Shown here: positions 1 to 64,000 of the stretch, piece by piece | Position numbering within the stretch: the stretch's first letter is position 1 | Layout: the number at the start of each line of letters is the position of its first letter | DNA from: Nonomuraea coxensis DSM 45129 | Lineage (GTDB): Bacteria; Actinomycetota; Actinomycetes; Streptosporangiales; Streptosporangiaceae | Length of the DNA stretch: 64,000 bases | Direction of reading: 5' to 3' | Assembly: GCF_019397265.1 (NCBI RefSeq) | Contig: NZ_CP068985.1 | Coordinates: forward strand, 4,754,501-4,818,500 | The notes under the pieces: model-generated | The model's input: the letters and a program-made list of their open reading frames with translations, nothing else | What the model was told of the DNA's origin: nothing | Database searches by the model: none | Position numbers and translations under genes: made by a program

Positions 1-79
1 GTACGAGGCCGCGCTCCCGGCGCTCGACGTCAAACTCACGGACGAGCAGCTCAGCCGGCTCGACGCGGCCGACGCCTGA
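1..79 (+). CDS. C-terminal end of an aldo/keto reductase-like oxidoreductase (partial)
   Basis: Only the last 25 residues are inside the window, read from base 2 to a TGA at 77-79. The tail has the pattern of an acidic-hydrophobic helix (LTDEQLSRLDAAD) that commonly closes actinomycete aldo/keto reductases, NADPH-dependent carbonyl reductases with a TIM-barrel fold. The catalytic Asp-Tyr-Lys-His residues lie upstream of the window and cannot be checked, so the family call rests on this short tail alone. Confidence 0.45.
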   Translation, partial: YEAALPALDVKLTDEQLSRLDAADA

Positions 80-201
80 CGCGGCATGGCCCCGAGGCGG
101 CGGGGTCAAGGATGGCCCGTCCAAGGGCCGGGGGAAGAACCGCCGGGCCGAGATCAGCTACGGCGCCCAGTCCCTCTGGCGGGCGGCACGCCGGTCACCG
201 C

Positions 202-220
202 GCCGATGCCCGGCATCGGC
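202..220. promoter_or_regulatory. 19-bp perfect dyad downstream of the coiled-coil gene
   Basis: GCCGATGCC and GGCATCGGC are perfect 9-bp arms around a single C. It lies between the partial reductase gene and the 3' end of the minus-strand coiled-coil gene (stop at 288). No T tract follows on either strand. It could be a factor-dependent terminator hairpin or a protein-binding site. The rest of 80-287 shows no convincing coding signal. Confidence 0.35.
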
Positions 221-287
221 GGGTTCACCGCCCCGTGCGGGCGCTGCTCACAGGTCCCGCGATGACAGACGCGGCGTTGTCGCGCCC

Positions 288-1691
288 TCAGTCGGGGGCT
301 GCGGCGGTGACGGCCTGGAGGGCGGCACTCAGGGTCCGGGCCTGTGTCGGCGACTGCTGGGCGTCGGCGAGGGCGATGGCACTGTCGTTGTGGTGCAGCA
401 TCACGATGCCGTCGTGCAGGGTGACGGCGTGGAAGGCGCAGCCGGGCAGCCGCACCCCGGGTTGACCGTCGACGTCGGCCAGCGGCGGCACGATCAGGCC
501 GGTGGTCGCTTGGGCGGCGGCGAGCTGACGGCGTAGGGTCTGCAGTTCGCGTTCGGTCATCTCCAGGCGGGTTTCGGCGGTGGCCCGGTCCAGGCGGGCT
601 TGGTCGTGCTGGGCCCGTAGGCGGTCGCGTTCCTCCTCGAAGCGGCGCTGGGCCTCGGCTAGGGTGTCGCGTGCCGCGCGGGTTTCTGCGCGGGCCTGCT
701 CGGCGGCGCTGCCGGCCTGCTGGAGTTGCTGGCGGGTGGTGGCGAGGTGCGCGCCGGTCTGTTCCAGGTTGTCGTTCAGGCGGCGGACGTCGGCATTGGC
801 CTGGTGCAGCTGACGGTCGCGTTCGGCCAGGGCCTCGGCGCGTTCCTCGGCCAGGGCCTCGGCGCGCGACAGGTCCGCGGCCAGGCGGTTGAGCTGCTCG
901 GCCTGGCGGGTGGTCACGAGCTGCTCGTCGTTCAGCCGGGTGGTGAGGTTGCCGATCTGGACGCCGAGGCGTTCGGTATGGGTGCGGGCCTCGATGTGGA
1001 TGCGGTCGCGGTGGTCCTCGGCCACGCGCTGGGCGTGGAGGGCTTCCTGCTGGGCGTTCAGCGCCGCGTCGCGTTCCTGCTCGGCCGTCTGGCGGCCGGC
1101 GTGGGCGGCGCGCATCGCGGTGCGGGCCTGCTCGGCGTCGGCTTCGGCCTGCTGCACGCGCGCCTCGGCCTGGGCCAGCTGGGCGGCGACTGCCTGCCAC
1201 ACCTGCTCCAGACGCTCGTCGAGGCGGTGCAGGTCCTCGCGTTCGGCGGCCAGCTGGGCGTCGCGCTGGTGCAGAGCGGCGCGGATCTGAACGGCCTCGG
1301 CGGTGAAGGCGCTGACCGCGGTGTGCGTGGCCACCGCGGCGGGAGCGCTGTCGGCGGCGCGGCTGGCCTCGTTGCCGCACAGCTTGCAGCAGTACTTGCT
1401 GGGGCGGCCGCCCTTGCCGGGCTCGCGCTCGGGCTTGGCGCGGCCGCAGCCGGGCCGGGCGCATTGGCGCAGGACGTCGTCGGTGGCCAGGGCCGGACAC
1501 TCGCGGGTGTGTCCCCGGCCGCCGCGGGGCGGCTCCTCCCCGCTCGGGCTTGCCGGCGGTGGCGACACCTCTTCCCGTCCGGCGGCGGATCCGGCAGGCG
1601 AGGTCGGCGGCGGAACGGGCAAGGCGCCGGCGTCGTCCTGGCCCGGGGTCGTGCCGCTCGGTTCGCTGGGGTCGAAGCTGATCTCCTCCAC
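288..1691 (-). CDS. Cys-rich motif plus long coiled-coil protein, partner of a divergent tyrosine recombinase
   Basis: 467 residues from a GTG start. Residues 1-65 are Pro/Gly/Glu-rich and look disordered. Residues 65-105 hold six cysteines (C65, C77, C82, C101, C102, C105) in a basic context, a plausible zinc-binding knuckle for DNA. Residues of about 125-400 form an almost uninterrupted Ala/Glu/Arg/Gln heptad region, a long coiled coil. The last 65 or so residues make a compact hydrophobic domain. The gene is divergent from a tyrosine recombinase, separated by 120 bp of palindrome-rich DNA. No named family is recognised. The layout (DNA-binding head, long coiled coil) recalls plasmid KfrA-type proteins, but no homology is claimed. 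Role inferred: DNA-bound structural, partition or recombination accessory factor. No Shine-Dalgarno is visible, so translation may be leaderless. Confidence 0.75.
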   Translation of the reverse strand: MEEISFDPSEPSGTTPGQDDAGALPVPPPTSPAGSAAGREEVSPPPASPSGEEPPRGGRGHTRECPALATDDVLRQCARPGCGRAKPEREPGKGGRPSKYCCKLCGNEASRAADSAPAAVATHTAVSAFTAEAVQIRAALHQRDAQLAAEREDLHRLDERLEQVWQAVAAQLAQAEARVQQAEADAEQARTAMRAAHAGRQTAEQERDAALNAQQEALHAQRVAEDHRDRIHIEARTHTERLGVQIGNLTTRLNDEQLVTTRQAEQLNRLAADLSRAEALAEERAEALAERDRQLHQANADVRRLNDNLEQTGAHLATTRQQLQQAGSAAEQARAETRAARDTLAEAQRRFEEERDRLRAQHDQARLDRATAETRLEMTERELQTLRRQLAAAQATTGLIVPPLADVDGQPGVRLPGCAFHAVTLHDGIVMLHHNDSAIALADAQQSPTQARTLSAALQAVTAAAPD

Positions 1692-1701
1692 GAAGGTAAT
1701 T

Positions 1702-1749
1702 TAGCATCAGCACATGCTAGAAGATTTGCCGATTCACATATCGCATGTG
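1702..1749. promoter_or_regulatory. Two short inverted repeats between coiled-coil and recombinase genes
   Basis: TAGCAT (1702-1707) pairs with ATGCTA (1714-1719) across 6 bp, and CACAT (1735-1739) pairs with ATGTG (1745-1749) across 5 bp. The region is much richer in A/T than its surroundings. With the larger dyad at 1759-1794 it makes a regularly spaced set of dyads that could serve as operators or as recombinase/accessory-protein binding sites. Confidence 0.5.
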
Positions 1750-1758
1750 CGTTTTATT

Positions 1759-1794
1759 GATGATCACTGAGAAGTGGAGTTCTCAAAGATCATC
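1759..1794. promoter_or_regulatory. 36-bp composite dyad just upstream of the recombinase
   Basis: Two nested pairs of arms share one centre. GATGATC (1759-1765) pairs with GATCATC (1788-1794), and TGAGAA (1768-1773) pairs with TTCTCA (1780-1785). The spacers are 2, 6 and 2 bp. It ends 17 bp before the GTG of the recombinase. Such nested symmetry is typical of a dimer or tetramer binding site. Autoregulation or a recombination core site are both possible. Confidence 0.55.
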
Positions 1795-1811
1795 TCTGCT
1801 AGGGTGGATCC

Positions 1812-2927
1812 GTGATCGAGCCCGAGTCCGAGCCGGCCCTGGGGCCGGGATCCCGCCCGCTCCCCGCAACCGCCTTCCCCGCCTCCGCCGCCGGACTGGT
1901 GCCGGCCACCGCCGCGGCGGTCGCGCCCGCCCGCGACCCGTACCTGCTCTACCTGGGGCGCCTCGGCAGCGCCGACTCCCGCCGCGCCATGCAGATCTGC
2001 CTGGACCACATCACCCGCATGCTGACCGGCGACCGGCTCGACGACGCCACCGTCACCGGCCAGGGCCAGCCCTGGCACCACCTGCGCTACGAGCACACCG
2101 CCTGGATCCGCGAGCAGATCGACCAGATGGACTGGTCCCCCGCCTACCGGAACAAGCACCTGGCCGCGTTGCGCGGCGTGCTCAAGGAGGCGTGGAAGCT
2201 CGGCCTGCTCAGCACCGACGACCACCAGCGGGCCGTCGCCCTGGCGCCGTTCGCCGGCCACCGCGAACCGGCCGGCCAGCACGTCCCCGACACCGTCATC
2301 GGCGCCCTCATCGCCGCCTGCGACGCCGACCGCTCATCCGCCGGCGCCGTCACCGGCGCCGGGCTGCGCGACGCGGCCATCATCGCCGTGCTGGACGCCT
2401 GCGGCCTGCGCCGCGCCGAACTCGTCGCCCTGCAGTACGCCGACTACGACCGGGCCCGGCGCCTGCTCACCGTCATCGGCAAGGGCGACAAACAACGCCG
2501 CATCCCGGTCAACACCTTCGCCGCCCGCCGCCTGGAGGCGTGGCTCGCCCGCCGTGGCACTCACCGCGGCCCGCTGTTCCCGCGCCTGACCCGCGGCGGC
2601 ACCGTACGCACCGCCCCCGACGGCCGCCCCTGGCAGATGAACCCCCAGGCCGTACGCGACATCCTCGCCAAACGCACCGAGCAGGCCGCCACCACGCCGG
2701 TACGGCCGCACGACCTGCGCCGCACCTTCATCTCCAACCTGCTGCCGCAGGCCGACGCGATCATGACCGCCCGCCTGGCCGGCCACGCCAGCCCCAGCAC
2801 CACCCTCGGCTACGACGTACGCCCCGACGAAGAAGCCCGAGACGCCGTCGAACGACTCCGCGTCCCCACCGTCGCGCCCCTTCTACCCGACAAAACCGCA
2901 GATCAGCCGCCCGGCACCGCATCCTGA
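1812..2927 (+). CDS. Tyrosine recombinase/integrase
   Basis: 371 residues from GTG at 1812. It has an N-terminal SAM-like core-binding domain (about 40-135) and a C-terminal catalytic domain (about 155-345). The catalytic set is complete: Arg200 in GLRRAEL, Lys224 in GKGDKQR, His300 and Arg303 in HDLRR, His325 in LAGHAS, and the nucleophile Tyr334 in TLGYD. It should cut and rejoin DNA through a 3'-phosphotyrosine link. The gene is divergent from the coiled-coil gene and sits behind a 36-bp dyad. No excisionase, att site or other phage genes are adjacent, so it is either a stand-alone recombinase module or what is left of an integrated element. A second, frameshifted recombinase lies at 29169. 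Confidence 0.92.
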   Translation: MIEPESEPALGPGSRPLPATAFPASAAGLVPATAAAVAPARDPYLLYLGRLGSADSRRAMQICLDHITRMLTGDRLDDATVTGQGQPWHHLRYEHTAWIREQIDQMDWSPAYRNKHLAALRGVLKEAWKLGLLSTDDHQRAVALAPFAGHREPAGQHVPDTVIGALIAACDADRSSAGAVTGAGLRDAAIIAVLDACGLRRAELVALQYADYDRARRLLTVIGKGDKQRRIPVNTFAARRLEAWLARRGTHRGPLFPRLTRGGTVRTAPDGRPWQMNPQAVRDILAKRTEQAATTPVRPHDLRRTFISNLLPQADAIMTARLAGHASPSTTLGYDVRPDEEARDAVERLRVPTVAPLLPDKTADQPPGTAS

Positions 2928-3029
2928 CCAGGACGCGCGTTTGCCGACATGGCAACGAATCTTGGCCGCCGGGAAGCCGCGCACCTATGGTCGGCGTGAT
3001 CAAGAAAGTGCAGGTCGAGGAGGGGCTCG

Positions 3030-3989
3030 ATGACGGTCGAGCATCGGATCTTGGAAGCGGGCGCGGGGCGCGTTCACCTGGCGGAGCAGGGCAGCGGGCC
3101 GCTGGTGCTGCTGGTCCACGGGTTCCCCGAGTCGTGGTACTCCTGGCGGCGGCAGATGCCTGCGCTGGCGCAGGCGGGCTACCGGGCCGTCGCTCTCGAC
3201 GTGCGGGGCTACGGGCGCTCGTCCAAGCCGCGGGACCCTGCCGCGTACCGGATGCTCGACCTGGTCGCCGACAACGTTGCGGTGGTGCGGGCGCTCGGCG
3301 AGTCCTCGGCGGTGATCATCGGCCACGACTGGGGGGCGACGATCGCCGCGCACTCCGCGCTGCTCGCACCGGAAACGTTCCGTGCGGTCGGCATCTTGAG
3401 CGTGCCGTACGTGCCGCCGGGCGGTCCCCGGCCGAGCGAGGCGTTCGCCCGGATGGGCGGGGAGGAGGAGTTCTACGTCTCCTACTTCCAGAAGCCCGGC
3501 CGGGCCGAGTCCGAGATCGAGCCGGACGTGAGGGGCTGGCTCACCGGGTTCTACCGCGCTCTGTCCGGCGACACCATGGCCGGACCCGACGCTCCCGACC
3601 CGCATTTCGCCACCCGCGAGGGCGGCACCCTGCGCGAGCGGTTCCCTACGGGGGCCCTGCCGTCCTGGCTGACGGAGGAGGATCTCGATTTCTACGCCGC
3701 GGAGTTCGAGCGGACCGGTCTCACCGGAGCGCTCAACCGGTACCGCAACATGGACCGCGACTGGGAAGACCTGGCTCCCTACGCCGGGGCCCCGATCAAG
3801 CAGCCGTCCCTGTTCGTCGGTGGGAAGCGGGACGCGTCCACCATGTGGCTGTCCGACGCCATCGACGCCTACCCCCATACTCTCCCGAATCTGACCGGCA
3901 GCCATCTCCTGGACTGCGGCCACTGGATCCAGCAGGAACGCCCCGACGACGTCAACCGCCTCCTCCAGGAGTTCCTCGACAACCTCTGA
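3030..3989 (+). CDS. Alpha/beta hydrolase, epoxide hydrolase-type
   Basis: 319 residues. HGFPESWYSW near residue 30 supplies the HGxP oxyanion motif. GHDWGA near residue 98 carries the nucleophile Asp in the position used by epoxide hydrolases. DCGHWIQ near the C-terminus supplies the catalytic His. In this family the Asp forms an alkyl-enzyme ester with an epoxide, which is then hydrolysed to a diol. A Shine-Dalgarno-like GGAGG lies about 10 bases before ATG 3030. The gene stands alone after the recombinase and gives no operon clue to its substrate. Confidence 0.88.
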   Translation: MTVEHRILEAGAGRVHLAEQGSGPLVLLVHGFPESWYSWRRQMPALAQAGYRAVALDVRGYGRSSKPRDPAAYRMLDLVADNVAVVRALGESSAVIIGHDWGATIAAHSALLAPETFRAVGILSVPYVPPGGPRPSEAFARMGGEEEFYVSYFQKPGRAESEIEPDVRGWLTGFYRALSGDTMAGPDAPDPHFATREGGTLRERFPTGALPSWLTEEDLDFYAAEFERTGLTGALNRYRNMDRDWEDLAPYAGAPIKQPSLFVGGKRDASTMWLSDAIDAYPHTLPNLTGSHLLDCGHWIQQERPDDVNRLLQEFLDNL

Positions 3990-4333
3990 CCTTGTTCTTC
4001 ATCCACCGGACCGTTGCGCTCGTCTGGAGGACAACGAACAACACCATGGGGTGGTCGACCTGCTCAACTCCCCGTTGCGAGGTCATGTGGTTCGACTCGT
4101 TTGAGCGACGCGCTCACCCGCACGAGCCCGCCCTCGCGACCGATTCGACCCCGGGTGGTCCAGTCAACGCGTAGTCACTCGAAACAACACCCAAGCGGTA
4201 CGATGCGAACACCGAACCGGGCAGCTGGCCGCACCAGCAGCACCAGCGGGCAGGACTTTTCCGTCAGGGGGCATGGTCGTACCTCGCCCACCAGCGGTTT
4301 TCCACGTACCTCACGTTGATGGAGAACCCGATC
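3990..4333. other. Intergenic stretch without a recognisable gene
   Basis: About 340 bases between the hydrolase stop and the next likely start. Short open frames exist on both strands, but none shows actinomycete third-position bias or a ribosome binding site. I see no strong hairpin, repeat or transposon end. It may hold the promoter of the following gene. Confidence 0.5.
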
Positions 4334-5167
4334 ATGACCTCTGCCGTCCCTCGCGCCTTCCACTGCGAGCACACCCGCGCCAAGAGCAGGGTGCACGCCC
4401 TCGTCGAGCGCTCCGGCCAGCCCGCGACCCTGCATGCCGTACTGACCTGCACCGATCCCGCCCTCGCTCAGCACGCCGCCTACCTTCTCTCCTCGGTGCT
4501 GGAGAACGGCCTGGGCCCCGCCACCCGCGCTGAGTCGGAGCGGATCGCAGCGGCTCTGCCCGACGCACCCGCCGCCTCCTTCCGCCGTGCGCTGGCCGAT
4601 GTCGTGAACGGGACCTGGGCCGACACCCCCGAACTCGCCGCCACGTGGGAGTCCCTGCGGCGGGGCCGCCGCGACTCGGCCGGCCTCGGTGACGACCTTG
4701 CGAGCCGCACGCCGCACGACGCCCGCCTCGACGCCTTCCCAGGGCCGGTCGTACGCACGATCAGCCTGCTGGAGGTGCACGTCCACGACCCGGCTCGCCT
4801 TCTCGCGGCGGCCACCGCGACGGGCTGGAGGCCGTTCGACGCCGAGGACCTCGACGAGGACGACAGACAGGACGTCGTCGGAGCCGTCATGCACTTCATC
4901 AACGGCCCGGAGTTCCTGCCCGGCGCCGACCAGTTGACGGACGTCATGCAGGCGCGGCTGCTGCGCGTCGACAGGGGCGATGAGGTGAGCGAGTGGAGCA
5001 CCGCACCCGTGACGGCAGCGGCAGCCCGGCCAGCACCTCACGGAGCTGCGCCACGTCGATCCGGCCGCGGTGGAGCGCGCCGTACAAGACGCCATGCCTG
5101 CAGGTACTCCGGCGACAAGGTCAGATCCACCGGCGAGCGCACCGGTCCCGGCTCGCACATTCCATGA
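4334..5167 (+). CDS. Hypothetical protein, probably frameshifted near its 3' end
   Basis: The first 225 or so residues read as a normal soluble protein with acidic helices and strong G/C third positions, beginning at ATG 4334 (ATG 4319 is an alternative). No family is recognised. From about 5012 the frame loses codon bias, while the frame one base further on gains it and reads QHLTELRHVDPAAVERAVQ to about 5100. The natural protein therefore probably continued in that frame, and a small indel near 5012-5025 has scrambled the last 50 residues. The open frame as it stands ends at 5167. A sequencing error is an equally good explanation. Confidence 0.55.
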   Translation: MTSAVPRAFHCEHTRAKSRVHALVERSGQPATLHAVLTCTDPALAQHAAYLLSSVLENGLGPATRAESERIAAALPDAPAASFRRALADVVNGTWADTPELAATWESLRRGRRDSAGLGDDLASRTPHDARLDAFPGPVVRTISLLEVHVHDPARLLAAATATGWRPFDAEDLDEDDRQDVVGAVMHFINGPEFLPGADQLTDVMQARLLRVDRGDEVSEWSTAPVTAAAARPAPHGAAPRRSGRGGARRTRRHACRYSGDKVRSTGERTGPGSHIP

Positions 5168-5306
5168 CTTCGACTCGCCGGCCGAGTTCGAGGCGTCGGC
5201 GGTGGCGAACCCGTCACCTCCCGTGTCGAAAAAGCTACGGGCATGGAATGCGCAAGACGCGCTGCCACCACGGATGTCTCGACCATGCCGAATCTACGCT
5301 TTCCGC

Positions 5307-5498
5307 ATGGCTTTTGTGATCCCAGAGATCAAGGTCGGCCTGGCCGAGCTCGGTGGCGGGCTTGACTCCCGGTGCTCAAGATGCGGCAAGCGCGCGACCC
5401 TGTACTACGTCGATCCGGCGACCGGAATACCCACGTACGTCTGCACGGCCGATGCGGGTCCCGAGGTGGAGGCGATGCTCCTGCGCTCCGCCGACTAG
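5307..5498 (+). CDS. Small zinc-ribbon-like hypothetical protein
   Basis: 63 residues from ATG 5307. A CxxC pair (CSRCGKR, about residues 27-30) and a later Cys in PTYVC, around a strand-rich stretch (ATLYYVDPATG), suggest a small zinc-ribbon-like fold with three rather than four obvious ligands. Third-position G/C is strong, so the frame is probably real. No clear Shine-Dalgarno is seen. The open frame extends upstream to 5070, but that part lies over the end of the frameshifted gene. Function unknown. Confidence 0.6.
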   Translation: MAFVIPEIKVGLAELGGGLDSRCSRCGKRATLYYVDPATGIPTYVCTADAGPEVEAMLLRSAD

Positions 5499-5588
5499 CC
5501 GGGTCACCGTGTTCGTCGCCGGGCGCAGACCCGGGATGGTGGGGATTGGTGCCGGCTGACCGGGTTTCGGGCGTCGTGTTACGTGCCC

Positions 5589-5633
5589 TTGTTAGCACGT
5601 CTTAATAGTCGCATACTCACTATGTCCGGACAT
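5589..5633 (+). promoter_or_regulatory. Candidate promoter with overlapping palindromic operator
   Basis: TTGTTA (5589-5594) and CATACT (5612-5617), 17 bp apart, resemble -35 and -10 boxes. A perfect 12-bp palindrome ATGTCCGGACAT (5622-5633) sits where transcription should begin, 20 bp before the regulator's ATG. This is the usual geometry of negative autoregulation by a winged-helix dimer, here the DUF5937 protein itself. Confidence 0.5.
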
Positions 5634-5653
5634 TTCCTGACGGGGGCTGGGGC

Positions 5654-6526
5654 ATGCGTCTGGTCTTTTCTGCCGCAGGACTGGCCGCGACGACCTTCAC
5701 CATCTCCCCCCTGCACCACACCCTGTTCGCCGCCCTGTGCCTGCATCATCCCGGCTTCGCGGCGCCCGGATCGCCGTGGCGGGACCTGGCGTGCCGGACG
5801 CCCGCCCGGGCCATGCCGTTCGTGCGACGCGTCCACCACGCGCCGCACAGCCTGTCCGGCTTCCTCTGGGCCGATCTGCCGCTGCCGCCCGAGGTGGACA
5901 CGCTCAGCGACGAGCTCGACGTCCAGCCCGGTTTCGGCGACGTCGCCGACGCGCTACGCGCCTTCTACGTGAGCTGCGTGGCCCCGGAGTGGGACGCGAT
6001 ACGCCGCCGCCTGAGCGCGCACGTCAACCGCTTCTCCGAGCTGATCTGCGTGCGGGGTTTCGGCCGCACACTGCCCAGGCTCACCCCCAGGCTGAGCTGG
6101 TACGGCTGCGCCCTGCAGATCGACACCTCGGGCATGAGCCCGTCGCCGATGGAGCTCGGTGACGGCGGCGTGGCGTTCTCGCCGCTGATGTGCGCCAGCC
6201 GGCGCTTCCTCGCGCTGGCGCCGCCCTGCGGCGACCACAGGGCGGTCATCGCCTATCCGGTCAGCGACGAGGGCGTCCGGCGCCCCGTGCCGGTGGACGC
6301 CCTGGCCCAGGTCCTCGGGCAGGCTCGCGCCAGGGTGCTGCGCTCGATCGGCGGCGGATCGGCGACCGGCGAGCTGGCCAGGTCGCTGGCGGTGAGTGCC
6401 TCCACGGTGTCCGAGCACGTGACGGCGTTGCGGCTGGCGGGGCTCGTGGACACCTACCGCGAGGGCCGGGCGGTGCGGCACGTGCTCACCGCGCTGGGGC
6501 ACGAACTCCTCAAGAACAGTGCCTGA
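5654..6526 (+). CDS. DUF5937-type winged-helix (ArsR-like) transcriptional regulator
   Basis: 290 residues. The N-terminal 200 or so residues have the layout of the DUF5937 ligand-sensing half found in actinomycete ArsR-like regulators (start MRLVFSAAGLA, then short hydrophobic segments). The C-terminal 70 residues are a winged helix: LARSLAVSASTVSEHV is the recognition helix, followed by the wing around YREGRAVRHVL. It sits directly upstream of, and in line with, the Cys-rich peptide operon, 96 bp from the peptide gene. That makes it the likely local regulator. It may bind the palindrome at 5622 and the inverted repeat at 6536. Its signal is unknown. Confidence 0.8.
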   Translation: MRLVFSAAGLAATTFTISPLHHTLFAALCLHHPGFAAPGSPWRDLACRTPARAMPFVRRVHHAPHSLSGFLWADLPLPPEVDTLSDELDVQPGFGDVADALRAFYVSCVAPEWDAIRRRLSAHVNRFSELICVRGFGRTLPRLTPRLSWYGCALQIDTSGMSPSPMELGDGGVAFSPLMCASRRFLALAPPCGDHRAVIAYPVSDEGVRRPVPVDALAQVLGQARARVLRSIGGGSATGELARSLAVSASTVSEHVTALRLAGLVDTYREGRAVRHVLTALGHELLKNSA

Positions 6527-6535
6527 TTTGTCGCA

Positions 6536-6554
6536 TTTCGGTGGCGGTCCGAAA
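6536..6554 (+). promoter_or_regulatory. Inverted repeat upstream of the Cys-rich peptide gene
   Basis: TTTCGG (6536-6541) and CCGAAA (6549-6554) are perfect 6-bp arms separated by 7 bp. It lies in the only non-coding DNA between the regulator gene and the peptide gene, so it is a candidate operator for the peptide promoter. It does not share the sequence of the palindrome at 5622, which weakens the idea that one protein binds both. Confidence 0.35.
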
Positions 6555-6622
6555 GGATTGCCCCTCCCCTGACCCCGTGGTGATGATCAGGCCGAAACAG
6601 CCCCTCTCCACCAGGAGGTCGG

Positions 6623-6802
6623 ATGACTCGCACACTGAAGGCATTGGGCGACCGGATGCTCGGCGCCCTCCTGCCCGCCACCACCGCGGACGCCGCGGGC
6701 TGCCCCCGCGAGTGCTGGTGCCACCGCTGGCTCGACCACAGCGCGTGGACCTGCACGCGGTCGGACTGCTCGACCTACGTGTCCTGCTACGAGTGCTGCT
6801 GA
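6623..6802 (+). CDS. 59-residue Cys-rich peptide, candidate disulfide-rich RiPP/bacteriocin-like precursor
   Basis: AGGAGG (6613-6618) stands 4 bases before ATG 6623, the strongest ribosome site in this operon. Residues 1-25 look like a leader: amphipathic helix (LKALGDRMLGALLP) ending in Ala/Thr-rich TTADAAG, with no cysteine. Residues 27-59 hold all eight cysteines (27, 31, 33, 44, 49, 55, 58, 59) plus four Trp/Tyr-rich turns and end in CYECC. Eight cysteines allow four disulfides. The next genes encode a MauE/DoxX-type redox membrane protein, a CxxC thioredoxin-like protein and an ABC exporter, the set expected for oxidative folding and export. Thioether or other chemistry is not indicated, as no LanM, radical SAM or YcaO gene is near. 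The precursor role is inference. A small metal-binding protein is the main alternative. Confidence 0.8.
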   Translation: MTRTLKALGDRMLGALLPATTADAAGCPRECWCHRWLDHSAWTCTRSDCSTYVSCYECC

Positions 6803-6816
6803 CCATCCTCCACACC

Positions 6817-6851
6817 CCGCCCACGGCCCCTCCGCAGGGGGTCGTGGGCGG
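6817..6851 (+). terminator. Strong hairpin between peptide gene and mauE-like gene, candidate attenuator
   Basis: CCGCCCACG (6817-6825) pairs perfectly with CGTGGGCGG (6843-6851), and an inner CCCCT/AGGGG continues the stem to a small loop. No T tract follows. It starts 14 bases after the peptide stop. A structure here can terminate part of the transcription or stabilise the upstream mRNA. Either gives more peptide than processing proteins, as is common after RiPP precursor genes. Confidence 0.6.
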
Positions 6852-6872
6852 ACCCACCTGTGAAGGAGCCCC

Positions 6873-7370
6873 ATGCCGTACATAGAGCTGGGCTGCAGGG
6901 CCGTACTCTGCTTCGTCTTCCTGGCCGCGCTGGCGGGCAAGGCCACCGGCTGGCGCGCCTTCGTCTCCTCCGTCCCCGGCCTGGCTCCCGGCCTGCCCGC
7001 CGCGCCGGTCGCGGTGGCCGTACTGGCCGCCGAGAGCGCCGCCGTGGCGCTGCTCGTCCTCGGCGAGCGTGCCGGATTCGTACTGGCCGCCGTGATGACG
7101 GCGGCTTTCGCCGCCGCGATCCTGCAGGCCCTGCGCCGCGGCTCCGCCGCCACCTGCCGGTGCTTCGGCGTCACCGCCGCTCCGCTGGGCCGCGCCCACG
7201 TCGTGCGCAACCTGCTGCTGGTCGCGGTCGCGGTCATCGGCTGGGCGACGCCGGGCGGGAGCGTCGAACTCGCCGGGGTGGCGCTGGCGCTGGTCGCCGC
7301 CGCGGTGCTCGCCGCCGTGCTCGTGCTCTTCGACGACCTCGCCGACCTTCTCCTGGAGAGGAACCTCTGA
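6873..7370 (+). CDS. MauE/DoxX-type redox-associated membrane protein
   Basis: 165 residues with about four or five membrane helices (around 8-25, 42-62, 67-86, 108-125, 132-155). The paired cysteines in CRCFG (C95, C97) match the conserved CxCFG signature of MauE-like proteins, which act in disulfide formation or electron transfer at the membrane. AAGGAG (6863-6868) precedes ATG 6873. Its stop shares one base with the ATG of the following thioredoxin-like gene, so the two are translationally coupled. In methylamine utilisation MauE works with MauD, a thioredoxin-like protein. The same pairing here with a Cys-rich peptide points to oxidative folding or maturation of that peptide. Confidence 0.85.
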   Translation: MPYIELGCRAVLCFVFLAALAGKATGWRAFVSSVPGLAPGLPAAPVAVAVLAAESAAVALLVLGERAGFVLAAVMTAAFAAAILQALRRGSAATCRCFGVTAAPLGRAHVVRNLLLVAVAVIGWATPGGSVELAGVALALVAAAVLAAVLVLFDDLADLLLERNL

Positions 7371-7855
7371 TGCCGTACGTCATCGCAGCCCTGGTCATCG
7401 TGGGCGTCGTGAGCGCGCTCAACCTGGTGCTGACGCTCGCGGTGATCCGCCGGATGCGCCACACCGAGCAGCACGCCGCTCCCGCGGGGCCGCCGCTGCT
7501 GCCGCTGGGCTCGACCGTCCCCGACATCCGCGGGATCGGGCGGCCCCTGGTGATCGGCTTCTTCGACACCGAGTGCCACGCCTGCCCCGGGCAACTGCCG
7601 CCGTTCCTCCAGCTCGTCGCCGACGCGGGCTACTCGCCCTCGCAGGTGCTCGCCGTCGTGTCCGGCCCCAACGGGGAGGGCTACGCGGACACGCTGCGCG
7701 GCAGCGCCACCGTGATCACCGAGCCCGCCAACGGGCCGGTCTGCCTGGCCTTCCCCAACGCCGCCTTCCCCGCCTTCTACCTGCTCGACGACTCCGGCCG
7801 GGTCAGGTCGCGCGCGGTCACCGTGGCCGGGCTGGGCGCCCCCGTCACCGCATGA
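7370..7855 (+). CDS. Membrane-anchored thioredoxin-like (TlpA/MauD-type) protein
   Basis: 161 residues. Residues 3-26 form one membrane helix, so the rest probably lies outside the membrane. The redox motif is CHAC (C69-C72) after the strand VIGFFDTE, and a cis-Pro candidate is Pro134 in AFPAFYLL. A further Cys125 is present. The fold order agrees with TlpA/MauD disulfide oxidoreductases, though the domain is short. It is coupled at both ends: its ATG overlaps the mauE-like stop and its TGA overlaps the ABC transporter ATG (ATGA). Likely partner of the MauE-like protein in making or exchanging disulfides in the exported peptide. Confidence 0.85.
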   Translation: MPYVIAALVIVGVVSALNLVLTLAVIRRMRHTEQHAAPAGPPLLPLGSTVPDIRGIGRPLVIGFFDTECHACPGQLPPFLQLVADAGYSPSQVLAVVSGPNGEGYADTLRGSATVITEPANGPVCLAFPNAAFPAFYLLDDSGRVRSRAVTVAGLGAPVTA

Positions 7856-9651
7856 CCGACGACGTCTCGCCCGGCGTGCCGCGGCTGGCCGGGAGGGCCG
7901 TGACGGTGTGGGGGCTGGCCTGGCAGGCCGCCCCGCTCGCCACCGTCTGCTCGGCGGTCGCCGTGGTCGCCGGTGGCACGATGCCGGTGGCCGCCGCCTG
8001 GTGCACGAAGCTGATCCTGGACGGTCTGGCGGGCGGCCGTGCCGTGCTGATGCCCACGATCATGCTCGGTGTGGTGGGGCTGGTCGCCGCGCTGCTGCCG
8101 CACCTGACCGAATACACCGACGGGCGGCTGCGCCGCGGCATGGACCTGCTGACCCGCGAGCGCCTGTTCACCTCGGTCAACGCCTTCGTCGGCCTCGGCC
8201 CGTTCGAGAACCCCCGCTTCCGCGACCGGCTCAGACTGGCCGAGCAGGCGGGGACGGGCGCGGCCGGCCAGATCCTGTCTCCCAGCCTGGCGCTGGTGCG
8301 CGGGCTGGTCACGCTGGCCGGGTTCGTCGCCGCGCTCATGGCGCTGAGCCCGGCCATGACCGCGATCGTCCTGCTGTCCGCGCTGCCGTCGCTGGGGGTG
8401 CATCTGTCGCTGAGCAGGAGCAAGGTGCGTCTCGGCTGGGAGCTCAGCCCGGCGATGCGCCGCCAGATCTTCTACGCCGATCTGCTCACCGAGGTCGAGC
8501 CGGCCAAGGAGGTGCGGCTGTTCGGGCTCGGCGGGTTCCTGCGCGACCGTCTCCTCGGTGAGATCCGCGCGGTCAACCACCAGGAGCAGGGCCTGGAACG
8601 GCGGGCGCTGGCGGGCTACGGGCTGCTGGCCCTGCTCGGCGCGGCGATCGGCGGCGCGGGACTGATCTGGGGGATCGCCGGCGGCCGTCTCGGCGTGGGC
8701 GACGTGGCCGTCTTCACCGCCGCCGTCGCCGGGGTGCAGGGCGCGTTGTCCGGCGGGGTCACCCAGCTCGCCCGGCTGCACCAGGCGCTGCTGGTCTTCG
8801 GCCACTACCGCGCCGTCGTCTCCGCCGCCCCGGACCTTCCCGTACGGCTCCCGCCCCGCCCGCTGCCCGCGCTCCGCTCGGGGATCGACCTGCGGGACGT
8901 CTGGTTCCGCTACGGCGAGGAGCAGCCGTGGGTGTTGCGCGGAGTGGATCTCACCATCCCGTACGGCGCCTGCGTCGCGCTCGTGGGGCTCAACGGCGCC
9001 GGCAAGTCGACGCTGGTCAAACTGCTGTGCCGGTTCTACGACCCGTCGCGTGGGGCGGTGCGCTGGGACGGGACGGACCTGCGTGACGCCGACCCCGCCG
9101 AACTGCGCTCCCGGCTGACCGCGGTCTTCCAGGACTACGTGGCCTACGACTTCACGGCGGCCGAGAACATCTCGCTCGGCGCGCTGGGGGCCTCGCCCGA
9201 GCAGGTCAGGGCGGCGGCGCGGCTGGCGGGTGTGGACACGGCGCTGGAGCGCCTGCCGTACGGGTACGACACGTTGCTGAGCAAACGCTTCCTCGACGCT
9301 GCCGAGGCCTCCGGCGTCGTGCTGTCCGGCGGCCAGTGGCAGCGGCTCGCCCTGGCCAGAGCGCTGATCAGGGGCGAACGTGACCTGCTCATCCTGGACG
9401 AGCCGAGCGCCGGGCTCGACGCGGAGGCCGAGCACGCCATCCACCAGAGGTTGCGCGAGTATCGGGCCGGGCGTACCAGCCTGCTGATCTCCCACCGGCT
9501 GAGCGCGGTCAAGGACGCCGACCTCATCGTGGTGCTGGCCGAGGGCAGAGTCGCCGAGCAGGGCACCCACGCCACGCTCATGGCCTCAGGCGGGGAGTAC
9601 GCCCGCCTGTTCACCCTCCAGGCCAGCGGTTACGCCGTCGAGGTCCGCTGA
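7852..9651 (+). CDS. ABC exporter, fused membrane and ATPase domains
   Basis: 599 residues. The N-terminal half has about six membrane helices. The ATPase half begins near residue 345, with Walker A GLNGAGKST (about 378-386), signature LSGGQ (about 490), Walker B LLILDEPSAGLD (about 512-523) and the H-loop ISHRLS. It is a half-transporter that should work as a homodimer. It has no N-terminal C39 peptidase, so leader removal would need another protease. The start overlaps the upstream stop (ATGA). Position at the end of a coupled peptide-redox operon makes peptide export its likely job. Immunity by export is also possible. Confidence 0.9.
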   Translation: MTDDVSPGVPRLAGRAVTVWGLAWQAAPLATVCSAVAVVAGGTMPVAAAWCTKLILDGLAGGRAVLMPTIMLGVVGLVAALLPHLTEYTDGRLRRGMDLLTRERLFTSVNAFVGLGPFENPRFRDRLRLAEQAGTGAAGQILSPSLALVRGLVTLAGFVAALMALSPAMTAIVLLSALPSLGVHLSLSRSKVRLGWELSPAMRRQIFYADLLTEVEPAKEVRLFGLGGFLRDRLLGEIRAVNHQEQGLERRALAGYGLLALLGAAIGGAGLIWGIAGGRLGVGDVAVFTAAVAGVQGALSGGVTQLARLHQALLVFGHYRAVVSAAPDLPVRLPPRPLPALRSGIDLRDVWFRYGEEQPWVLRGVDLTIPYGACVALVGLNGAGKSTLVKLLCRFYDPSRGAVRWDGTDLRDADPAELRSRLTAVFQDYVAYDFTAAENISLGALGASPEQVRAAARLAGVDTALERLPYGYDTLLSKRFLDAAEASGVVLSGGQWQRLALARALIRGERDLLILDEPSAGLDAEAEHAIHQRLREYRAGRTSLLISHRLSAVKDADLIVVLAEGRVAEQGTHATLMASGGEYARLFTLQASGYAVEVR

Positions 9652-9715
9652 AGGCCGCCTGATCACGGTTCGGTATCGGTCGCGGATGGCCGACCCCAGT
9701 TCGAGAAGAGAGAAT

Positions 9716-9737
9716 GTCAAGATCAGTTGATCTTGAC
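9716..9737. repeat. 22-bp perfect dyad after the exporter gene
   Basis: GTCAAGATCA (9716-9725) and TGATCTTGAC (9728-9737) are perfect 10-bp arms 2 bp apart. It lies in the convergent gap between the exporter and the nucleotidyltransferase gene, where a bidirectional terminator would be expected. It is less G/C-rich than the surroundings and no T run follows. No gene is seen in 9652-9822. Confidence 0.5.
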
Positions 9738-9822
9738 CGAACGTGGGTGGGCTACGGCCGTTTCGGCGCCTTCCAGGGCGGCTTCCACGCTCTCGACCTG
9801 GCGGCGGCCTCGCCCACGCCCC

Positions 9823-10452
9823 TCATCGCTGATCCCGACCACGGCCTGGGGCGGTCGCGTCCAGTTCGGCCGCCCGGCGCAGGTCCTTGGGGCGGCCGAG
9901 GGCGCGGCGCATCCGGTTCAGGTCCTCCCTGGTGACGTAATGGACCTTCAGGCCGCCCGGACCGGCCGCCGCGGCGCCGCGCTCGAAGATCTCCCTGACG
10001 TCGAGGTCTCCCCAGGGGAGCGCCGGGGTGCAGCAGTCGCCGCCGGCCTGCGGCGAGGTGAACCGCACCTTGGGGCGGAGCAGGGAGTCCGGGCGGGGGG
10101 CCAGCGGCGTGCCGGCCTCGTCGGCGAACCGGGCCCCGACGGAGGCGAACGCGGCCGCCAGGGCGGGGGCGTGGCCCGGGGCGCCGTCCCAGAGCAGGTC
10201 CAGGTCGCCGGTCAGCTCGGCGGATCCGTGCAGGATGCCCGCGACCTGCCCGATCACCACGACCCGCACGCCGTGCCGGTGGACGGCTTCGAGCAGCGGG
10301 AACGGGTCGAACCCGAGGGCGCCGTCGGTGCCGATCGTGCCCACGTCGTCGTCGGCGTCCTCGTGGCCGAGGCCGGTGGCGGCCCGGCCCCGGGCCAGCT
10401 CGCGGGTACGCCGGGCGGCGTCGCGGAGTCGTTCCAGCGGATCAGTGATCAT
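9823..10452 (-). CDS. Nucleotidyltransferase-fold protein
   Basis: 209 residues from the third in-frame Met. Other ATGs lie 9 and 36 bases further upstream. The segment VVVIGQVAGILHGSAELTGD followed by LDLLW gives the G-(S)-x-x-x-T-x-D-x-D pattern of the nucleotidyltransferase fold shared by antitoxin-type MNT and AbiEii proteins. The remainder has the helical character of small nucleotidyltransferase-like proteins of the DUF6036 type. No HEPN or AbiEi partner gene is adjacent, so no toxin-antitoxin function is claimed. It is convergent with the exporter gene and transcribed in the same direction as the tetR gene upstream of it. Confidence 0.7.
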   Translation of the reverse strand: MITDPLERLRDAARRTRELARGRAATGLGHEDADDDVGTIGTDGALGFDPFPLLEAVHRHGVRVVVIGQVAGILHGSAELTGDLDLLWDGAPGHAPALAAAFASVGARFADEAGTPLAPRPDSLLRPKVRFTSPQAGGDCCTPALPWGDLDVREIFERGAAAAGPGGLKVHYVTREDLNRMRRALGRPKDLRRAAELDATAPGRGRDQR

Positions 10453-10534
10453 TCGGGCCATGCAACACCGGCCGCGCCCGCGGCGCATCCGAATTACCGC
10501 CCCCGATCACCGGCCGCCGTGCCGCGCTTGACCG

Positions 10535-11422
10535 TCAGGATCCGGGTTCTGTGCGTGCCCGGGTGAGCCCGGAGCCGGTGAGGGCGGCGAGCCGCGCGTC
10601 GTCCCAGGTGACGTCCGGGTCGGGTTCGAGGTAGGTGACCGCGAGGCCGGCGGCGGCGAGGCCGAGCAGCGACCAGTCGGCGGCGGCGCTCGCCCCCGTG
10701 GGGTTGGCGGGCACGCGCCGGTCGAGCAGGCCGGGCTCGGGCAGCGCCATGAGCACCAGGCCGCGCATCGCCGCGCAGGCCAGCGTCGCGATCAGTGGGA
10801 AGCCGCCGCCCGTGCCCGGCCGCGGCCGGTAGCCGAGCGCCGTCGCGACCGCCTCCCAGCCGTGCGCCACCCGCTCCACGAAGCGCTGCTCGGAGCGGGC
10901 CAGCGCGGCCTGCACGTCGGCCCGCAGGGCGCCTTCGGACAGGCTCAGGAACGTGGCCTGCAGGGCCAGGTAGGTGCGCCACTCCGCGGAGCCGTGCACC
11001 GCCTCGAAGTCGCTGACCGCCGTCACCCGCAGGAGCTCGGTGATCACGTCATGGCGGCCCTCCGGGGTGGCCAGGTCGCCGGCGCGGGCGGCCAGCACCG
11101 AGCCCAGCACCTCCCGGGTGGTCTCCAGGGCCGGCGCGGACGCGGGAGCGGCGCCGCCGGCCAGCTCGCGCAGCAGGTCGCCGAAGAACAGGTCCTTGTA
11201 CGGCCAGCGGCGGTAGACGGCGGCCCTGGACACGCCGGCGTCGCGGATGACGTCCTCGAAGCCGAGGTGGTCCAGCCCCACCGTCAGGCCGTCGCGGTGG
11301 ACCATGGCGAGGGCGGTGTCGAGCATCCGCCGCCCGGTCTCCTCGTCGGTCAGCCGGCGGCGGCGACGGGCGGGGCCGGCGGGCATCGACGGGCCGGGCT
11401 CCGGCGGGTAACTTTGAGGCAT
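10535..11422 (-). CDS. TetR family transcriptional regulator
   Basis: 295 residues if started at 11422, or 283 from the Met at 11386. After a basic stretch (PARRRRR) comes the TetR helix-turn-helix: GFEDVIRDAGVSRAAVYRRW, then the KDLF motif. The rest is the helical ligand-binding domain with a longer C-terminal region than usual. The upstream start codon lies head to head with the CPBP protease gene and overlaps it by two bases, with a dyad over both starts, so the later Met is the safer choice. It probably represses itself and the protease gene. Confidence 0.85.
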   Translation of the reverse strand: MPQSYPPEPGPSMPAGPARRRRRLTDEETGRRMLDTALAMVHRDGLTVGLDHLGFEDVIRDAGVSRAAVYRRWPYKDLFFGDLLRELAGGAAPASAPALETTREVLGSVLAARAGDLATPEGRHDVITELLRVTAVSDFEAVHGSAEWRTYLALQATFLSLSEGALRADVQAALARSEQRFVERVAHGWEAVATALGYRPRPGTGGGFPLIATLACAAMRGLVLMALPEPGLLDRRVPANPTGASAAADWSLLGLAAAGLAVTYLEPDPDVTWDDARLAALTGSGLTRARTEPGS

Positions 11423-12215
11423 GAGACATGATATCTCAAGTTCTGTCCGGCACGTCTGGATGTTCGTCGTGCTGGTGTTCCTGCTCACCGTCCCGTTCGC
11501 GGTCGCGGGCTGGGTGGCCGGCGCGCAGATCGTGCCGGGCGTGCCGTTGACCGGGCTCGCCGTCGTCTGCCCGGCCGTCGCCGCGTTCGCCCTCACCTTC
11601 CACGCGAGCGGGACGGCCGGGGTGCGGGCGCTCGCCCGGCGGGCCTTCGACGCCGGCCGGGTCCGCAGGAAGGCGTGGTTCGTGCCGGCGCTGCTGCTGT
11701 ATCCGGCCTTGGTGGCCCTGTCGTACGCGCTGCTGCGGACGACCGGCGCCACCCTGCCGGACGCCCGCGTCTCCGTGGCCTCGGCGGCGCTGCTGGCCGC
11801 GGCCCTGTTCGCGGGCGCGCTGTGCGAGGAGCTGGGCTGGTCGGGCTACGCCACCGAGCCCTTACGCGCCCGCTGGGGCTCGCTGGGGGCGGGCCTCATC
11901 CTGGGGGCGGTCTGGTCGGTCTGGCACTGGACGGCGTTGCTCCAGGTGGGCCGGCCGGTGTCCTGGATCGCCTGGTGGACGCTGGGCACCGTAGCCATCC
12001 GCGTGATCATGGCGTGGCTGTACGGCCACATGGGCGGGAGCGTTCTGGCCATGACCCTGTTCCACATGTCGGTCAACCTGTCGTGGCAGCTGTTCCCGGT
12101 GGCCGGGTCACACTTCCCCGTGGCGCTGGTGGCCGTGCTGACAGCGGGCATGGCCGTGATCGTCGTCGCCGGCGGGCGCGTCCGGGCGCGGAGCCCCGAG
12201 GGCGCGCGCTCCTGA
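11421..12215 (+). CDS. CPBP family intramembrane glutamic endopeptidase
   Basis: 264 residues with about eight hydrophobic segments. The family motifs are visible: EELGWSGY (motif 1, paired Glu), WHWTALL (motif 2) and FHMSVN (motif 3, His). These Glu and His residues form the membrane-embedded active site of CAAX/Rce1-like proteases. In bacteria such proteins are often linked to peptide immunity or membrane stress. It is divergent from a tetR gene and the operator covers its first codons. A start at ATG 11460 would leave the operator in non-coding DNA. Confidence 0.85.
   Translation: MRHDISSSVRHVWMFVVLVFLLTVPFAVAGWVAGAQIVPGVPLTGLAVVCPAVAAFALTFHASGTAGVRALARRAFDAGRVRRKAWFVPALLLYPALVALSYALLRTTGATLPDARVSVASAALLAAALFAGALCEELGWSGYATEPLRARWGSLGAGLILGAVWSVWHWTALLQVGRPVSWIAWWTLGTVAIRVIMAWLYGHMGGSVLAMTLFHMSVNLSWQLFPVAGSHFPVALVAVLTAGMAVIVVAGGRVRARSPEGARS
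11422..11438. promoter_or_regulatory. TetR-type operator between tetR and the CPBP gene
   Basis: TGAGA (11422-11426) and TCTCA (11434-11438) with inner AT/AT pairs make a 17-bp dyad with one mismatched pair. It lies across the annotated starts of both divergent genes, which suggests that both use internal starts or leaderless transcripts. It is a natural binding site for the TetR protein encoded here. Confidence 0.55.
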
Positions 12216-12320
12216 CGGCCGTGACCTGGACGTTTACCTGGCGAGGCGGTGCGGGTAGGTCCGTCAGCGCGAGCGTCCGCGACCGTACGACTCGGCTGTC
12301 GCCGCGGCGAGGGGGAGCTG

Positions 12321-12898
12321 ATGCATGCGAAGGAAGGCGTCACGGGCGGCCTGCGCAGCCAGGCGTGGTGGGACAACGCCGGCAATCCGGAGATGACCGC
12401 CCTCTACCTCGAACGCTATCTCAACTTCGGCCTGACTCCGGCGGAGCTGCAGTCCGGCCGGCCGATCATCGGCATCGCCCAGACGGGCAGCGACCTCGTG
12501 CCCTGCAACCGGCACCACCTCGCCCTGGCCGACCGGGTCAGGGACGGCGTCCGCGACGGCGGCGGCATCCCGCTGGACTTCCCGTCCACCCGTTGCAGGA
12601 GACCGGCAAACGCCCGACCGCCGCGCTGGACCGCAACTTCGCCTACCTGGGCCGGGTCGAGCCGTACGACCTGCACACCGACCTCGGCGAGCGCAGGGAC
12701 CTGTCGTCCGACCGGCCGGAGCTGGCCGGCGAGCTGATGGAGCTGCTCGACCGGTCGATCGGCCCCGACCCGCGCCGCCCGTACGGGTTGAGGATGACCT
12801 CCTCCGGCGACCGGGTCACCGGGTCGGCGTCCTTCCGCGCGGGCGGCGGGCGGCTCACGTTCCGCCGTGCTTATGACCGCCGGCGCGGTCTCGTGTGA
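12321..12898 (+). pseudogene. Chimeric remnant: IlvD/L-arabonate dehydratase start joined to a sulfatase end
   Basis: The first 88 or so codons from ATG 12321 match the start of IlvD-family sugar-acid dehydratases ([43 protein letters not shown]). One G is missing near 12584, and the sequence continues in the next frame as [19 protein letters not shown], as expected for that family. After about 12650 the text changes abruptly to [14 protein letters not shown] and RPELAGEL, the typical end of an arylsulfatase. So a frameshift and a deletion junction have fused two different genes. Neither part could be active. The family matches are from recognition, not alignment. Confidence 0.75.
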
Positions 12899-12972
12899 GC
12901 GGGTGACTGCCCTCGCCGGGCTTGTCGTGGCCGCCTGACGGCCCGCTTGGCCGGTGGGCGGACGGTGTCGGG

Positions 12973-13869
12973 TCACGACGGCCGGAGGAGCCTGTCGCTG
13001 GTGACGGCGGTCAGGATCGTGAGGAAGGCGTTGCTGAGGGAGTCGAGGGTGGTGCGCGCGTACGCGGTGAGCTCCCGGGTGATCGGGGGCGCGGGCCGCA
13101 GCGTGTAGCCCTCGTACCATCGCGGCACGATGTTGGCCGGGATGAGGGCGGGCCCGAGGCCCGCGGCGGCCAGAACGGGCGCGGAGGCCGTCTGCTCGGT
13201 GCGGACCGCGATCTCCGGCTGGAAACCGGCGTTCGAACAGGCGCGGTCGAGAACCTCCGCCAGTCCGTTGCCGGGCGCGTAGTGCACCCAGCGGCGGCCG
13301 GAGAGCGCGGCCAGGTCCACCTCCGTCGCCTGCCGGGCGGCCAGAGGGTCGTCCCGCGAGACCGCGATGACGAACTCCTCGACGCCGAGCGGCTGTACGG
13401 GCCCCGGCCAGGACTCCCGTCGCGGGCCGATGGCGAGGTCGGCCTGCCCGCTCGCCATCGCCTGCGCGAGTTCGTCGGAATGCCGATGCTCGAACAGCCG
13501 CATGTCCACCCCGGGATGGTGGCGGCTCCACAACCGCAGCGCCTCGGGGAGCAGGCCGAGGCTGACGGAGTAGACGGTCGCCAGGCGCAGCTCCCCGGCG
13601 ATCAGGCCGGTCGCCCGCCGGACGGCGGACACCACGTCGGCCGTCTCCGCCAGGGCCGCTCTCGCGTGGGGCAGCATGGCCCGCCCGGCCGGCGTCAGGT
13701 GGACGCCGCGTGGTGACCGTTCGAGCAGGACAGCGCCGACCGCCCGCTCCAGCGCCTGCACCTGATGCGACAGAGCCGGCTGCGTGACGTGCAGGATCTC
13801 CGCCGCGCGGGTGAAGGAGCCCTGCTCGACGACGGTGATGACGTACTGGAGCTGCCGCAGGCTGACCAT
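12973..13869 (-). CDS. LysR family transcriptional regulator
   Basis: 298 residues. The N-terminal winged helix is typical: LRQLQYVITVVEQGSFTRAA, then HVTQPALSHQVQALE, and the wing end RGVHLTPAGRAML. The remaining 200 residues are the periplasmic-binding-protein-like effector domain. It is divergent from the cupin/MFS/esterase/reductase operon, separated by 124 bp, and is the likely activator of that operon in response to one of its substrates. The intergenic DNA holds a loose CATCA/TGATG dyad (13889-13917) that could be its site. Confidence 0.92.
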   Translation of the reverse strand: MVSLRQLQYVITVVEQGSFTRAAEILHVTQPALSHQVQALERAVGAVLLERSPRGVHLTPAGRAMLPHARAALAETADVVSAVRRATGLIAGELRLATVYSVSLGLLPEALRLWSRHHPGVDMRLFEHRHSDELAQAMASGQADLAIGPRRESWPGPVQPLGVEEFVIAVSRDDPLAARQATEVDLAALSGRRWVHYAPGNGLAEVLDRACSNAGFQPEIAVRTEQTASAPVLAAAGLGPALIPANIVPRWYEGYTLRPAPPITRELTAYARTTLDSLSNAFLTILTAVTSDRLLRPS

Positions 13870-13993
13870 GCACAGAATCTATCGCGATCATCAAAGCTAT
13901 GAGTTGGACTTATGATGTCGCGAGCCCCAAAACTGTCCGAGAGGCAGAACACGCCGGCATCGGCCGGCAGCGAGCACCTAGGGGTGACAGGCA

Positions 13994-14422
13994 GTGGCAT
14001 ATCTCGACGACCTTCCTCTGGCGGGCACGATCGTGGCGAGGGACTACGCCGGCTGGAGCGCGGAGTTGCGAGCCGAGCTGGCCGCCAACGCCTACAACGG
14101 GCACGTCGGCGGGCTCCTGCTGCACAAGTCGGACCAGGTGCGGGTCTGGCAGATCCGGCTCGCCCCCGGCGAGCGGCTGCCCATGCACCGCCACGTGCTC
14201 GACTACCTCTGGACCGCGCTGACCGACGGCCACAGCCGGCAGCACACGCACGACGGGACCACCCGGGAGGTCTCCTACCAGCGCGGCGAGACCCGCGAGT
14301 ACCGCTTCGGCGCGGGCGAGTACCTGCTGCACGACCTGGAGAACATCGGCCACGCGGAGCTGGCGTTCGTGACGGTCGAGCAGGTGCGCAGCGCCAACCC
14401 ACCTCTGCCCCTGCTGGTCTGA
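13994..14422 (+). CDS. Cupin-domain protein
   Basis: 142 residues from GTG 13994. The cupin motif 1 region reads LPMHRHVLDYLWTAL, giving the GxxxPxHxHxxxE-like metal site with both His, and motif 2 lies around GEYLLHDLENIGH. It is a single-domain small cupin with two or three potential metal ligands. First gene of an operon reading cupin, MFS transporter, esterase, PRISE-type reductase, all divergent from lysR. It may be a small dioxygenase, isomerase or ligand-binding protein for the same substrate. The substrate cannot be told from sequence. Confidence 0.8.
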   Translation: MAYLDDLPLAGTIVARDYAGWSAELRAELAANAYNGHVGGLLLHKSDQVRVWQIRLAPGERLPMHRHVLDYLWTALTDGHSRQHTHDGTTREVSYQRGETREYRFGAGEYLLHDLENIGHAELAFVTVEQVRSANPPLPLLV

Positions 14423-14446
14423 AGATCCTTGGAAAGGTTCGGCGAC

Positions 14447-15760
14447 ATGGTGGTCAAGGACACAGCCACTCCGGGCCGCACCCGATCGGGCAGGGCGCTG
14501 ACGCCCCGCCAGGTCGGGTTCGCGGCCATGATCGGCAACGCGATCGAGCTCTACGACTTCATCCTCTACTCCTTCATCGCGGCCACCGTGTTCGGCCCGC
14601 TGTTCTTCCCCGGTTTCGAGCCGTGGCTCGGCACCCTGGCCGCGCTCTCGGGGCACGCGGTGGCGTTCTTCGTCAGGCCCCTCGGCGCGGTCGTGTTCGG
14701 CCGCATGGGCGACCGGTACGGCCGGCGGCCCACCCTGCTCGCCTCCCTGGTCCTCATGGGGGTGGCCACGGTCGGCATCGGGATGCTGCCGACGTACGCG
14801 GCCGTCGGCGTCGCCGCGCCCGTCGTCCTGGTGCTCCTGCGCCTGCTGCAGGGGCTCGCCGTGGGAGGTGAGTACCCGGGCGCCGTCGTCGTGGCCGTCG
14901 AGCACGCGCCGCGCAACCTGGCGACCTTCTACGGAGCCCTGCCCCAGATCGGCAACATGATCGGCATCCTCATGGCCGGCGCGTCGATGCTCGCGGTCAA
15001 TATGGCGGTCGGCACACAGACGTGGCTGTCGTGGGGCTGGCGGATCCCGTTCCTGCTCAGCGGGGTGCTCGTGGTCTTCGGCGTGGTCCTTCGCGCCCGG
15101 CTGGCGGAGACTCCCGAGTTCGTCGCGGCGTCGGCCAGGGTCGAGGCGCAGCGCGGCGCCCCGGGGAGTCTGGCGACGCTGCTGAGGGTGGCCCGCCGGC
15201 CGCTCGTGGTGTGCGTGCTGATCTGGATCGGTCCGGTGACCTTCGGCTACGCGTTCCTGACGAGCCTGCTCGCCTACGTCAACAAGTACCAGCCGGGACT
15301 GTCGGCCACCGACGTCCAGATCGGCCTGGTGCTGACCGCGTCGGTGCTCGTCGCGGTGGTGGCCCTCAGCGGACGCCACGGCGACGGGTGGGGGCGCAGG
15401 CGGGTCGTGATCGTCTCGGGGCTCATGACGATCGGCTGGGCCGTGCCCGCCTACCTGCTGATCGGCACCGCCGCGCCCCTCGCCCTGTGGCTGGCCATGA
15501 TGATCGGCGCGATCTCGTACGGCATCTTCGGAGGCGTCGTCCCCGCGATGATGTCGCAGATGTTCCCGGTCGAGGTGCGCTACCTCGGGGTCGCGGTCGC
15601 GATCGCGGCGAGCGCGCTCGTCGGCGGAGCCCTCCTGCCCCTTCCCACGCTGGCCGCGGTCGGCGCGTACGGAGGGTCGCCGGTGCCGCTGATGGTGATG
15701 ATGGGCCTGTCCGGGCTCGCCACCACGGTGGGCGGCCTCCTCCTGCCCCGAGAGCGCTGA
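14447..15760 (+). CDS. MFS transporter, metabolite:H+ symporter type
   Basis: 437 residues with twelve membrane helices. The start matches the MHS group: GNAIELYDFILYSFIAATVF in helix 1, RPLGAVVFGRMGDRYGRR in the helix 2-3 loop, and GLAVGGEYPGA in helix 4-5. These symporters bring organic acids such as citrate, shikimate or proline into the cell with protons. The ATG at 14447 has GGAAAGG (14431-14437) 9 bases upstream. A TTG at 14429 is less likely. It lies 24 bases after the cupin gene and 9 before the esterase gene, so it probably imports the operon's substrate. Confidence 0.92.
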   Translation: MVVKDTATPGRTRSGRALTPRQVGFAAMIGNAIELYDFILYSFIAATVFGPLFFPGFEPWLGTLAALSGHAVAFFVRPLGAVVFGRMGDRYGRRPTLLASLVLMGVATVGIGMLPTYAAVGVAAPVVLVLLRLLQGLAVGGEYPGAVVVAVEHAPRNLATFYGALPQIGNMIGILMAGASMLAVNMAVGTQTWLSWGWRIPFLLSGVLVVFGVVLRARLAETPEFVAASARVEAQRGAPGSLATLLRVARRPLVVCVLIWIGPVTFGYAFLTSLLAYVNKYQPGLSATDVQIGLVLTASVLVAVVALSGRHGDGWGRRRVVIVSGLMTIGWAVPAYLLIGTAAPLALWLAMMIGAISYGIFGGVVPAMMSQMFPVEVRYLGVAVAIAASALVGGALLPLPTLAAVGAYGGSPVPLMVMMGLSGLATTVGGLLLPRER

Positions 15761-15769
15761 GGACCGACG

Positions 15770-16720
15770 ATGCCCGCAGACCCGCAGGCGGGGGCTCTCC
15801 TCGCCGGCGGCCCGACGGTGGCCGCCGTCCGCGCCGCCACCCGCGCCTACGCCGACCTGCACGGCGAGGTCGTCCCGGTCGCCCGCGTACGGGACCTTCA
15901 CCTTCCCGGCCCGGCCTCCGCGCCGGCCGCCCGCCTCCACTACCCCGCGGGCGAGCCGCCCTTTCCCTGCCTCGTCCACTTCCACGGCGGCGGCTGGGTG
16001 AGCGGCGACCTGGACACCTACGACGCGCCGTCCCGGCGGCTGGCGAACGCCACGGGGTGCGTGGTCGTCACCGTGGACTACCGCAAGGCCCCCGAGCACA
16101 AGTTCCCGGCGCCCCTGGACGACTGCCACGCGGCCGTGTCCTGGATCGCCGCCCACGCCGCCGAGCTGGACATAGACGCCGGCCGGATCGGGGTGTCCGG
16201 CGACAGCGCCGGCGGCAACCTGGCCGCCGCGACCTGCCTGAGGGCACGTGACACCGGCGGGCCCGCCATCAGGTTCCAGGTGCTGATCTACCCGGCCACG
16301 GACGCCGCCTGCGCCACCTCCTCCTACGACAGGTACGCCGAGGGGTACGGGCTCGAACGCCGCACGATGCGGTGGAACTGGGAGCAGTACCTGGCGCACC
16401 CGGACGACGGGGACCACCCCTACGCGTCACCGCTGCGGGCCGAGCTCGGCGGCCTGCCGCCCGCGCTCGTGGTGAGCGCGGAACACGACCCGCTCCGCGA
16501 CGACGGCGAACTCTACGCCCAGCGCCTCGCGGCGGCGGGAACACCGGTCAAGCTGACCCGCTACGCCGGGAAGACCCATGCCTTCTACCTCAGGGAAGCG
16601 GCTCCCGGCCACAACGCGGAGCTCTACGAGGAGATCGGCCGCGAGACCCGGGCGTACCTCGCCCGGAGGAACCGAGGCCTGCCCGCCCCGGGCAGCGCCG
16701 TGATCGATGAAACGGAATAA
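15770..16720 (+). CDS. Alpha/beta hydrolase, HSL-type esterase
   Basis: 316 residues. HFHGGGWVSGDL (about 66-77) is the HGGG oxyanion motif of the hormone-sensitive lipase family, GDSAGGNLA (about 144-152) holds the nucleophile Ser, and the acid and base follow as SAEHDPLRDDG and KTHAF. No signal peptide is seen, so it works in the cytoplasm. It probably hydrolyses an ester or lactone brought in by the upstream MFS protein. The last residues are followed after 3 bases by the reductase ATG, which implies coupling. Confidence 0.92.
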   Translation: MPADPQAGALLAGGPTVAAVRAATRAYADLHGEVVPVARVRDLHLPGPASAPAARLHYPAGEPPFPCLVHFHGGGWVSGDLDTYDAPSRRLANATGCVVVTVDYRKAPEHKFPAPLDDCHAAVSWIAAHAAELDIDAGRIGVSGDSAGGNLAAATCLRARDTGGPAIRFQVLIYPATDAACATSSYDRYAEGYGLERRTMRWNWEQYLAHPDDGDHPYASPLRAELGGLPPALVVSAEHDPLRDDGELYAQRLAAAGTPVKLTRYAGKTHAFYLREAAPGHNAELYEEIGRETRAYLARRNRGLPAPGSAVIDETE

Positions 16721-16723
16721 ATC

Positions 16724-17785
16724 ATGAGCACCGCTCAGCAGAAGGTCGCCCTTGTCGTCGGCGCCCAGGGGGTGATCGGCCGCAATCTGGTCGAACATCT
16801 CGACGCCCTCGGCGACTGGGAGGTGATCGGGCTCTCACGCCGCGGCGGGGAGGCCACCTCCAGAGTCCGCCACCTCTCGGTCGACCTCCTCGACCGCGAC
16901 GACTGCGCCAAGAAGCTCGGAGAACTGACCGAGGTCACCCACATCTTCTACGCCGCCTACCAGGACCGGCCGACCTGGGCCGAACTCGTGCCGCCCAACC
17001 TGGCCATGCTGGTCAACGTGGTCGACGCGATCGAGCCGGTCGCGCCCGGCCTGACCCACGTCAGCCTCATGCAGGGCTACAAGGTGTACGGAGCCCACCT
17101 CGGGCCCTTCAAGACACCGGCCCGCGAGTCCGACCCCCACCACATGCCGCCGGAGTTCAACGTCGACCAGCAGGCGTTCCTGGAACGACGACAGCAGGGC
17201 GCGAGCTGGACCTGGACGGCCCTCCGCCCGTCGGTGGTGTGCGGCTTCGCACTCGGCAACCCGATGAACCTGGCCATGGTGATCGCCGTCTACGGGGCCA
17301 TCTGCAAGGAACTCGGCCTGCCCATGCGTTTCCCGGGCAAGCCGGGCGCCTACGACAGGCTGCTGGAGATGACCGACGCGGGCCTGCTGGCCAAGGCCAC
17401 CGTGTGGGCCGCGACGGACCCGCGCTGCGCCAACCAGGCGTTCAACATCAACAACGGCGACCTCTTCCGCTGGAACGAGATGTGGCCGAAGATCGCCCGC
17501 TTCTTCGACCTGGACGTGGCCGACCCGCTGCCCATGTCGCTCGAGGTCGTCATGGCCGACAAGGAACCGCTCTGGCGGGAGATGACGCAGAAGCACGGCC
17601 TGGAGCCGCACTCCTACGCGGAAGTGTCGTCATGGCGGTTCGGCGACGCCGTCTTCGCCTGGGACTACGACGTGATCGCCGACGGCTCCAAGGCACGCCG
17701 CTTCGGCTTCCACGAGTTCGTCGACACCGAGCAGATGTTCCTCGACATCCTCGCGGACCTGCGTGAGCGCAGGATCATCCCCTGA
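16724..17785 (+). CDS. SDR family oxidoreductase, PRISE type
   Basis: 353 residues. The cofactor site is GAQGVIGRNLVEHL near residue 15, a GxxGxxG dinucleotide motif followed by the basic LSRRGGE that favours NADPH. MQGYKVYGAHLGPF (about 110) and ALRPSVVCGF (about 165) match the PRISE family (progesterone 5-beta-reductase and iridoid synthase-like enzymes), which reduce enones. The last gene of the operon with cupin, MFS and esterase. The set suggests uptake and breakdown of an unsaturated carbonyl compound, which is inference. Confidence 0.88.
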   Translation: MSTAQQKVALVVGAQGVIGRNLVEHLDALGDWEVIGLSRRGGEATSRVRHLSVDLLDRDDCAKKLGELTEVTHIFYAAYQDRPTWAELVPPNLAMLVNVVDAIEPVAPGLTHVSLMQGYKVYGAHLGPFKTPARESDPHHMPPEFNVDQQAFLERRQQGASWTWTALRPSVVCGFALGNPMNLAMVIAVYGAICKELGLPMRFPGKPGAYDRLLEMTDAGLLAKATVWAATDPRCANQAFNINNGDLFRWNEMWPKIARFFDLDVADPLPMSLEVVMADKEPLWREMTQKHGLEPHSYAEVSSWRFGDAVFAWDYDVIADGSKARRFGFHEFVDTEQMFLDILADLRERRIIP

Positions 17786-17819
17786 GATGGGCCGCGGGCT
17801 ACCGGCGTGACCGCGCGAG

Positions 17820-18479
17820 CTACATGCGGGTCCGCGCGTACGTCCGCAGGGCGTCGCGGACGAGCCTCGCCCCCGCCGCGTCGTCGTACATGCCGGCGAA
17901 GCGGGGGTCGTCCACGTACATGTCCCCCAGGCACTCCACCATCTCGATCGAGCGCTCCCGGTCGCCCTCGGCCGTGGGGGTGCCCGGGATCCTGCTCAGC
18001 CAGCGGACGTGCCGGGCGGCCAGCGACTGGGCGTGTTCGGACGTGGAGTCGTTGCTCACCTGGTACGCCCGCTCGCCCCAGCGTGAGACCACCTCGTCCC
18101 GGTAGCGGTCGTTGAACCCGGCCAGCAGGACGTCCATCCGCGGTTCGGCCCCCTCCCGCAGGGCCTCGAGGGTCTGGCGCACCGACCGGATCTGCCGTTC
18201 GACGCGGTCACGTTCCTCCTCCAGCGCGGCGAGGTGGGCGCGGAGCCCGTCGCGGACGTCCGTCTCGTCGGCAAGGACGCCGGCGATGGCCGGCAGGCCC
18301 ATGCCGAGCCGGCGCATGAGCAGGATCCGCTGGAGCCGGACGACCGCGGCGGCGTCGTAGTGGCGGTGGCCGTTCGCGCCGACCCGGGACGGGGCCAGGA
18401 GCCCGACGCGGTCGTAGTGGCGCAGGGTGCGGCTGGTGACGCCGGCCCGCGCCGCGAGTTCCTGGATCGTCCACTCCAC
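17820..18479 (-). CDS. MerR family regulator with TipAS-type effector domain
   Basis: 219 residues from GTG 18479. Residues 1-70 are a MerR winged helix (EWTIQELAARAGVTSRTLRH, YDRVGLL, GHRHYDAAAVVRLQRI). A coiled helix of about 45 residues follows, then a region with WGERAYQ and repeated acidic helices, typical of the TipAS domain that binds thiopeptides and other drugs in TipA-like regulators. Longer starts in the frame are possible, but the family begins at this GTG. The gene lies 10 bases after the 3' fragment of a DUF2268 protease gene on the same strand, so the two were once an operon. Confidence 0.88.
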   Translation of the reverse strand: MEWTIQELAARAGVTSRTLRHYDRVGLLAPSRVGANGHRHYDAAAVVRLQRILLMRRLGMGLPAIAGVLADETDVRDGLRAHLAALEEERDRVERQIRSVRQTLEALREGAEPRMDVLLAGFNDRYRDEVVSRWGERAYQVSNDSTSEHAQSLAARHVRWLSRIPGTPTAEGDRERSIEMVECLGDMYVDDPRFAGMYDDAAGARLVRDALRTYARTRM

Positions 18480-18489
18480 CGTTCGAGTG

Positions 18490-18636
18490 TCACCTGTGGC
18501 GGAGCGTGGCGGCGATGACCTCGGCGCTGTCGGCACGCAGGGCCTGCGCCGCCGTCTGCCCGGTCGCCGCCAGGTAGGTGTCGGCCAGCCGGTTGCCCGC
18601 GGCGTACCCGGCGCCCATCGGCAGTCCCACCGGGGG
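18490..18636 (-). pseudogene. 3' fragment of a DUF2268 Zn-protease gene
   Basis: The last 48 codons before the TGA at 18490 read PVGLPMGAGYAAGN, LADTYLAATGQTAAQAL and SAEVIAATL, the usual C-terminal helix region of actinomycete DUF2268 proteins (putative Zn-dependent proteases). Upstream of about 18636 the similarity ends abruptly in unrelated DNA. A matching 5' fragment lies at 30297-30815 on the same strand. The intervening 11.7 kb is accessory DNA, and about 80 residues of the middle, including the HExxH site, are missing from both fragments. Confidence 0.65.
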
Positions 18637-18916
18637 GACAGACCAATTAAGCCGGAACGGGCTAATAGGGCTGGTCACCGGTATCTCGCATGCCTCGGCG
18701 GCCAGAGAGATTTGGATTGGACCCGACGTTAACGCGTTCCCCTGGTCAGCAGAGCCCTTTTTGCTCACCGTCGCGAACGTGATTAACGCCGGTTCCCGTT
18801 TCTTCGCACAAGGGGCGAGCCGAAGCCGAGTCAGTCCGGCAGGCAAGGCTTCAGCTGTCCGTTCTACCGGTCTCAACATTGGGCCCTCTAGATGATTGAC
18901 CTCGATTCTTCAGTGG
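18637..18916. other. 280-bp inserted stretch of unknown origin between the DUF2268 fragment and the IS1380 element
   Basis: The composition is distinctly lower in G/C than the flanks (runs such as CCAATTAAG, GATTTGGATTGG, CCCTTTTTGC). An open frame on the minus strand crosses it and fuses with the DUF2268 remnant, with no start signal of its own. It has no transposase motif. It could be the end of a degraded mobile element or a structured RNA region. Confidence 0.4.
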
Positions 18917-20582
18917 GCTGTGCTGTGTGAGCGGCTCCGCAGTTTGCCCGTAATGTCCCCGGTGCGGTTGGGGCGGGCCGTCGCATGACGCTGCGGGGGC
19001 GCCGGGTTCCACGTGCCCGGGCGGGGGCTCCTTCCTTGATCGTTGCGGTGGGGTCCGGCTCTCAGGTGAGAGCGGGTAGGTCGATGAGGCGCTGCCAGGC
19101 CAGGGCGAAGGTTTGGGCCCAGGGCCAGGTGCGTTCGATGCGCAGGTGGCGGCGGCGGGCGTGGGCGGCCAGGCGGGCGGGCAGGTGGTAGAGCCGGTAG
19201 CGCATGGTGTTGGGTTCGGCATGTTCCAGGTCGTCCTGGTCATGCAGGGTCAGCAGGCGTAGCCAGCAGTCCAGGTCCTGGCCGAGGTTGGCGGCGAGCA
19301 CCCAGCCGGCGTTGACGGTCCAGTTCTTGCTGGGCAGGTTACGCAGGCCCATCGCCTTGCCGGCGCGGACCCGGTCTTCGACGACGGCGTGGGCGCGGGC
19401 CAGGGCGTCCAGCCATTGCGGGTGGTGGGAGCCGGCGATGCCCCACATGCGGCCGATGTTGGTGACGACGATGGAGTACTTCCAGCCGGTCCGCATCTCC
19501 AAGGCGGTGAGGTTCTTGCGGTGCCGGGCTGAGGGGCGGACCCGGCGCACCAGCAGTCGCATGCCGTCCGGCCAGCCGGTGCGCTGGTTGAGTCCGGTGA
19601 GTTCGGCGACGTGGTAGCCGGGTTGAAGGTCACCATTCTGGTCGAGAGAGTCGGTCCAGGCGGTGGCGGGTAGCCGGGCGATCGCTTGCTCATCGAGGTC
19701 GGTGATGGTCCAGCCGACCAGGTAACGCACCGTGCGGCGGGCGGTGTTCAGTTTCTCCAGGTGGGCGAGCAGGTCGTGGGTGGCGCCCGCGCCGTCCACC
19801 CGTACCAGGATCTTGGCCTGGCAGGAGTTCGGGATCTGGGCCAGCGCGTCGCGCAGCACCCGTAGGTGGTCGGCGACGGTGTTGCTGCCGGCGTTGCCGG
19901 GGCGTAGCAGTATGGCCAGCGCTTCCTGGGTGTTGGCGCACCAGCAGGCCAGCGGGTGAAAGCCATAGGTTTTCTTGAACGTGACCGCTGCGCCGATCTT
20001 GTCGGAGGCGGAGGTGATGATGGTGGCGTCGATGTCGATGACGATCCAGCCGCGTAGCCGTTTGCCGGCCACGGTGAGCCAGGGGAAGCCGCCCGGGCGC
20101 AGGTGCAGCAGTTGCCAGACGTGCCGGCGTACCCTGGCCCGCATCTTGGCGATGCGGGCGAGCATCGGCTCGTCCAGGCCGGCGAGTGTGCGGTGAATGG
20201 TGGAGTCCGACGGCGCTGCGCCGAACAACACGGCGTGGTGGGCTTGCAGTCGTTCGGCCTCCAGCAGGCTCCGGGCGCCGCACGTGATCGCTGCGGCCAG
20301 GGTGACCAGGACATGAGCCCGGTCGCGCCAGGTCGCGCTTTGCCCGCCCGGCCACAGTCCGCCAAGCGCTGCGGTCAGCCCCACCCGATCAGCGAGCTTG
20401 TGCAGCAGGACCGCGCCCGCGTGACCCACCAGCCCTTTTCCATCGGCTGTGACAGACAACCGACGATCCCACCCGATACGCTCACTCACCAGAAAGGTGC
20501 ACCTGCTTCTGCAGCGGATATGGCTTCGACACCCGAATCCTTGCAGTTCAGGGGCACCTTTTCTCATGTTCTAGAGCACAGC
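18917..20582 (-). mobile_element. IS1380-family insertion sequence (ends tentative)
   Basis: The body is the transposase at 19062-20486. The best candidate ends are GCTGTGCT at 18917-18924 and its inverse AGCACAGC at 20575-20582, which give 1666 bp, close to the usual size of this family (about 1.6-1.7 kb). The match is only 8 bp and no 4-5 bp target duplication fits exactly, so the boundaries may be off by some tens of bases. Confidence 0.5.
19062..20486 (-). CDS. IS1380-family transposase
   Basis: 474 residues from GTG 20486. The DDE domain is recognisable: SDSTIHRTL and the region WIVIDIDATIITS give the first Asp, KILVRVDGAGATHDLL the second, and the helix-rich C-terminal part carries the Glu. 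Length and order match intact IS1380-family (DDE group 1) transposases, and there is no internal stop, so the element may still be active. It sits inside the accessory block that splits the DUF2268 gene. An upstream extension of the frame to 20567 lacks coding character. Confidence 0.88.
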   Translation of the reverse strand, partial: SERIGWDRRLSVTADGKGLVGHAGAVLLHKLADRVGLTAALGGLWPGGQSATWRDRAHVLVTLAAAITCGARSLLEAERLQAHHAVLFGAAPSDSTIHRTLAGLDEPMLARIAKMRARVRRHVWQLLHLRPGGFPWLTVAGKRLRGWIVIDIDATIITSASDKIGAAVTFKKTYGFHPLACWCANTQEALAILLRPGNAGSNTVADHLRVLRDALAQIPNSCQAKILVRVDGAGATHDLLAHLEKLNTARRTVRYLVGWTITDLDEQAIARLPATAWTDSLDQNGDLQPGYHVAELTGLNQRTGWPDGMRLLVRRVRPSARHRKNLTALEMRTGWKYSIVVTNIGRMWGIAGSHHPQWLDALARAHAVVEDRVRAGKAMGLRNLPSKNWTVNAGWVLAANLGQDLDCWLRLLTLHDQDDLEHAEPNTMRYRLYHLPARLAAHARRRHLRIERTWPWAQTFALAWQRLIDLPALT

Positions 20583-20607
20583 TACCGCCCCGGTTGAATA
20601 GCCGAGG

Positions 20608-21605
20608 TTGATGCCAAGGCGTAGCTGCGGAGATAGGGCGAGGGTGCCCAAGCTCGATGTGTGACGAAAGGGTTAGACACCCTCGCAACCGCACTGTACG
20701 TGCGGATCGATGATGTGTTGAAGGCCCAGCCACAACTGGCTCCGTGGCGGCCGAAGGTCGGCATCGCGCCGACGCTCAGCGACGCCGAGCTGGTGACCCT
20801 GGCGGTGCTGTCGGCGCTGCTGGGCTTCACCTCCGAGCGCCGCTGGCTGCGGCACGCTCGCACCCAGTTGAGCGCGATGTTCCCGCATCTGCCTGGCCAG
20901 CCGGGCTACAACCGGCGGCTGCACAACGCCTGCGGCCTGGTCAGGCACATGATCCGGATACTGGCCGCCGACACTTCGCTGTGGAGTGACGACGTCTGGG
21001 TAGCCGACTCCACGCCGATCGAATGCGGACGCTCACGGGAGACGGCGCGGCGCTCGGCGCTGGCCGGGTGGGCGGAGTACGGCTACTGCGCCTCCCACTC
21101 CCGGTACTTCTGGGGCTTCGGCTGCACCTGCTGTACACGCCGGGCGGACTGCCGGTGCTGTACGCCCTCAGCGGCGCCAAGGCCGATGAGCGCGAGGTAC
21201 TGCTCGGCATGCTGCAGGCCGCACCCGACGTCCTGGCCGCTCATCCGGGACAGACGATCATCGCTGATCGGCACTACTACGGCCGCGTCTTCGAAGCCGA
21301 GCTCACCGAGCGTGAGCTGCAGCTGCTGCGTCCGGCCCGTCAGAGCGAACCCGAGCGGCCCGGCGCAGCACTGTTCAAGCCACTGCGCCAGACCATCGAG
21401 TCGATCAACCAGACCCTCAAGAGCCAGCTGGACCTGGAACGCCACGGCGGCCGCACCCACGCCGGCGTCATCATCCGCGTACTGACCCCGCATCCTCGCG
21501 CTGACCAGCGTGATCTGGCACAACGACAAGACCGGCCAGCCGATCAAGCGGTCTCTGATCGCCTACGACCACTAACCGTAGCCAGACCCCTTGGCATCAA
21601 TCATC
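20608..21605 (+). mobile_element. IS982-family insertion sequence with 9-bp target duplication
   Basis: TTGATGCCAAGG at 20608-20619 and its inverse CCTTGGCATCAA at 21589-21600 are perfect 12-bp terminal repeats (5 extra bases lie outside on the right). TAGCCGAGG occurs immediately outside on both sides (20599-20607 and 21606-21614), a 9-bp direct target repeat. The 998-bp length and the duplication size agree with the IS982 family. The transposase gene inside is frameshifted. Confidence 0.85.
20661..21575 (+). pseudogene. IS982-family transposase, two frameshifts
   Basis: Read from GTG 20661, the family text is continuous across three frames. TLSDAELVTLAVLSALLGF, DDVWVADSTPIECGRSRET and WAEYGYCASHSRYFWG lie in frame one. 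LHLLYTPGGLPVLYALSGAK through SINQTLKSQLDLERHGGRT lies in frame two, after a base is lost near 21118. ALTSVIWHNDKTGQP and RSLIAYDH up to a TAA at 21573-21575 lie in frame three, after an extra C near 21489. The catalytic residues are split between frames, so the copy should be inactive unless the shifts are sequencing errors. Confidence 0.88.
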
Positions 21606-21638
21606 TAGCCGAGGGCGTAGTCGACTCCTGCTCCGCTT

Positions 21639-22451
21639 TCACCGCCTTGCCAACGCCGCTGCCGCCTGGTCCGCTACTTCCGGATGAGAGTCCTGGGCCA
21701 GGATCTCCAGAATGCCGACGGGTGTGGTTGGCCAGGTAGCAAGCCACCACCTGACATTGATCGATCGATCGTTGGCCAGCAAACGGAGATCTTCCTCTGC
21801 CAGTTCCACGAACTTCAAGAGATTCGCCCGTACCAGCGCAGCCGGATCACGTGCCAGGGCGTGCCGTTGCTCGGGCGTCGTTCTGGGATTCTGCGCCGCG
21901 CCGGCGCGGATTTTGGGGTCTGTGTGCGCGGCTAGCGCGGTGAGCACATCGGGAAGGGTGGTGTGGGCCGCTAGGCTCTCCTTGACCTCACGTGAGTCGT
22001 CGTCCATGAGAACGTGGGCGATTTCTGGCTCAAGCTCGGCGGACTCGGCTAGGAGCCGACGGAGCGTGCTGTCTCGGGATGCGATTATCGCCCTTCTCAC
22101 GCTGATGTCAGCGTGAGGGTGGGGCGGTATCGCCCAGCGGACGGATGGATGGGGATCGTTGACGAGCTCGCGGAGGATGTCAGGCGAGCAGTGTGGGTTG
22201 GCAACGACGGCTTGGCGTGTTTTCAGGTCGGGGTCGCCGCGTAGGGTTCTGAGCAGGTCGGTAGCCTGTGGGCTGTCCCACGCGGCGACAGTTCGCCGCA
22301 CGGCAGGGGCTTCATCGGCAGCCAGAAATTCAAGGATGTCCCGGCTGACCTCAGGGGACTGCGCCGCGGTAAGGCGGGACTTCATTCGCTTGTCCCTGGC
22401 GAGCTTCCACAACATTTCCGTGTGAGCGCGGTCGCCGCTGCCCGGATCCAT
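21639..22451 (-). CDS. Leucine-rich variant/HEAT-like repeat protein, candidate immunity protein
   Basis: 270 residues made almost wholly of repeats of about 23-25 residues with the pattern D-P-x-x-x-V-R-x-x-V-A-x-N-P-x-T-x-x-x-L-L-x-x-L (for example DPDLKTRQAVVANPHCSPDI and DPKIRAGAAQNPRTTPEQRH). Such right-handed alpha solenoids bind proteins. No signal peptide or membrane segment is present. The gene is the first one downstream of the RHS toxin on the same strand, 130 bp past its stop, where immunity genes of polymorphic toxins normally lie. Immunity function is inferred from position only. Confidence 0.8.
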   Translation of the reverse strand: MDPGSGDRAHTEMLWKLARDKRMKSRLTAAQSPEVSRDILEFLAADEAPAVRRTVAAWDSPQATDLLRTLRGDPDLKTRQAVVANPHCSPDILRELVNDPHPSVRWAIPPHPHADISVRRAIIASRDSTLRRLLAESAELEPEIAHVLMDDDSREVKESLAAHTTLPDVLTALAAHTDPKIRAGAAQNPRTTPEQRHALARDPAALVRANLLKFVELAEEDLRLLANDRSINVRWWLATWPTTPVGILEILAQDSHPEVADQAAAALARR

Positions 22452-22581
22452 CTCTACTTCTGCCTTTGCTTGGGGTGAGTTTACGGGGGACTGCTCGCGG
22501 GCCTCGGCGCGGGAATCCGCTCCGAGGCCCCGTGGCTTCTGGCTTTCCAGGGTCAGATGCTACCTGGGCGGCCGGTTCTGC

Positions 22582-25500
22582 TTAGGTACAGCGTGGCGGC
22601 TTGTTACCCGGAGGGCAGGCGCCATACATGAGGACGTGATTCCAGATCAGCGATGCCTCAAGTGTTCGAGCCGCGAACCATCCCGTCACTCGATGAAGGA
22701 CGATTGTGCTGCATGTGCCGGCGGCACCGTAGTAGTTGTCGCACGCGGTCAGCTGGCTATTGGGCCTCCTGAGTCCCGCCTGGCGGCTGATCCCATATTT
22801 GTAGGTCTGCCCCCAAGCTCCTTGAATCTCGTAGACGATATAGGCCGTATTCCCATACCTCTTCGCGGTGGCTGAGTCCTTGTTCGGGAAGGGAACAGTG
22901 ATCGAACCGAGCTTGGCCATTTCGGCCACACATTTCGTCTTGAAGCATTCATATGCGACGATCGTCGCGGCAAGCACGACGGCGGTGCCGATCAGTGCGG
23001 TGATGAGCGCTTCAAGGCCGAGGGCCACCAATGGTAAGACGAAGGGGACCCGGCCATCCAAGTCACGGCAGTTGACTGGGTCGGCGTTGCAGTAGTCGTA
23101 GGCGTTGGCGCTCGCGCCTGGGACCGGATCGGTCTGCAGGAAACGCCCATCTGCCGGGTTGTAGAGCCGTGCGCCCATGAGCACCAGCCCGCCGACGTCC
23201 TCACTGGCCCGCTGCGCCGATCCAAGCCACCCGTAACGTTCAGGCGTGTGGCCGTTACCGGTCCGTTGTGCTCCGAACTCGGTCTGCTCGAAGTACGCAG
23301 TGACCCCCGATGCCGAAGCCGAGCCATCCACGGTGGCGACGATGTCACCGTGCAGATTGCCGAGCTGGAAGACCACCGCGCCGCTGGCGTGCTGAATGGC
23401 GGCGAGCCCTCCGGTCAGCCCTTGGACGTTCCGGGTCCAGGTGCCGTCCGCCTCGCTGATCCAGGCTGGGCTATCACCAGGCCCGGAATAGTGGTTGAGC
23501 GTGGTGCCAGGCTTGGCGCCGCCGCTCTGGGTGGTGCTGCGCACCCGCCCCTCCGGATCGAGGGTGAACGAGCGCGTCACTCCTGCCTGGGTGAGGGAGG
23601 CGACCATGTCATTGACGTGGTAGCCGACGGTCAGGTCCGAGCCGCCCGCCACGTGCGCGGCCGGCACCGCCGTGGCACGGCCGAGCGCGTCGTGGACATA
23701 GCCCGGCGCAATCAGCCGGTCGGCCTGGTCGTAGGAGTAGGAGACGGAGTTGGGCGTGCCCGCCTTGGAGCAACTGCCATCTGATGCCGGAGCGTAGGAA
23801 TCTACCCTGCTGCGGTTGGAGTTGGCGGTATAGGTGTACAACCTGGAGGCGCAGCTGCCGCTCACGGTGTCCGCCACCGAGACGAGCCTGCCCGCCGCGT
23901 CGTAGCCGAAGGCCTGCCGGCTCAGGGGGCTCGTGGCCTCCGCGACAGTGTTGAAGGGGCCGACGGTGGCCGTGAACGACAGCCATGACGTCTGGTTACG
24001 ACTGTAGGCAAGGAGATTGCGGTTGCCCACGCTGTCGTAGCGGTACTCGGCGAGCAGCCCGTTGGGGTAGACCTGCCGGGTGACCTGGCCGTTCTCACCA
24101 TAGGAGGCGCGGAAGATGCCGACGCCGGGGGTGTCGACTGCGGTCGGAAGGCCTCGGCGTTCCTTGCGTCCCTGCTCGTCGGTGCCGTTGTATGTGTAGG
24201 TTGTGCTGCCCTTGCCGTCGCTGGCCGTAGCAACCTGGCCGTCGAGGTTGTACGTCCTGGTGGCGGTGTTGCCGTCGGCATCGGTATAGGAGGCCAGACG
24301 GCCGAACGTGTCGTAGTTCGTGCTCGTGGATACGCTCCCGGCCGTGACCTTGGTTACCAGGCCGGTAGCCGGATCATAGGTGGTAACCGTCTCTGGCACC
24401 GGCCGCCCGGCTTCCGCTGCCGGAGTGGCCGAGACCTGCTCGCCGAGCAGGCGTCCCGCCGTGTCGTACCGCTTGGTGAGCGTCCGGACGACGTCGCCCG
24501 CCGTGTCGGTGGAGAGCGCGTCCTTGCCCCAGTACGTGTAATGGGCCACCAGGGTCACTGGCAGCGGCTCTCCGCTGCCCGGCTGCGCTTTGGGCGCGTT
24601 CTGGCACGGCAGCCCGGCCCAGGCGGCGTTGCGGCAGCCGACCGGACCAGACCCATCCGCCTTGTAGTACGTCGTGACCATCGTCCCGGCATCAGCGCCG
24701 CCGCTTTCCGGCATACGAGCTTCGATGACCCGGCCGGCGGCGTCGTAGCGCGTCTTACTGACGATGTCGGTGCCGCCGTCGATCGCGACCGTGCGGCTCG
24801 TCGCGGCCCGCAGGGTCCAACCGGACGGATCTCCGGAAGAGACAGGATCATATCCGAGCACCAGCGTGCGCTTGTCGGTCGCACCTGGCTCGGCGGTGCC
24901 GTCCATGACGAGCGGCTGCATGACCGTTCGCGTGAGGAGCCCGTACACGATGTCGCTTGACGGTTTGCCTTCGTCGTAGGTGTTCTTGCTCGTCGGCCGA
25001 GCCGACACCACGGCACCCGATGCGAGCTTTACCGGATGCGTCGGACCCCGGCTTTCGAGAAGATTCCCGTCGTCGTCGTACGTGCCGGCATAGGCAAGGA
25101 GTTGAGCCCGCTCAGCGGAATCAGCCCGGCCGGCCACATATGGGTCGGTGTCGGCCGTCGGGGCGAGCGCGTGCGCGCGGTTAACCGCGTTCAGCGTCCA
25201 CACCACTCGTCCGTTGTGGTCGTGGCGGCTGGTGTTAACCTGCCATGCACCAGCGCCAAACGAGGCATCGTTGACTGGCCGCCCGTTGACGTCGGTGTAG
25301 ATCAGACTGGCGTACTCCCAGTCGGTGGTTGTGGCCGCGTACGCGCCGTCGCTGCCTCTGGCAGGCGGGTGCGAGGGCGGGAACAGCGCGGTGCTCGTCA
25401 CGGGCAGATTAGTCGCTTGGCCCCACTTCGCGGTTTGGGGCGCGCTCAGGTCCACCGGTGCACCGGCACCGGTGATCGGCACGTCGTAGACGACCGCCTG

Positions 25501-28500
25501 CGTAGGATCGACGTCGCCTTCCTCACGTTGCACATGAGCCAGACGGCCCTTCGTGTCGTACTCCATACGCCATGGGGCCAGCCCAGGCGGAGTGATCTGC
25601 GAGAGTCGGCCCTCACCGTTGTAGTAGTAGAGCGTGGCCAAGTTCGTGCGCGGGTCGGTGGCCTGCCGCAGATGCCCCGTGGAGTCATACAGATACGTGG
25701 CGAGCACGGTGGTCTTCATCGCGTTGGATTCCGGGTCGAACGCGGTGAACGACACGGTCTTGACCTGCTCCTTGAAGTCGCCCCAGCCGGAGGCGACCCC
25801 TGTGGCGGTGGTGGCGGTGGCGTAGGAGATTTCAAGCGCTCGACAGCCGGTCACCAAGGTCGTCCCGCAAGTGACGCCGGTGGGGACAGGGGCGAGGATA
25901 CGGGTCACCCGCCCATTGATGTCTCGGTAGTAGTTGACGGCCGATTCGGCGGCCGTGGTTTCGGTGCGGGCTATCAACCAGGAATCGTGGACCTTGGTGT
26001 AGGTGGTCTTGCTCCCGCTGCTGTCGGTGACGATGAGTTGTTCGCCGCTGGTACTGATGCGTGTGCCGTCGGCGGCATCGCCGACGCCGCCGAAACTGCT
26101 GCCGTTCTTGACGTAGGTCAAGGACGCACCGTTGGGGCCGATGAGCTGGAGGGAATCGGAGGCGCCGTCGCCGGAGGGGGTGTATTCGGATACCCACGAG
26201 GGTGTGGCGGGGAAGGAGTCCTTCCAGCCGGGGCCGAAGACTCCGGCTTCGTATTGTGAGGTGGGTCGGAGGGTGGTGAGAGTGCGGTTGACCGAGATGC
26301 CGAACAGACTCGCGTCCGTGCTGGTGAGGGAGAAGTCGCCGGATTGCAGGGCGACGGTACCAGGGCCGATGTCGGCGGTGGCGTAGGAGCCGCCGAAGGC
26401 GGAGGTGTCGAGGGTGAACGTGATGGGTTCTGTGCAATCCTCGGCTACCGTGCCTCCGCTGAAGCAGGCCCGGACTTTGACCTGACCTCGTTGGTCCTGG
26501 ACCGTCTTGGCCACGTTCCAGATGAGGTCGGCGAAGTTCTTCGACGTGTCGGTACGGCTCTGCGGCCAGCCGGAGATGGGGGTGCTGGAGCCGGGCGGGG
26601 TCACGTCACTGGCTGGGATCGGATACCACCAGACGTCGTACCACTCGTAGCGGACGCTTGTCCGGCCAGGCGGTGCGGTGGTGGCCAGCGTCACCGACTG
26701 CTGGGTACGGCTGTCCTCCTTGGGGCTGAGGAAGCCGCCCGCTCCGATGCCGAAGCTGTAGGCGGCGGCCTGGGAGGTGTTGTGGGCCTTGTCCCGGGTC
26801 TTTACATACAGGGTGTGCCAGCCGACCGGACGGTTCATCATGATGTGTCCCAGCGGCTGCCCGGCCTGTCCCGTGTTCAGGTGGGGGGTGGTCGGATCGT
26901 CCAGTCCCCACCAGTAGCCGGACACGTCGCCCGATGAGGAGCCAGCGATGCAGGTGTAAGGCTCGTCCGGATTTATGTAGGAGACCCAGCCGTTCGCCGG
27001 GACCGGGCACTGGATGGCCGGCTGCTGTGGTGGGCTAGCGTCGATGGCCAGGAGTTGCCACGCCGACCAGGCCGAGTGTTCGGCGCCGTCAAAGGCGCGA
27101 GCGCGCCAGCGCACTTTCCACCCGTCGGTGAGTTTGCCCGATGGGACTGTGATCTTCGCGGAAGTTCCGGCTTGTACGCCGTCCACGGCGCCGGACCAGA
27201 TCAGGCCACTGCCTTGTCCCGTGGTGGCAGGGTCGTGCCCGACTTCGAATTCGGCGCGTAGCACGCCTCCGTCCGGATCCTTGACAAATGCATGCAGAGC
27301 CGGAGTGGTAGTTGATGCGTAGATGACACCCCCCTCCGAGGCGATGGGCGTCGCACGCAACTGGTCCAGGGACGGTGCCGATCCGTAGGTGACGACCAGT
27401 TTCGGCGGCTGTGCCCCCGCGCCGGTCTTTTCCGAGGAGTGGAAGGACCGCGTGTACTGGCGCTCGAACTCGGTCGGCCATTCCTCGGTGAGACGCAGCA
27501 TCACGCCATAGCCGGGAGAGCCTTGTGCCCAGGCCTTGGCGATGTCGGTGATCTGCCAGGTCCAGGTTCCCGCGGGGATGTCGAAATCATCGGTGCAGGG
27601 GCCTGGTTCCTGGGCGCGCTGCTCGCCGCTGGTGGTCGTCGTCGGCTGGTTGGACCAGACAGTACTGCTAGCCGTCCATGAACTGGTGATGCGCTGGGCC
27701 TTGATGCTCAACCCAGACTCGCACCCCCAGTTGTAGTCCCCCGTGTGCAGTTCTAGCTTGGCGTCGGTGATCGCTTTACCCGCCAAGGAGGAGGTGTTGA
27801 AACGCAACAATGACCTGTCGAAGTGCCGTTTGGTGGTGCTCCCGCTGGCACTGTCGCCCTGGCCAATGACCAGTTCCTCACCGCCCGGATTGCCGTACCC
27901 CGAGTCTCCGACCGAGCCTGCGGTGGGGGAGGTGAGTGTGGTGTCGCTCAGCACGGACAACGTGGTTGTAGGGTCGACGGTCACCGGATAGTTGGTAGCC
28001 GGGTCGGCGAGGAACTCCGCATCGGGCCTGAGGACCAGCAGCTGCTGGTCGCCATCGGTCACGACCTGGGCGTCAATCTCGCCCCGCGACGGTGCGGGAG
28101 GGGCAGGCTGCTCCGTTGTCGGAGCGGTTGAGGTCTCGTACATGACCGGCTCCGGCGCCGCGGCCACTGTCGTGCCCTTGGCGTCGGTGAGTTCGAGCCC
28201 GCCCTGTTTGGTCTTGGCGAGGGTGAGCCCCTTTGTCTGGATCGGGATCTTGTACTCGACTGGTGCGCTTGGGCGCTCACGCAGTACGACATCATGGCTG
28301 AATCCCGTGGGCAGGGCGGTCACAACCAGGTCCGCCCCGGGGCCTGCGGCGTCGCTGTAGATGGCCTTGTTGCCCTCGACCTTCGGCGCAGGGAGAGGAG
28401 TGGGCCAGGTAAGCACGTAGGACTGCGTGTCGGAACGCTCCAGCACAGCCAGCGGCTTGCCGCCGCCGCCCGCGGAGAAGGTCACGTTGGCCAGCGTCGC

Positions 28501-28917
28501 CTTCGGCTTCAGCACCCCGTCGGCGGCCACGAGCGAGGTGTCGATCGGGGCCCAGCTCTCACCCCGCTTGACCCTGACGGGGCCGCTGGAGGCCTCCAGG
28601 GTGGTGGTGCCGTCGGGATTGGCGTAGGTGAGCGTCGTCTCCGTCGTCTCCCCCGACACGAGAACCCGGCTGCCCTGCAGCCGGGCCGCTAACGCGGCGG
28701 AGACGCGGTCAGGCCGCTCCGATACCGGCTGTACGGCGGGCGTCGCTGCACCGGTCGGTGTGGGGGAGGTCTGAGCTACGGCCGAGGCGTTCTCGGCTGC
28801 TAAGGACGTGGTCAGCGTCAGGGCGGTCACCACGGTGGTGACCGTGAAGCGCGTCCCGGACCGGCGCTTGCGCATCGGCGTGGACGGACGCGCTACGGGG
28901 GGTGAAGATAAACTCAC
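22582..28917 (-). CDS. Secreted RHS-repeat polymorphic toxin with GIY-YIG/URI-like C-terminal domain
   Basis: 2111 residues. Residues 1-50 are a signal peptide (basic start, hydrophobic TVVTALTLTTSLA). About 310-510 is a DNRLRE-type domain (paired WTWQITDIAKAW, GYGVMLRL). It is followed by an Ig-like stretch and, from about 850, a DUF6531-type RHS entry (LQSGDFSLTSTDASLFGISV). Many YD repeats then lead to the RHS core GARLYNPADGRFLQTDPV (about 1912-1930). After the core come a hydrophobic segment (about 1962-1992) and a 120-residue toxin tip. The tip reads AYIVYEI, then YKYGIS, then ARTLEASLIW, matching the GIY-YIG nuclease order with a later Glu. The RHS shell normally encloses and delivers the tip. 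Nuclease activity is inferred. Confidence 0.88.
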   Translation of the reverse strand: MSLSSPPVARPSTPMRKRRSGTRFTVTTVVTALTLTTSLAAENASAVAQTSPTPTGAATPAVQPVSERPDRVSAALAARLQGSRVLVSGETTETTLTYANPDGTTTLEASSGPVRVKRGESWAPIDTSLVAADGVLKPKATLANVTFSAGGGGKPLAVLERSDTQSYVLTWPTPLPAPKVEGNKAIYSDAAGPGADLVVTALPTGFSHDVVLRERPSAPVEYKIPIQTKGLTLAKTKQGGLELTDAKGTTVAAAPEPVMYETSTAPTTEQPAPPAPSRGEIDAQVVTDGDQQLLVLRPDAEFLADPATNYPVTVDPTTTLSVLSDTTLTSPTAGSVGDSGYGNPGGEELVIGQGDSASGSTTKRHFDRSLLRFNTSSLAGKAITDAKLELHTGDYNWGCESGLSIKAQRITSSWTASSTVWSNQPTTTTSGEQRAQEPGPCTDDFDIPAGTWTWQITDIAKAWAQGSPGYGVMLRLTEEWPTEFERQYTRSFHSSEKTGAGAQPPKLVVTYGSAPSLDQLRATPIASEGGVIYASTTTPALHAFVKDPDGGVLRAEFEVGHDPATTGQGSGLIWSGAVDGVQAGTSAKITVPSGKLTDGWKVRWRARAFDGAEHSAWSAWQLLAIDASPPQQPAIQCPVPANGWVSYINPDEPYTCIAGSSSGDVSGYWWGLDDPTTPHLNTGQAGQPLGHIMMNRPVGWHTLYVKTRDKAHNTSQAAAYSFGIGAGGFLSPKEDSRTQQSVTLATTAPPGRTSVRYEWYDVWWYPIPASDVTPPGSSTPISGWPQSRTDTSKNFADLIWNVAKTVQDQRGQVKVRACFSGGTVAEDCTEPITFTLDTSAFGGSYATADIGPGTVALQSGDFSLTSTDASLFGISVNRTLTTLRPTSQYEAGVFGPGWKDSFPATPSWVSEYTPSGDGASDSLQLIGPNGASLTYVKNGSSFGGVGDAADGTRISTSGEQLIVTDSSGSKTTYTKVHDSWLIARTETTAAESAVNYYRDINGRVTRILAPVPTGVTCGTTLVTGCRALEISYATATTATGVASGWGDFKEQVKTVSFTAFDPESNAMKTTVLATYLYDSTGHLRQATDPRTNLATLYYYNGEGRLSQITPPGLAPWRMEYDTKGRLAHVQREEGDVDPTQAVVYDVPITGAGAPVDLSAPQTAKWGQATNLPVTSTALFPPSHPPARGSDGAYAATTTDWEYASLIYTDVNGRPVNDASFGAGAWQVNTSRHDHNGRVVWTLNAVNRAHALAPTADTDPYVAGRADSAERAQLLAYAGTYDDDGNLLESRGPTHPVKLASGAVVSARPTSKNTYDEGKPSSDIVYGLLTRTVMQPLVMDGTAEPGATDKRTLVLGYDPVSSGDPSGWTLRAATSRTVAIDGGTDIVSKTRYDAAGRVIEARMPESGGADAGTMVTTYYKADGSGPVGCRNAAWAGLPCQNAPKAQPGSGEPLPVTLVAHYTYWGKDALSTDTAGDVVRTLTKRYDTAGRLLGEQVSATPAAEAGRPVPETVTTYDPATGLVTKVTAGSVSTSTNYDTFGRLASYTDADGNTATRTYNLDGQVATASDGKGSTTYTYNGTDEQGRKERRGLPTAVDTPGVGIFRASYGENGQVTRQVYPNGLLAEYRYDSVGNRNLLAYSRNQTSWLSFTATVGPFNTVAEATSPLSRQAFGYDAAGRLVSVADTVSGSCASRLYTYTANSNRSRVDSYAPASDGSCSKAGTPNSVSYSYDQADRLIAPGYVHDALGRATAVPAAHVAGGSDLTVGYHVNDMVASLTQAGVTRSFTLDPEGRVRSTTQSGGAKPGTTLNHYSGPGDSPAWISEADGTWTRNVQGLTGGLAAIQHASGAVVFQLGNLHGDIVATVDGSASASGVTAYFEQTEFGAQRTGNGHTPERYGWLGSAQRASEDVGGLVLMGARLYNPADGRFLQTDPVPGASANAYDYCNADPVNCRDLDGRVPFVLPLVALGLEALITALIGTAVVLAATIVAYECFKTKCVAEMAKLGSITVPFPNKDSATAKRYGNTAYIVYEIQGAWGQTYKYGISRQAGLRRPNSQLTACDNYYGAAGTCSTIVLHRVTGWFAARTLEASLIWNHVLMYGACPPGNKPPRCT

Positions 28918-29043
28918 CCATACCTCGCTTTCGGGTAATTATCAGGAAATACACAGGCAAAACGGAGAGAGCGTATATCGAGATCGACTACTTGATCAAG
29001 ACCGGCTCCGTTGCGAAAATCCCTCGATGAACACGAGCAGGCC

Positions 29044-29148
29044 GCCGCAGTAAATACCGGATTTACTGCGGCAGGCGCCCGCGCCGTGCCATCCTGAGCT
29101 GGATCACCCACGCTGGTGATCATGATTGAGGCGTACGCATTTACTGCG
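29044..29148. repeat. 12-bp perfect inverted repeat plus a third copy of ATTTACTGCG
   Basis: GCCGCAGTAAAT (29044-29055) and ATTTACTGCGGC (29061-29072) are perfect arms 5 bp apart. ATTTACTGCG recurs directly at 29139-29148, 20 bp before the recombinase GTG. The repeats fill the 251-bp gap between the divergent RHS toxin and recombinase genes. They may be recombinase arm sites, an att core or an operator. The palindrome at the other recombinase (1759-1794) has a different sequence. Confidence 0.7.
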
Positions 29149-29168
29149 ACAGAGAGGGGGGTGTACGT

Positions 29169-30202
29169 GTGAGCCTGATCGCCGCCGACGTGATTCCGCT
29201 CGGACATGATCGGCCCGGCATCTACGCCGACGCGGTCGAGGTCTATCTGCGTTCCGCCGGGATCGCCGCCTCGTCCCAGCGGATCTACCGGATCTCGCTG
29301 ATCACCTGGGCGTGGCTCGCGCACGGCGAGCAGCCGCCTCTGGGCAGGGCCCGCCGCGGCACCTCCCCGCCCGCCGTCGGTTTCAGCACCCTGGACCGAC
29401 CGGCCGCCGCCGGTGTGCTCGCCGAGAGCTTCGCCGTGCGGGCCCGGCTCGTCGACGCCGACACCGTCAACCGGGAGCTGTCAGTGCTGAAGGCCGCCGT
29501 CGCCTGGTGGCGGGCCCGTGGATGGCTCGCCACCAACCCGATCGCCGGGATCGAACGCCGTCCGGCGCCGCCGGACCGCACCCGGGCCCTGTCGCGGGGG
29601 CAGGTCGCCGCGCTGTTCGAGCTGAAGGCGCCCCTGCGGGAAAAGACGTTGTGGCGGGTCCTGTATGAGACGTGCGCCCGCGCCGAGGAGACCCTCGGCC
29701 TCGACATCGGCGACCTGCTGCTGACCGACAAGCGCGCCCGCATCGTCTCCAAGGGCGGCGCCACTGACTGGGTGCACTGGCAGTCCGGCACCGCCCAGCT
29801 GCTGCCCCGGCTGCTCAAGGGCCGCAGCCGCGGCCCGGTATTCCTCACCGACCGGCGGGCACCCGCCCACACCCCCACCCTCGACGTCTGCCCGGTCACC
29901 GGCCGGGCGCGGCTGTCCTATCGGCGCGCCGCGGAACTGTTTGAGACCCTCACCCGGCCGCTGGCCCACCCCGGCGTCGCCGACCCCGCCGAACTCGAAC
30001 TACGCGGAGGCTGGACACTGCACCAGCTACGCCATTCCGCGCTGACCCACGAGGCCGAGGACGGCACCAACACCCCCACCCTGCTGGCCCCCGCTCCCGG
30101 CACGCCTCGGTCCGCTCCCTGGAGCGCTACGCACGGCCGGGCGTCGACGCCGTCGCCAGCCACGTCGCCTCCCGCGACCCCCGAGCACGCCGCACCACCT
30201 GA
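29169..30202 (+). pseudogene. Tyrosine recombinase, frameshifted near the 3' end
   Basis: From GTG 29169 (GAGAGGGGGG upstream) the protein reads as a tyrosine recombinase. It has a core-binding domain (SQRIYRISLITWAWL, LSVLKAAVAWWRARGWLATN), then Arg in YETCARAEETLGL, Lys in SKGGATDW and HQLRHSALTHEAEDG with the HxxR motif. After GTNTPTLLA, two extra C bases near 30090 shift the frame. The expected end (SRHASVRSLERYARPG, with the nucleophile Tyr) continues in another frame to a TGA at 30200-30202. As written the protein lacks its nucleophile. It marks the right end of the accessory block and probably drove its integration. Confidence 0.82.
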
Positions 30203-30296
30203 CACCACGCTCACCGTATGCCTGGGCAAGGGCAAGGGGTGTACGGACGGAGCCAGGCCAGGTCGGCCGGTCACTCCACCAGCCGCATCGACACCG

Positions 30297-30815
30297 TCAG
30301 GCGGCCAGGTCAACGGCGGTGAAGTCAATTCGCTCGACGTTCTCGGAGAAGGGCCAGAACGTGATCACGATCTGGCCCGAGATGCCGCCGGACCCGGTCA
30401 CTCCCTGGCAGGGCCCCATGAAATGCTCGTCACCCGGGTCGCCGAGCTCGAACAGCACGGTGATGTCCGGCACCTCCAGGCCCGGCGTCGCCTCCAGCAG
30501 GACGGCGAGCGCGTCGTCGACGGCGCGCTGCATCCGCTTCCACGCTCCGGCCGCCGCGAGGGTGTCGAGCGCGTCGAGGCAGCGTTCCTCGTCGCGGTCG
30601 ATCGGGAACCCGGACTGTTCGAGGTGCGCGGCCACCAGGTCGATCTCGCCTGGGTAGTAGCGGTACATGTCCCTGATGGGCTCCAGCATCGAACGCAGCA
30701 GGCCGACGCGGTCCGCGGCCGGGGCGATGGCGCCGTCGAGGTCGATCCCCGTCAGGTCGGCGCACTCCTTTGCCAACAATGGGCCCCCCGGGTTCGGCTC
30801 TAGGGTTGGCGGCAT
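30297..30815 (-). pseudogene. 5' part of a DUF2268 Zn-protease gene, truncated before its active site
   Basis: 172 residues up to a premature TGA at 30297. The text IDLDGAI, MYRYYPGEIDLVAAHLEQSG, GPCQGVTG, then IVITFWPFSENVERIDFTAV is the N-terminal part of a DUF2268 protein. The family normally continues at that point into the zinc-binding H-E-x-x-H, but here it changes to DLAA and stops, at about 30311. The 3' end of such a gene lies at 18490-18636 on the same strand. Its 5' end overlaps the divergent VOC gene by two bases if the first ATG is used, so a later start (TTG near 30775) may be the original one. Confidence 0.65.
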
Positions 30816-31551
30816 GGCGCTGCAACTGGTTCAGGTGAACTTCAAGGCCCGGGACGACGCGACGCTCGGCCGCTTCTGGGCGGAGGCCCTCGGCTGGGGC
30901 GTCTCCAGCGAGGGGCCCGGCGTGACCAACGTCGAACCCGTGGGCTTCGACTGGCCGGACCCCACCGCCGTCTGTGTCGACGTCGTCACCGTCCCCGATC
31001 CCGAGACGGTGAGGTACCGCGCGCACCTCGATCTCGCCACCACCTCCGCCGCCCATCAGGCGGAACTGGTCGCGCGGCTGAAGGCGCTCGGCGCGACGCC
31101 GGCCGACGTCGGCCAGGGCGACGTGCCGTGGGAGGTGCTGGCCGACCCGGAGGGCAACGTGTTCTGCGTGCTGGAGCCTCGTGAGCTCTACCAGGACACG
31201 GGGCCGATCGCCGCGGTGGTCGTGAACTGCGCCGGCCCGCGGGCCATGGCCCGCTTCTGGGAGGAGGCGGTCGGCTGGACCGTCCACGAGGTGAACGACG
31301 ATCTCGCGCGGCTGCGCTCGGAGAAGGGCGTCGGGCCTTATCTGGAGTTCGTCCGCACGCCCGGCGGGGACAGCGCGTGGACCCGGGTCCATCTCGACGT
31401 GCTGCCGTACCCGGGCGACGACCAGGCGGCGGAGGTGGCCCGGCTGGAGAGCCTCGGCGCGACGCCCGCCGACGTCGGCCAGGGCGACGTGCCGTGGAAG
31501 GTGCTGGCCGACCCGGAGGGCAACGACTTCTGCGTCCTGCGCCGGGCCTGA
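30814..31551 (+). CDS. VOC (glyoxalase/bleomycin-resistance-like) protein, two domains
   Basis: 245 residues from ATG 30814 with two tandem VOC modules, about 1-125 and 126-245. Each begins with strand-helix text (LVQVNFKARD, AAVVVNCAGP) and ends in a very similar block: LGATPADVGQGDVPW, VLADPEGN, FC. The block repeats at DNA level with few changes (31087-31165 and 31454-31532). VOC proteins bind metals or drugs, or catalyse reactions on small molecules. This bacterial group is usually annotated only as VOC family. No operon partner is obvious. Confidence 0.85.
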   Translation: MALQLVQVNFKARDDATLGRFWAEALGWGVSSEGPGVTNVEPVGFDWPDPTAVCVDVVTVPDPETVRYRAHLDLATTSAAHQAELVARLKALGATPADVGQGDVPWEVLADPEGNVFCVLEPRELYQDTGPIAAVVVNCAGPRAMARFWEEAVGWTVHEVNDDLARLRSEKGVGPYLEFVRTPGGDSAWTRVHLDVLPYPGDDQAAEVARLESLGATPADVGQGDVPWKVLADPEGNDFCVLRRA

Positions 31552-31582
31552 CGCCCCCGCCCGCTCCACAGAAGCGAGCTAG

Positions 31583-31659
31583 ACGAGACGGTCCGTCTTG
31601 ACTTGGCGAAGGATGCGCTGTACGTTCGCCGTATCCGATAACGAGACGGACCGTCTCGT
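31583..31659 (+). promoter_or_regulatory. Promoter flanked by two TetR-type operators
   Basis: TTGACT (31598-31603) and TACGTT (31621-31626) are 17 bp apart, a good sigma-70-type promoter. ACGAGACGG-T-CCGTCTTGA (31583-31601) overlaps the -35 box, and the perfect dyad ACGAGACGG-A-CCGTCTCGT (31641-31659) lies downstream of the -10. The GAGACGGNCCGTCTC core is of the kind bound by TetR-family repressors. It controls the SDR and ABC-F genes. No tetR gene adjoins it. Confidence 0.78.
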
Positions 31660-31692
31660 CTTCCAGCCCCGACGACCGGACGGAGACCGCGC

Positions 31693-32553
31693 ATGCGCAC
31701 CCCGGACACCCCCGTACCCCGCACCTGGTTCATCACCGGCGCCCGCCGCGGGCTCGGCCGCGCGTTCGCCCTCGCCGCGCTGGAGCGCGGCGACCGGGTG
31801 GCCGCCGCCTCCCGCGGCATCACCCGGCAGGACTTCGACGACCGGTACGCGGACCGGCTGCTCGTCCTGCCCCTGGACGTGACCGACCGCGCCGCCGTGT
31901 TCGCCGCCGTGGACACCGCCGCCGAGCACTTCGGCCGGCTCGACATCGTGGTCAACAACGCCGGGAGCATGTCCTTGGGCATGATCGAGGAGTTCACCGA
32001 GGCCGAGGCCCGCGCCCAGCTCGACGTCAACCTGTTCGGCGCGATGTGGGTCTGCCAGGCCGTCCTGCCGCACCTGCGCGCCCAGCGGTCCGGCCACATC
32101 GTGCAGATCTCCAGCATCGCCGCGCTGGGCGGCTTCCCCAGCACCGGCATGTACAGCGCGAGCAAGTTCGCGCTGGAGGGCATGAGCGAGGCGCTGGCGA
32201 TGGAGGCCGCGCCGTTCGGCGTCAAGCTCAGCATCGTCCAGCCCGGCGGCTACTGGACCGACCTCTACACCAGCATGTCCATGGCCACGCCCAAGGAGGA
32301 GTACGCCCCGCTGCGCGCCGAACTGGAGAAACAGTGGGCCGAGGACTCCGTCGACAGCGAGCCGCGCCTGGCCGCCGAGGCGCTGCTGAAGCTGGTCGAC
32401 AGCGACGACCCGCCACTGCGCCTGCTGCTCGGCAGCATGGTCTACGACCTGGCCTTCGACCTCTCCCGGAGCCGGATGGCGACCTGGGCCGCCTGGGAGC
32501 AGGTCAGCCGTGCCGCCGAGCACGCCGTGCCCGCCCCGGGGAGCGCCGATTGA
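31693..32553 (+). CDS. SDR family oxidoreductase
   Basis: 286 residues. The start WFITGARRGLGRAFALAALE is the classical TGxxxGxG dinucleotide motif, LDVTDRAAVFAAVD and VVNNAGSM (NNAG) follow, and the catalytic Ser-Tyr-Lys appears as QISSIAALGGFP and MYSASKFALEGMSEALA. It is of classical short-chain size and probably cytoplasmic. It is the first gene behind the double operator, 47 bases before the ABC-F gene, so the pair is likely induced together by a TetR ligand such as a drug. Its substrate is unknown. Confidence 0.92.
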   Translation: MRTPDTPVPRTWFITGARRGLGRAFALAALERGDRVAAASRGITRQDFDDRYADRLLVLPLDVTDRAAVFAAVDTAAEHFGRLDIVVNNAGSMSLGMIEEFTEAEARAQLDVNLFGAMWVCQAVLPHLRAQRSGHIVQISSIAALGGFPSTGMYSASKFALEGMSEALAMEAAPFGVKLSIVQPGGYWTDLYTSMSMATPKEEYAPLRAELEKQWAEDSVDSEPRLAAEALLKLVDSDDPPLRLLLGSMVYDLAFDLSRSRMATWAAWEQVSRAAEHAVPAPGSAD

Positions 32554-32600
32554 CGCATCCCGCCACGCCCCGGCCTCACCGACACCAGGAGGACGCCCAC

Positions 32601-34286
32601 ATGCGCATCGGTCATCCCTCGCCCGGCACCCAGCTCGTCCTGTCCGGCGTCACCGCCCGCTACGACGACAAGGTGGTGCTGAACGAGGTCTCGCTCACCG
32701 TCAAGCCCGGCGAGAAGGCCGGCGTGATCGGTGACAACGGCTCCGGCAAGTCCACCCTCCTGCGCCTGCTCTCCGGCCGCCGCCGCCCCGACAACGGCTC
32801 CGTCACCGTCACGGCGCCCGGCGGCATCGGCTACCTGGCCCAGACCCTGGATCTGCCCGCGACCGCCCTGGCCGGGGACGCCATCGACGTCGCGCTGGCC
32901 GACCTGCGCGACCTGGAACGCCGGATCCGGCGGGCCGAACTCGGCCTGAGCGACGCCACACCCGCCGAGCTCGCCCACTACGCCGCCCTGGTCGCGCGGT
33001 TCGAGGCCCGCGAGGGATACCGGGCCGACACCCGGGTCGAGATCGCACTGGCCGCCCTCGGCCTGCCCGGCCTCGACCGTGACCTTCCGCTGGACCTGCT
33101 GTCGGGCGGGCAGCGGGCCAGGCTCGCGCTCGCCGCGACCCTGGCCGCCGCGCCCGAGGTGCTGCTCCTGGACGAGCCCACCAACGACCTCGACGACCAG
33201 GCCGTCGCCTGGCTGGAGAACCACCTGCGCGCCTTCAGCGGCACCCTCGTCGTCGTCACCCACGACCGGCTCTTCCTGGAGCGGGTCACCTCCACCGTCG
33301 TGGAGGTGGACCACGATCTGCGCACCGTGCGCCGTCACGGCGACGGCTATCGCGGGTTCCTCGCGGCCAAGGCGGCGGCGAGGGCTCGCTGGGCCCGGGA
33401 GCACGAGGAATGGCGCACCGAGGTCACGCGCCAGGAGGAACTGGCCGAATCCCAGGCGAGACGGCTGGCCGCCATCCCGCGCAAGGCGCCGGCCGCCTTC
33501 AGCGGCGCGGGCGCCTTCCGCGCCCGATCGCGGGCGCACGGGGCGATGAGCAGGGTCCGCGGCGCCAGGGAACGGCTGCGCAGGCTCCACCTGCACCCTG
33601 TTCCGCCGCCTCCGCAGCCCTTGCGGTTCAGCGCCCCCCTCGCCACCACCGGCGCCGGCGACCTCCTCGTGGAGCTGACGGACGTGCGGGTCGGCGAGCG
33701 CCTGCACCTCGAGTCACTGCGCCTGAGGCCAGGAGCGCGTCTCCTGGTCACCGGCCCGAACGGAGCCGGCAAGACCACGCTCCTCCGGGTTCTCGCCGGC
33801 GAGCTCGCCCCCGACAGCGGCACGGTCCGCGGCGTCCCCCGCGTCGGTCATCTGCGTCAGCACGGCGGCCTGACGTACGAAGGAGGCACGCTCCTGGAGG
33901 CGTTCGCGGCGGGCCGCCCCGGAGATCCGGCCGAACACGCCGACGCGCTGCTCGCGCTGGGGCTCTTCCGCGCCGCCCAGCTCGCCTCGCCGGTCGATGC
34001 CCTCTCCCCCGGCCTGCGCCGCCGGCTGGAACTGGCCCGCATGGTCAGCGAACCGGCCGACCTGCTGCTCCTGGACGAACCCACCAACCACCTGTCCCCT
34101 GACCTGATGGACGACCTGGAGGACGCTCTGGCCGCCTACGAGGGCGCGCTCGTCATCGTCACCCACGACCGGCGTATACGGGCCGGGTTCGCCGGCTCCC
34201 GCCTGGAGCTCAGGGCGGGCAGGGCGGAGCGGCCCGGTCGTCGGCCTCGCCCAGCTGCTCTTCCAGCCGCTCCAGCCCGCCCTTGA
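32601..34286 (+). CDS. ABC-F ribosomal protection-type ATPase
   Basis: 561 residues from ATG 32601 (CAGGAGG at 32586-32592). It has two ATPase domains and no membrane segments: Walker A GDNGSGKST and GPNGAGKTT, signatures LSGGQRARLALA and LSPGLRRRLELA, Walker B VLLLDEPTNDLDD and LLLLDEPTNHLSP. The linker between them is long and basic (RARWAREHEEWRTEVTRQEE), as in ABC-F proteins that enter the ribosomal E site and displace macrolides, lincosamides or streptogramins. It lies downstream of the SDR gene under the double operator. The last 20 residues run into the convergent TPR-like gene, with a 77-bp overlap. Confidence 0.9.
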   Translation: MRIGHPSPGTQLVLSGVTARYDDKVVLNEVSLTVKPGEKAGVIGDNGSGKSTLLRLLSGRRRPDNGSVTVTAPGGIGYLAQTLDLPATALAGDAIDVALADLRDLERRIRRAELGLSDATPAELAHYAALVARFEAREGYRADTRVEIALAALGLPGLDRDLPLDLLSGGQRARLALAATLAAAPEVLLLDEPTNDLDDQAVAWLENHLRAFSGTLVVVTHDRLFLERVTSTVVEVDHDLRTVRRHGDGYRGFLAAKAAARARWAREHEEWRTEVTRQEELAESQARRLAAIPRKAPAAFSGAGAFRARSRAHGAMSRVRGARERLRRLHLHPVPPPPQPLRFSAPLATTGAGDLLVELTDVRVGERLHLESLRLRPGARLLVTGPNGAGKTTLLRVLAGELAPDSGTVRGVPRVGHLRQHGGLTYEGGTLLEAFAAGRPGDPAEHADALLALGLFRAAQLASPVDALSPGLRRRLELARMVSEPADLLLLDEPTNHLSPDLMDDLEDALAAYEGALVIVTHDRRIRAGFAGSRLELRAGRAERPGRRPRPAALPAAPARP

Positions 34287-34701
34287 TGAGCCGCCCGTAG
34301 TCGTCGTCGCCGAGCCCGCCGATCGTGGCCCGCGCCTGCCGCAGGTGCTCACGGGCGGGTCCGAGATCGCCGAGCTTGCGATAGCACTCGCTCAGGTTGA
34401 GGTGCAGCGACGGGTACAGGCCGCCCACCGAGAGCGCCACCCCGGCCTCCGCCAGGCGCTCGTCCGTGATCCGGCCGACGGCGGCGAGCGCCCGCAGGTC
34501 CCACACGAGCTCCTCGTGCACGTCGTCCTGCACGTCGGCCATGGCGTGGGCCAGGACGCAGATGTGCAGCGGATCGCCCTCCTCGCCGCCGATGTCCTCC
34601 CAGACCTGCGCGAACAGCTCACGAGCGGCTTCGCGCTGACCTCGGTGGTGATGCAGCTCCACCCCCTGGCCGATCCGGAGTACGGTCGGATCAGTGATCA
34701 T
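34210..34701 (-). CDS. TPR-like repeat protein
   Basis: 163 residues from ATG 34701, preceded by AAGGAG. It is helical throughout, with tetratricopeptide-style pairs: GQREAARELFAQVWEDIG, YPSLHLNLSECYRKLGD and AREHLRQARATIGGLGDD. The first 20 residues read TVLRIGQGVELHHHRGQREA, as in small tetratricopeptide proteins of actinomycetes. No enzyme motif is visible. Probably a protein-protein interaction module of unknown role. Its 3' end overlaps the ABC-F gene on the other strand. Confidence 0.75.
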   Translation of the reverse strand: MITDPTVLRIGQGVELHHHRGQREAARELFAQVWEDIGGEEGDPLHICVLAHAMADVQDDVHEELVWDLRALAAVGRITDERLAEAGVALSVGGLYPSLHLNLSECYRKLGDLGPAREHLRQARATIGGLGDDDYGRLIKGGLERLEEQLGEADDRAAPPCPP

Positions 34702-34739
34702 CAGCGGCTCCTTTGCCGGCACGGCAACAGGGAGCCAGC

Positions 34740-34850
34740 CTACGCGGCGATCACCGAGGGCCGCCGCGCCAATCGGGCGAGGTCCGGCCCCGGCACCTCC
34801 AGGGCCATGTGGGCGGTGTTGTCCGGGCAGGCGAAGAAGCCGACGCCGGC
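34740..34850 (-). pseudogene. Short C-terminal gene fragment beside a Tn3 remnant
   Basis: About 36 codons ending in a TGA at 34740 read GVGFFACPDNTAHMALEV and LARLARRPSVIAA with good third-position bias. The family is not recognised. Upstream, the frame passes into the antisense of the Tn3 transposase remnant, so the gene appears cut at about 34855. It precedes the TPR-like gene on the same strand. Confidence 0.4.
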
Positions 34851-34871
34851 CCGGGCGAGCCACTGGCCGGC

Positions 34872-35033
34872 AACGACCCCGAAGATCAGGAGAAACCGAT
34901 CAAGTTCAACCCCCGGCTGGCCAACCTGGTCGTCTTCCACAACGCCCTCGACATCTCCGACATCGTGCGGCAGCCGGCCGCCGAGGGCTGGCAGATCACC
35001 GCCGACCAGCTCGGCCAGATCGCTTCACACTGA
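34872..35033 (+). pseudogene. Tn3-family transposase (TnpA) remnant
   Basis: 54 codons to a TGA at 35031-35033 read NDPEDQEKPIKFNPRLANLV, VFHNALDISDIVRQ and GWQITADQLGQI. This is the C-terminal part of Tn3-family TnpA, where the family normally continues to the SPYLTEH and RFG stretch. Here it ends in ASH and a stop. No terminal inverted repeat or resolvase is nearby. It overlaps the end of the USP gene on the opposite strand by nine bases. Confidence 0.78.
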
Positions 35034-35897
35034 TTCTTCGTGAGGCCGGGGTACGACCATGACAGGCCGCTGGGCGTGGTGCAAGGTGGCCATCGCGACG
35101 CTGCCGGTAAGGATTTCCCGGGCCGCTGAGCGTCCTCGTGATCCGACGACCAGCGCGGCCGCACTCCGGCTGCGGGCGCACGCGCCGAGTTCCTGGGCCA
35201 CGGCGCGTCCGTGCGGGCCGTGCCCGCCGGCGACCTCCATCCGCTCCACCGTGCCGCCCTGGGCCGGTGGCCGGCCGTCGGCAGGTGATGCGGTTTCCGG
35301 GCCGTCCACGCATACGGTGATCAGATCCCGTCCCGGAAACAGCCGCGTCGCCGCCGCGCGGGCCGCTTCGGCTCCGGGTGAGCCGTCCCAGCCGATGAGC
35401 ACCGGTCCGCCGGCCAGCGCCGCCTGCTCGGTGGTCAGCAGAGGGTGCGGCACGACCAGGACGGGGCGGGGCGTGTAGTGCACGACCATGTCCGAGACGC
35501 TGCCCAGGACGGCGTGGGCGCCGCCGAGGCCCCGAGAGCCGACGATGACCAGATCAGCGTCCAGGTCCTGGGCGAGTTGAGCGAAGCACAGCCCTTCGCC
35601 GCCGTAGGTGCGCCGCACCAGCGGCTCGGCGTTCCATCCGGCGGTGCGCGCGAGCCTGGCGCCTCGCTCGGCGAGCCGGCGGGCGTCGGCTTCGCCCTCG
35701 CGTTCGATCGCCTCGATGAAGGAGTTGATGTCGGCGATGCCTGTCCACAGCCGGCGGCGCAGGCTCTCGCTGGCGAACGGCGGGGTCCACAGGTGGGTGA
35801 TCCACACGTGGGCTTGCGGGAACAGCGCCGCACCGGCGTCGATCGCCACGGCGGACGCGGGGGATCCGTCATAGCCCACGATCACGTCGATCGTCAT
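35025..35897 (-). CDS. Universal stress protein, two tandem USP domains
   Basis: 290 residues from the ATG that lies 6 bases after AGGAGG (an ATG directly before it is an alternative). Domain one begins VIVGYDGSPASAVAID and ends VIVGSRGLGGAHAVLGSVSD. Domain two begins VLIGWDGSPGAEAARA and ends VVGSRGRSAAREILTGSVA. Both carry the G-2x-G-9x-G-S/T ATP-binding pattern of UspA-type proteins. Such tandem USPs accompany hypoxia/dormancy and ion homeostasis genes in actinobacteria, and here it faces a KhtT/KhtU-like antiporter operon and a P-type ATPase. Confidence 0.92.
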   Translation of the reverse strand: MTIDVIVGYDGSPASAVAIDAGAALFPQAHVWITHLWTPPFASESLRRRLWTGIADINSFIEAIEREGEADARRLAERGARLARTAGWNAEPLVRRTYGGEGLCFAQLAQDLDADLVIVGSRGLGGAHAVLGSVSDMVVHYTPRPVLVVPHPLLTTEQAALAGGPVLIGWDGSPGAEAARAAATRLFPGRDLITVCVDGPETASPADGRPPAQGGTVERMEVAGGHGPHGRAVAQELGACARSRSAAALVVGSRGRSAAREILTGSVAMATLHHAQRPVMVVPRPHEESV

Positions 35898-36150
35898 CAT
35901 GTACCTCCTTGGCAGCGTCATCGGGGAGCGCCGGACCGGGACGGGCCCGCAGCGGATCGACCGCACTCGCTTCGCCGTCAGCCTCGCCTGCGCCGGCCGG
36001 CCGCAAACGGAGGCGTTGGTCATGCTTGTGCCTGCCGTTGGTCCTTCGCGGTTCTCGGGCCGGTCGGCCGCAGTGCGCTCACTCTAATGACACGGTTGCC
36101 GGACGATGACGTTCCCTCGGGGAGTTCCTGCCTGCCCGGATGATGGGCGC

Positions 36151-36630
36151 ATGGATGTGAACGAGGTGCTGTTGCCGGGGGTCGGCCTGCGGTATGAGTT
36201 CACCACGCAGGCGGGAGAGCGGATCGGGGTGGTGGCCCAGCGTACGGGCGACTTCGAGGTGGTCGGCTATCTCGCCGACGATCGGGACGAGGGCAGGCCG
36301 CTGTTCCGGCTGAATGAGGAGGAGGCCGAGGCGCTGGCCCAGATCCTGGGCGCGCCGCGGATCGCCGAGCGGTTCGCCGACCTCACCCGGGAGGTTCCCG
36401 GGCTGAGTTCTGAGCCGGTGAAGGTGGCTCCGGGCTCGCCGTACGCGGATCGCCCGCTGGGGCACACGCGGGCGCGCACCTGTACCGGCGCCTCGGTGGT
36501 GGCGATCGTGCGCGGCGCCGACGTGATCGCCTCCCCCGGTCCCGAGCAGGTGTTGCGGGCCGCCGACGTGCTGGTGGTGGTGGGCACGCGGGAGGGCATC
36601 GACGGCGTCAAGCGGATCCTGCGGGGCTGA
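36151..36630 (+). CDS. TrkA-C domain regulatory subunit of a cation/proton antiporter (KhtT-like)
   Basis: 159 residues from ATG 36151. The N-terminal part (VNEVLLPGVGLRYEFTTQAG, then IGVVAQRTGDFEVV) is typical of KhtT-type subunits. The C-terminal TrkA-C (RCK_C) domain reads TGASVVAIVRGADVIASPGP and VLVVVGTREGIDGVKRIL. It is soluble and binds nucleotides or cations to gate its membrane partner. It lies 4 bases before the antiporter gene, so the two form a KhtTU-like unit for K+ or monovalent cation efflux against protons. Confidence 0.9.
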   Translation: MDVNEVLLPGVGLRYEFTTQAGERIGVVAQRTGDFEVVGYLADDRDEGRPLFRLNEEEAEALAQILGAPRIAERFADLTREVPGLSSEPVKVAPGSPYADRPLGHTRARTCTGASVVAIVRGADVIASPGPEQVLRAADVLVVVGTREGIDGVKRILRG

Positions 36631-36634
36631 AAGC

Positions 36635-37801
36635 GTGCACGTCTCGGTCGCGTTGCTGCTGGAGCTGGGTCTCATCCTGGCCGTCCTCGGCATCGTGGGG
36701 TCCCTGGCGCGGCGGGTGGCTCTGTCGCCGATCCCGCTCTACCTGCTGGCCGGTCTGTCGCTCGGAGAGGGCGGCGTGCTGCCGATCCCGGCGGCCGGTC
36801 AGTTCGTGCAGATCGGGGCCTCCATCGGGATCGTGCTGCTGCTCCTGGCACTGGGCCTGGAGTTCTCCCTTGCCGAGTTCACCGCGAGCATGCGTCATCA
36901 TCTGCCGTCGGCAGGTGTAGATCTGCTGGTCAACGCCGTTCCCGGCGCTGTGGCGGGCCGGCTGCTCGGCCTCGACGGCGTCGGCGTGCTGGCGCTGGCC
37001 GGTGTCACCTACATCTCCTCCTCGGGGATCATCGCCCGGCTGCTGAGCGACCTGCGGCGGCTGGGCAACCGGGAGACGCCGTCGGTGCTGTCGGTGCTGG
37101 TGCTGGAGGACTTCGCGATGGCGGCCTACCTGCCGGTGCTGGCCGTGCTGGCCGCCGGCCGCGCCTGGTGGCAGGCCATCGTGGGGGCGCTGGTCGCGGT
37201 CGGCGCGGTGCTGGCCGCCTTCGCCCTCGCCGCCCGCTGGGGGCACCACCTGGGCCGGATCGTGGCGCACCCGGACAACGAGCAGCTCATGCTGCGCATG
37301 CTCGGCCTGACGATGATCGTGGCGGCGCTGGCCGAGTACGTCCACGCCTCGGCGGCGGTGGGCGCCTTCCTGGTCGGCCTCACCTTGACCGGCCGGACCG
37401 CCGATCGCGCGCGTGCGGTCATCGCGCCACTGCGTGATCTGTTCGCCGCGGTCTTCTTCATCGCGATCGGCCTGTCAGTGGCTCCCGTCATGCTGGTGCC
37501 GGTGCTGCCGGCCGCGCTGGCACTGGCCGCGGTGACCGCGCTGACCAAGATGTTCACCGGCCGGTACGCGGCCTCCCGCGACGGGGTGGGCCGCCGCGGC
37601 CGGGCGCGAGCGGGCGCCGCGCTGATCGCCCGCGGAGAGTTCTCCATCGTCATCGTCGGCCTGGCCGGCGCGCGGCTTCCCGTCCTGGCGCCACTGGTGA
37701 CGGCCTACGTTTTCGCGCTGGCCGTCGTCGGGCCGCTGATCGCACGCTTCACCGCTGCCCGGCCCCGAACGCGACCTTTTGACCAGCCGCATGGGACGTA
37801 G
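36635..37801 (+). CDS. Cation/proton antiporter, CPA2 (KhtU/KefB-like)
   Basis: 388 residues from GTG 36635, with about eleven or twelve membrane helices. The family signs are LLLALGLEFSLAEF near residue 70, TYISSSGIIARLL near 127, and VLEDFAMAAYLPVL near 155. The paired regulatory subunit is encoded just upstream. There is no C-terminal RCK domain, consistent with regulation by the separate TrkA-C protein. It exports K+ or Na+ for protons. The next gene, a P-type ATPase, starts 40 bases downstream. Confidence 0.92.
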   Translation: MHVSVALLLELGLILAVLGIVGSLARRVALSPIPLYLLAGLSLGEGGVLPIPAAGQFVQIGASIGIVLLLLALGLEFSLAEFTASMRHHLPSAGVDLLVNAVPGAVAGRLLGLDGVGVLALAGVTYISSSGIIARLLSDLRRLGNRETPSVLSVLVLEDFAMAAYLPVLAVLAAGRAWWQAIVGALVAVGAVLAAFALAARWGHHLGRIVAHPDNEQLMLRMLGLTMIVAALAEYVHASAAVGAFLVGLTLTGRTADRARAVIAPLRDLFAAVFFIAIGLSVAPVMLVPVLPAALALAAVTALTKMFTGRYAASRDGVGRRGRARAGAALIARGEFSIVIVGLAGARLPVLAPLVTAYVFALAVVGPLIARFTAARPRTRPFDQPHGT

Positions 37802-37841
37802 GCCCCTAGGACGGCGCCGTACCGGGCGGTGGACTGGCCGT

Positions 37842-40583
37842 ATGACGCAGACCGCCGTTTCGGGCTCCGCCGACACCGCCCACCACACGCTGGCCCCGCA
37901 CGAGGTGGTGCTGCTCCTGGAGTCCGATCCGCGGCACGGTCTGAGCGAGGAGGAGGCCGAGCGGCGGCAACAGCAGTACGGACCGAACATGCTGCCGCAG
38001 ACCAAGGGTTCCGGGCTGGTGATGCGCTGGCTGCGCCAGTTCCACCACCCGCTCATCTACATCCTGCTGGCCGCCGGTGCCATCACCGGGCTGCTCGGCG
38101 CATGGGTGGACGCCACCGTCATCTTCGCGGTGGTGGTGGTCAACGCCGTGATCGGATTTCTGCAGGAATCCAAGGCCGAGGCCGCGCTGGAAGGGCTGCG
38201 GTCGATGATCCATACCCAGGCCCGGACGGTGCGCGGCGGGCAGGTCCGGCAGGTGCCGTCAGAAGAGCTCGTGCCGGGCGATCTGGTGCTGGTCGAGGCC
38301 GGCGACAAGGTGCCCGCCGACCTGCGGCTGGTGCGGCTGGCCGAGCTGCGGGCCGATGAGTCGGCGCTGACCGGCGAATCGGTCCCGGTGGTCAAGGATG
38401 AGACGGTGCTGCCGCACGACACGCCGGTGGCCGACCGCCGCAACATGCTCTACTCCGCCACGATGGTTACCTCCGGAACGGGGGCGGGTGTCGTCGTGGC
38501 CACCGGTACCGCCACCGAGCTGGGCGAGATCCACCGGCTCGTCGGTACGGCCGAGACGCTGGCCACGCCCTTGACGCGCAAACTGGCCAGGTTCAGCCAG
38601 ATCCTCACCGTGGGCATCCTGGCACTGGCCGCGGTCACCTTCGCCGTGGGGACGGCCCGCGGCGAACCGATGGTGGAGATGTTCACCGCCGCGGTGGCCC
38701 TGGCCGTCGGCGCGATCCCCGAGGGACTGCCGGCCGCGGTCACCATCACGCTGGCCATCGGGGTGGCGCGGATGGCGCGGCGCCGGGCGGTGGTGCGGCG
38801 CCTGCCGGCGGTGGAGACGCTCGGCAGCACCACCGTGGTGTGCACCGACAAGACCGGGACGCTGACCGAGAACCAGATGACGGTGCGGGCCATCTGGACC
38901 CCGGCCGGCACGGTGGAGGTGACCGGCTCGGGCTACACGCCCGACGGCGAACTGCTGGATGCAACCGGTGACCGGGCTGCTCCGGACGCCAACACGGCGC
39001 TGTACTGGACGCTGCTGGCCGGAGCGCTCTGCAACGACACGGTGCTCACCAGCAAGGCCCAGCACTGGTCGCTGGTGGGCGACCCCACCGAGGCCGCGAT
39101 GGCCGTCGTGGCCGTCAAGACCGGGCTCGACCCGGCAGAAGCCGCCTCCTCCCATCCGCGCCTGGCGGAGATCCCCTTCAGCTCCGAACGCCGCTACATG
39201 GCCACCCTGCACCGGCTGCCCGACGGCGGGCACGTGGTGTTGGCCAAGGGCGCGGTGGAGCGCGTTCTCGACCTGTGCGCCGGGCAGATGCGGGCCGGCG
39301 GCGAGGTCGCCCCTCTGGACCCCGCCGCCGTCCTGGCTGCCGCCGAGGAACTGGCCGGCCGCGGGCTGCGGGTCCTGGCCACCGCCATGGCCCGCCTGCC
39401 CGCCCAGCACGCTGAACCGGCCGCCTTCGAACCCGGGTCGCTACCGGGCACGCTGGTGCTGACCGGGTTGCAGGCCATGCTCGACCCGCCCCGACCCGCC
39501 GCCGCCAGTGCCGTGCAGGCGTGCCACGACGCCGGCATCGCGGTCAAGATGATCACTGGGGACCACGCCGCCACCGCCGCCGCCATCGGCCGCCAGATCG
39601 GCCTGCTGCCCGACGGCGAGCCCGGCGGCGGGAAACCCGGAGGCCGCGTGCTGACCGGCGCCGACTTGGCCGCGCTGCCGGATGAGGAGTATCCGCAGGC
39701 GGTGGAGAAGGCCACGGTGCTGGCCCGGGTGTCGCCGGAGCAGAAGCTGCGCCTGGTCGAGGCGCTGCAGGCCCGCGACCACGTGGTCGCCATGACCGGC
39801 GACGGGGTCAACGACGCCCCCGCGCTGCGCCGCGCCGACATTGGCATCGCCATGGGCCGTGGCGGCACCGAGGTCGCCAAGGACGCCGCTGACATGGTGC
39901 TCACCGACGACGATTTCGCCACCATCGAGGCCGCTGCCGAAGAGGGCCGCGGCGTGTTCGACAATCTCACCAAGTTCATCGTCTGGACCCTGCCCACCAA
40001 CATCGGCGAGGGCCTGGTCATCCTGGTGGCCATCCTGCTCGGGCTGACGCTGCCGATCCTGCCGGTGCAGATCCTGTGGATCAACATGACCACCGCCGTC
40101 GCGCTCGGCCTCATGCTCACCTTCGAACCCAAAGAGGCCGGCATCATGCGCCGCCCGCCCCGCGATCCCCACCGGCCGCTGCTCACCGGCGCGCTGATGT
40201 TCCGGATCCTGCTGGTGTCCGCGCTGCTGCTCGCCGGCACCTGGTGGCTGTTCGAATGGGAGCTGGCGGCCGGGGCCGGCGAGGCCGAGGCGCGCACGGC
40301 GGCGGTCAACTTGTTCGTCGCGGTCGAGCTGGTCTACCTGTTCAGCTGCCGCTCGCTGACCCGCTCGATGTGGCGGATCGGGCCCTTCACCAACCGGTGG
40401 CTGCTGGCCGGTGTGGGCGTGCAGATCCTCGCCCAGCTGGCCATCACTTACCTGCCCGCCATGAACCAGGTGTTCCAGACCGCGCCGATCCCGGTGGGGA
40501 CCTGGCTGCGCATCGGCGCGCTCGCTGCGGTCGCCGCGGCCGTCGTCGCCCTCGACAAGCGGCTACGCCACCGGATCATGTGA
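37842..40583 (+). CDS. Cation-transporting P-type ATPase, P2 (PacL/SERCA-like)
   Basis: 913 residues from ATG 37842. In order: an N-terminal cation-ATPase domain (HGLSEEEAERRQQQYGPN), TGES (about 178) in the actuator domain, PEGLPAAVTITLAIGVARMA in helix 4, the phosphorylation site DKTGTLT (about 336), GDGVNDAPAL (about 652), and a six-helix C-terminal domain. This is the P2 arrangement of Ca2+, Na+ or K+ pumps. The exact ion is not clear. Co-oriented with the KhtT/KhtU genes and followed by a decayed USP gene, it belongs to an ion/stress cluster. Confidence 0.95.
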   Translation: MTQTAVSGSADTAHHTLAPHEVVLLLESDPRHGLSEEEAERRQQQYGPNMLPQTKGSGLVMRWLRQFHHPLIYILLAAGAITGLLGAWVDATVIFAVVVVNAVIGFLQESKAEAALEGLRSMIHTQARTVRGGQVRQVPSEELVPGDLVLVEAGDKVPADLRLVRLAELRADESALTGESVPVVKDETVLPHDTPVADRRNMLYSATMVTSGTGAGVVVATGTATELGEIHRLVGTAETLATPLTRKLARFSQILTVGILALAAVTFAVGTARGEPMVEMFTAAVALAVGAIPEGLPAAVTITLAIGVARMARRRAVVRRLPAVETLGSTTVVCTDKTGTLTENQMTVRAIWTPAGTVEVTGSGYTPDGELLDATGDRAAPDANTALYWTLLAGALCNDTVLTSKAQHWSLVGDPTEAAMAVVAVKTGLDPAEAASSHPRLAEIPFSSERRYMATLHRLPDGGHVVLAKGAVERVLDLCAGQMRAGGEVAPLDPAAVLAAAEELAGRGLRVLATAMARLPAQHAEPAAFEPGSLPGTLVLTGLQAMLDPPRPAAASAVQACHDAGIAVKMITGDHAATAAAIGRQIGLLPDGEPGGGKPGGRVLTGADLAALPDEEYPQAVEKATVLARVSPEQKLRLVEALQARDHVVAMTGDGVNDAPALRRADIGIAMGRGGTEVAKDAADMVLTDDDFATIEAAAEEGRGVFDNLTKFIVWTLPTNIGEGLVILVAILLGLTLPILPVQILWINMTTAVALGLMLTFEPKEAGIMRRPPRDPHRPLLTGALMFRILLVSALLLAGTWWLFEWELAAGAGEAEARTAAVNLFVAVELVYLFSCRSLTRSMWRIGPFTNRWLLAGVGVQILAQLAITYLPAMNQVFQTAPIPVGTWLRIGALAAVAAAVVALDKRLRHRIM

Positions 40584-40612
40584 TCACCGACCCGGGAAGA
40601 GCGATTTCGGCC

Positions 40613-41080
40613 ATGAAACGCATCATCGTAGGATTCGACGGCTCACACGGGACAGCCGCGGCGCTCGGCTGGGCGCTCAGTGAGGCTCGCCTCCACCACG
40701 CCCACCTCCTGGCCTGGACGGTGCTGCCTGAGCAGACAGCGGCCGCGACCCGCCCGCCCATACGGCCGGGTGATCGTCGCGCTGGACGGCTCGCCGTCCT
40801 CCCGCCTCGCTGTGCGGCTGGCGGCCGAGGAGGTCGCGCTGCGCGGCGCTGAGCTGCACGCCGTGCACGCCGTCCCTGGGATCCGCTGGGTGCCGAACTG
40901 CTCACTCGCGATGCCGACGACCTTGCGGCCTGGGGGAGCGCCTCCTGGCCGGAGAGCCGGCCGAGCCGCAGGTCCAGGCCCAGCCCGCCGAAGTGCTGAC
41001 CCGGCTCGGCACGCAGGCCGACCCGCTCGTCATGGGCCGCCGCGGTCACACGGCGAGGTCTCTCAGGTGGGCAGGCCACT
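40613..41080 (+). pseudogene. Universal stress protein gene, several frameshifts
   Basis: From ATG 40613, MKRIIVGFDGSHGTAAALGW is a normal USP start. After TVLPEQTAA the sense passes to another frame, which reads YGRVIVALDGSPSSRLAVRL and ALRGAELHAVHAVPG. It then passes to a third frame, LLAGEPAEPQVQ, EVLTRLGTQADPLVMGRRGH. The family text thus needs at least two frame changes, and the final part past about 41060 is lost. The gene is a decayed copy of the USP type at 35025. Confidence 0.75.
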
Positions 41081-41131
41081 GCCCCTTTCTCCCGTCCTTG
41101 GTCTGCCCCCTTTCACGACGGCTCCGGTGTT

Positions 41132-41665
41132 TCACGACAACGCGGTGATGGCGGCGACCCAGGGGTTGGCGATGCGCGCGTAGTCCTCGGTGTTCAGGGC
41201 GATCGAGCGGTCCAGCCGGGCGGCGTTGAAGTACAGCCGCGGCGAGTCCAGCAGCTTCGGGTCGACGACGAGCTCAAGCCGGGGTTCGTAGCTGAAGGGC
41301 AGCACGGTGCCGCTCGCGCTGCCGGCCAGTTCCTCAGCCTTGGCCCGGTCCGCGAAGGCCACGTAGGTGCCCCCCAGCAGGTTCTTGACCGCCTGCAGAT
41401 CCAGGCGGGCGTCGCCGGGCACGACGGCGAGCACGTAACGGGTCCGCTTCTTGCCGATCTTGACCATCACGATCAGGCATTTGGCGGCCTGCTCGACCGG
41501 ATGCCCCCGGAGGGCGCTGACCAGCTCGGTACGCCCTTCCGGCAGATGGTCGAGCAACTCGTACCGCGCGCCGGCGGCGTCGAGGTCGGCTATCAGCCGC
41601 TCGTACCGGCCTGCCGTCCGCATGCTCCCGGGCTCCGCGACCGCCTCGTCCAGCTCACCATTCAC
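41132..41665 (-). CDS. YbaK/aminoacyl-tRNA deacylase-domain protein
   Basis: 177 residues. YELLDHLPEGRTELVSALRG is the conserved HxxxxT-like entry of the YbaK/ProX fold. EQAAKCLIVMVKIGKKRTRYVLAVVPGD carries the conserved Lys, and TVLPFSYEPRLELVVDPKLL is the late motif. These proteins hydrolyse mischarged aminoacyl-tRNAs such as Ala- or Cys-tRNA(Pro). Its start overlaps the end of the upstream arsR-type gene by 11 bp, so both are co-translated. Confidence 0.88.
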   Translation of the reverse strand: MNGELDEAVAEPGSMRTAGRYERLIADLDAAGARYELLDHLPEGRTELVSALRGHPVEQAAKCLIVMVKIGKKRTRYVLAVVPGDARLDLQAVKNLLGGTYVAFADRAKAEELAGSASGTVLPFSYEPRLELVVDPKLLDSPRLYFNAARLDRSIALNTEDYARIANPWVAAITALS

Positions 41666-41957
41666 CGCTCAGCAACTCCTTCGCCCGGGCGATCCTGGTC
41701 TCGTCGCGCTGGTAGAACACCCACTGTTTGATCTTGGTGCCGCGCACCAGCCCGGCCTGCGACAGCACCTTCAGATGTTCGCCGCAGGTCGGCTGGCTCA
41801 CTCCGAGTTTCTGCGCGATGAACAACGAGCACACCCCGTCACGGACGAGGTCGCCGTCGCGCTGCGGCGGGAAGTGCCGTTCGGGCTCGCGCAGCCACTC
41901 CAGGATCTGCAGGCGCTTGTCGTTGGCCAGGGCTTTCACCAGGTCGACATCCAACAC
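41655..41957 (-). CDS. ArsR-type winged-helix regulator
   Basis: 100 residues. A compact winged helix: VKALANDKRLQILEWL, then FIAQKLGVSQPTCGEHLKVL as recognition helix, then LVRGTKIKQWVFYQR as wing. Cysteines at CSLF and TCGEH are candidate metal or redox sensors, but the classic ELCVCDL motif is absent. It lies upstream of and overlaps the YbaK-type gene, and is the likely regulator of that pair. The preceding 50 bp contain ATTTAGCTAAATG, a dyad (TTTAGCTAAA core) just ahead of its start, a possible own operator. Confidence 0.85.
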   Translation of the reverse strand: MLDVDLVKALANDKRLQILEWLREPERHFPPQRDGDLVRDGVCSLFIAQKLGVSQPTCGEHLKVLSQAGLVRGTKIKQWVFYQRDETRIARAKELLSGEW

Positions 41958-41973
41958 TGAGGCATTATGGCAT

Positions 41974-43065
41974 TTAGCTAAATGCCTGTCTATCGGCGCG
42001 AGCGGGCAGGGGCCCAGGGCTGAGCGATTCGGGGAAGACCACGATGAGTTCCAGCCCGCCTCCCGGACGGGGGTTCGCCCGCACCTCGGCCCCGTGCGCC
42101 TTCGCGATGGCCGCGACGATCGACAGGCCGAGCCCCGCGCCCTGTCCAGCGGTCGTGTGCAGCCGCCTGAAGGGCTCGAAGAGATCGCCGAGACGTTCCT
42201 CGGGCACGTGCGGGCCGGTGTTGCGGACCGTCAGCACCCCGCCGGAGAGCGTCACCTCGACGGTTCCGCCGGGATGGTTGTAGCGGACCGCGTTGTCGAG
42301 GAGGTTGGTCACGAGCCGGTGCAGCAGGACGGGGTCCCCGTCGACGACGAACGGCTCTGTCCGCCCCGTCACGGTCACGTCGTCCGAGCCGGTCTCCGCC
42401 AGGGCGAGCCGTACCGTCCGGTCCAGGGGCACCGGGCTTCGGTCGCTCAGGCCGTTGTCCGCCTGGGCCAGGACGAGCAGGGCGCCGATGAGGTGCTCCG
42501 CGCGACGGTTGTGGCGCAGGAGCGTGGCGCGGACCTCGCCGCAGTCCTCGGGGAGCCCGATCTCGATCGCCGCCCGCTGGACGGCCAGCGGGGTGCGCAA
42601 CTCGTGGGAGGCGTTGGCGATGAAGCGCCGCTGCCCCTCGACGGAGCGTTCGAGCCGGTCGAGCATCGCGTCGAAGGTGTCGGCCAGGTCCTTCAGCTCG
42701 TCCTTCGGGCCGGTGAGCGCGATCCGCTCGTGCAGCGTCGACAGGGACAGCCGCCGCGCGGTGGCGGTGATCCGGTGGACGGGCCGCAGGATCCGCCCGG
42801 CGACCAGCCACCCGACGGCCAGCGAGACCAGCGTCAGGATCCCCACCGTGAAGGTGGTCATCCCCCACTGGTAGCCGGTCACGTTGTTCACCAGATCGGG
42901 CAGCGGCAGCGGGCCACCCGGTGGCACCGCTCCCCTGGGCATCCGGGCGATCTGCGCCTGCAGCGCCCGCCGCAGCAGGAGGTTGACCGTGACCAGCAGC
43001 ACGACCGAGGTCAGCAGGAACAGCCCGGAGTAGATCAGGGTGAGCCGGACCCGGATCGTCGTCAC
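41974..43065 (-). CDS. Sensor histidine kinase of an OmpR-type two-component system
   Basis: 363 residues from GTG 43065, whose codon overlaps the stop of the response regulator (GTGA). There are two membrane helices (about 8-28 and 68-90) with a short external loop, a HAMP domain, then the phosphorylated His in ANASHELRTPLAVQ. The ATPase boxes are N (LVTNLLDNAVRYN), G1 (VRNTGPHVP) and G2 (GAGLGLSIVAAIAKAHG). The small loop suggests intramembrane sensing. Divergent from an ABC exporter that it probably controls. Confidence 0.93.
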   Translation of the reverse strand: MTTIRVRLTLIYSGLFLLTSVVLLVTVNLLLRRALQAQIARMPRGAVPPGGPLPLPDLVNNVTGYQWGMTTFTVGILTLVSLAVGWLVAGRILRPVHRITATARRLSLSTLHERIALTGPKDELKDLADTFDAMLDRLERSVEGQRRFIANASHELRTPLAVQRAAIEIGLPEDCGEVRATLLRHNRRAEHLIGALLVLAQADNGLSDRSPVPLDRTVRLALAETGSDDVTVTGRTEPFVVDGDPVLLHRLVTNLLDNAVRYNHPGGTVEVTLSGGVLTVRNTGPHVPEERLGDLFEPFRRLHTTAGQGAGLGLSIVAAIAKAHGAEVRANPRPGGGLELIVVFPESLSPGPLPARADRQAFS

Positions 43066-43715
43066 AGCACGTATCCGGCGCCGGGAACGGTCTGGATGCA
43101 CGGCGGGTCGCCCAGCTTGGCCCGCAGGCGGCTGATCAGGACCCGCACCACCGTCGTGAACGGGTCGGCGTTCTCGTCCCAGGCCTCTTCGAGCAGCCGT
43201 TCGGAGCTGACCACGGCGCCGTCCGCCCTCATCAGCACCTCCAGGACGGCGAACTCCTTGAGCGACAGGTGCAGGTGGCGCCCGTCCCGCGCGGCCTGCA
43301 GCCGGTGGGGGTCGAGCACGATCCCGTGCCGCGTCAGCACGGGCGGCACCGCCGACCTGCTGCGCCGCCCCAGCGCCCGCACCCGCGCGACCAGCTCGGC
43401 GTAGTCGAACGGTTTGGGCAGGTAGTCGTCGGCTCCCATCCCCAGACCGGCCACCCGCTCCGGCACCGACGACGCCGCCGTCATCATGAGGATCCGCGTA
43501 CGGCTCCCGCGCGCCACCAGCTCACGGCACACGAGGTCGCCGTGCAGCTCGGGCAGGTCCCGGTCCAGCACGAGGACGTCGTAGTCGTGCACCGACAGCC
43601 GCTCCACCGCGGCGGCCCCGTCGTAGACCACGTCGACCGCCATGGCGTGGCGGCGTAATCCCACCGCCACGAGGTCGGCCAGGTCGCGTTCGTCTTCGGC
43701 CACCAGAATGCGCAC
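43062..43715 (-). CDS. Response regulator, OmpR family
   Basis: 217 residues. The receiver domain has the acidic pair EDE near residue 8, the phospho-acceptor Asp in VLVLDRDLP (about 51) and Lys in YLPKPFDY. The C-terminal winged helix is of the OmpR type (LSLKEFAVLEVLMRADGAVV, then RVLISRLRAKLGDP and TVPGAGYVL). It is the first gene of the kinase operon and lies 117 bp from the divergent ABC exporter operon, whose promoter it probably binds. Confidence 0.95.
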   Translation of the reverse strand: MRILVAEDERDLADLVAVGLRRHAMAVDVVYDGAAAVERLSVHDYDVLVLDRDLPELHGDLVCRELVARGSRTRILMMTAASSVPERVAGLGMGADDYLPKPFDYAELVARVRALGRRSRSAVPPVLTRHGIVLDPHRLQAARDGRHLHLSLKEFAVLEVLMRADGAVVSSERLLEEAWDENADPFTTVVRVLISRLRAKLGDPPCIQTVPGAGYVL

Positions 43716-43832
43716 CAGACCTTCATACCCGTACCGGGGTTTCCGCGGCGTTAACGGATCCGTTCACGACCACGTAACCCGCTGCGGGCCACGCTGGCGG
43801 CCGTGATCAGAACCAAGGAGCAGATCCCTGAC

Positions 43833-44561
43833 ATGCCCGTCCTGAGGGCCCGCGGGCTGCGGAAGGAGTACGGCAGAGGGGAAGGACTGGTGCGCGCTGT
43901 CAACGGCGTCGATCTCGACGTCGGCGCGGGAGAGACGGTGGCGATCACGGGGCCGAGCGGCTGCGGGAAGTCGACGCTGCTGCACCTGCTCGGCGGGCTG
44001 GACCGGCCCTCGGCAGGAGAGGTGTGGCTGAACGGCCGGCGCATCGACGACCTCAGCGAGAAGGCCCTGGCCAGGACGCGGCGGACCGGCGTCAGCCACG
44101 TCTTCCAGTCCTTCCACCTCATGGAGGAGCTCACCGCCGTGGAGAACGTCGAGCTGGCGGCGCTGCTCGCCGGACGCTCGCCACGGGCCGCCCGGCGGCG
44201 CGCTGAGGAGCTTCTGGACCAGCTCGGGCTCGCCGGCCGGTCGCGGTTCCTGCCCTCCGCGCTCTCCGGGGGCCAGCGGCAGCGGGTCGCGGTCGCCCGG
44301 GCGCTGAGCAACGAGCCGCTGGTCGTCCTCGCCGACGAGCCGACGGGAAACCTGGACAGCGCCGCCACCCAGGACGTCCTCCAGCTCTTCGCGGAGCTGC
44401 GCGAGTCCGGGCAGACGCTGGTCGTCGTCACCCACGACGCCCGGATCGCGGCCGGTGCGGACCGGAGGTTCTCGATGCGTGACGGCGTGTTCGTGGACGA
44501 GGCCGGGCCGCCCGGCGGGACCGCCGGGCAGTGCGGCGCGCTCGCGGGGCGGGAGGGCTGA
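43833..44561 (+). CDS. ABC transporter ATPase (MacB/LolD-like)
   Basis: 242 residues from ATG 43833. AAGGAG lies 12 bases upstream, and a GTG at 43803 is the alternative. Walker A TGPSGCGKST, signature LSGGQRQRVAVARAL, Walker B VLADEPTGNLD and the H-loop VVTHDA are intact. NLDSAATQDVLQLF and MEELTAVENVEL are typical of the MacB/LolD group that drives FtsX-like permeases. It precedes the permease gene by 5 bases and lies opposite the two-component operon, the classical arrangement of antimicrobial peptide or envelope-stress export modules. Confidence 0.93.
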   Translation: MPVLRARGLRKEYGRGEGLVRAVNGVDLDVGAGETVAITGPSGCGKSTLLHLLGGLDRPSAGEVWLNGRRIDDLSEKALARTRRTGVSHVFQSFHLMEELTAVENVELAALLAGRSPRAARRRAEELLDQLGLAGRSRFLPSALSGGQRQRVAVARALSNEPLVVLADEPTGNLDSAATQDVLQLFAELRESGQTLVVVTHDARIAAGADRRFSMRDGVFVDEAGPPGGTAGQCGALAGREG

Positions 44562-44566
44562 TCGGC

Positions 44567-46393
44567 ATGGGACGTGTCGTCCTCGTGGTCCGCCTGGCCC
44601 TGCGGGACCTCCGGCGTCGCCGCACCGAGGCCGCGCTGCTGCTGATCGCCGTCCTGGCCGCCACCACGACGCTGACGCTCGGGCTCGTCCTGCGCGACGC
44701 GGCCGGTGACCCGTACGAGAGCACCCGGGCGGCCACCAAGGGACCTGACGTGATCGCCGCCGCCGGCGGCTCGGCCGGGCTCGCGGAGCTCGGGAGGCTG
44801 GCCGCCGCCTCCGGCGTGACGGGGCACAGCGGGCCGTACCCGGTCGTCGCGGGGAAGCTCACGGCGTCCGGCCGGACGTCGGACGTGCAGGTCGAGGGGC
44901 GCGACGCCGCTGCCGCGGCGGTCGATCAGCCCGTGGTGACGCGGGGCGGCTGGGTCGGCGACGGCGGCGTGGTGGTCGAGGCCGCCTTCGCCGACTGGCT
45001 CGCTGTAGGCGTCGGTGACCGGGTCACCCTGGGCGGCAGGTCGTTCAGGGTCGCCGGGGTCGCGGTCACCGCCGCCATGCCGCCCTACCCCGGAGCGTCC
45101 TGCGTCGTCTCCTCCGGCTGCGTCAACGGCGCGATCCCCCGCGACAGGAAGCTGCCTGCGGGGTTGCTGCACAATCCGGGGCTGGTCTGGCTCACCCGGG
45201 CGGACGCGCTGAGCCTCGCCCCGGACCGCGGCTCCCTCTCCTACGTGATGAACCTGAGGCTGGCCGACCCGGCCGAGGCCCCGGCGTTCGCCGACCGGAA
45301 CGGCGGCGGTCGCGGCGGAGCCGTGCGCCTGCAGAGCTGGCAGAGCGTCCAGGCCGACGCCACCGAGCTGGCCAGGGACTCCCAGATCCTGCTGCTGATC
45401 GGCGCCTGGCTGCTCGGCCTGCTCGCCGTGGCGAGTCTGTCGGTGCTGGCCGGCGGGCGGATGGCCGATCAGAGCAGGCGCGCCGGGCTGCTGAAGGCGG
45501 TCGGCGGCACACCGGGGCTGGTCGCCGCCGTGCTGCTCGCGGAGTACCTCCTGCCGGCCGTGGTCGCGGCCGGGGCCGGACTGGCGATCGGGGCGCTGTC
45601 CGCACCGTCGCTCATCGAGTCGAGCGCGGGCCTCGTCGGCGGCGCGGGGACGGCTCCGCTGACCTGGCCGACGGTCGCTCTTGTGACCGGGGTGGCGCTC
45701 GGCGTGGCCGTGGTGGCGACCGCTGTCCCGGCCGTGCGCGCGGCCCGTTCCAGCACCGTCAGCGCGCTGGCCGACGCGGCACGCCCGCCTCGCCGCACGG
45801 GCTGGCTGATCGCCCTCTCGGCGCGGCTGCCCGTGCCGCTGCTGCTGGCGCTGCGGGTCGCCGCCCGCCGGCCGCGACGAGTGGTGCTGGGGGTGGCCGG
45901 CATCGCGGTCACGGTCAGCGGCATCTACGTCCTGATGGTGCTCGACGCCTTCCTCGGCGACCAGCCGGGGGCCGGCGCGTACACCGACGCCCAGGTGGCG
46001 GTGCTGCGGCACGTGCTCCTCGTCTGGACGGTCGTCCTGCTCTCCCTGGCGGCGGTCAACGCCGTCGTCATCACCTGGGCGACGGTGCTCGACAACCGGC
46101 ACGCCTCGGCGGTGGCACGCGCCCTCGGCGCGACGCCCCGGGACGTGACCGTCGCCCTGGCGGCGGCGCAGGTGCTGCCCGCGTGCCTCGGCGCCGTCAT
46201 AGGGGTCTTTCCCGGAGGCTTCCTGCTGTTCGCGGCCGTCAACGCGATCGCCGGGGGCGACGCCGGCAAGGTCACGCTGCCCGCGGCCTGGCAGCTCGTC
46301 GCCCTGGTGCCGGCGACCGCGCTCGTGGTGGCGGCGCTCACCTTTGTCCCCGCTCACCTGGGCGGCCGCCGTCCCGTGACCGACGCTCTCTAG
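44567..46393 (+). CDS. FtsX-like ABC transporter permease
   Basis: 608 residues from ATG 44567. There are ten or so membrane segments in two FtsX blocks: helix 1 (AALLLIAVLAATTTLTLGL), a large external domain (about 45-270), three helices (about 275-405), then a second block from about 430 to the end. The FtsX patterns GRMADQSRRAGLLKAVGGTP and DNRHASAVARALGATPRDV are clear. It pairs with the ATPase just upstream. Such pairs extract or export lipoproteins, peptides or drugs. Confidence 0.9.
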   Translation: MGRVVLVVRLALRDLRRRRTEAALLLIAVLAATTTLTLGLVLRDAAGDPYESTRAATKGPDVIAAAGGSAGLAELGRLAAASGVTGHSGPYPVVAGKLTASGRTSDVQVEGRDAAAAAVDQPVVTRGGWVGDGGVVVEAAFADWLAVGVGDRVTLGGRSFRVAGVAVTAAMPPYPGASCVVSSGCVNGAIPRDRKLPAGLLHNPGLVWLTRADALSLAPDRGSLSYVMNLRLADPAEAPAFADRNGGGRGGAVRLQSWQSVQADATELARDSQILLLIGAWLLGLLAVASLSVLAGGRMADQSRRAGLLKAVGGTPGLVAAVLLAEYLLPAVVAAGAGLAIGALSAPSLIESSAGLVGGAGTAPLTWPTVALVTGVALGVAVVATAVPAVRAARSSTVSALADAARPPRRTGWLIALSARLPVPLLLALRVAARRPRRVVLGVAGIAVTVSGIYVLMVLDAFLGDQPGAGAYTDAQVAVLRHVLLVWTVVLLSLAAVNAVVITWATVLDNRHASAVARALGATPRDVTVALAAAQVLPACLGAVIGVFPGGFLLFAAVNAIAGGDAGKVTLPAAWQLVALVPATALVVAALTFVPAHLGGRRPVTDAL

Positions 46394-46675
46394 CGGGCTC
46401 CCCAGATATGGAGGTGCGTACTATTCTCGTCCGCGATGGCCTGGTTCGCCGACGGCGACGAGACGCTGCCCACGTTCGAGGCGGGCGCCGGGCGCGCTCG
46501 ACCTGCTGATCCGCCTCCACGACAGCGAGCACGGCATCAGCATCGCCTCGCCGGCCAGCTGCGTCAGACCGGCCGACCGCCATGACCACGACGGCTCGGA
46601 CCGAGCTGTGAGACGACGTACCCCGGGGCACCGCCGGCGAGGAGCCGCCCCGTCACGAGAGGAGTTCCCGGCGTC

Positions 46676-47083
46676 ATGGCCTCCATCCGCCACGAGATCG
46701 TGATCGACGCGTCGCCCGAGCACATCTGGGAGGTGCTGCGCGACGTCGGAGCGGTGCACGAGCGCCTGCTGCCGGGCCGTGTCGCCGGCACCCGGTTGGA
46801 GGGCGACCAGCGGTTCCTGACCTTTCCCGACGGGCACGTCATCCGCGAGCTGATCGTCGCGATCGATGACGATCGCCGCTGCCTGGCCTATTCCGTCGTC
46901 GAAGGCGCGAGACCCGCGCTCGATCACCATCACGCCTCGTTCGAGGTCCGCCCGGAGGGCGACGAGGCGGGCCGGCTGATCTGGACCACCAACGTGCTGC
47001 CGCACTCGCGAGCCGCCGAGATCCGCGTGCGCATGGAACACGGCGCCTGGGAGATGAAGCAGGCGATCGAGGCGGCCAGATGA
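46676..47083 (+). CDS. SRPBCC-domain protein
   Basis: 135 residues. The START/Bet v1-like layout is plain: beta strand IRHEIVIDASPEHIWEVLRD, helix, strands GTRLEGDQRFLTFPDG and VIRELIVAIDDDRRCLAYSVV, and the long C-terminal helix MEHGAWEMKQAIEAA. Such proteins form a pocket for lipids or polyketides. It stands alone, so its ligand is unknown. The 282 bp before it (46394-46675) hold only short degraded frames (such as a 49-codon frame at 46436) and nothing I can support. Confidence 0.85.
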   Translation: MASIRHEIVIDASPEHIWEVLRDVGAVHERLLPGRVAGTRLEGDQRFLTFPDGHVIRELIVAIDDDRRCLAYSVVEGARPALDHHHASFEVRPEGDEAGRLIWTTNVLPHSRAAEIRVRMEHGAWEMKQAIEAAR

Positions 47084-47161
47084 TCGGCTGGACCCGTCCT
47101 TGAGCGTTTCGCGTCTCAGGAAACACTGGCGAAACATGGTGTGATGTACGACACTCTCTTC

Positions 47162-47189
47162 TTAGAACTCTGTTTTAGAACAGCGTTCT
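47162..47189 (+). promoter_or_regulatory. 28-bp dyad upstream of the MFS gene
   Basis: TAGAAC (47162-47167) and GTTCTA (47184-47189) are the outer arms, CTGTT and AACAG (47169-47173, 47178-47182) the inner arms, with a single mismatched pair between them. This is a TetR/MarR-type operator 54 bp before the MFS start. The neighbouring 9-mer TAGAACTCT also occurs in the trpB promoter region at 56260. Confidence 0.65.
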
Positions 47190-47243
47190 AGGCTCCCGTG
47201 CCCGCCGTACCACCCGGGAGCGCCTAGCGCGGAGGAGAAAGAC

Positions 47244-48650
47244 ATGGTGAAGGCCGTCGCCCGCGAACGTCGCCGACTCGGATCCCCGCCGCCCGGCGGC
47301 ATCACCCCGACCGATCCCAACCCCTTCGGGTGGGGGCCGTTCGTGGTGCTGTTCATCGTGGGGATGGTCGATCGCATCGAAGCCAACCTGATGTCCGGCG
47401 TGCTGCCGCTCATCCAGGAGGAATGGGGCTTCAGCGACACCGCGGCCGGGTCCATCCCGACCGCGGCGGCGCTGGCCGCCGCGCTCGTCGCGCTGCCGGC
47501 CGGCTACCTCGCCGACCGGCGCAGCCGTACGAAGATCATCGCCTTCGTGGTCCTCATCTGGGCCCTCGCCACCCTGGGCTCCGGGCTCGCCACCGGCTTC
47601 GCCTTCTTCTACTTCACGCGGGTGCTGCTCGCCGCCGCCGAGAACATCGACAACCCCGCCGTCGGCAGCCTGCTCGCCGACTACTACCCCGCCGCGACCC
47701 GCATGCAGGTGTACGGGTGGACGCGGATGACCACGTACCTGGGCGGCGTCGGCACGCTGCTCGGCGGCGTCATCGGCCAGGCGTACGGCTGGCGGGCCGC
47801 GTTCCTGCTGATGGCGATCCCCGGAGCGCTGACCGCCGTCCTCGTGTGGCGGATGCGCGAGCCGCGGCGCGGCGAGATGGACAGGATCATGGCCGCCGCC
47901 GGGCCCTCCTCCGCGCCCGTACCACCGCCCGGCGCCCTGGAGCCGCCGCAGGCCGGTCCGCCCGAGGCCGACCCCGCCCCCACCCCCGGCGCGACCGTGA
48001 AACGGCCCTTCTGGCCGCAGGTCCGTCAGGTCCTGGCCATCCGCACCCTGGTCCTCGTCTCCCTCGGCGTGATGATCCTGACCCTCGGCCTCGGCGGCGT
48101 CTACTTCTGGCTGCCCTCCCTCATGGTCCGCGTGCTGGAGATGGAGATCGGCGTCGCCGGCAGCCTCAGCGGCGGCGTCACCATCGTCGGCGTCCTGGCC
48201 GGGACCGTGATCGGCACCCACCTCGGCAAGCGGCTGCACGGCCGGGTCAAGGGCGGCCGGCTGCTCGTCGGCGGCACGGGCATCACCGTCGGCTCGGCCG
48301 TCCTCGGCACCGCCCTGCTCATGGACTCGACCGTGGCGCTGGTGGTCCTCGTCCTGCTGGCCGTCACGATCTCCTCCACCGCGATCCCCACGTGCACGGC
48401 GTGCATCGCCGACGTCGTGGCCGCCTCCTCGCGGGGCGTCGGCTTCGCCGTCCTGCAGGTGCTGCTGACGATCGGCGCCGCCTTCGGCCCGCTCATCGTC
48501 GGCATCACCTCGGACGCGACCGGCTCCCTCCTCATGGCCATGTACGCGCTGATCGTGCCCATGATCCTCGGCGGCCTGGTGGTGCTGGCCTCGCGCGGCT
48601 CGTACGAACGGGAGGCCGCCCGCGTCCTGGAGGACGCCAGGAACTCCTGA
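47244..48650 (+). CDS. MFS transporter, spinster-like
   Basis: 468 residues, twelve membrane helices. The start VVLFIVGMVDRIEANLMSGV and the loop LPAGYLADRRSRTKI, with AENIDNPAVGSLLADYYP in helix 4-5, resemble the spinster/major facilitator lines that export lipids or drugs. A long Pro/Ala-rich cytoplasmic loop (about 215-250) splits the two halves. GGAGGAG precedes ATG 47244 by about 8 bases. Controlled presumably through the dyad at 47162 by an unlinked regulator. Confidence 0.9.
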   Translation: MVKAVARERRRLGSPPPGGITPTDPNPFGWGPFVVLFIVGMVDRIEANLMSGVLPLIQEEWGFSDTAAGSIPTAAALAAALVALPAGYLADRRSRTKIIAFVVLIWALATLGSGLATGFAFFYFTRVLLAAAENIDNPAVGSLLADYYPAATRMQVYGWTRMTTYLGGVGTLLGGVIGQAYGWRAAFLLMAIPGALTAVLVWRMREPRRGEMDRIMAAAGPSSAPVPPPGALEPPQAGPPEADPAPTPGATVKRPFWPQVRQVLAIRTLVLVSLGVMILTLGLGGVYFWLPSLMVRVLEMEIGVAGSLSGGVTIVGVLAGTVIGTHLGKRLHGRVKGGRLLVGGTGITVGSAVLGTALLMDSTVALVVLVLLAVTISSTAIPTCTACIADVVAASSRGVGFAVLQVLLTIGAAFGPLIVGITSDATGSLLMAMYALIVPMILGGLVVLASRGSYEREAARVLEDARNS

Positions 48651-48660
48651 GCCGCAGTCG

Positions 48661-49344
48661 TCACGCCCCGGGGCTCACCAGCCCGGTCCGGTAGGCGATG
48701 ACGACCAGTTGCGCGCGGTCGCGCGCGCCCAGCTTCGCCATCGCCCGGCTGACATGGGTACGGGCGGTGGCCGGGCTGAGAAACAGCTCGGCGCCGATCT
48801 CGTGGTTGCTCAGGCCCTGCCCCACCAGGGCTAGCACCTCGCGCTCGCGCTCGGTCAGCACCGCGAGCCGGTCCTCGGCGGTCCGGGCGGCTGTCCGGCG
48901 GGCGGTGAACTGGCCGATGAGGCGCCGGGTGATCCGCGGCGCGAGCAGCGCGTCCCCGGCGGCGATCACCCGGATGGCGTGCAGCAGCTCGGCCGGCCCG
49001 GCGTCCTTGAGCAGGAAGCCGCTCGCGCCGGCCTGCAGGGCGTCGAAGACGTACTCGTCGGTGTCGTAGGTGGTGAGGATGAGGACCCGGACCTGCTCCA
49101 GCCCGCGTGTCCGGGCGATCTCGGCGGTGGCCTGGATCCCGTCCATCCTGGGCATGCGGATGTCCATGAGGACGACGTCGGGGCGGGTGGCGCGGGCCCG
49201 TTCGACGGCTTCCGCGCCGTCGGTGGCCTCCCCGACCACCGTGATGCCGTCCTCCAGGTCGAGCAGGACCTTGAACCCTGACCGCACGAGACCCTCGTCG
49301 TCGGCGAGCAGCACCTTGATCGGGGGGCCGGCCGCGGCGTTCAC
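48661..49344 (-). CDS. Response regulator, NarL/LuxR family
   Basis: 227 residues. The receiver has DDEGLVRSG near residue 16, the acceptor Asp in DVVLMDIRMPRMDG (about 59) and Lys in FLLKDAGP. The LuxR-type helix-turn-helix is LTEREREVLALVGQGLSNHE and TARTHVSRAMAKLGARDRAQ. Its start overlaps the stop of the histidine kinase by 4 bases. It probably autoregulates or acts on distant genes, because its 3' neighbour (MFS) faces it. Confidence 0.95.
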   Translation of the reverse strand: MNAAAGPPIKVLLADDEGLVRSGFKVLLDLEDGITVVGEATDGAEAVERARATRPDVVLMDIRMPRMDGIQATAEIARTRGLEQVRVLILTTYDTDEYVFDALQAGASGFLLKDAGPAELLHAIRVIAAGDALLAPRITRRLIGQFTARRTAARTAEDRLAVLTEREREVLALVGQGLSNHEIGAELFLSPATARTHVSRAMAKLGARDRAQLVVIAYRTGLVSPGA

Positions 49345-50567
49345 CGGCGCGGCCCGATCGGCGCGAGGGGCAGCCTGGCTCTGACCTCGAACCCGCCGCC
49401 AGGAACCGGCCCGGCGTCGAGCTCCCCGCCGAGCAGCTGGCAGCGCTCGCGCATGCCGGCGATGCCGCGGCCGGGCTCGCCCGGCAGGCGCGGGTCCGCG
49501 GCGTCATGGCCCGGGACGGCACGGCGGCCCTCGTCGGTCACGCGGATCTCCAGTGCCTCGATCCCGGGGCGCAGCGCCACCGTCACCCGGGTCGGTCCGA
49601 CGTGCCGGACCACGTTGGTGATCGACTCCTGGACGATCCGGTAGGCGGCGCTTCCCACCGCGCTGGGCAGCGGCGCGGCGGCCGAGGTCTCCTCGACCTC
49701 GACGTCGAGCCCGGCCTCGCGCGCCTTGGCGGTCAGCTCGTCGATCTGCCCCAGCCCGGGGTACGGCCCCCGCCCGTCGTCGTCACCGCCGTCGTCGTCA
49801 CGGAGCACCCCGAGGATGGCCCGCATCTCCCGCAGCGCCCGGGAACTCGTCTGCTCGATGGCCCGCAGCGCCTCGCGCGCCACGTCCGGCCGTTTGTCGA
49901 GCACGTGCGAGGTGACGCCTGACTGGACGTTGATGATCGCTATGGCGTGCGCGACGGTGTCGTGGACCTCGCGCGCGATCCTGAGCCGTTCGGCGTTCAC
50001 CCGCGCCCGCGCCTCCTCCTCGCGGGTGCGTTCCGCCAGCTCGGCGCGTTCCTGGGCCTCGGCCGCGATGACCTGCCGGGACCTGACGGACTCGCCGAGG
50101 GCCGCGCTCATGACCGCCGCGCCGATCCGGAAGTACACCCAGCCGACGGCCGCGCGCGGCTCCAGATCGGCGGCGGCGACCAGCCAGACGACGGTGAGCA
50201 CCGAGACGCCCACGCCCGCGATCACCAGCGAGCGGCGCCCGTCGCCGTAGGCGGCCAGGGTGTAGAGGGCGACGAAGAGCCCGAGCCAGCCGGGCCCGTC
50301 AGGGAAGTCGAGGGCGTAGTACACCAGGCTGGCGAGCGCGGTGGCGAGGAACACCGGCACCGGCCACCGGCGGCGGACGGCGACGACCAGGCCGCTCACG
50401 ATCAGCAGGACGTATCCGAGGTTGCCGAGGTCGGTGAGAGGACGCTGCACCACCTCGCCCGCGTTGCGGACCATCGTGCCCTGAACCTGCGTCACGGTGA
50501 TGAAGAGCGCGAGCAACACCTCCTGCGCCGGCATCGGCGGGCGCCACGACATCACGGGGTGTTTCAT
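49341..50567 (-). CDS. Sensor histidine kinase, HisKA_3 type
   Basis: 408 residues. The N-terminal 170 or so residues hold five or six membrane helices (VLLALFITVTQ, LGNLGYVLLIVSGLVVAV, VFLATALASLVYYALDF and more) with no large sensor domain. The phospho-acceptor is His in RLRIAREVHDTVAHAIAI. The ATPase has SAAYRIVQESITNVVRH, then IRVTDEG and RGIAGMRERCQLLGG. It is the classical NarL-partner kinase of actinomycetes and is co-translated with its regulator. Confidence 0.95.
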   Translation of the reverse strand: MKHPVMSWRPPMPAQEVLLALFITVTQVQGTMVRNAGEVVQRPLTDLGNLGYVLLIVSGLVVAVRRRWPVPVFLATALASLVYYALDFPDGPGWLGLFVALYTLAAYGDGRRSLVIAGVGVSVLTVVWLVAAADLEPRAAVGWVYFRIGAAVMSAALGESVRSRQVIAAEAQERAELAERTREEEARARVNAERLRIAREVHDTVAHAIAIINVQSGVTSHVLDKRPDVAREALRAIEQTSSRALREMRAILGVLRDDDGGDDDGRGPYPGLGQIDELTAKAREAGLDVEVEETSAAAPLPSAVGSAAYRIVQESITNVVRHVGPTRVTVALRPGIEALEIRVTDEGRRAVPGHDAADPRLPGEPGRGIAGMRERCQLLGGELDAGPVPGGGFEVRARLPLAPIGPRR

Positions 50568-50770
50568 GCCGCGATCCTAGGGTTTCCGCGCCTTGAGGAC
50601 ACTTCGCCGGGTTGCGCAGCCGGCTACGACGGCGGGCGTACCGAGGCATGAGCCGGCTACGCCCGGCTGCGTAGCGGCGGCCGTCCGCTGCCGGAGGCCG
50701 TGGCCGGCTCGGCGGCGCGATGATCGAGGCCAGGCGCCAGACGCCCGTCTTCCGACCGAAGGGATCCTCG

Positions 50771-51163
50771 ATGTCCGTCCTGTTGGTGCTCGCCGCTGCC
50801 TCGCCGGTCTGTACGTCGGCGTCGGAGTGCGCGGGCCAAGGTGTCGACACCTTCCTCGGCACCCCCGAGCGGGTCTGGGCCAGCGTGGCCGCGCTGGTGG
50901 CGATCGGCGGCGTGGTCGTCGGATGGCTGGCGCTGCGTTCCGCCCGCCGTGGCGGCGGCGGGCGGGCGGGAGCCGTCGTGGCGCTGGTCGCGGGGGTGAT
51001 CGGCGGGCTCAACGGCGCGGTGAAACTGGCGGTCGCCGACGGCGGTCTCGGCACCGGCAACGGGGTGTTCGGGGCGGCCTTGGCCCTGGTGCTCGGGCTG
51101 GCCGGCGCGGTCCTGGGCCGGCTGGCCCTGGTCCGCTCCCGCCGTACCGAGCTGAGCGGCTGA
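50771..51163 (+). CDS. Small membrane protein, DUF6223-like (copy 1)
   Basis: 130 residues from ATG 50771. A signal-like first helix (MSVLLVLAAASP) is followed by three more hydrophobic helices with short loops, and it ends in a basic tail (LALVRSRRTELSG). Together with the next gene, about 40% of its residues repeat (RVWASVAALVAIGGVVVGWL resembles RLWSAVAALLGLAGIVAG), so the two are tandem paralogues. This fits the DUF6223 family of actinomycete membrane proteins of unknown function. The 5' region 50568-50770 has a repeated AGCCGGCTACG and no gene. Confidence 0.7.
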   Translation: MSVLLVLAAASPVCTSASECAGQGVDTFLGTPERVWASVAALVAIGGVVVGWLALRSARRGGGGRAGAVVALVAGVIGGLNGAVKLAVADGGLGTGNGVFGAALALVLGLAGAVLGRLALVRSRRTELSG

Positions 51164-51201
51164 CGCCGCCGGCATTTGCCGTTCGATCGAAAGGATGCTC
51201 G

Positions 51202-51564
51202 ATGTCCGTCCGTCATCTGCTGGCCACGCAGGTTCTGGCCCAACCCGTCGGCGCTTACGCCCTGACCTCCGGGCGTCTCTGGTCCGCGGTGGCCGCGCTG
51301 CTGGGGCTGGCCGGCATCGTGGCCGGCGCGCTGGCGCTGGCTCGCGCCGCCCGTCGTACCGGCGGCTTCGGGAGAAGGGGGGCCGTCGCGGCCCTGGCGG
51401 CGGGGCTGGCCGCCGTCGTCATCGGCGCGTGGGTCGTGGCCGCGGCCGAGGGCGGGCCCGGCGCCGGCTACGGGATCGTCGGGGGCTGGGTGGACCTCGT
51501 GGTCGGGCCGGTCGCCATGATCCTCGGCGGGCTGGCCCTGGCCCGCTCCCGCCGCACCGCCTGA
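51202..51564 (+). CDS. Small membrane protein, DUF6223-like (copy 2)
   Basis: 120 residues from ATG 51202. Four hydrophobic helices, again with the pattern SGRLWSAVAALLGLAGIVAG and a final basic LALARSRRTA. It follows copy 1 by 38 bases, and both start within the same short text (CTCGATGTCCGTC), evidence for recent tandem duplication. No function can be assigned. Next comes the ArsR-ArsC operon with its own operator, so it is probably transcribed separately. Confidence 0.7.
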   Translation: MSVRHLLATQVLAQPVGAYALTSGRLWSAVAALLGLAGIVAGALALARAARRTGGFGRRGAVAALAAGLAAVVIGAWVVAAAEGGPGAGYGIVGGWVDLVVGPVAMILGGLALARSRRTA

Positions 51565-51577
51565 CCCGGCCCCGTCG

Positions 51578-51603
51578 ATTACATCAAAACCGTTTGATGT
51601 AAT
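51578..51603 (+). promoter_or_regulatory. 26-bp perfect dyad, ArsR-type operator, abutting the start codon
   Basis: ATTACATCAAA (51578-51588) and TTTGATGTAAT (51593-51603) are perfect 11-bp arms around ACCG. The core ATCAA-N6-TTGAT resembles known ArsR/SmtB operators. The last arm base directly precedes ATG 51604, so the natural start may be ATG 51613 and the mRNA nearly leaderless. Bound ArsR would block the operon from its own promoter. Confidence 0.85.
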
Positions 51604-52389
51604 ATGCGAGGCATGAAGCCGTCCGGCCAGGCCGCGCCGCCGCCGTTCGTCCGGCTGGCCGCCCACGAGGTGCGCTGGCGGCTGCTCAGCGAGCTGGCCC
51701 GCAGCGACCTGCGCGTGCGGGAGCTCGTCGCCCTGGTGGGCGAGCCGCAGAACCTGGTCTCCTACCATCTGCGGCTGCTGCGCTCGGCCGGGCTGGTCAG
51801 CGCCCGCCGCAGCAGCTTCGACGGCCGCGACAGCTACTACCACCTGGACCTGGAGCGCTGCGCGGACGCGCTGACCGCCGCCGGCGCCGCGCTGCATCCC
51901 GCGCTGCGCCTGTCCCCCGCCGGGACGTCCGAGCCCCCCGGCGCGGAGACGTCGAAGGCGCCGTCCGTGCTGTTCCTGTGCACCGGCAACAGTGCCCGCT
52001 CACCCATGGCCGAGGCCCTGCTGCGCCGCCGCGTCGGCAGCCGCGCCGAGGTGACCAGCGCCGGCAGCCACCCCAAGGCCCGCCTGCACCCCCACGCCGT
52101 AGGCGTGCTGCGCCGGCGGTACGCCATCGACCTCTCCGGCCGGCGCCCACGGCACCTGGACACCCTGACCGGCCGCCGGTTCGACTACGTGATCAGCCTG
52201 TGCGACAAGGTCCGCGAGGTCTGCCCCGACTTCGGCGGCCACCCGCGACGCCTGCACTGGAGCATCCCCGACCCCGCCGGCGAGGACGACTGTCTCGCCT
52301 TCGACCGCACCGCCGCCGAGATCGACACCCGCGTCCGGCACCTGCAACCCGTCCTTTTTCCCGCCACTCGACAGGAGGTCCGGCCATGA
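51604..52389 (+). CDS. ArsR winged-helix regulator fused to an ArsC-type LMW phosphatase/arsenate reductase
   Basis: 261 residues. Residues 1-95 are an ArsR winged helix (VRELVALVGEPQNLVSYHLR, then GLVSARRSSFDGRD). Residues 118-261 form a low-molecular-weight phosphatase fold: P-loop LFLCTGNSARSPMAEALLRR, with the reactive Cys at the CTGNSARS start, SAGSHPK and the general acid region SIPDPAGEDD. This domain is that of arsenate reductase ArsC or protein phosphatases. Fusion of sensor and enzyme is a known actinomycete arsenic-resistance design. Its stop overlaps the next ATG (ATGA). Confidence 0.9.
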   Translation: MRGMKPSGQAAPPPFVRLAAHEVRWRLLSELARSDLRVRELVALVGEPQNLVSYHLRLLRSAGLVSARRSSFDGRDSYYHLDLERCADALTAAGAALHPALRLSPAGTSEPPGAETSKAPSVLFLCTGNSARSPMAEALLRRRVGSRAEVTSAGSHPKARLHPHAVGVLRRRYAIDLSGRRPRHLDTLTGRRFDYVISLCDKVREVCPDFGGHPRRLHWSIPDPAGEDDCLAFDRTAAEIDTRVRHLQPVLFPATRQEVRP

Positions 52390-52784
52390 CAGCAGCCGGC
52401 CAGGTCGCCAGCGTCCGCTACATCGTCGACGACGTCGGGGCGGCCGTCGACTTCTACACCACCCACCTGGGCTTCACGGTCAACTTCAGCGCCGCGCCCG
52501 CCTTCGCCGACGTGGTACGCGGACCGCTGCGGCTGCTGCTGTCCGGCCCCGCCAGCTCCGGCGCCCGCGCCACGCCCGCCGAGGCCGCCGGCGTCGGCCG
52601 CAACCGCATTCACCTCGTCGTCGACGACCTGGACGCCGAGGTCGCGCGGCTGCGGGCGGCGGGCCTGCCGTTCCGCAGCGACGTGGTCACCGGCCCCGGC
52701 GGGCGTCAGATCCTGCTCGCCGACCCCGCCGGCAACCTGGTCGAGCTGTTCCAGGCCGCGAGCGCCGCCCCGACAGGACCGTGA
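52386..52784 (+). CDS. VOC family protein in an ars-like operon
   Basis: 132 residues from ATG 52386, which overlaps the upstream stop. One VOC module: VRYIVDDVGAAVDFYTTHLG, NRIHLVVDDLDAEVARLRA and QILLADPAGNLVELFQA. His and Glu in these positions can bind a divalent metal. No Cys is present, so it lacks the vicinal cysteines of the ArsI C-As lyase, and only its operon position suggests arsenical or electrophile detoxification. Confidence 0.85.
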   Translation: MTAAGQVASVRYIVDDVGAAVDFYTTHLGFTVNFSAAPAFADVVRGPLRLLLSGPASSGARATPAEAAGVGRNRIHLVVDDLDAEVARLRAAGLPFRSDVVTGPGGRQILLADPAGNLVELFQAASAAPTGP

Positions 52785-52830
52785 CGACAGCGTGAACCGT
52801 GATCGGAATCCGTCTCGACAGGAGGTCGCC

Positions 52831-54078
52831 GTGGCGCAGGGCCGGTTGGAGCGGCGCCTGGGCCTGAGCGACGCCGTCGTCATCGGGCTGGGCTCCATGA
52901 TCGGCGCCGGTGTCTTCGCCGCCTTCGCCCCGGCGGCACGCGCGGCCGGGTCGGGGCTGCTGCTCGGACTGGCGCTGGCCGCGGCGGTCGCCTACTGCAA
53001 CGCCACCTCCTCGGCCCGGCTGGCCGCCCGCTACCCCGCCTCCGGCGGCACGTACGTCTACGGCCGCGAGCGCCTGGGGGACTTCTGGGGCTACCTGGCC
53101 GGATGGGGGTTCGTGGTCGGGAAGACCGCCTCGTGCGCGGCGATGGCGCTGACCGTGGGCTCCTACCTGTGGCCCGAGCACGCGCACGCGGTCGCGGTGG
53201 CCGCCGTGGTGGCGCTCACCGCGGTCAACTACGCCGGGATGCACAAGACGGTCTGGCTGACCAGGGGGATCGTCGCCGTGGTGGTGGCCGTGCTGGCCGC
53301 GGTCGTGGTGGCCTGCCTGACCTCCGGCGCCGCGGACCCCGCGCGCCTGAGCCTGACCCCGGACACCACCGTCGGGGGGATCCTGCAGGCGGCGGGCCTG
53401 CTGTTCTTCGCCTTCGCCGGCTATGCCCGCATCGCGACGCTGGGCGAGGAGGTCCGCGACCCGGCCAGGGTCATCCCCCGGGCCGTCCCGCTCGCCCTCG
53501 GCCTGACGCTCGTGGTCTACGCGGGAGTCGCGGTGGCGGCCCTGGCCATGCTCGGCGGCGACGGCCTGGGCCGGGCGAGCGCCCCGCTGACCGAAGCCGT
53601 CCGAGCCGCCGGGCTGCCCGCCCTGGCGCCGGTGGTCGGCGTGGGCGCCGCGGTGGCCGCGACCGGCTCGCTGCTGGCGCTGATCCTGGGCGTCTCCCGC
53701 ACCACGCTCGCCATGGCCCGCGACCGGCACCTGCCGCACGCGCTGGCCGCTATCCACCCCCGCTTCAAGGTCCCGCACCGCGCCGAGCTGGTCATCGGCG
53801 CGATCGTGGCGATCCTGGCCGCCACGGCGGACCTGCGCGGCGCGATCGGCTTCTCCTCCTTCGGCGTGCTCGTCTACTACGCCATCGCCAACGCGAGCGC
53901 GTGGACCCTCACCCGGGCCGAGGGCCGCCCGCCGCTGCTGATCCCGGCGGCCGGCCTGGCGGGCTGCCTGGTCCTGGCCTTCGCCCTGCCGTTCTCCTCG
54001 GTGATCGCCGGCGTCGTGGTGCTGGCCGCCGGCGCCGCCGCGTACGCTCTGCGCCGCGCGCTCGCCGGCCGCCGATAG
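52831..54078 (+). CDS. APC family amino acid permease
   Basis: 415 residues from GTG 52831 with AGGAGG 5 bases before it. A GTG at 52792 would add 13 residues but lacks this site. Twelve membrane helices. Helix 1 reads VIGLGSMIGAGVFAAFAPA, the GxG unwound motif of APC transporters. ATSSARLAARYPASGGTYVY and FFAFAGYARIATLGEEV are the other conserved stretches. It is the third gene of the ArsR-ArsC/VOC operon (46 bases after the VOC gene). It may carry an amino acid or thiol precursor rather than arsenite itself. Confidence 0.9.
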   Translation: MAQGRLERRLGLSDAVVIGLGSMIGAGVFAAFAPAARAAGSGLLLGLALAAAVAYCNATSSARLAARYPASGGTYVYGRERLGDFWGYLAGWGFVVGKTASCAAMALTVGSYLWPEHAHAVAVAAVVALTAVNYAGMHKTVWLTRGIVAVVVAVLAAVVVACLTSGAADPARLSLTPDTTVGGILQAAGLLFFAFAGYARIATLGEEVRDPARVIPRAVPLALGLTLVVYAGVAVAALAMLGGDGLGRASAPLTEAVRAAGLPALAPVVGVGAAVAATGSLLALILGVSRTTLAMARDRHLPHALAAIHPRFKVPHRAELVIGAIVAILAATADLRGAIGFSSFGVLVYYAIANASAWTLTRAEGRPPLLIPAAGLAGCLVLAFALPFSSVIAGVVVLAAGAAAYALRRALAGRR

Positions 54079-54167
54079 GGGGAAGCATTACCTTCCTCGT
54101 CGCGTCGGATCACCCCATTTCGGGCAGGCACCTGAGGTGATCAGTCGGGGACACCGGGGCGGACGAG

Positions 54168-54899
54168 ATGAGCGACAGAACGCGGGACAACCGTGAGACA
54201 CCGGGCGTACGCCGCCGCGAGCTGCTCGGCCTGCCCGTCGCCCTGGCGGCCTGCGGCACGGCGGCGCTGACCGCGTGCGGGACCGCCCCGCAGGCCAGCG
54301 GCGCGGAACAGCCGCAGGAGGTGCCGGTCACGCCACCGGAGGACCTCATGCGCGAGCACGGGGTGCTCAAGCGCATCCTGCTGGTCTACCGGGAGGGCAT
54401 CCGGCGGATCGACGCCGGCGAGCGGGTGCCCGCCCAGCCGCTGCACGCCGGGGCCGGCATCATCCGCACGTTCATCGAGGAGTACCACGAGGAGCTCGAA
54501 GAGCGTCACGTCTTCCCGCGCCTGGTCAAGGCGGGCAAGCTGACCGGCACCGTCCCCGTCCTGGTCCGGCAGCACGAGCGGGGCCGCGTGCTGACGGGCC
54601 GCATCCTGAACGTCACCGCCAAGTCTGTCCCCCAGCGGTCCCGCCGCGACCTGTCCGCCGACCTGGCCGCCTTCATCCGCATGTACGAGCCCCACGAGGC
54701 CCGCGAGGACACGGTGGTCTTCCCCGCGATGCGCGAGGTCATCCCGCCCAAGGAGTTCGCCGAGATGGCCGAGACCTTCGAGGACGAGGAGCACCGCCGG
54801 TTCGGCGCGGCCGGCTTCGCCGGCGTCGTCGCGCAGGTGGCCGACATCGAGAAGACGCTCGGCATCTACGACCTGAACCAGTTCACGCCCCGCGTATGA
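54168..54899 (+). CDS. Hemerythrin-like (HHE) lipoprotein
   Basis: 243 residues. The start has a twin-Arg-like stretch (RRRELLGLPVALAACG) and a lipobox-like LTAC near residue 38, so it is probably exported and anchored. The HHE region carries spaced His and Glu: DLMREHGVLKRIL, YHEELEERHVFPRL, VLVRQHERGRVLT, MYEPHEARED and EEHRRFG. Four helices of this type bind a di-iron site that senses O2 or nitric oxide, or protects against them. It lies alone before a tetR gene. Confidence 0.88.
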   Translation: MSDRTRDNRETPGVRRRELLGLPVALAACGTAALTACGTAPQASGAEQPQEVPVTPPEDLMREHGVLKRILLVYREGIRRIDAGERVPAQPLHAGAGIIRTFIEEYHEELEERHVFPRLVKAGKLTGTVPVLVRQHERGRVLTGRILNVTAKSVPQRSRRDLSADLAAFIRMYEPHEAREDTVVFPAMREVIPPKEFAEMAETFEDEEHRRFGAAGFAGVVAQVADIEKTLGIYDLNQFTPRV

Positions 54900-54938
54900 G
54901 CAGCAGCCCGTTGGCCGCCGGCCAATAAGCTGCTGATC

Positions 54939-55571
54939 ATGGCACCCAGACGCAGGCGCGACCCCGCCGAATCACGGGCCGAGTTGCTGGCGGCGGCGGC
55001 CGAGCTGATCATGCGGCGGGGCCCGGACAACGTGACCCTGCGGCAGATCGCCGAGGCCGCCGGGGTCGCCCACGGGCTCGTGTCCCACTATTTCGGCAGC
55101 TATGCCGCCCTGGTCAGGGAGGTGCTGCGCGTCGAGAACGACCGCATCGAGACGCGGGTACGCGAGCGCATCCGCGCCGAGGGCGGCGTGCCGCTGGCGT
55201 CGGGGATCATGGACGTGGTGTTCGACACCCTGGCGGACGAGCGCTATCTGCGCCTGTTCGTCTGGTCGGAGATGCACGCCGACTACCGGGGCGCCACGCG
55301 CCCGGAGCTGGTGGAGCTGGTCGACACGATGGAGGCCGGGATCAGGGACGCCCTCGCGGGACGGCCGGCGCCGAGCCGGTCGCGGATCGAGGCGGTGGTG
55401 CTGGTCGGGCTCTCGGCCGCGTACGGCTTCGCCATCGGCGGCCGGTCGTGGCTGGCCGGCCTGGGCCATGATCCCGATGACCCGGCGCACGCGGCGGAGT
55501 TCCGCGTCCAGCTCGCGCGGATGATGGGCGCCCACATGGTGGAGGAGTCCGGGCCGGAGGCGGCCGGCTGA
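54939..55571 (+). CDS. TetR family transcriptional regulator
   Basis: 210 residues. RAELLAAAAELIMRRGPDNV, TLRQIAEAAGVAHGLVSHYF and GSYAALVREVL form the TetR helix-turn-helix with the usual HYF sequence. The rest is an all-helical effector domain of normal size. It lies 39 bases after the hemerythrin-like gene in the same direction and 64 before the DUF1707 gene, so it may regulate either. No strong dyad is visible in front of it. Confidence 0.92.
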   Translation: MAPRRRRDPAESRAELLAAAAELIMRRGPDNVTLRQIAEAAGVAHGLVSHYFGSYAALVREVLRVENDRIETRVRERIRAEGGVPLASGIMDVVFDTLADERYLRLFVWSEMHADYRGATRPELVELVDTMEAGIRDALAGRPAPSRSRIEAVVLVGLSAAYGFAIGGRSWLAGLGHDPDDPAHAAEFRVQLARMMGAHMVEESGPEAAG

Positions 55572-55635
55572 CTTGTTCTCCACTTGGAGAATAAGATGGC
55601 CCTGCCCCGTTGATCCAGTGGACAGGACCGCACGC

Positions 55636-56226
55636 ATGGCCGAGCACCCCGACCTCATCCCCGACCGTCAGACCCGCCCCTCCGACGAGGAGCGTGAGCG
55701 GGCGGCCCGGCGGCTCCAGGACGCCGCCGCCGCGGGCCGGATCGAGCTGGCCGAGCTGGACCAGCGGCTGAGCGAGATCTACGGGGCCCGCACCCGGGGC
55801 GAGCTCGCGCACGCGGGCCGCGGCCTGCCCGAGCCGGCCCGGACGGACTCGCTGGTGGTGGCGGACGAGCCCGGCTCCCGTTTCGCCTTCAGCGTGTTCG
55901 GCTGGTTCAGCCGCAAGGGCCGCTGGGTCGCCCCGCGGGCGTTCACGTCGTTGTCGGTGTTCGGCGGCGGCGAGATCGACCTGCGTGACGCCCGCTTCGC
56001 GAGCCGGGAGATCCGGGTGCGCTCCATCGCCCTGTGGGGGTACACGGAGGTCGTCGTGCCCGACGACGTGGACGTCGAGGTGAAGGGCCTGGCCCTGTTC
56101 GGCGCGTTCGACAGGAGCGCGGTCCGCAGCAGGCCGGGGGCACCGCGGGTCGTCGTCAGCGGCCTCGCCCTGTTCGGCGGCGTCGGCACGAAGGCCAAGC
56201 CGGCCCCCCGTACGCCCGCCGGTTGA
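55636..56226 (+). CDS. DUF1707 (SHOCT-like) domain protein with LiaF-like C-terminal region
   Basis: 196 residues from ATG 55636. DEERERAARRLQDAAAAGRI and ELAELDQRLSEIYGARTRGE form the DUF1707 helical repeat. The second half (FTSLSVFGGGEIDLRDARFA, GYTEVVVPDDVDVEVKGLAL, FGAFDRS) resembles the beta-helix type C-terminal domain of LiaF/DUF2154 cell-wall stress proteins, with its SVFGGG and ALFG repeats. Thus a cytoplasmic or membrane-associated envelope-stress type protein. No signal peptide is seen. Confidence 0.85.
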   Translation: MAEHPDLIPDRQTRPSDEERERAARRLQDAAAAGRIELAELDQRLSEIYGARTRGELAHAGRGLPEPARTDSLVVADEPGSRFAFSVFGWFSRKGRWVAPRAFTSLSVFGGGEIDLRDARFASREIRVRSIALWGYTEVVVPDDVDVEVKGLALFGAFDRSAVRSRPGAPRVVVSGLALFGGVGTKAKPAPRTPAG

Positions 56227-56255
56227 GCGTCCACGGCGTTCATGTCACACTCACT

Positions 56256-56285
56256 GTTATAGAACTCTCGACAGAGTTATAGAAC
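56256..56285 (+). promoter_or_regulatory. Direct repeat GTTATAGAAC and inverted AACTCT/AGAGTT ahead of trpB
   Basis: GTTATAGAAC recurs at 56256-56265 and 56276-56285, 20 bp apart, and AACTCT (56263-56268) pairs with AGAGTT (56273-56278) across CGAC. The block ends 14 bases before the trpB ATG. It is a good candidate operator for the GntR protein of this operon. It shares TAGAACTCT with the dyad at 47162. Confidence 0.6.
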
Positions 56286-56299
56286 GATCGGAGCGTGGC

Positions 56300-57501
<1,202 letters not shown>

Positions 57502-57505
<4 letters not shown>

Positions 57506-58317
57506 CGAACCCCACCCTGGCCGCGGGAGCGGTCGAACGCCACCTGCGCGCCCGCCGGGACGCCGGCCGCGGCCTGCTCATGCCGTATGTCACCGCCGGG
57601 ATCACGCCCGGCTGGACGGACTACCTGAGGGCGTTCGCCGCCGCCGGGGCGGACGCGATCGAGGTCGGCCTGCCCTTCTCCGACCCCACGCTGGACGGCG
57701 TCACCATCCAGCAGGCCGGCCAGGCGGCGCTGGACCGGGGAGCGAGCACCCGCCGCGTCCTCGCCGACCTGTCCGGCCTGCCGGACCTGGGCGTGCCGCT
57801 GGTCGTCAGCACCTACTACAACCTGGTGCTGCACGACGGGCCCCGGGAGTTCTGCGAGGCGCTGCGCCGGGCCGGCGTCGGCGGCCTGATCGTGCCCGAC
57901 CTGCCGGTGCACGAGGCGGGCGAGCTGACCGGCGTCGCCGAGGCGGCCGGGATCGAGCCGGCCCTGCTGGCGTCGCCGTCCACGCCGCAGGCGCGGCTGG
58001 CGGAGATCGCCCACCACAGCCGCGGCTTCGTCTACGCCGTGTCGGTCATGGGCACCACCGGCGAGCGGACCGCGCTCGCCGCCTCGGCGGCGGAGCTCAC
58101 CGGGCGGATCAGGCGCGTCACCGACCGGCCGGTCTTGCTAGGATTCGGCATCTCCACCCCGGACCAGGCACGCGAGGCCCGCCGGCACGCCGACGGCGTG
58201 GTGGTCGGCGCCGCGGTCATGCGGCGGGTGCTGGACGGGGCAGGACCCGACGACCTGAAGTCCTTCCTCATGACCCTGCGGCAAGCCCTCGACCAGGAGT
58301 GTGACCGACCACGATGA
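57502..58317 (+). CDS. trpA: Tryptophan synthase alpha chain
   Basis: 271 residues from GTG 57502, whose codon overlaps the trpB stop (GTGA). The catalytic acids are Glu54 in EVGLPFSDPTLDG and Asp65. GASTRRVLADLSGL, VVSTYYNLVLHDGPREF, LIVPDLPVHEAGEL and VLLGFGISTPDQ follow the family order of the TIM barrel. It splits indole-3-glycerol phosphate, and indole is channelled to TrpB. Its end overlaps the gntR start (ATGA), so trpB, trpA and gntR are one translated unit. Confidence 0.96.
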
Positions 58318-59069
58318 CCCCCGACGCCGGGCACGAGGCGAGATACCGCGCCATCGCCGCCGACCTCGCCGCGAAGATCCGGTCGGGACAGTACGCCCCT
58401 GGCGAGGCGCTGCCGCCGCAACGGGAGCTGAGCGCCTCCTACGGGGTGACTCTCATGACGCTGCGGCACGCGCTGCGCGAGCTGAGCGACGAGCGGCTGA
58501 TCGTGCAGCGGCCCGGCAAGGGCACCTTCGTCGCCCCGCCCCACCTGGCCTACCAGCTCGACTCGCTCCGCAGCCTGGTCGACGACCTGCGTCAGCAGGG
58601 CCACGACGTGCGCACCGCCGTGGTCGGGCGGGCGGTGCGCCGAGCCCCCGCGCCGATCGCCGCCGAGCTGCGGCTGCGTCCCGGCGACAGCGCCCTGCGG
58701 CTGGAGCGGGTCCGCGAGTTCGCCGGGCGTCCCGCCGTCCACCAGGTGTCCTGGGTCCGCCGGCCGGTGGCCGACCGGATCCGTGAGCGCGACTTCACCG
58801 CCGTCTCCCTCTACATGGCCCTCGCCGACGCGGGGGTGACGGTCGCCCGCGCGTCCGAGGTGGTGCGGCCCGGGCTGCTCGATGCCGCCGCCGCCCGCCA
58901 CCTCCACGAGCCGCAGGGCGGCCCGGTGCTGGTCAGCACGCGGATCACGTACACGCTGGACGCCACGCCCGTGGTGTCGGACCATGCCACCATCCTCGGC
59001 AGCATGATGGAGATCCGCGCCGAGCGCGCCGCCACCGGCCTCTCCCTCACCTGGGGCGCCACGAGCTGA
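58314..59069 (+). CDS. GntR family regulator, HutC/UTRA type
   Basis: 251 residues. The winged helix is YRAIAADLAAKIRSGQYAPG, LPPQRELSASYGVTLMTLRH and LIVQRPGKGTFVA. The UTRA-type effector domain follows (LRPGDSALRLERVREFAGRP, HQVSWVRRPVADRIR, PQGGPVLVSTRITYT). It is co-translated with trpA, so it probably senses a metabolite of the same pathway, or a downstream product, and binds the repeats at 56256. It faces a marR gene with only 1 base between the stops. Confidence 0.93.
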   Translation: MTPDAGHEARYRAIAADLAAKIRSGQYAPGEALPPQRELSASYGVTLMTLRHALRELSDERLIVQRPGKGTFVAPPHLAYQLDSLRSLVDDLRQQGHDVRTAVVGRAVRRAPAPIAAELRLRPGDSALRLERVREFAGRPAVHQVSWVRRPVADRIRERDFTAVSLYMALADAGVTVARASEVVRPGLLDAAAARHLHEPQGGPVLVSTRITYTLDATPVVSDHATILGSMMEIRAERAATGLSLTWGATS

Positions 59070-59070
59070 G

Positions 59071-59532
59071 TCAGCGGGGCGCGTGTTCCTGTTCCCAGCG
59101 GCGGAGCAGGCCGGGCAGCTCGCCCAGCAGGAACTCGTAGAAGTCACGCATCCGCGCCAGCCGGGCGTGGGCCGGGTCGCCGGCCGCGGTGGTGGCGATG
59201 CCGGTCTCCGCGGCCTGCAGCATGACGTGGACGACGGTGTTCTGGGTGGAGAACAGGGTGGGCCAGGCGTCCTCGCGCAGCCGATAGTGCTCGCGGCGGC
59301 TGCCGGGCGCGGGCAGGCGCTCGATCAGCCCGGTCGACAGCAGGGCCTTGAGCGCGCCGGACACCGAGCCCGCGCTGACGCCGAGCCGGTCGGCGATGTC
59401 GCCCATGGTGACCGTCTCGGCATCGGTGAACAGGAACACCGCCAACGTCCGTGCCGACATGCGTTGCAGGCCGGCCTCGGTCAGCACCAGCGCCAGCCGT
59501 TCGGCGGCCTGCCATCGTTCCTGGTCGCCCAC
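59071..59532 (-). CDS. MarR family transcriptional regulator
   Basis: 153 residues from GTG 59532 (AGGAGG 7 bases before). The winged helix is VTMGDIADRLGVSAGSVSGA, LKALLSTGLIERLPAPGSRR, then EHYRLREDAW as the wing. The flanking helices form the dimer. Divergent from an antiporter gene, with a perfect 14-bp palindrome between them, which it probably binds. The antiporter may thus be induced by a MarR ligand. Confidence 0.92.
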   Translation of the reverse strand: MGDQERWQAAERLALVLTEAGLQRMSARTLAVFLFTDAETVTMGDIADRLGVSAGSVSGALKALLSTGLIERLPAPGSRREHYRLREDAWPTLFSTQNTVVHVMLQAAETGIATTAAGDPAHARLARMRDFYEFLLGELPGLLRRWEQEHAPR

Positions 59533-59575
59533 CTGGTCACCTCCTGGAGGCAGGATAGCGGAGCCCTTTCAGCCA

Positions 59576-59589
59576 TCAGAAATTTCTGA
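59576..59589. promoter_or_regulatory. 14-bp perfect palindrome between marR and the antiporter gene
   Basis: TCAGAAATTTCTGA, an uninterrupted palindrome in a local A/T-rich stretch (59575-59630), 44 bases upstream of the marR start and 152 before the antiporter. Suitable size and position for a MarR dimer. The remaining 59533-59740 holds the promoters and a short leader frame. Confidence 0.7.
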
Positions 59590-59714
59590 CATTTCGCTAA
59601 ATTGCCGATATTCCGCCACTTCTCGCTTTCATGCGCCCGCTGTTAGGGTGATCGCGGTGCGCCGGGAAGTCTGGTCGGCAAAGATCGTCCGCTGATCCCG
59701 ACCGGAGGCGTTCC

Positions 59715-59741
59715 ATGCTCTTCCCCACCTGGTGCCGGTGA
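59715..59741 (+). other. Eight-codon leader frame, or a frameshifted true start of the antiporter
   Basis: ATG 59715 stands 6 bases after GGAGG (59704-59708). The frame MLFPTWCR ends in a TGA whose last base is the first base of ATG 59741, the antiporter start (TGATG). Read with one more C in the CCCC run it would be MLFPHLVPVMGVLL, in frame with the antiporter. So it is either translational coupling by a leader or a one-base loss. Confidence 0.5.
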
Positions 59742-61003
59742 TGGGCGTGCTGCTGACCGCGTTCGCCTGCGTGCTGCTGCTCGCCGTCCTGCTGTCCAGC
59801 CTGGCGCACCGCACGATCCTGTCCACCGCCGCGCTGTTCCTGGTGGCCGGGTTCGTGCTCGGCGACGGCGTGCTCGGCGTCATCTCCCTCGAACCCGGCG
59901 ACGACCTGGTCGCCACGCTCGCCGAGCTGGCGCTGTTCACCGTGCTGTTCACCGACGGCATGCGGGTGGGCTGGACCGAGCTGCGCGGCGCCTGGCGGCT
60001 GCCCGGCCGGGCGCTCGGCTGGGGCCTGCCGCTGACCCTGCTCATCACCGCGGTCGGCGCGCACTACCTGCTCGGGCTGGGCTGGATCGAGGCGCTGCTG
60101 ATCGGCGCCATCCTGGCGCCCACCGACCCGGTGTTCGCCGCCGCCCTGGTCGGCAACGACAAGGTGCCGCCCCGGCTGCGGCAACTGCTCAACGTCGAGT
60201 CCGGCGTCAACGACGGCCTGGCGCTGCCGTTCGTCATCGTCTTCCTCGCCGTCGCGGCCGGATCCGAGGACCTGCACCTGGGCGAGCTGGGCCTGGAACT
60301 CGGGCTCGGCGTCGTCATCGGCGTCGCCGTCCCCTGGGTGGCGATCAAGCTGGAGCAGACCCGCTGGTTCGCCGCCTCCACCCAATATGAGCCGCTCAAC
60401 GCCCTGGCCATCGGCCTGCTCGTGCTCGCCGCCGGCAAGGCCACGCACGGCAACCTGTTCCTGGCCGCGTTCTCGGCCGGCATCACCGTGGCCACGTTCG
60501 GCCCGCGCCAGCGCGAGTCGTTCGAGCACTTCGGCGAGCTCATCGCCGAGGTGTTCAAGCTCGCCGCGCTGCTGGTCTTCGGCGCGCTCATCACCCCGGC
60601 CCTGCTCGGCTCGGTCGGCTGGCAGGGGTGGCTGTTCGCGGTGCTCGCGCTGTTCGTGGCCCGGCCGGTCGCGATCTGGGTGTCGTTCCTGCGTTCGGGG
60701 CTGAGCGTGCGTGAGCAGGCCGCGGTGGCGTGGTTCGGGCCCAAGGGCTTCGCCTCCGTCGTCTACGGGCTGCTGGTGCTCGGCTCCGGCATCGCCGCCG
60801 CCGTCCCGGTGTTCCAGCTCGTCGCGGTCACCATCGTGCTGTCGATCCTGCTGCACTCCTCCACCGACATCGTGGTGGCCCGCTGGTTCGACGACGAGCG
60901 CGAGGTGCCGGTCTGGTACGGGACCGTGGCCCGCAGGATCCGCCGCCGGCCGGACCCGGCCGGCCGGTCCGGGCTCGATCAGGATCCCGCGGACGGCCGG
61001 TAG
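59741..61003 (+). CDS. Na+/H+ antiporter, CPA1 family
   Basis: 420 residues from ATG 59741 (or nine more via the leader frame). Eleven to thirteen membrane helices. The CPA1 signature is GAILAPTDPVFAAALVGND with the Asp pair, followed by LNVESGVNDGLALPFVIVF, typical of the CPA1 Na+(K+)/H+ exchangers. GPKGFASVVYGLLVL is the late motif. It exports monovalent cations for protons and helps with alkaline or salt stress. Divergent from marR, which is its likely regulator. Its end overlaps the convergent tetR by 25 bp. Confidence 0.92.
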   Translation: MGVLLTAFACVLLLAVLLSSLAHRTILSTAALFLVAGFVLGDGVLGVISLEPGDDLVATLAELALFTVLFTDGMRVGWTELRGAWRLPGRALGWGLPLTLLITAVGAHYLLGLGWIEALLIGAILAPTDPVFAAALVGNDKVPPRLRQLLNVESGVNDGLALPFVIVFLAVAAGSEDLHLGELGLELGLGVVIGVAVPWVAIKLEQTRWFAASTQYEPLNALAIGLLVLAAGKATHGNLFLAAFSAGITVATFGPRQRESFEHFGELIAEVFKLAALLVFGALITPALLGSVGWQGWLFAVLALFVARPVAIWVSFLRSGLSVREQAAVAWFGPKGFASVVYGLLVLGSGIAAAVPVFQLVAVTIVLSILLHSSTDIVVARWFDDEREVPVWYGTVARRIRRRPDPAGRSGLDQDPADGR

Positions 61004-61593
61004 AGCCCCGCCTGCCGGTAGACCTCCTTGAGGAAGTCGAGCATGCCGGCGGCGTCCGGCGGGTCCGGCTGGAGCACCCGCCAGGTCACCGCCCCGGCCA
61101 TCATGTCGATCAGCACGTCGAGGTCGGCGTCGGCGGCCACGGTGCCGTCCTTCTGGGCGCGCCGCAGCAGGGCGGCGGCCAGCTCGCGGCGCGGCAGGAC
61201 GTGGTGCTTCCAGTAGACGGCCATCAGCTCGGGGTGGCTGACGGCCGAGCCCATCATCCGCGCGGTCAGCGCCCGGAAATCCGGGCTCGCGGTCATCCGC
61301 GCCGCCGCCTCGATGACGCCTTCGATGATCTGCTGGGGCTCCAGCGCCTCGATGTCGTCAGCCGACGGGACCAGGTCGGCGCTGACGGTCTGCTCGACGG
61401 CCTGGGCGATCAGGTCCTCCTTGGTGCTCCAGCGGCGGTAGACGGTGAGCTTGCCGACGCCGGCCCGTCGGGCGATCTGCTCCATGCTGGTGCCCTCGAC
61501 GCCGCGCTCGATGAACAGCTCCAGCGCGGCACGCAGGATCGAGGCGTCGGTCTCGGGGTCGCGGGGGCGTCCGCGTCCTCGGGTGGAGGTCAA
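60979..61593 (-). CDS. TetR family transcriptional regulator
   Basis: 204 residues from TTG 61593, overlapping the monooxygenase stop (TTGA). The helix-turn-helix is ILRAALELFIERGVEGTSME, QIARRAGVGKLTVYRRWSTK and EDLIAQAVEQ. The effector domain has WRVLQPDPPDAAGMLDFLKE near the end. Co-transcribed with the FAD monooxygenase, it should repress the operon at the dyad 63052-63078, with induction by the monooxygenase's substrate. Confidence 0.93.
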   Translation of the reverse strand: MTSTRGRGRPRDPETDASILRAALELFIERGVEGTSMEQIARRAGVGKLTVYRRWSTKEDLIAQAVEQTVSADLVPSADDIEALEPQQIIEGVIEAAARMTASPDFRALTARMMGSAVSHPELMAVYWKHHVLPRRELAAALLRRAQKDGTVAADADLDVLIDMMAGAVTWRVLQPDPPDAAGMLDFLKEVYRQAGLYRPSAGS

Positions 61594-63038
61594 GCGAGTG
61601 CTCCGTCCAGCCAGCGGTTGGGATCGCCCGTGCAGGCCAGGTGGGCGTCCGGGCGTACGAGCATAGCGGGCAGCGGGTCCACCGGACGGAGGTGGACGAC
61701 GCGCTCCCCGAGCCGCCCGCGGGCGGCCTCGTACAGGTCGTCGCCACCGAGGGCGGCCCAGCGTCCGCGCAGTTCGGCGTGCAGCCGGGTACGGGTGCCG
61801 TCAGTACGCTCGCAGGCCACGTCGGGGACGCGGTCGCCGGGCCTGGGCCGGCGACCGCGCCCGCCGAGCGGGCCGCGCCGGTAGCCGACCCAGAGCTGGG
61901 AGGTGGTGTACGTGGCCCAGCGCTGCAGGACGGCCAGGTTGAACACCGGCATCATGACGCGGTCGCGCAGGAAGCGGCCGACGGGCCCGGCGGCGATGTT
62001 CACCCTGGTGGCGGCGGTGCTGCCGCGCAGGACCTGCGTGGCCAGCGGGCGGCGCTCGGCCTCGTAGGTGTCGAGCAGCCGGTCGCCCGCCACACCCCGG
62101 ATCACGAGGGCCAGCTTCCAGGCGAGGTTCTCGGCGTCGCCGATTCCCGTGAGCATGCCCTGCCCGCCGAACGGGGCGTGCGCGTGGGCGGCGTCCCCGG
62201 CCAGCAGGATCCGGCCCTGCCGGTAGGTGTCCGCCAGGCGGCGGTGCACGCTGAACAACGACGCCCAGGAGGCGTCCAGCAGCCGGATGCCGGCCAGGCC
62301 GGTGCGTTCGGGCAGGATGCGGCGCATGCGCTCGACGATCTGTTCCTCGGTCGGCTTGTCGCCGGAGAAGGCGGGGTCGTAGGCGAGCAGCCGCCACTCG
62401 CCGCCGGGCATGGGCATGGCGCCCAGCATGCCCTCCGGGTGCACCCAGCCGCTGGTGCCCGAGCGGTCGAGGGTGGTGTCGAGGTGGGCGTCGACCAGGA
62501 GGAAGCGTTCGCTGACCCGGACGCCGGGGAAGCCGATGCCGGCGAGCTTGCGTACGGTGCTGCCGGTCCCGTCGCAGCCGGCGAGCCAGCGCGCCCGCAC
62601 GGTGCGGCCGTCGCCCAGCGCCGCGGTGACGCCGTCGGCGTCCCGGTCGACGCCCACCAGCGCGGAGCCCCATTCCGGCCTGACGCCCAGCTCGGCCAGG
62701 CGGTCGCGCAGCCGCGCCTCGACCCGGGCCTGGGAGATGACCATCGGGGCGGCGGCGGTGTTCAGGCCGGGATCGCCGAAGCGGATGCGCGTCATCGGGC
62801 GGTCGCCCGCGTACGTGGTGATCGTCATGGCCCGTACGGACTGCTCGGGCAGGCCGCTGAGCGCGTCGAGGCGGTCGAGCACCTCGGAGCCGCGCGCGTG
62901 CACGAAGTTCGCCCGCGACGTGGTGGCCGGGCCAGGGGCCTTGTCGAGCACCCGTACCGAGACGCCGTGCTGGAGCAGCGCGCACGCCAGGGTCAGGCCG
63001 ACCGGCCCGGCTCCGATGACGAGGACATCAGGTTCCAC
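61590..63038 (-). CDS. FAD-dependent monooxygenase, PheA/TfdB type
   Basis: 482 residues from GTG 63038. The FAD site GAGPVGLTLACALLQHG lies at 8-24 with VRVLDKAPGP after it. The second motif WLAGCDGTGSTVRKLAG and the third GDAAHAHAPFGGQGM, then IGDAENLAWKLALV, are intact. The thioredoxin-like C-terminal tail is present. This group hydroxylates aromatics, polyketides or drugs (rifampicin and tetracycline monooxygenases belong to it). With its own TetR, it is either a resistance or catabolic gene. Confidence 0.93.
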   Translation of the reverse strand: MEPDVLVIGAGPVGLTLACALLQHGVSVRVLDKAPGPATTSRANFVHARGSEVLDRLDALSGLPEQSVRAMTITTYAGDRPMTRIRFGDPGLNTAAAPMVISQARVEARLRDRLAELGVRPEWGSALVGVDRDADGVTAALGDGRTVRARWLAGCDGTGSTVRKLAGIGFPGVRVSERFLLVDAHLDTTLDRSGTSGWVHPEGMLGAMPMPGGEWRLLAYDPAFSGDKPTEEQIVERMRRILPERTGLAGIRLLDASWASLFSVHRRLADTYRQGRILLAGDAAHAHAPFGGQGMLTGIGDAENLAWKLALVIRGVAGDRLLDTYEAERRPLATQVLRGSTAATRVNIAAGPVGRFLRDRVMMPVFNLAVLQRWATYTTSQLWVGYRRGPLGGRGRRPRPGDRVPDVACERTDGTRTRLHAELRGRWAALGGDDLYEAARGRLGERVVHLRPVDPLPAMLVRPDAHLACTGDPNRWLDGALA

Positions 63039-63051
63039 GGCACACCTCGCT

Positions 63052-63078
63052 TTGTTTACGGAACGGTATCGTAAACAA
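63052..63078 (-). promoter_or_regulatory. TetR operator upstream of the monooxygenase operon
   Basis: TTGTTTACG (63052-63060) and CGTAAACAA (63070-63078) are perfect 9-bp arms around 9 bases. It lies 13 bases before the monooxygenase start, so it overlaps the promoter. This is the most obvious operator for the TetR at 60979. Confidence 0.85.
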
Positions 63079-63102
63079 TTTAACCCGCAGGCGCCATGGC
63101 GT

Positions 63103-64000
63103 CTACCTGAGCGCGCGGATCACCCGGCGGGCGAGCGGGATCAGCCACGCGGCGAGGCAGGCCAGCCCGCCGAGCAGGTGCAGCGGGTCGGCCTCCGTCC
63201 AGGATCGGACGATCCAGTACGTCGGCAACGGCGCCAGCGCCCAGCCCGCCGGCCCGCTGAGCCACCACGCCGCCACCGGCAGGTACGCGGGCAGCGCCAG
63301 CACCTTGTCCGCGGTGGCGCCCTGCACCCTGCTGCGGGCGACCGCCAGCGTCGCGAGCGTCATCAACGGCCCGAGCGGTACGGCGAGCACGAGCGCGCCG
63401 GCCGCCGAGGCGGGCACCAGGCCGGACAACGGCGCCGCGACCGCGAGACCGGCGGCGCTGAGCAGCGTGACCGCCGCCAGCCGGTAGGCGAGGTAGCGCG
63501 GCACCCCGAGCGGCGAGGTGCGCACGACGGCGAGCGCGCCGTCCTCCAGGTCGTCGAGCACGAGCAGCGCGCCCGTCATGCCGAAAGAGACCGGCACGTG
63601 CACGGCGACTGCGAGCATCGCCAGCACCGGCTCGTAGGAGGCCGGGCCGGGGCCGCCGGTGCGCTGGAGCCATCCGGCCAGCGGCGGGTAGCCGAAGCGG
63701 AGCGCGAGCGCGAGCAGCAGCGGGCTGAGCGCCACCGCGGCCAGCATCGTGTCCCGGGTGATGTTGCGCAGGTCGGCGCGGGGGAACACCAGCAGGCGCG
63801 GCCGGCCGGGGAGCGCCCGGACATGGACGACGGCCCGGCCGGGCGCCGCGTCCTGACCGGCGCGCAGCCGCCAGGTGGCGTACCCCACGGCCGCCGCCGC
63901 CCACAACGCCAGATAGCCGAGCAGCCCGCCCGCCGGGTACGGCGCGTCACCGCGCAGCAGCATGAGCGCGCCGGTCGTGGGCGTGACGTACCACAGCATC
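63103..64000 (-). CDS. ABC-2 type transporter permease (5' end outside the window)
   Basis: At least 299 residues with seven or eight membrane helices. The frame remains open to the window edge, so the start is not seen. A break in character occurs near residue 50: before it the text looks like the C-terminal end of one permease (WYVTPTTGALMLLRG, LLGYLALWAAAAVGY). After it, PRADLRNITRDTMLAAVALS looks like the start of the next, smaller permease of the fluoroquinolone-exporter type. A fusion of two subunits in one frame is therefore likely. Confidence 0.75.
   Translation of the reverse strand, partial: MLWYVTPTTGALMLLRGDAPYPAGGLLGYLALWAAAAVGYATWRLRAGQDAAPGRAVVHVRALPGRPRLLVFPRADLRNITRDTMLAAVALSPLLLALALRFGYPPLAGWLQRTGGPGPASYEPVLAMLAVAVHVPVSFGMTGALLVLDDLEDGALAVVRTSPLGVPRYLAYRLAAVTLLSAAGLAVAAPLSGLVPASAAGALVLAVPLGPLMTLATLAVARSRVQGATADKVLALPAYLPVAAWWLSGPAGWALAPLPTYWIVRSWTEADPLHLLGGLACLAAWLIPLARRVIRALR

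What the first reader, a model, noticed from the sequence alone, without database searches (positions are those of the whole stretch)
5589..9651. A self-contained operon for a Cys-rich exported peptide with its own disulfide machinery
Seen directly: a DUF5937-type regulator, a 59-residue peptide with eight cysteines confined to its last 33 residues, a MauE/DoxX-type membrane protein with CRCFG, a membrane-anchored thioredoxin-like protein with CHAC, and a fused ABC exporter. The last three genes are coupled by 1- and 4-base overlaps. Known: MauE with MauD, and the thiol oxidoreductases beside the glycocin sublancin, work in disulfide chemistry. No radical SAM, LanM, YcaO or P450 is near. I infer a RiPP-like, disulfide-stapled peptide whose folding is done by a MauE/TlpA pair, a combination I do not know to be described. 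Leader cleavage would need a separate protease because the exporter has no C39 domain.
Basis: partly seen in the sequence, partly recalled or inferred. Interest (0 to 1): 0.86.

Follow-up and report, generated by a model that had tools for sequence, protein, structure and literature searches.

The report
Disulfide-rich secreted peptide operon
This actinomycete carries an operon for a small peptide probably held together by four sulfur-sulfur bridges; it belongs to a large, almost unstudied family in which a constant export tag is joined to a highly variable, venom-toxin-like active part.

Summary
In detail: regulator, 59-aa peptide with 8 Cys, MauE, CxxC thioredoxin-like protein and ABC exporter, with the stated overlaps. 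It is not a one-off. A leader-only profile finds the precursor in 131 of 297 same-family genomes (up to 7 hits each; 5 in this genome). In 143 distinct precursors the leader is constant (DR...P-xxx-A-x-A; Pro 139, both Ala 134), the core hypervariable (74 Cys-spacing patterns), and 140 cores have an even Cys number. In 60 leader-selected loci an S26 signal peptidase lies nearby in 54, ABC in 51, TlpA in 49, MauE in 39, against 0, 6, 0, 0 of 40 control windows. So the missing protease is probably an S26 signal peptidase cutting after AxA. Here that gene is truncated to its last 26 codons (5525-5602), while four near-full-length copies lie beside paralogous precursors elsewhere in the genome. 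Best reading: an exported, disulfide-stapled peptide, perhaps antagonistic, folded by TlpA/MauE. The combination was not undescribed: decRiPPter (2020) listed mauE clusters with precursors of at least 8 Cys as candidate RiPP families. Activity, disulfides and the side of oxidation are untested.

The parts
5525..5605 (+). remnant of an S26 signal peptidase gene: last 26 codons plus stop; the catalytic Ser/Lys region is absent
   Evidence: tblastn 81% and 73% identity to the S26 C-termini of L009 and L010; blastn synteny with L009, L010 and L011 breaks at 5523; own-genome search finds the same remnant, 27 residues; stop read
5654..6526 (+). ArsR-type winged-helix regulator, next to the precursor also in the nearest relatives (L009, L010 = L044, L011, L045)
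   Evidence: HTH_20 E=1.4e-7; map
6623..6802 (+). precursor peptide: leader 1-24 (MTRTLKALGDRMLGALLPATTADA), predicted cut, core 25-59 with 8 Cys (35 aa; calculated monoisotopic 4108.52 Da with four disulfides)
   Evidence: leader profile hit E=2.4e-9 in the genome; AGGAGG ribosome site upstream
6873..7370 (+). MauE-like membrane protein with CRCFG
   Evidence: PF07291 E=3.8e-19; CxC[FWLY]G in 60 of 61 homologues counted
7370..7855 (+). membrane-anchored thioredoxin-like (TlpA-type) protein, CHAC, FPAF cis-Pro-type site (recalled motif)
   Evidence: CxxC in 87 of 87 homologues; three of three homologues tested pass AhpC-TSA
7852..9651 (+). ABC exporter with fused permease and ATPase, 599 aa, no C39 peptidase domain
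   Evidence: ABC_tran 1.5e-28 and no C39 family; a crude C39 motif in the first 60 residues of the ORF is absent in 86 of 86 homologues

Best explanation
It is a secretion operon for a disulfide-stapled peptide. The ribosome makes a 59-aa precursor whose 24-aa leader marks it for the ABC exporter and ends in a signal-peptidase site (P-x-x-x-A-x-A). The peptide is exported and an S26 signal peptidase removes the leader; in this strain that enzyme must come from elsewhere, probably one of the paralogous loci, because the local gene is truncated. The TlpA-like protein oxidises the eight cysteines to four disulfides, and MauE re-oxidises it, probably passing electrons to quinone. The product is a 35-aa peptide, perhaps an antagonistic (bacteriocin-like) one, since cores are hypervariable and multiplied within genomes. 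Shown here: gene content, leader conservation, AxA, even Cys number, co-occurrence. Inferred: export, cleavage, disulfides, electron flow, activity.
For: Leader-only profile A1 (35 leaders) hits 131 of 297 same-family genomes and 5 places in this genome. Aligned to A1, 143 distinct precursors (37 of them begin with a row of A1) have Pro at position 18 in 139, Ala at 22 in 135 and at 24 in 142, both Ala in 134, and one Cys in all of positions 1-24. Core Cys count is even in 140 of 143 and in 71 of 74 distinct spacing patterns; small ORFs without the leader and with at least 5 Cys: 14 of 47 even. In 60 leader-selected loci S26 54, ABC 51, TlpA 49, MauE 39; in 40 control windows 0, 6, 0, 0. S26: 75 of 78 carry both dyad motifs by pattern, and the one tested passes the signal peptidase I cutoff TIGR02227. 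Near-full-length S26 matches lie within about 3 kb of each of the other four precursors of this genome.
Against: No expression, mass or activity data. Charge flanks of the TlpA anchor (C-side more positive in 84 of 87) favour a cytoplasmic catalytic domain, which does not fit simple outside oxidation, although the S26 anchors, which by family knowledge precede an outside domain, show the same bias in 53 of 76. In the 60 leader-selected loci MauE is not found in 21 and TlpA in 11, some of them cut short, so the redox pair may not be required in cis. Four loci (L186, L193, L199, L200) show none of the four kit genes; L186 ends 0.4 kb after the leader by my own coordinates, and one search lists a TlpA hit just beyond, but the other three are real exceptions. 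Three cores have odd Cys counts. No immunity gene is recognised.
Confidence: 0.8

Rival explanations
1. Same machinery, but the product is not an antimicrobial: a signalling peptide, protease inhibitor, surface or developmental peptide of filamentous actinomycetes.
For: The nearest relatives keep a regulator next to the precursor; no immunity gene is recognised; up to 7 leader hits per genome.
Against: Core diversity (74 spacing patterns) is more than a conserved self-signal would need; core dN/dS exceeds leader dN/dS in the three closest pairs (1.2-2.5 against 0.2-0.5), on few sites; among the seven more distant pairs the core is higher in five and lower in two.
Confidence: 0.3
2. The peptide is an intracellular or secreted metal-binding (metallothionein-like) protein; even Cys counts reflect metal sites.
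For: Cys is 17.9% of core residues; an ArsR-type regulator is adjacent.
Against: Leader with signal-peptidase-like end, linked S26, exporter and thiol-disulfide proteins; core His only 1.9%; 6 Cys is the commonest number (68 of 143). The regulator is present in few loci.
Confidence: 0.05
3. In this strain the operon is decaying: the S26 gene is gone and the product is no longer matured.
For: The break at 5523 leaves only 26 codons of S26; a Phage_integrase gene lies at 1812-2924; in L010 homology stops just after the ABC start. Core dN/dS above 1 does not show constraint.
Against: All other frames are open; mauE and tlpA dN/dS against L009 and L010 is 0.41-0.59; S26 genes lie next to the four paralogous precursors, the best 59% identical to the L010 enzyme.
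Confidence: 0.25

Closest known systems
decRiPPter candidate families with mauE/mauD (Kloosterman et al. 2020, PMC7794033; section 7 read, other passages)
   Same: MauE (one family also MauD) with a precursor of at least 8 Cys in actinomycetes; their strict filter also required transporter, peptidase and regulator; the authors too link MauE to disulfides
   Different: Streptomyces only, 3 families, no experiment on them in the parts read. The parts read do not describe the constant leader, the AxA site, S26, the 4-12 Cys range or the spread in this family. Their precursor table (S2 Table) was not available, so identity with this family is likely but not shown
Pediocin PA-1 / plantaricin operon (PMC4919988, PMC9148482; search listing only)
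   Same: small peptide bacteriocin, ABC exporter and an operon-encoded accessory protein, PedC/PapC (PedC: putative thiol-disulfide oxidoreductase)
   Different: double-glycine leader cut by a C39 domain of the exporter, Firmicutes, 2 disulfides (recalled); here an AxA leader, S26 and MauE
Methylamine dehydrogenase maturation (MauE, MauD; recalled, and as told in PMC7794033)
   Same: MauE with a thioredoxin-like partner serving a disulfide-rich exported protein
   Different: no methylamine dehydrogenase gene among the window proteins scanned; the redox protein scores far below the MauD cutoff (17.7 against 188.6 for one homologue)
Sublancin BdbA/BdbB (recalled)
   Same: peptide bacteriocin with operon-encoded thiol oxidoreductases
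   Different: glycosylated, no MauE, C39 exporter (recalled)
Conotoxins and other venom peptides (recalled)
   Same: constant leader, hypervariable Cys-rich core, gene multiplication
   Different: animal origin, eukaryotic secretory pathway; only an analogy

Membership tests
RiPP (leader-core peptide) | genetically encoded precursor with constant leader and variable core | tested here: met
RiPP (leader-core peptide) | post-translational modification of the core | not testable with these tools
   disulfides inferred from even Cys counts (140 of 143); no other modifying enzyme recognised among the 15 window proteins scanned
RiPP (leader-core peptide) | leader removal by an encoded protease | tested here: inconclusive
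   S26 linked in 54 of 60 leader-selected loci but truncated in this window; cleavage itself not shown
decRiPPter mauE candidate families | mauE homologue beside a precursor with at least 8 Cys | tested here: met
   a Streptomyces paradoxus locus has precursor (10 Cys), MauE, TlpA, ABC and S26 in a row (L013)
decRiPPter mauE candidate families | precursor similar in sequence to those of S2 Table | not tested
MauD (TIGR02661) | passes the family cutoff | tested here: not met
   P0004 no match; of three homologues tested, two score 17.7 and 16.2 bits against 188.6 and one is not listed
MauE (PF07291) | passes the gathering score | tested here: met
   69.7 bits against 27
Double-glycine bacteriocins with C39 exporter | GG leader and C39 domain in the exporter | tested here: not met
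   Ala at leader positions 22 and 24 in 134 of 143; no C39 family in P0005; crude motif absent in the first 60 residues of 86 of 86 ABC ORFs
Lanthipeptides and other enzyme-crosslinked RiPPs | LanB/C/M, YcaO, radical SAM or P450 next to the precursor | tested here: not met
   none among 15 window proteins scanned, between 1.8 and 20.6 kb; other window proteins were not scanned
Signal peptidase I (TIGR02227) for the linked S26 | passes the cutoff; Ser-Lys dyad | tested here: met
   L009 copy 63.3 bits against 47 (one copy tested); dyad motifs in 75 of 78 by pattern. Not applicable to the window's own remnant
Metallothionein-like proteins | metal binding | not testable with these tools
   no binding data; architecture speaks against it

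The most novel reading that the evidence does not exclude
A distinct peptide class in which disulfide folding is done on the cytoplasmic face of the membrane by a TlpA/MauE pair before or during export, so that the ABC transporter handles an already stapled peptide and a dedicated S26 peptidase frees it. Combined with the conotoxin-like constant-leader, variable-core design, this would be a natural bacterial platform for producing many disulfide frameworks with one kind of machinery.
Probability: 0.15. Interest if true: 0.85.

Novelty: new variant of a known kind. Interest (0 to 1): 0.64.

Why it matters
The natural set of 74 cysteine layouts served by one kind of machinery makes it testable how a bacterium folds many different disulfide-rich peptides, and offers a source of stable peptide scaffolds and possibly antibiotics.

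Tried and rejected
Solved structures: no match for the window precursor at E up to 10. The first control for Cys parity (24 of 31 even, 22 of them ORFs with exactly 4 Cys) was uninformative and was replaced by ORFs with at least 5 Cys. Clustering cores by BLAST to count independent families failed because 119 of 143 joined into one cluster; distinct spacing patterns were used instead. In some searches the core was cut at an AxA-like motif before the first Cys after residue 14, so leader Cys and AxA counts from those calls are partly built in (1 Cys in 3372 leader residues; AxA in 135 and last Pro at -7 in 118 of 143); one search repeats them on an alignment to the leader profile and gives nearly the same. 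The phylum-wide leader search (396 genomes) gave 9 genomes at E<=0.01, of which only this genome is convincing. The class-wide search (394 genomes) gave 21 at E<=0.001: 17 of this family and 4 of another, f3/g70.

Literature (open-licence PMC only): searches turned up no paper but PMC7794033 that joins MauE to a RiPP. One search lists ten papers; two were opened, the other eight have unrelated titles. One search lists three; the two others (PMC9928984, PMC10617681) and PMC13192320 matched only author names beginning with Maue. One search matched 496 papers, of which 15 were listed and none opened. (PedC) was for comparison, listing only.

Dropped before counts: small ORFs without a Shine-Dalgarno-like motif; precursors with leader E above 2e-3 or of 110 aa and longer (82 kept, 81 distinct, in 76 of 86 loci); L099|5776 was recounted from its internal ATG (7 to 6 Cys; alone gives 79 of 81 even). 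L010 and L044 are the same locus, so the 86 loci are 85 different ones; 64 precursors, 62 not duplicates, 60 of 62 even. The 60 leader-selected loci are a hand-picked part of the leader hits (mostly, some) that did not overlap the 86; several of them are also TlpA hits. L186 was cut short by my own coordinates, L201, L211 and L219 by contig ends.
Full report
What is there. The five genes are confirmed at their coordinates. The precursor (6623-6802) follows an AGGAGG ribosome site. The genome is one contig of 9.07 Mb. The nearest named relatives of the redox gene are in Nonomuraea spiralis (L009, 93%) and Microtetraspora glauca (L010, 92%).

Relatives. P0004 hits 151 of 297 same-family genomes at E<=1e-3, which probably includes other thioredoxin-like proteins. 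I fetched 80 regions around the better hits. With L009-L013 and the window this made 86 loci (85 different ones, since L010 and L044 are the same). Iterated profiles show a gene set of precursor, MauE, TlpA, ABC and S26 in varying order. By locus: TlpA 86 (the selection), ABC 80, S26 78, MauE 63 of 86; a precursor with leader E<2e-3 in 76 of 86.

Leader-selected set. To avoid circularity I made a profile of 35 leaders only, searched with it, and fetched 60 further regions. All 60 contain a precursor; 60 of 62 non-duplicate cores have an even Cys number; S26 54, ABC 51, TlpA 49, MauE 39 of 60. In 40 control windows of 10 kb from this genome and four others of the family the same profiles gave 0, 6, 0 and 0, and no leader hit. 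The leader profile hits 131 of 297 genomes of the family at E<=1e-4, 21 of 394 in the class at E<=0.001, 17 of them from this family, and in a phylum sample of 396 only this genome convincingly. The four loci fetched from three genomes of the other family, f3/g70 (L207-L210), all have the complete set.

Anatomy of the precursor. Combined, there are 143 distinct precursors. Core Cys counts: 4 (18), 6 (68), 8 (41), 10 (8), 12 (5), odd 3. Even counts in 71 of 74 distinct spacing patterns. Leaderless small ORFs with at least 5 Cys are even in 14 of 47. These sequences are related, so any binomial figure overstates the significance; the spacing patterns are the fairer count. Aligned to the leader profile, Pro stands at position 18 in 139, Ala at 22 in 135, Ala at 24 in 142 of 143, Asp at 10 in 133 and Arg at 11 in 127; one Cys occurs in positions 1-24 of all 143 (37 of the 143 begin with a row of the profile). 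In the three closest pairs (window, L009, L010) core dN/dS is 1.2-2.5 and leader dN/dS 0.2-0.5, on few sites; the seven more distant pairs give core values of 0.3-1.1. Tandem copies occur (L207 three, L212 two, L217 two).

The missing protease. In L009, L010, L011 and L045 an S26 gene precedes the regulator. In the window only its last 26 codons remain (5525-5602, 81% and 73% identical to L009 and L010), and homology to L009, L010 and L011 starts at 5523. This genome has five precursor loci; each of the other four has a near-full-length S26 match within about 3 kb, and a fifth lies at 179637. So maturation here, if it occurs, is probably in trans.

Redox pair. CxxC is present in 87 of 87 TlpA homologues and CxC[FWLY]G in 60 of 61 MauE homologues. 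The model (TlpA oxidises the peptide, MauE re-oxidises TlpA with quinone) rests on recalled family knowledge (DoxX/MauE, DsbA/DsbB logic). Against a simple outside reaction: charge flanks place the TlpA domain inside in 84 of 87, but the S26 anchors show the same bias in 53 of 76, so the rule is not reliable here. I leave the side open. One paralogous locus of this genome (L205) has precursor, ABC and S26 but no recognised TlpA or MauE.

Known or new. decRiPPter (PMC7794033; section 7 read, other passages) reported three mauE candidate families, one with mauD, each with a precursor of at least 8 Cys, in Streptomyces; no experiment on them is told in the parts read. The present case is most likely of that kind. 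None of the precursors tested has a Pfam or NCBIfam model (window; ten in Pfam; five in NCBIfam).

Verdict. A real, widespread gene set for secreting disulfide-rich peptides, inferred from sequence alone; a new variant of a candidate kind already in print. Biological activity remains unknown; antagonism is the favoured guess.

Noticed in passing
window 1812-2924: Phage_integrase-family recombinase (E=2.1e-19) about 2.6 kb before the break that truncates the S26 gene; it may be connected with the rearrangement.
   Followed up: partly
window 19065-20567: DDE transposase (PF13701); another sign of mobile DNA in the region.
   Followed up: no
window 11421-12212: Rce1-like CAAX protease family membrane protein 1.8 kb after the ABC gene; such proteins can be bacteriocin immunity proteins (recalled), but homology to L009 ends at 9653, before it.
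   Followed up: partly
L010 6487-6700: In Microtetraspora glauca homology stops just after the ABC start codon; the sequence after it reads like the end of an IS transposase (my reading, no family search).
   Followed up: partly
L205 (own genome C1:7114000-7130000): Paralogous locus with precursor, ABC and S26 but no TlpA or MauE gene recognised, so redox help may come from another locus.
   Followed up: partly
L193 4950-5174: Orphan precursor gene whose product is identical to that of L060 in the same genome (G107), without any kit gene recognised within about 5 kb.
   Followed up: no
L170 4995-5165: One of three odd-Cys cores: the frame runs past the stop of its relatives and gains an extra Cys.
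   Followed up: no
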